Assembly: GCA_030630935.1 (NCBI GenBank)
Contig: DAOVMD010000088.1
Coordinates: 1 to 9,312 of the forward strand
Direction of reading: 5' to 3'
Origin: Candidatus Mcinerneyibacteriota bacterium
GTDB lineage: Bacteria; AUK180; JAQVHJ01
DNA length: 9,312 bases
Below are positions 1-9,312 of this stretch, in pieces (position 1 is the first letter of the stretch; each line of letters opens with the position of its first letter). The notes under the pieces are model-generated. The model was given only the letters and a program-made list of their open reading frames with translations, had not been told where the DNA came from and searched no databases. Both the position numbers and the translations under genes were made by a program.

Positions 1-27
1 ATTTTTCATTTTTACTTGTTAATTTTT

Positions 28-51
28 ATCCCGATGTTAAAAAATCGGGAT
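28..51. repeat. 8-bp perfect inverted repeat (hairpin)
   Basis: ATCCCGAT (28-35) and ATCGGGAT (44-51) are perfect inverted repeats around an 8-nt A-rich loop. On the plus strand the T-run (23-27) precedes the stem. On the minus strand an A-run follows it. Neither orientation gives the stem-then-U-tract of an intrinsic terminator, so I list it only as a palindrome lying about 160 bp past the end of the efflux operon. Confidence 0.5.
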
Positions 52-158
52 CAACTCCCTTTGGTCGCAGACTTGCTTAAATTAGAGCGAAGCGATGCTA
101 TGTTCTCGTTAGTTCTCTTCAGTTCCCTGTTAAATAAAAAAGTTTGAGCAAAGCGAGT

Positions 159-185
159 TTGCCGCGCTACGCTCGCAATGACAAA
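159..185 (-). repeat. Partial copy of the TTTGTCATTGCGAG dispersed repeat
   Basis: Read on the minus strand this begins TTTGTCATTGCGAG and continues through a GCGGCAA block. Both blocks also occur in the same order at the left end of the larger element at 6681-6820, with different sequence between them. The segment up to about 145 (GAGCAAAGCGAG on plus) has the same short GC-rich, GCGAAGCG-like character. Repeats with this TGTCATTGCGAG core are known as dispersed intergenic elements in many bacterial genomes. Only one terminus is recognisable here, so it may be a decayed or half element. Confidence 0.55.
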
Positions 186-186
186 T

Positions 187-208
187 AATGTTGTTACCAA
201 CAATCATT
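187..208 (-). terminator. Possible weak terminator hairpin after the efflux operon
   Basis: Seven bases past the stop codon of the PII-like gene, AATGTTGTT (187-195) pairs with AACAA-T-CATT (199-208) around a 3-nt loop, with one bulged base. The stem is AT-rich and the following minus-strand sequence (ATTTGTCATTG) is only mildly U-rich. Position fits an operon end; strength does not. No better terminator is visible between 1 and 214. Confidence 0.3.
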
Positions 209-214
209 GTTATT

Positions 215-505
215 CTAGATTACTTCTTCAAGAGGCAGGAGGAAGGCTTTGATTCCTTCAGTTTTAAATTTATCTTTTAATTCCTTCAATTTCAACTGCA
301 GTTTTTCATATTCCTCATTAGTAAGTGAAACCAAAATCATATTATTTTTCCCTGGCCAGATGTGGGATTCGAAATGTTTCCCGGATGATTTTCCGGAGCC
401 GTGTACTTGCGGGATTAGTGTAAATGATTTCAAACCGCAATCATTTAAACATTCCTCAATTTCATCTCTTAATGCAAAGTTAAAAACTATCATTAACATT
501 TTCAT
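215..505 (-). CDS. PII-like protein of the PG0541 transporter-associated type
   Basis: This is a 96-residue protein with a predicted ferredoxin-like (beta-alpha-beta-beta-alpha-beta) layout like the PII signalling superfamily: strand 1-10, helix 12-22, T-loop-like segment about 33-54, strand 55-61, helix 62-83, last strand 85-93. The loop carries Gly36, Ser37 and Gly38 and a Trp50-Pro51-Gly52...Asn54 patch. I recognise this pattern from the small PII-like proteins annotated as 'PG0541 transporter-associated', which sit beside RND efflux genes. It lacks the canonical PII tyrosine uridylylation loop, so a GlnB/GlnK nitrogen role is not supported. The ATG is preceded by GGAG at 8 nt, and the gene lies 24 nt after the RND stop, so it should be co-transcribed with the pump. 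A role as a soluble trimeric sensor or modulator of the pump, possibly binding a metal or small ligand, is inference. Confidence 0.75.
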   Translation of the reverse strand: MKMLMIVFNFALRDEIEECLNDCGLKSFTLIPQVHGSGKSSGKHFESHIWPGKNNMILVSLTNEEYEKLQLKLKELKDKFKTEGIKAFLLPLEEVI

Positions 506-529
506 ATTAAATTCTCCAAATACTTATTT

Positions 530-3500
530 TTAATCGAGTGTAATACTATCTAATTCCTTCATTGGTTTTGATTCAAGTTCAATAATTTCTTTTTTTGTTA
601 AGCCATTCATGTTCGCATATAAGACCGGTATAATGAACAATGTAATTATACTTGATGCGAGCAGACCGCTAATAACAGCAATCCCGAGCGGGTTCCAACT
701 TTCAGAACCTTCAGATTTACTCAGAGCTAAGGGTAAAAGTCCAAATATTGTAGTAAACGAAGTCATCAGGATTGGTCTTAACCTGTGTTTTCCAGCAGTT
801 ACAATTGCAGCAAATAAAGGCACTTCTCTCGCTCGCAGGATATTAATATAATCAACCAGGACAATTCCATTATTCACAACAATTCCAATCAGTATAACTA
901 ACCCTACTAATGAGTTTATATTTAAGGTATGCCCTGTAAGGAATAGGCCATAAACAACTCCGACCACGCCAAAAGGAATAGTAAACATAATAATAAATGG
1001 TGACTTGAAAGATTCAAACTGTGCTGCCATAACCATATAGACCAGGATTAATCCAATAACAAATGCCATACCTAAATCGCCAAATGATTCTTCCATTGAT
1101 TCAATTGAACCGGAAATCTCGACTTTTACATCAGCAGGTATATATAACTTTTTTATACGACCCTCAAGAATATCCCTAATCTTACCAAGATCAATCTCTC
1201 CTGTTTGATTCGCTTCAACTATTACGATCCGGGACCTGTCCTTATGTTCAATTGCAATCGGGCCTGTCCCGAATTCTAAAGTTGCAAAATTCGAGAACGG
1301 AACCCTCTTTCCCTGATAATTAGTTATATAAATATCTTTCAGGTTAAATGGTTCTTCAGAATATTCTTCTTTTAACCTCATAAAAATATCGTATTCATTA
1401 TCATTCTTTCTAAACTTCCCTACTTCATAGCCATAGTATAATTTTCTGATAGTTTCAGCAATTGAATAAATATTTAAACCGAAATTTGCAGCTTTTAATC
1501 GATCTATTTTAATTATCACTTCTTCTTTTGCTTTATCTCTTGTAATTGATACATTTTTTAACCCTTCTATCCCATCCATTTCAGTTTTAATCTGAAAGGC
1601 TAACTTATCAGTCTCATCAAAACTCTCACCTATAATCTCGACTTGAATGGATTTACCGCCTCGACCTGAAATCAGGGCTGCAATAGGATCGACATCGGAG
1701 ATATTCAGCTTAACAATGTTAGGGATGTTCTTTCCAACTTCTTCTCGTATAATATTGGCAATCTCTTTTGACGACCTGCGATCAACTTTCTTCGCATCAA
1801 GGTAAATTGATATATTAATAATATTAGTCGCTTCTTTAAAACCCATCTGGGAAAAACCATCACTGGGTCCGAGATTAGTCATGATAGATTTTTCTTCCGG
1901 AACAAATTTTTCAATTAACTCTTCAATTTGAATTGCAGTCTCAAATGCAGCATCCAAGTTAGTGGAAGTTGGAAGTTCAATTGAAAGAAAAATCTGACCC
2001 TGGTCTTCTTCAGGTAAGAATTCAGAACCTATATATTTTTGTTGAACCAGGAATATTGCAGATACAAACATTAATAAACAAATAGAATAAACAATTAGCT
2101 TATGTTTTAAAGCACTAATTAATATAGATTCATAAATCTCAGTAATATGATGGAAAAATGTAACCTTCTTCTTCTTTTTCTTTTTCATTTTAAAGTATGG
2201 TTTCAGCAGTTTCGACGCCAGCATTGGAGTTAGGGTAAGAGATGTAAACAAAGAAGCTAATAAAACAAAAATTAAAGTCTTTCCAAGTTGAGAGAAGAGT
2301 TCTCCTACAAATCCCCTTGTAAATATTAGCGGGAGGAATATAACGATTGTAGTTAGAGATGATGCGACAACTGCCATGCCGACCTCGGACGGAGCGTGGA
2401 TTGAAGCTTCTTTTAATGATTCATGCCGTTCATAATGATGCCTGTGAATATTATCAAATATTACAATTGCATTATCAACCACCATCCCTATCGCAATTGC
2501 AATTGAAAATAAACTAATCATATTAATTGAAAAGTCTGCTAAATACAGAAAGATAAAAGCTGCCATAATTGAGAATGGAAGAGTAAATGCGATTATAAAA
2601 CTACCTCGAATCTGACCAAGGAAAACCCAGATAACCAAAATTACCAGGAGCCCGCCCAAAAGAATAGTACTTGTTAAACTTTTAATTGTATCCCGGAGAT
2701 AATCAGAAAGGTCAAGGATAATTTTTGCTTCGATTTCAGGTGGAAGTTCCTTTTTGATTTGTTTAAATTTTTTCCAAAGTCTATCTGACAACTGAACAGG
2801 ATTCTCCCCCGATTGTGATTGAATAAATACCAAAATCCCATCCTTCTGATTCAGGCGGAACATTCTTTCTAATTTCTCTTTACCTTCATAAACTTCTGCG
2901 ACATCTTTTAATTTAATTAACTTCGGCGAATTACTGTATAGTACAAGTTCCCTGATTTCATCGATAGTTTTAAATTCTCCGGGGACCCTAATTAATAATT
3001 CCTTTTGACCATATTTAACTTTTCCACCGGGTAATGAAACATTATTTGCTTCCAAAGCTGAGATAATAGAATTAATCGATATCTTATAAACTTTCATCTT
3101 CTCATAATCAAGATCAATTCGAACCTGTTTCTGACGACCGCCTCTTAAGGCAACTAACCCGACTCCCGGAACACGCTGTAGTGGTTTAACGATCTTATCA
3201 TCAACCGTTTCATAGAAATTTGGATAGTCATCCGGGGCGTTTACACCAATAAAAAGAATTGGAGCTTGTGACAGATCAAACTTAAAAATAATCGGGTCTT
3301 CCGCATCTTCGGGAAGGAATCTTTTAATGAACTCTACTTTATCCCGGATATCATTTTGAGCTTCAACAAGGTCAACTCCCCATTCAAAATGTAAAACTAC
3401 TGATGATACATTCTCTTCTGATGTGGATGTTACAGTTTTAACATTTTGAATGGTTGATAAAGCTTCTTCAATAGGTTCAGTGATCTTTTTCTCGATATCC

Positions 3501-3670
3501 TCTGGAGATGCACCGGGGTAAATTGTGATGACTGTAATTGTTGGAATTGTGATATCCGGCATTAAATCAACCGGAAGATTTATCAATGCAAAAATCCCTC
3601 CGAGTAGAATTAAAATGAAAAACATTAGAGTTGTAACAGGTTTGGTTACGCTAATCTCAGGTAACTTCAT
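530..3670 (-). CDS. RND-family efflux permease (HAE/AcrB-like inner-membrane pump)
   Basis: At 1046 residues this is a full-length resistance-nodulation-division transporter, the proton-driven trimeric inner-membrane pump of a tripartite efflux complex. TM1 is at about 11-31 and is followed by the typical PDI...YPGASPEDIE entry of the first periplasmic porter domain. TM2-TM6 span about 333-488, including the TM4 motif GMVVDNAIV (395-403). A second periplasmic domain follows TM7 (about 525-545). TM8-TM12 lie at about 866-1018, with TM10 motif GIVVNNGIVLVDY. Of the AcrB proton-relay residues, Asp407 is kept (D399), but Asp408 and Lys940 are both Asn here. This combination looks like a subfamily trait rather than damage. 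A run of seven lysines (496-502) lies in the cytoplasmic loop after TM6. The ATG follows the adaptor stop by 4 nt, with GGAG inside the adaptor's last codons, indicating translational coupling. The substrate cannot be read from sequence; a drug, lipid or metabolite is more likely than metal, since the CusA methionine motif is not evident. Confidence 0.95.
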   Translation of the reverse strand: MKLPEISVTKPVTTLMFFILILLGGIFALINLPVDLMPDITIPTITVITIYPGASPEDIEKKITEPIEEALSTIQNVKTVTSTSEENVSSVVLHFEWGVDLVEAQNDIRDKVEFIKRFLPEDAEDPIIFKFDLSQAPILFIGVNAPDDYPNFYETVDDKIVKPLQRVPGVGLVALRGGRQKQVRIDLDYEKMKVYKISINSIISALEANNVSLPGGKVKYGQKELLIRVPGEFKTIDEIRELVLYSNSPKLIKLKDVAEVYEGKEKLERMFRLNQKDGILVFIQSQSGENPVQLSDRLWKKFKQIKKELPPEIEAKIILDLSDYLRDTIKSLTSTILLGGLLVILVIWVFLGQIRGSFIIAFTLPFSIMAAFIFLYLADFSINMISLFSIAIAIGMVVDNAIVIFDNIHRHHYERHESLKEASIHAPSEVGMAVVASSLTTIVIFLPLIFTRGFVGELFSQLGKTLIFVLLASLFTSLTLTPMLASKLLKPYFKMKKKKKKKVTFFHHITEIYESILISALKHKLIVYSICLLMFVSAIFLVQQKYIGSEFLPEEDQGQIFLSIELPTSTNLDAAFETAIQIEELIEKFVPEEKSIMTNLGPSDGFSQMGFKEATNIINISIYLDAKKVDRRSSKEIANIIREEVGKNIPNIVKLNISDVDPIAALISGRGGKSIQVEIIGESFDETDKLAFQIKTEMDGIEGLKNVSITRDKAKEEVIIKIDRLKAANFGLNIYSIAETIRKLYYGYEVGKFRKNDNEYDIFMRLKEEYSEEPFNLKDIYITNYQGKRVPFSNFATLEFGTGPIAIEHKDRSRIVIVEANQTGEIDLGKIRDILEGRIKKLYIPADVKVEISGSIESMEESFGDLGMAFVIGLILVYMVMAAQFESFKSPFIIMFTIPFGVVGVVYGLFLTGHTLNINSLVGLVILIGIVVNNGIVLVDYINILRAREVPLFAAIVTAGKHRLRPILMTSFTTIFGLLPLALSKSEGSESWNPLGIAVISGLLASSIITLFIIPVLYANMNGLTKKEIIELESKPMKELDSITLD

Positions 3671-3674
3671 AATC

Positions 3675-4595
3675 TTACTCCGGCTTTAATTCTTCTTCTT
3701 TGATAATTCTCACGTCATCTCCATCTTTAACCGATTGAATTCCTTTTAAAATAATTTTCTCATCACCTGTTAAGCCTTCAAGAACTTCAATGAACACACC
3801 TTCCTGCATCCCTGTCGTTATTTGAGTCTTCTTAACTTTTACACCATCTTCAACTACAAATACAAATTGCAAATTATTAAACTTAAAAATCGAATCCTTT
3901 GATACTGCAAGGACATTGAGCTTTTTATTAAATATAATCTTTATCTTTGCATAACTCCCGGGTTTTAATTCATGCTTTGGATTTTGTAAAATTAACTGGG
4001 CTTTAAAAGACCTGGTTGTAGGATCTAAAACAGGGAAAATCTTTTTTATCTTCAGGTTGGAGTTCTTGTATTCTGACGCAGGAATATTTAAAATTACCTG
4101 TTTGTTTTGAATACCGGGAACAAAATCTTGCTCGGGAATATAAAAAGTTACTTTTACTTTATCAATCTGAAAAATTGTAAACACCGGTGCTTGAGGATAT
4201 ACATTATTCCCTTCATCGGAATGAATCTTATAGATAAAACCGTTGGACGGTGATTCCAATTCAAAGTTCTTATATTTAAATCCCGTTATGTCCCTATCAA
4301 TCGTAGCAAGAATTTTTCCCTGCTTAATGAAATCGCCCTCTTCTACATAAGTCTTAATAAGTTTTCCGGGAACTTTCGGAAATACATTTACTATTTTATC
4401 AGGTTCAATCTCACCAATATATTCTATTGCTTCATGAAGATCCAGTTTATTGATTCCTGTAACAATCACAGGGGTTCTAAATTTTTCCGGCGGCTTTTCC
4501 TCAGGCGGATTAAGTTTCTTAATGACCCGAAACGTAACTCCAATTGCTAAAAATATCAGGATAATAATAAAAACTATCTTTATTGTTTTTTTCAT
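3675..4595 (-). CDS. Periplasmic adaptor (membrane fusion protein) lacking the alpha-hairpin
   Basis: This 306-residue adaptor links the RND pump to the outer-membrane channel. Residues 4-22 form a hydrophobic N-terminal anchor or uncleaved signal. They are followed by a proline-rich linker (29-37). The lipoyl (biotinyl-like) domain is split as usual into two halves, 67-100 (VPGKLIKTYVEEGDFIKQGK) and 111-144 (SPSNGFIYKIHSDEGNNV). A beta-barrel domain (about 146-225, with the DPTTRSF and LKPGSYAKI motifs) and a membrane-proximal domain (about 230-300) come next. Between the lipoyl halves there are only about 11 residues instead of the long coiled-coil hairpin of AcrA-type proteins, which explains the short length. 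The spirochaete adaptor BesA is a known hairpin-less example. The ATG has a strong GGAGG 5 nt upstream. The gap to the tolC-like gene is 19 nt and to the permease 4 nt. Confidence 0.92.
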   Translation of the reverse strand: MKKTIKIVFIIILIFLAIGVTFRVIKKLNPPEEKPPEKFRTPVIVTGINKLDLHEAIEYIGEIEPDKIVNVFPKVPGKLIKTYVEEGDFIKQGKILATIDRDITGFKYKNFELESPSNGFIYKIHSDEGNNVYPQAPVFTIFQIDKVKVTFYIPEQDFVPGIQNKQVILNIPASEYKNSNLKIKKIFPVLDPTTRSFKAQLILQNPKHELKPGSYAKIKIIFNKKLNVLAVSKDSIFKFNNLQFVFVVEDGVKVKKTQITTGMQEGVFIEVLEGLTGDEKIILKGIQSVKDGDDVRIIKEEELKPE

Positions 4596-4614
4596 GAATT
4601 CCTCCAGGAATTAA

Positions 4615-5913
4615 TTATTTACCCAGGGCATATTCCAATTCAATTAAATTTACCTGGTATTCATATTGACTTCTTGCTTGTTCAACTCGTGCTTGAGTAA
4701 GGGTAAATTGTGCGTTCATAAGATCTAAAGACGTCACCATTCCGGATTCATAAGCAGTTTGAACAATTTCAATATACCTTACTGCCTGTTTAATATTTTC
4801 ATCTGACGATTCTAAAATCCGCTCTGAACTTTGAAGGTTTAAATATGCACTTTTGATTTGAATTGATATTCCATTCTGAAGAGAGACAATAACAGGTTTA
4901 ATGGATTCCTTCCTTGATTTCGCTTCTTGAACTGCTAACCGGGTTTTGAAACCTTTAAAAAGTGGGATTGAAATAACGAAGGCTGTATTCCAGGAAGCAC
5001 TCCAAGTATCCGGGTCAAGATCCAATTTAGTATTAGTTTCAGAATAACCATAGGAAAATATTAATGAAGGGTAATACCCTGATTTTGCAATATTAACTGA
5101 AAAATCAGCGATTTCTTCCGTTAATTTTAAGGTCTGAAGTTCTATCCTGGTAGAGTATGCTTCGTTAAGCAAGTCCTTAAGCGATTGATGAATACTCCTG
5201 GTTTCAAAAGCACCTTGAATTTCCAAGTCTGTGAAAATTGGTAAATTAAGCTGTGTAAGAAGGAAAGATTTTGTTAATGCCAGATTATTCTCTGCGCGAT
5301 ATAGTGATGGTCTTAAATTGGAAATCTGAACCTGAGCTCTTAAAACATCAAAATCAGATGCCTCACCGGATTCAAAACGAACTTGTGCAATTTTTAATTG
5401 TTCATTTGCCAACTCAAGGGACTCCTGATAGATTTTTATGAATTGCTCCGCGATAAGAACATTATAAAAACTTTTCTTAACATTATATTTCAACTTATTT
5501 TCTCTTAATTTAATTTCATTCTCTTTTATCTTGATACTTATATCTGACATCTTTAATCCATAATATCTTAAGCCGCCAAGAAATAAGGGTTGGGTTACAG
5601 AAAGAGATGCTGAATACGAATCCTCCGCCAAACCAAACTCAGCAGCACCAGGCCCAAACTGCTCGGCCATCAGCTTCATTGATAAAGGAAAACCTTGCTT
5701 TAAATATAATCCCTCAGCTGAAATTTCCGGATAAAATGCTGAATAAGATTGTAATTTTTGTAACTTGGCCTGCTTTAATTCTTCCTTTAAAACTTTTATG
5801 ATACTGTCATTCCTGAGAGCAATCTCAATACTGGTTTCTAATGTTAAAGTTTCAGAAGAAATATAAATAGAAAGTATTATTAATAAGAAAAAGGAAATTA
5901 AAATCTTTTTCAT
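4615..5913 (-). CDS. TolC-family outer-membrane efflux channel
   Basis: About 432 residues with an N-terminal Sec signal (MKKILISFFLLIILSIYISS, cleavage near the following Glu-Thr). No lipobox Cys is present, so it is probably not a lipoprotein. Two OEP repeats follow, each of long amphipathic helices: the first contains the LEQA-like LETSIEIALRNDS start, and each has the typical AQxxFESGEAS/AQTAYESGMVTSLDLMNAQ helix-turn signature. The reading frame also has an in-frame GTG at 5919 that would overlap the tetR stop as GTGA. I chose the ATG at 5911-5913, 2 nt past that stop, because GGGAAG lies about 6 nt before it while the GTG has the purine run directly against it; coupling to tetR translation is likely either way. 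In the pump it forms the trimeric exit duct across the outer membrane. Confidence 0.92.
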   Translation of the reverse strand: MKKILISFFLLIILSIYISSETLTLETSIEIALRNDSIIKVLKEELKQAKLQKLQSYSAFYPEISAEGLYLKQGFPLSMKLMAEQFGPGAAEFGLAEDSYSASLSVTQPLFLGGLRYYGLKMSDISIKIKENEIKLRENKLKYNVKKSFYNVLIAEQFIKIYQESLELANEQLKIAQVRFESGEASDFDVLRAQVQISNLRPSLYRAENNLALTKSFLLTQLNLPIFTDLEIQGAFETRSIHQSLKDLLNEAYSTRIELQTLKLTEEIADFSVNIAKSGYYPSLIFSYGYSETNTKLDLDPDTWSASWNTAFVISIPLFKGFKTRLAVQEAKSRKESIKPVIVSLQNGISIQIKSAYLNLQSSERILESSDENIKQAVRYIEIVQTAYESGMVTSLDLMNAQFTLTQARVEQARSQYEYQVNLIELEYALGK

Positions 5914-5915
5914 TC

Positions 5916-6533
5916 TCACTTCCCGGTAGACTTTAAACTCTGGAGAAAATATTTATCAATTTGTTTAAATATCTTCTCAGGATCCATTTTCTGCTTCTTA
6001 AGAATCGCATATGACATGAAAATGTTCACTTGAGCAAATAGCATCAAGGAAAGTGATTCTGGGTCAGCATTTGAAATGATCAACTTCTCTTCTTTTGCAA
6101 TCTTAAAATAATCCGTAAGTTCCGATATCTGTTTGAAGAAATTCTCAATTGCCTTTTTCTTCTGTTTCTCTGATAATTTTTTTACCTGATCTTGATAAGC
6201 AAAAACAATAAATAAATCTTGCTTATTGGAAAAGAACTCCAGAATCTTCTTTGTGCGAACGCGAATCTTTTCAAATGCATTCTGTTCTTTTTCTGTATAT
6301 TTATCTACATACGCCTTCATCTGACTTCGTATAGAATTAAGCGACTCAAGATAAATCTCTTCTTTCGTTTTAAAATAATAATATACCAAACCCTTAGCAA
6401 TTTTTGCATTTTTTGCAATCTCTTCAATTGTGGTCTTAGTATATCCTTTCTTAGAAAATATCTTAATTGCAGAATGAATTATTTTCTGTTGTTGTTTCGC
6501 TTTGTCAATCTTTGATTTCTTTCTTGCAGACAT
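5916..6533 (-). CDS. TetR/AcrR-family transcriptional repressor of the efflux operon
   Basis: A 205-residue regulator. Residues 18-63 form the TetR DNA-binding domain: helix AIKIFSKKGY, turn TKTTIEEIAKNAKIAKG, and recognition helix plus the hallmark LVYYYFKTKEEIYLESL. The remainder is an all-helical ligand/dimer domain with no strongly conserved motif, as usual, and is very lysine-rich. The ATG is preceded by AAGGAG at 4 nt. The gene is first in the operon and lies directly downstream of an 18-bp palindromic operator, so autorepression together with repression of the pump is the expected logic. The inducer is probably a pump substrate (inference). Confidence 0.92.
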   Translation of the reverse strand: MSARKKSKIDKAKQQQKIIHSAIKIFSKKGYTKTTIEEIAKNAKIAKGLVYYYFKTKEEIYLESLNSIRSQMKAYVDKYTEKEQNAFEKIRVRTKKILEFFSNKQDLFIVFAYQDQVKKLSEKQKKKAIENFFKQISELTDYFKIAKEEKLIISNADPESLSLMLFAQVNIFMSYAILKKQKMDPEKIFKQIDKYFLQSLKSTGK

Positions 6534-6557
6534 AATGCTCCTTTCTCGTTTTTTTGC

Positions 6558-6575
6558 TGACTGACCAGTCAGTCA
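6558..6575. promoter_or_regulatory. TetR operator palindrome
   Basis: TGACTGACCAGTCAGTCA is a perfect palindrome of 8-bp arms around a CA centre. TTTTTGC (6551-6557) and GCAAAAA (6577-6583) extend it imperfectly, offset by one base. It lies 25-42 bp before the tetR start codon and begins about 3 bp after the predicted transcription start. Palindromes with TGAC...GTCA arms are typical of TetR-family operators. A bound repressor here would block promoter clearance. Confidence 0.85.
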
Positions 6576-6584
6576 AGCAAAAAC

Positions 6585-6613
6585 ATTATATCAGAAAATC
6601 AAAAGGTTGTCAA
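6585..6613 (-). promoter_or_regulatory. Sigma-70 promoter of the tetR-efflux operon
   Basis: On the minus strand TTGACA (6608-6613) and TATAAT (6585-6590) are separated by exactly 17 bp. Both hexamers match consensus fully. Transcription should start near 6578, just before the palindromic operator. A fully consensus core promoter is what one expects where control is mainly by repression. Confidence 0.88.
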
Positions 6614-6680
6614 GAATAAATATTCAAAATTGGGAAACAGACACTGAACTAAACTAAGTTGAGACTATCAAAACGATGTA

Positions 6681-6820
6681 TTTGTCATTGCGAGAAATGA
6701 ACGAAGTGAATGACGCGGCAATCTGGCAGCAAGCTGCCCTTTATAAACCCTGCTTGCAGGAAAAGAACTTCGCTTCGCTCAGAGATCGCCACGGTCGCGA
6801 TGCTCCCTCGCGATGACAAA
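6681..6820. repeat. 140-bp palindromic dispersed repeat element (TTTGTCATTGCGAG termini)
   Basis: The element starts with TTTGTCATTGCGAG (6681-6694) and ends with CTCGCGATGACAAA (6807-6820), its inverse with 13 of 14 bases matching. Inside are two small perfect hairpins, GGCAGC-AA-GCTGCC (6725-6738) and CCTGC-TT-GCAGG (6749-6760), and a CGCTTCGCTC block (6771-6780) that recurs elsewhere in the window. It has no open reading frame. It behaves like a non-autonomous palindromic repeat lying in the gap upstream of the efflux operon promoter. A partial copy is at 159-185. Confidence 0.75.
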
Positions 6821-6939
6821 TAACATCTCAAACCTAAACCCGAACGGAAAAATTTAAATAAATCATTTTTTATTTTCGACAGTGAAGCTGTATGTTATCT
6901 ATAAAACGACTGTTCTCTGTTTTCTGCTATCTGTTCTCT
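6821..6939. other. Gene-free spacer with a short direct repeat
   Basis: No coding potential is seen. The only structure is a 10-bp direct repeat, CTGTTCTCTG, at 6910-6919 and 6931-6940, separated by 11 bp of similar T/C-rich sequence. No promoter is recognised on the plus strand. Confidence 0.4.
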
Positions 6940-6961
6940 GGAAAAGGCGTTTGCCTTTTCC
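6940..6961 (-). terminator. Hairpin at the stop codon of the HhH-GPD-like gene
   Basis: GGAAAAGGC (6940-6948) and GCCTTTTCC (6953-6961) form a perfect 9-bp stem with a 4-nt loop. It starts on the last base of the TAG stop (6961-6963) of the minus-strand gene. The T-run is inside the 3' arm rather than after it, so this is not a textbook intrinsic terminator. It could still end transcription or protect the 3' end of the message. Confidence 0.4.
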
Positions 6962-7905
6962 TAATTATCTATTGTAATATAATTATCAAGAATTTCTACT
7001 TTTCCCGTTGTACATAGATCTTTTACCGGACACCCGGCTTTATTTCTACAATCGTTACCTACTTTTCCGGGTGCGCATCCAAATTTTGATAAAAACCATA
7101 AATAAGGTATAAATTCAACCAGGGTCTCATCAAATTCCGTATTTCTTTCTTCATATACAGTTTTCCAGTATTCAGCAAGTAATTCCTCGAAATCAACTTG
7201 AAATGATGTGATCTTCCCTGAAATTGCCCCGGTCATAAATGTAGCCCTTACAATATGAGATCCTATGGGTACAGGGAGATTTTCAAAATTACTCACGGTT
7301 AAATCTGAAATTGTTTTAAGGCGGGTTAACCAGATTATTACCTTTCGTTCTTTAGAATACTCAGGAAAACAATTTGTATATGGAGTTTCAGAAAAAGCCT
7401 TCAATAATTTCAATGCATCATTATCAAAAGCTTCAAATAATTTTTTTATATCAGAATCATATTTCTTCAGAACTTTTGCCATTTTAACCCAGATATAAAG
7501 GTCGTTCTCTCTTACAGAGCTTCGATCTATATTTTTTAACTTGCCAACATTCCATTTTTTAATTTCTGACGGGGTCACAAATAATTTGTACTTCAAAAGA
7601 TCCTGCTCTAAATCCGAAGGCAAAACTTCCAGGACTTTTTCAGGATTAAAAAGATATTTTGTCTTTGGATCGGAATAGGTCATTCTCGCAGAATTCCAAA
7701 GTAGTTCTTCCTTCCTGTGATATGCAATCCCTGAAACAAAAGTTAAGAATAAAAGATGTTCATTACTCCCTGAAACCATCTCCTCAGGTAAAACTCTATA
7801 TGGAAATACTTTAGAATAAATTCCTTCTCGGTGATTATAGGCATCTCTTAATCTCTTAATTACTAAGATACCACGATCATAATCCTTCTGAATATTTAAG
7901 TCCAT
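6961..7905 (-). CDS. Uncharacterised protein with C-terminal four-Cys motif, possibly HhH-GPD (endonuclease III) related
   Basis: About 314 residues, soluble, mostly helical, no signal peptide. Numbered from an in-frame GTG at 7911, the C-terminus carries C279, C288, C294, C300 (spacing x8, x5, x5) ending in CPVKDLC, much like the Fe4S4 loop of endonuclease III/MutY (C-x6-C-x2-C-x5-C) but with different spacing. The preceding PVPIGSHIVRATFMTGAI (213-230) resembles the PVDxHVxRV...TG stretch of HhH-GPD glycosylases, with Gly where the catalytic Asp is expected. I see no clear helix-hairpin-helix LPGVGxKTA. A role in DNA or RNA base chemistry is therefore only a suggestion; it could also be a non-catalytic Fe-S relative. 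I prefer the ATG at 7903-7905, because AGGTGA lies just before it, while the GTG has no Shine-Dalgarno. It is a single-gene unit with its own promoter. Confidence 0.6.
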   Translation of the reverse strand: MDLNIQKDYDRGILVIKRLRDAYNHREGIYSKVFPYRVLPEEMVSGSNEHLLFLTFVSGIAYHRKEELLWNSARMTYSDPKTKYLFNPEKVLEVLPSDLEQDLLKYKLFVTPSEIKKWNVGKLKNIDRSSVRENDLYIWVKMAKVLKKYDSDIKKLFEAFDNDALKLLKAFSETPYTNCFPEYSKERKVIIWLTRLKTISDLTVSNFENLPVPIGSHIVRATFMTGAISGKITSFQVDFEELLAEYWKTVYEERNTEFDETLVEFIPYLWFLSKFGCAPGKVGNDCRNKAGCPVKDLCTTGKVEILDNYITIDN

Positions 7906-7943
7906 ATTCACCTGTTTAAAATCATTTCAATTTAACTTTGAGT

Positions 7944-7972
7944 ATTATATCACATTTTAGCACCTTTTGCAA
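7944..7972 (-). promoter_or_regulatory. Sigma-70 promoter of the four-Cys gene
   Basis: On the minus strand TTGCAA (7967-7972) and a perfect TATAAT (7944-7949) are spaced 17 bp apart. Transcription would start near 7937, giving a leader of about 30 nt before the ATG at 7905. No operator-like palindrome overlaps it. Confidence 0.75.
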
Positions 7973-8000
7973 GTAATCAAAACAACAAAACAACAAATAG

Positions 8001-8072
8001 TGTCGCTTCACTCCACATTTATGATTTTCGATTGATAATTAGTAATTTAATATTGATTTGCATTATATATTA
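8001..8072 (+). repeat. Direct repeat, copy A, flanking the DUF2378-like gene
   Basis: This copy reads TCGCTTC...CTCCAC...TTATGAT, then GATTGATAATTA (8030-8041), then GATTTGCATTATATATTA (8055-8072). The same blocks occur in the same order at 9091-9171, with small indels between them. The CTCCACATTTATG block (8011-8023) is also present inverted at 8394-8406. It contains no coding sequence. Confidence 0.65.
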
Positions 8073-8080
8073 CAATGCAG

Positions 8081-8106
8081 TAGGGGTTAAGGGCATTAAC
8101 CCTGAC
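8081..8106. repeat. Palindrome TAGGGGT...CCCTGAC (family member 1)
   Basis: GGGTTAA (8084-8090) and TTAACCC (8096-8102) form a perfect 7-bp stem around GGGCA. The outer bases TAGGGGT and CCCTGAC match those of a second palindrome at 8477-8503 whose stem sequence is different. No U-tract follows, so a terminator role is unlikely. Confidence 0.55.
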
Positions 8107-8157
8107 CTGAAGAATCTAATCCTCCCAAATTAGAAAAAAAATAAAAACAAAAAAACT

Positions 8158-8254
8158 TGGGACATTCTGTTAATGAAAAAAAAGTAGCATTATTGATAAA
8201 ACTTTCTTCTGTCTCCAAAGAAATATATTTTCCAAATTTATCAAGAGTGTCCCA
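8158..8254. mobile_element. 97-bp MITE-like element with inverted termini
   Basis: TGGGACATTCT (8158-8168) and AGAGTGTCCCA (8244-8254) are terminal inverted repeats matching at 10 of 11 positions. A nested inverted pair, TTGATAAA (8193-8200) and TTTATCAA (8237-8244), lies inside. The interior is AT-rich and non-coding. No convincing target-site duplication is visible, and no related transposase lies in the window, so the assignment as a non-autonomous transposable element is tentative. Confidence 0.4.
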
Positions 8255-8378
8255 TTAATCATTCATTACAAAAGAAAGCAAGAATAAACAACAAAAAAAT
8301 AATAAATTTAACATAGACCTTAAAGAGACTTGTATTTATCATTTAATTATGATATACATATTGTTATTAGCCAGAACA

Positions 8379-8396
8379 ATGGGGTTTCACCCCCAT
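8379..8396. repeat. G/C hairpin ATGGGG...CCCCAT
   Basis: ATGGGG (8379-8384) and CCCCAT (8391-8396) can pair around a 6-nt loop. Pairing GGGGT with ACCCC is an alternative. It abuts the inverted CTCCACATTTATG copy at 8394-8406 and so may be the end of the same repeat element. No U-tract follows. Confidence 0.4.
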
Positions 8397-8421
8397 AAAT
8401 GTGGAGCGAAGATCTAGCGAA
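8394..8421 (-). repeat. Inverted repeat block left of the DUF2378-like gene
   Basis: CATAAATGTGGAG (8394-8406) is the exact reverse complement of 8011-8023. CGAAGATCTAGCGAA (8407-8421) is the exact reverse complement of 9286-9300. The two halves thus link this site to repeats on both sides: one bounds the 8011-8406 spacer, and the other bounds an 894-bp segment containing the plus-strand gene. Confidence 0.6.
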
Positions 8422-8443
8422 ACGAAACTATTGTAAAGTACTC

Positions 8444-8472
8444 TTGACTTTTTTCATAAATTATGTTATATT
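8444..8472 (+). promoter_or_regulatory. Sigma-70 promoter of the DUF2378-like gene
   Basis: TTGACT (8444-8449) and TATATT (8467-8472) are separated by 17 bp. The predicted start, near 8479, falls at the beginning of the GC-rich palindrome at 8477-8503. The leader would be about 48 nt to the ATG at 8527. Confidence 0.7.
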
Positions 8473-8476
8473 TTAA

Positions 8477-8503
8477 TAGGGGTACGGCATGCCGTGCCCT
8501 TAC
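8477..8503 (+). repeat. GC-rich palindrome in the 5' leader (family member 2)
   Basis: ACGGC-AT-GCCGT is a perfect 12-bp palindrome (8484-8495). It is extended by a T-G wobble and GGG/CCC (8480-8482, 8497-8499), giving a stem of at least 9 pairs with minimal loop. It stands out in this AT-rich context. Palindromes built like GGGCACGGCATGCCGTGCCC are common as dispersed repeats in several bacterial groups (general knowledge). Placed at +1, it would give the mRNA a 5' hairpin, ending 10 nt before the Shine-Dalgarno AAGGAAGGTGA (8513-8523). Confidence 0.65.
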
Positions 8504-8526
8504 TAAAATAACAAGGAAGGTGAACA

Positions 8527-9081
8527 ATGAATGTAAAAGGTTCCGCAATTCTTTCATCTATAAACTACATCAAGGACAAATTTGGTGATGCCGGGCTTGA
8601 TAAAATTAAGGAAAATTTAACTGATGATGAAAGGGAGATTCTCTCTGATATAATTCTTCAGCCAATATGGTATCCATTTAAACTATATGTTAGCCTTACA
8701 CATAAAATTGATTCGATCCTTGGAATAGGAGACTTAAGTACAGCAAAGGATCTCGGGAAATATGAAGCTGAACATGATCTGAAAACTATTTATCGAATTT
8801 TCTATGTACTCGGGTCACCTGAATTCATTATTAAGCAATCGGCTAAACTCTTCACTACCTATTTTGAAGATGGTGACTTAAGAATAGCTGAATCGGATAA
8901 AAATAACGCAATTGCAGAGCTTTATGATTTCCCTTCTCTTGACCAGGCAGTACTACATCGGATTTCAGGATTTATGGAGAAAACTCTTGAGTTAAGTGGT
9001 GGGAAAAATCCTACTGCAGTGGTTCGACTTGAATTCAGGGATGCAAAGAAAATAGCCGTCTTTATTTGTCATTGGGAATAG
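8527..9081 (+). CDS. DUF2378/TIGR02265-like protein of unknown function
   Basis: A 184-residue soluble protein. The N-terminal VKGSAI...I.YIKDKFGDAGLDKI.E, the central WYPFKLYVSLTHKID (48-62), DLGKYEAEHDLKTIYRIFYV (75-94) and GSPEFIIKQSAKLFTTYF (96-113) all fit the pattern I associate with DUF2378, a family best known as multiple paralogues in Myxococcota. The C-terminal VRLEF...AVFICHWE (165-184) resembles the closing beta-strands of V4R/HNOB-type sensory folds, with Cys181 and Trp183, so a ligand-binding or signalling role is conceivable but unproven. The ATG is preceded by a strong AAGGAAGGTGA 3 nt away and by its own promoter. No neighbour on the same strand suggests an operon, and no terminator is seen after the stop. 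Repeats surround it on both sides. Confidence 0.6.
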   Translation: MNVKGSAILSSINYIKDKFGDAGLDKIKENLTDDEREILSDIILQPIWYPFKLYVSLTHKIDSILGIGDLSTAKDLGKYEAEHDLKTIYRIFYVLGSPEFIIKQSAKLFTTYFEDGDLRIAESDKNNAIAELYDFPSLDQAVLHRISGFMEKTLELSGGKNPTAVVRLEFRDAKKIAVFICHWE

Positions 9082-9090
9082 AGATAAACA

Positions 9091-9171
9091 TCGCTTCGCT
9101 CTGCTCCACTCCGCATCTATGATTTATGATTGATAATTATTAATTGATAAACCGATTTGCATTATATATTA
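9091..9171 (+). repeat. Direct repeat, copy B, flanking the DUF2378-like gene
   Basis: It begins 9 bp after the stop codon of the plus-strand gene. Shared blocks with copy A are TCGCTTC, CTCCAC, GATTGATAATTA (9128-9139) and GATTTGCATTATATATTA (9154-9171, identical over 18 bp). CATCGCTTCGCTCT (9089-9102) is also found inverted and exact at 84-97, showing that this repeat family is scattered over the window. Confidence 0.65.
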
Positions 9172-9285
9172 GATTGCTTTTGTTTAAAACAATGTTTCTT
9201 AATATAAAAAAATTATTAATATTTTATTGTTTTCATAATCCTTTCATAAGGGAGGATTAATTTCTTTTGATCAGGGCGTGGACGC

Positions 9286-9300
9286 TTCGCTAGATCTTCG
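9286..9300 (+). repeat. Inverted repeat partner right of the DUF2378-like gene
   Basis: TTCGCTAGATCTTCG is the exact reverse complement of 8407-8421. The match does not continue beyond these 15 bases, apart from scattered similarity, and the window ends 12 bp later, so the full right boundary of any element cannot be seen. The stretch 9172-9280 before it is AT-rich, with no gene or promoter that I recognise. Confidence 0.6.
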
Positions 9301-9312
9301 ATGCGACTCGGA

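Follow-up and report, generated by a model that had tools for sequence, protein, structure and literature searches.

The window (the whole 9,312-nucleotide stretch of DNA that was analysed) encodes an RND pump whose periplasmic adaptor lacks the alpha-hairpin, in sequence and in structural model, and has a 12-residue loop in its place. The same operon encodes a dedicated TolC-type outer-membrane channel (OMF) whose length is standard, and a transporter whose docking domains are likewise standard, as judged from sequence and models.

The adaptor and its linker

The adaptor gene (3675-4595, minus strand) runs from ATG to TAA and specifies a 306 aa protein of the RND_mfp family, which scores 158 bits against TIGR01730, above the curated cut-off of 94.9 (Pfam and NCBIfam profiles). 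The gene is otherwise intact, as a sequence-only reading of the window had held. The protein is modelled with a membrane anchor and with membrane-proximal, beta-barrel and lipoyl domains. Residues 2-28 (4512-4592, minus strand) form an N-terminal helix by AF2 and by sequence, without a lipobox cysteine; the protein has no cysteine at all, and the helix is probably an uncleaved anchor. The first lipoyl half covers approximately residues 67-100 (4296-4397, minus strand; Pfam Biotin_lipoyl matches 77-141 and Biotin_lipoyl_2 matches 69-100), and the second approximately residues 113-144 (4164-4259, minus strand; placed by Pfam, the BesA alignment and AF2). Between them lies the linker RDITGFKYKNFE, residues 101-112 (4260-4295, minus strand), which replaces the alpha-hairpin, aligns with BesA without a gap and has the pattern R-[DE]-x-x-G-x-x-[YF]. 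The sequence-only reading had joined the lipoyl halves without a hairpin by about 11 residues (4263-4295); the junction is as it described, and its length was off by one.

Could the hairpin lie elsewhere in the protein? The AF2 model of the adaptor, which rests on an alignment of 25 relatives and has a mean pLDDT of 91.4, shows no hairpin at any site. Its sole long helix is that of residues 2-28; the remainder is beta, with other helices of a few residues at most, and a hairpin at another position is therefore ruled out. Structure prediction of the adaptor alone thus confirms the absence.

The loop is conserved as well as short. Among the 46 sequences with a 12-residue linker, R101 is kept in 39, D or E at 102 in 41, G105 in 38 and Y or F at 108 in 44; G105 ranks 21st and R101 25th in conservation among the 306 positions. 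Because 46 adaptors share a loop of exactly 12 residues, no lengths between 12 and 57 occur and these four positions are conserved, the loop is probably under selection.

Operon and regulatory region

The genes are read from the minus strand in the order TetR, OMF, adaptor, RND and PG0541/P-II-like, with gaps that are short or replaced by overlaps. The first encodes a TetR-family regulator (5916-6533, minus strand; Pfam TetR_N) and the second the OMF (4615-5919, minus strand; Pfam OEP, 207.6 bits), for which ATG at 5913 is a likelier start codon than GTG at 5919. The RND permease of 1046 aa (530-3670, minus strand) is of the HAE-1, AcrB/MdtB-like type; its ACR_tran match (Pfam, 869 bits) covers residues 5-1019, i.e. 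a full-length permease, and MdtB is its best PDB match. The last gene encodes a PG0541-family P-II-like protein (215-505, minus strand; NCBIfam NF045581, 95 bits, and Pfam P-II). The complete, coupled operon with its own TolC-type channel proposed earlier is thus upheld, and the P-II-like gene is one that the earlier description did not name. Of 39 hairpin-less operons, 13 have a P-II-like gene of this sort after the RND gene, and of 17 sampled hairpin operons none has; one is present, even so, in an operon of Parabacteroides distasonis whose linker is 57 residues long.

Upstream of tetR is a promoter of perfect consensus, TTGACA-17-TATAAT (6585-6613, minus strand), of which 0.01 is expected by chance. 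The -10 box is closely followed by a palindrome (6550-6583, minus strand), the probable TetR operator, and the operon is probably repressed by its own TetR, with autorepression included. Elsewhere in the window, open frames at 6961-7911 (minus strand, 316 aa) and 8527-9081 (plus strand, 184 aa) have no Pfam or NCBIfam match.

Channel and transporter

Is the missing hairpin made up for by a longer channel or a taller transporter? A longer channel had been put forward from the sequence, and it is geometrically plausible. The window's OMF has two OEP repeats and helices of TolC length (Pfam, AF2), its model (pLDDT 89.5) matches TolC at Z ~30, and it keeps the tip glycines G185 and G393. The helix lengths of 66/42/68/40 are exactly those of TolC, and they recur in 37-40 of 40 partner OMFs. 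Nor are the RND transporters larger than those of hairpin pumps, since docking segments and overall length are alike in the two groups. With TolC-length helices and standard docking domains, a longer channel is not the compensation, and compensation by either partner is very improbable.

Other marks of the hairpin-less state were sought in the partners and set aside. Reviews of 2015 and 2021 suggest a disrupted OMF gate for BesC; no such general mark was found, since OMFs of hairpin operons equally lack Arg at the site that corresponds to TolC R367, and at the other gate positions no difference was seen between OMFs of hairpin-less operons and those of the small control group (n=11). RND columns that separate hairpin-less from hairpin pumps are scattered and confounded by ancestry.

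The genomic link of channel to adaptor is strong. An OMF gene lies immediately upstream of the adaptor gene in 40 of the 42 hairpin-less loci with room to see the upstream gene, vs 11 of 27 hairpin loci, a sample of convenience (Fisher p 7e-7). The 40 are made up of 39 found by script and one locus, L156, where the OMF gene overlaps the adaptor gene by about 100 bases. For hairpin adaptors that have an RND neighbour the count is 9 of 20. These figures bear on a reading in which there is no continuous duct: the adaptor would serve the transporter only, and the OMF would work loosely or with another adaptor. It is true that the element known to bind the OMF is the hairpin, which is missing here, and that OMFs of both operon kinds are alike at tip and gate positions. 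However, in 40 of 42 loci, spread over many phyla, an OMF gene precedes the adaptor gene and often overlaps it, which is difficult to reconcile with a loose association, and in one genome (G071) the operon OMF is the only OMF. We consider the absence of a duct unlikely.

In a further genome (G119), a hairpin-less operon (L057) adjoins an operon whose adaptor has a 92-residue linker (L099). The two OMFs are 36% identical over 409 residues, and the RND gene of the second operon is split into two reading frames of 583 and 434 aa.

Spread of the short linker

The window comes from one fragmented assembly (471 contigs, ~80% complete), and a deletion, pseudogene or assembly artefact might be suspected. 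The homologue in the nearest genome, 51% identical, has the same 12-residue linker, and linker and operon are the same in 7/7 genomes of the window's phylum in the set; a full hairpin at the linker site was sought in the homologues of these seven and none was found. Because the homologue and all genomes of the phylum keep the 12-residue linker, deletion, chance and error are ruled out. With identical length and motif in many other genomes as well, an artefact is already refuted, its probability being next to nil. The survey of related genomes thus bears out the earlier view of a stable design, with the short linker kept throughout the phylum. That view had also placed the pump outside the spirochaetes, and this agrees with the phylum count: with only 7 genomes in the set, the window's phylum is inferred not to be Spirochaetota.

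In samples of 145 and 386 genomes, all full-length matches listed had short linkers. Linker lengths in 82 adaptors fall into 46 at 12 residues, 6 at 8-10 and 30 at 57-189, with none between 12 and 57; because the model used for the search derives from 12-residue sequences, more of that length are readily found, though linkers of 10 or 15 would also be let through. About 31 family-level groups, some 30 of them beyond the window's phylum, have the 12-residue form with its main motif or a close variant, nearly always in the order OMF-adaptor-RND. How many phyla are represented? The 145-genome sample probably contains little more than one genome for each phylum. Four phyla that were listed in full (those of G071, G142, G046 and G135) have no second genome from this sample; together with the window's own, at least five distinct phyla carry the hairpin-less form.

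Some named organisms give a finer view. Treponema saccharophilum has a 12-residue linker with a BesA-like loop, and Legionella adelaidensis one of 12 residues with a different loop motif. Among the long plasmid-borne matches, those from Parabacteroides, P. aeruginosa, Criblamydia and Variovorax, with linkers that measure 54-69 residues, do not belong to the hairpin-less kind, and a scan of genome contigs gave only partial matches, in Xanthobacter. Two further short-linker groups were seen (L070-L075, L165, L168), one with 8-10 residues, IESNESLxxY, and one with 12 residues, QSRxxGNPPP.

Evolution

Did the hairpin-less pumps arise once? The RND partners of the 12-residue adaptors do not form one clade; this was rejected with a p-AU of 7e-47 on a quick LG+G4 tree, and the hairpin-less label changes at least seven times on well-supported branches of the RND tree. 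A single origin of the hairpin-less adaptors is not rejected by the adaptor data (p-AU 0.81); these data have little power, because a mixed group drawn from the RND tree passes the same test. The OMF partners as one clade are likewise not rejected (p 0.29). The RNDs of L070-L075 and L165 form a clade of their own in a tree from which Legionella is absent. The common linker length and motif would speak for a single origin followed by re-pairing, or for a hairpin gained and lost repeatedly.

Proposed mechanism

How might such a pump be put together? We think it rather probable that the window encodes an HAE-1 RND pump of the BesA kind, shorter than its hairpin-bearing counterparts, in which the channel is docked on the lipoyl ring, on the docking domain of the transporter, or on both. 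As in AcrAB-TolC, the adaptor ring would sit on the transporter; the channel would meet the lipoyl ring directly through the short loops and/or rest on the transporter's docking domain. The pump would be shorter by about one hairpin length, and the part of the adaptor in channel opening would be reduced, or the lipoyl ring would take it over. For BesABC, contact through the lipoyl domain, with a key part for that domain, had been proposed by Greene et al. (2013; PMC3807786). Two points count against this assembly. The BesA loop is flexible in crystals (PMC3807786), which gives no hint of a rigid element for docking, and the window's genome has hairpin adaptors, so that a mixed adaptor ring may occur in this organism. 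Where both pump kinds coexist in one genome, the same envelope must fit both.

The mixed ring deserves attention as an explanation in its own right: a hairpin-bearing adaptor of the same cell would supply the hairpin in trans and grip the channel. The window's genome encodes hairpin adaptors with linkers of 78, 78 and 87 residues (contigs C297, C39 and C407), and most hairpin-less genomes have further adaptors. On the other hand, no second adaptor gene lies within these operons. In G071 (94% complete, 1.0 Mb) a single adaptor stands beside a single OMF, and in G078 and G354 one adaptor each was detected. G100 has a second adaptor, which, as read from a profile match and part of the sequence, likewise passes over the profile's hairpin positions. 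Borrelia is without any other adaptor (PMC3807786). Genomes with no detected hairpin adaptor argue, within the limits of their completeness, against a hairpin in trans, which is distinctly unlikely, and the short pump with direct docking stays the preferred model.

Significance

In current models of tripartite pumps, the adaptor hairpin holds and opens the channel. That a hairpin-less design exists in many phyla, with ordinary channel and transporter, suggests that a pump can do without it. It is a tentative thought, and one we would not press, that hairpin-less pumps are no spirochaete oddity and represent an old and widespread second RND architecture, in which the fixed 12-residue loop is dedicated to docking the channel, a shorter pump works beside hairpin pumps in one periplasm and the adaptor has been re-paired repeatedly with different RND lineages. 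The contact of adaptor and channel can be approached in many systems, among them organisms with a single detected adaptor and G119, where both operon kinds stand side by side.

Part of this was already known. The structure of BesA is published, and Greene et al. (2013) named similar sequences that lack the hairpin in Treponema and Spirochaeta and, as a rare case, in Legionella (PMC3807786). BesABC is functional in Borrelia according to Bunikis 2008, as cited in PMC3807786, and reviews of 2015 and 2021 give BesA as the example without a hairpin. The sequence-only reading was right to see a BesA-like, hairpin-less adaptor, and its novelty is less than was implied, since Greene et al. had named others and the design occurs in many phyla. 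Added here are the wide distribution, the fixed loop length and motif, the strong link to a dedicated channel of ordinary length, and organisms whose detected adaptors are all hairpin-less; no published report of these was found in a search of the literature outside most subscription journals.

Comparison with known systems

Alignment with BesA and AcrA places BesA of Borrelia closest in both sequence and fold, AcrA adding the hairpin. BesA is the best sequence match (E 4.5e-21, ~23% identity, ungapped across the linker) and the best fold match (Foldseek E 1.5e-20; Z 20.2 over 251 residues, 2.7 A), and the hairpin lengthens the chains of AcrA, MexA and MacA, which align to the adaptor model with a higher rmsd. 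AcrA and MexA (AcrAB-TolC, MexAB-OprM) share with the window the membrane-proximal, beta-barrel and lipoyl domains, the HAE-1 RND partner and the TolC-type channel. Their fourth domain, an alpha-helical hairpin with its tip motif, is absent from the window adaptor, for which tip-to-tip contact through hairpins is thus impossible.

Adaptors with an 8-10-residue or a QSRxxGNPPP linker, e.g. that of Legionella adelaidensis (WP_232048495.1), also combine a short loop with an OMF-adaptor-RND operon, but their linker motif is unlike that of the window. BesA of Borrelia burgdorferi (BesABC; PDB 4KKS, 4KKT, 4KKU) has the common three-domain adaptor with a short loop for the hairpin. This loop is 9 residues by the count of PMC3807786 and 12 by the present measure, the length of the window's loop, and G and Y are kept in both; the order OMF-adaptor-RND is also common to the two operons. 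BesA differs in being lipidated at Cys26 (PMC3807786), whereas the window adaptor has a probably uncleaved membrane helix and lacks the anchor cysteine, and strict orthology to BesA is not claimed. Relative to BesABC, the window operon adds the TetR and P-II-like genes and belongs to a different phylum.
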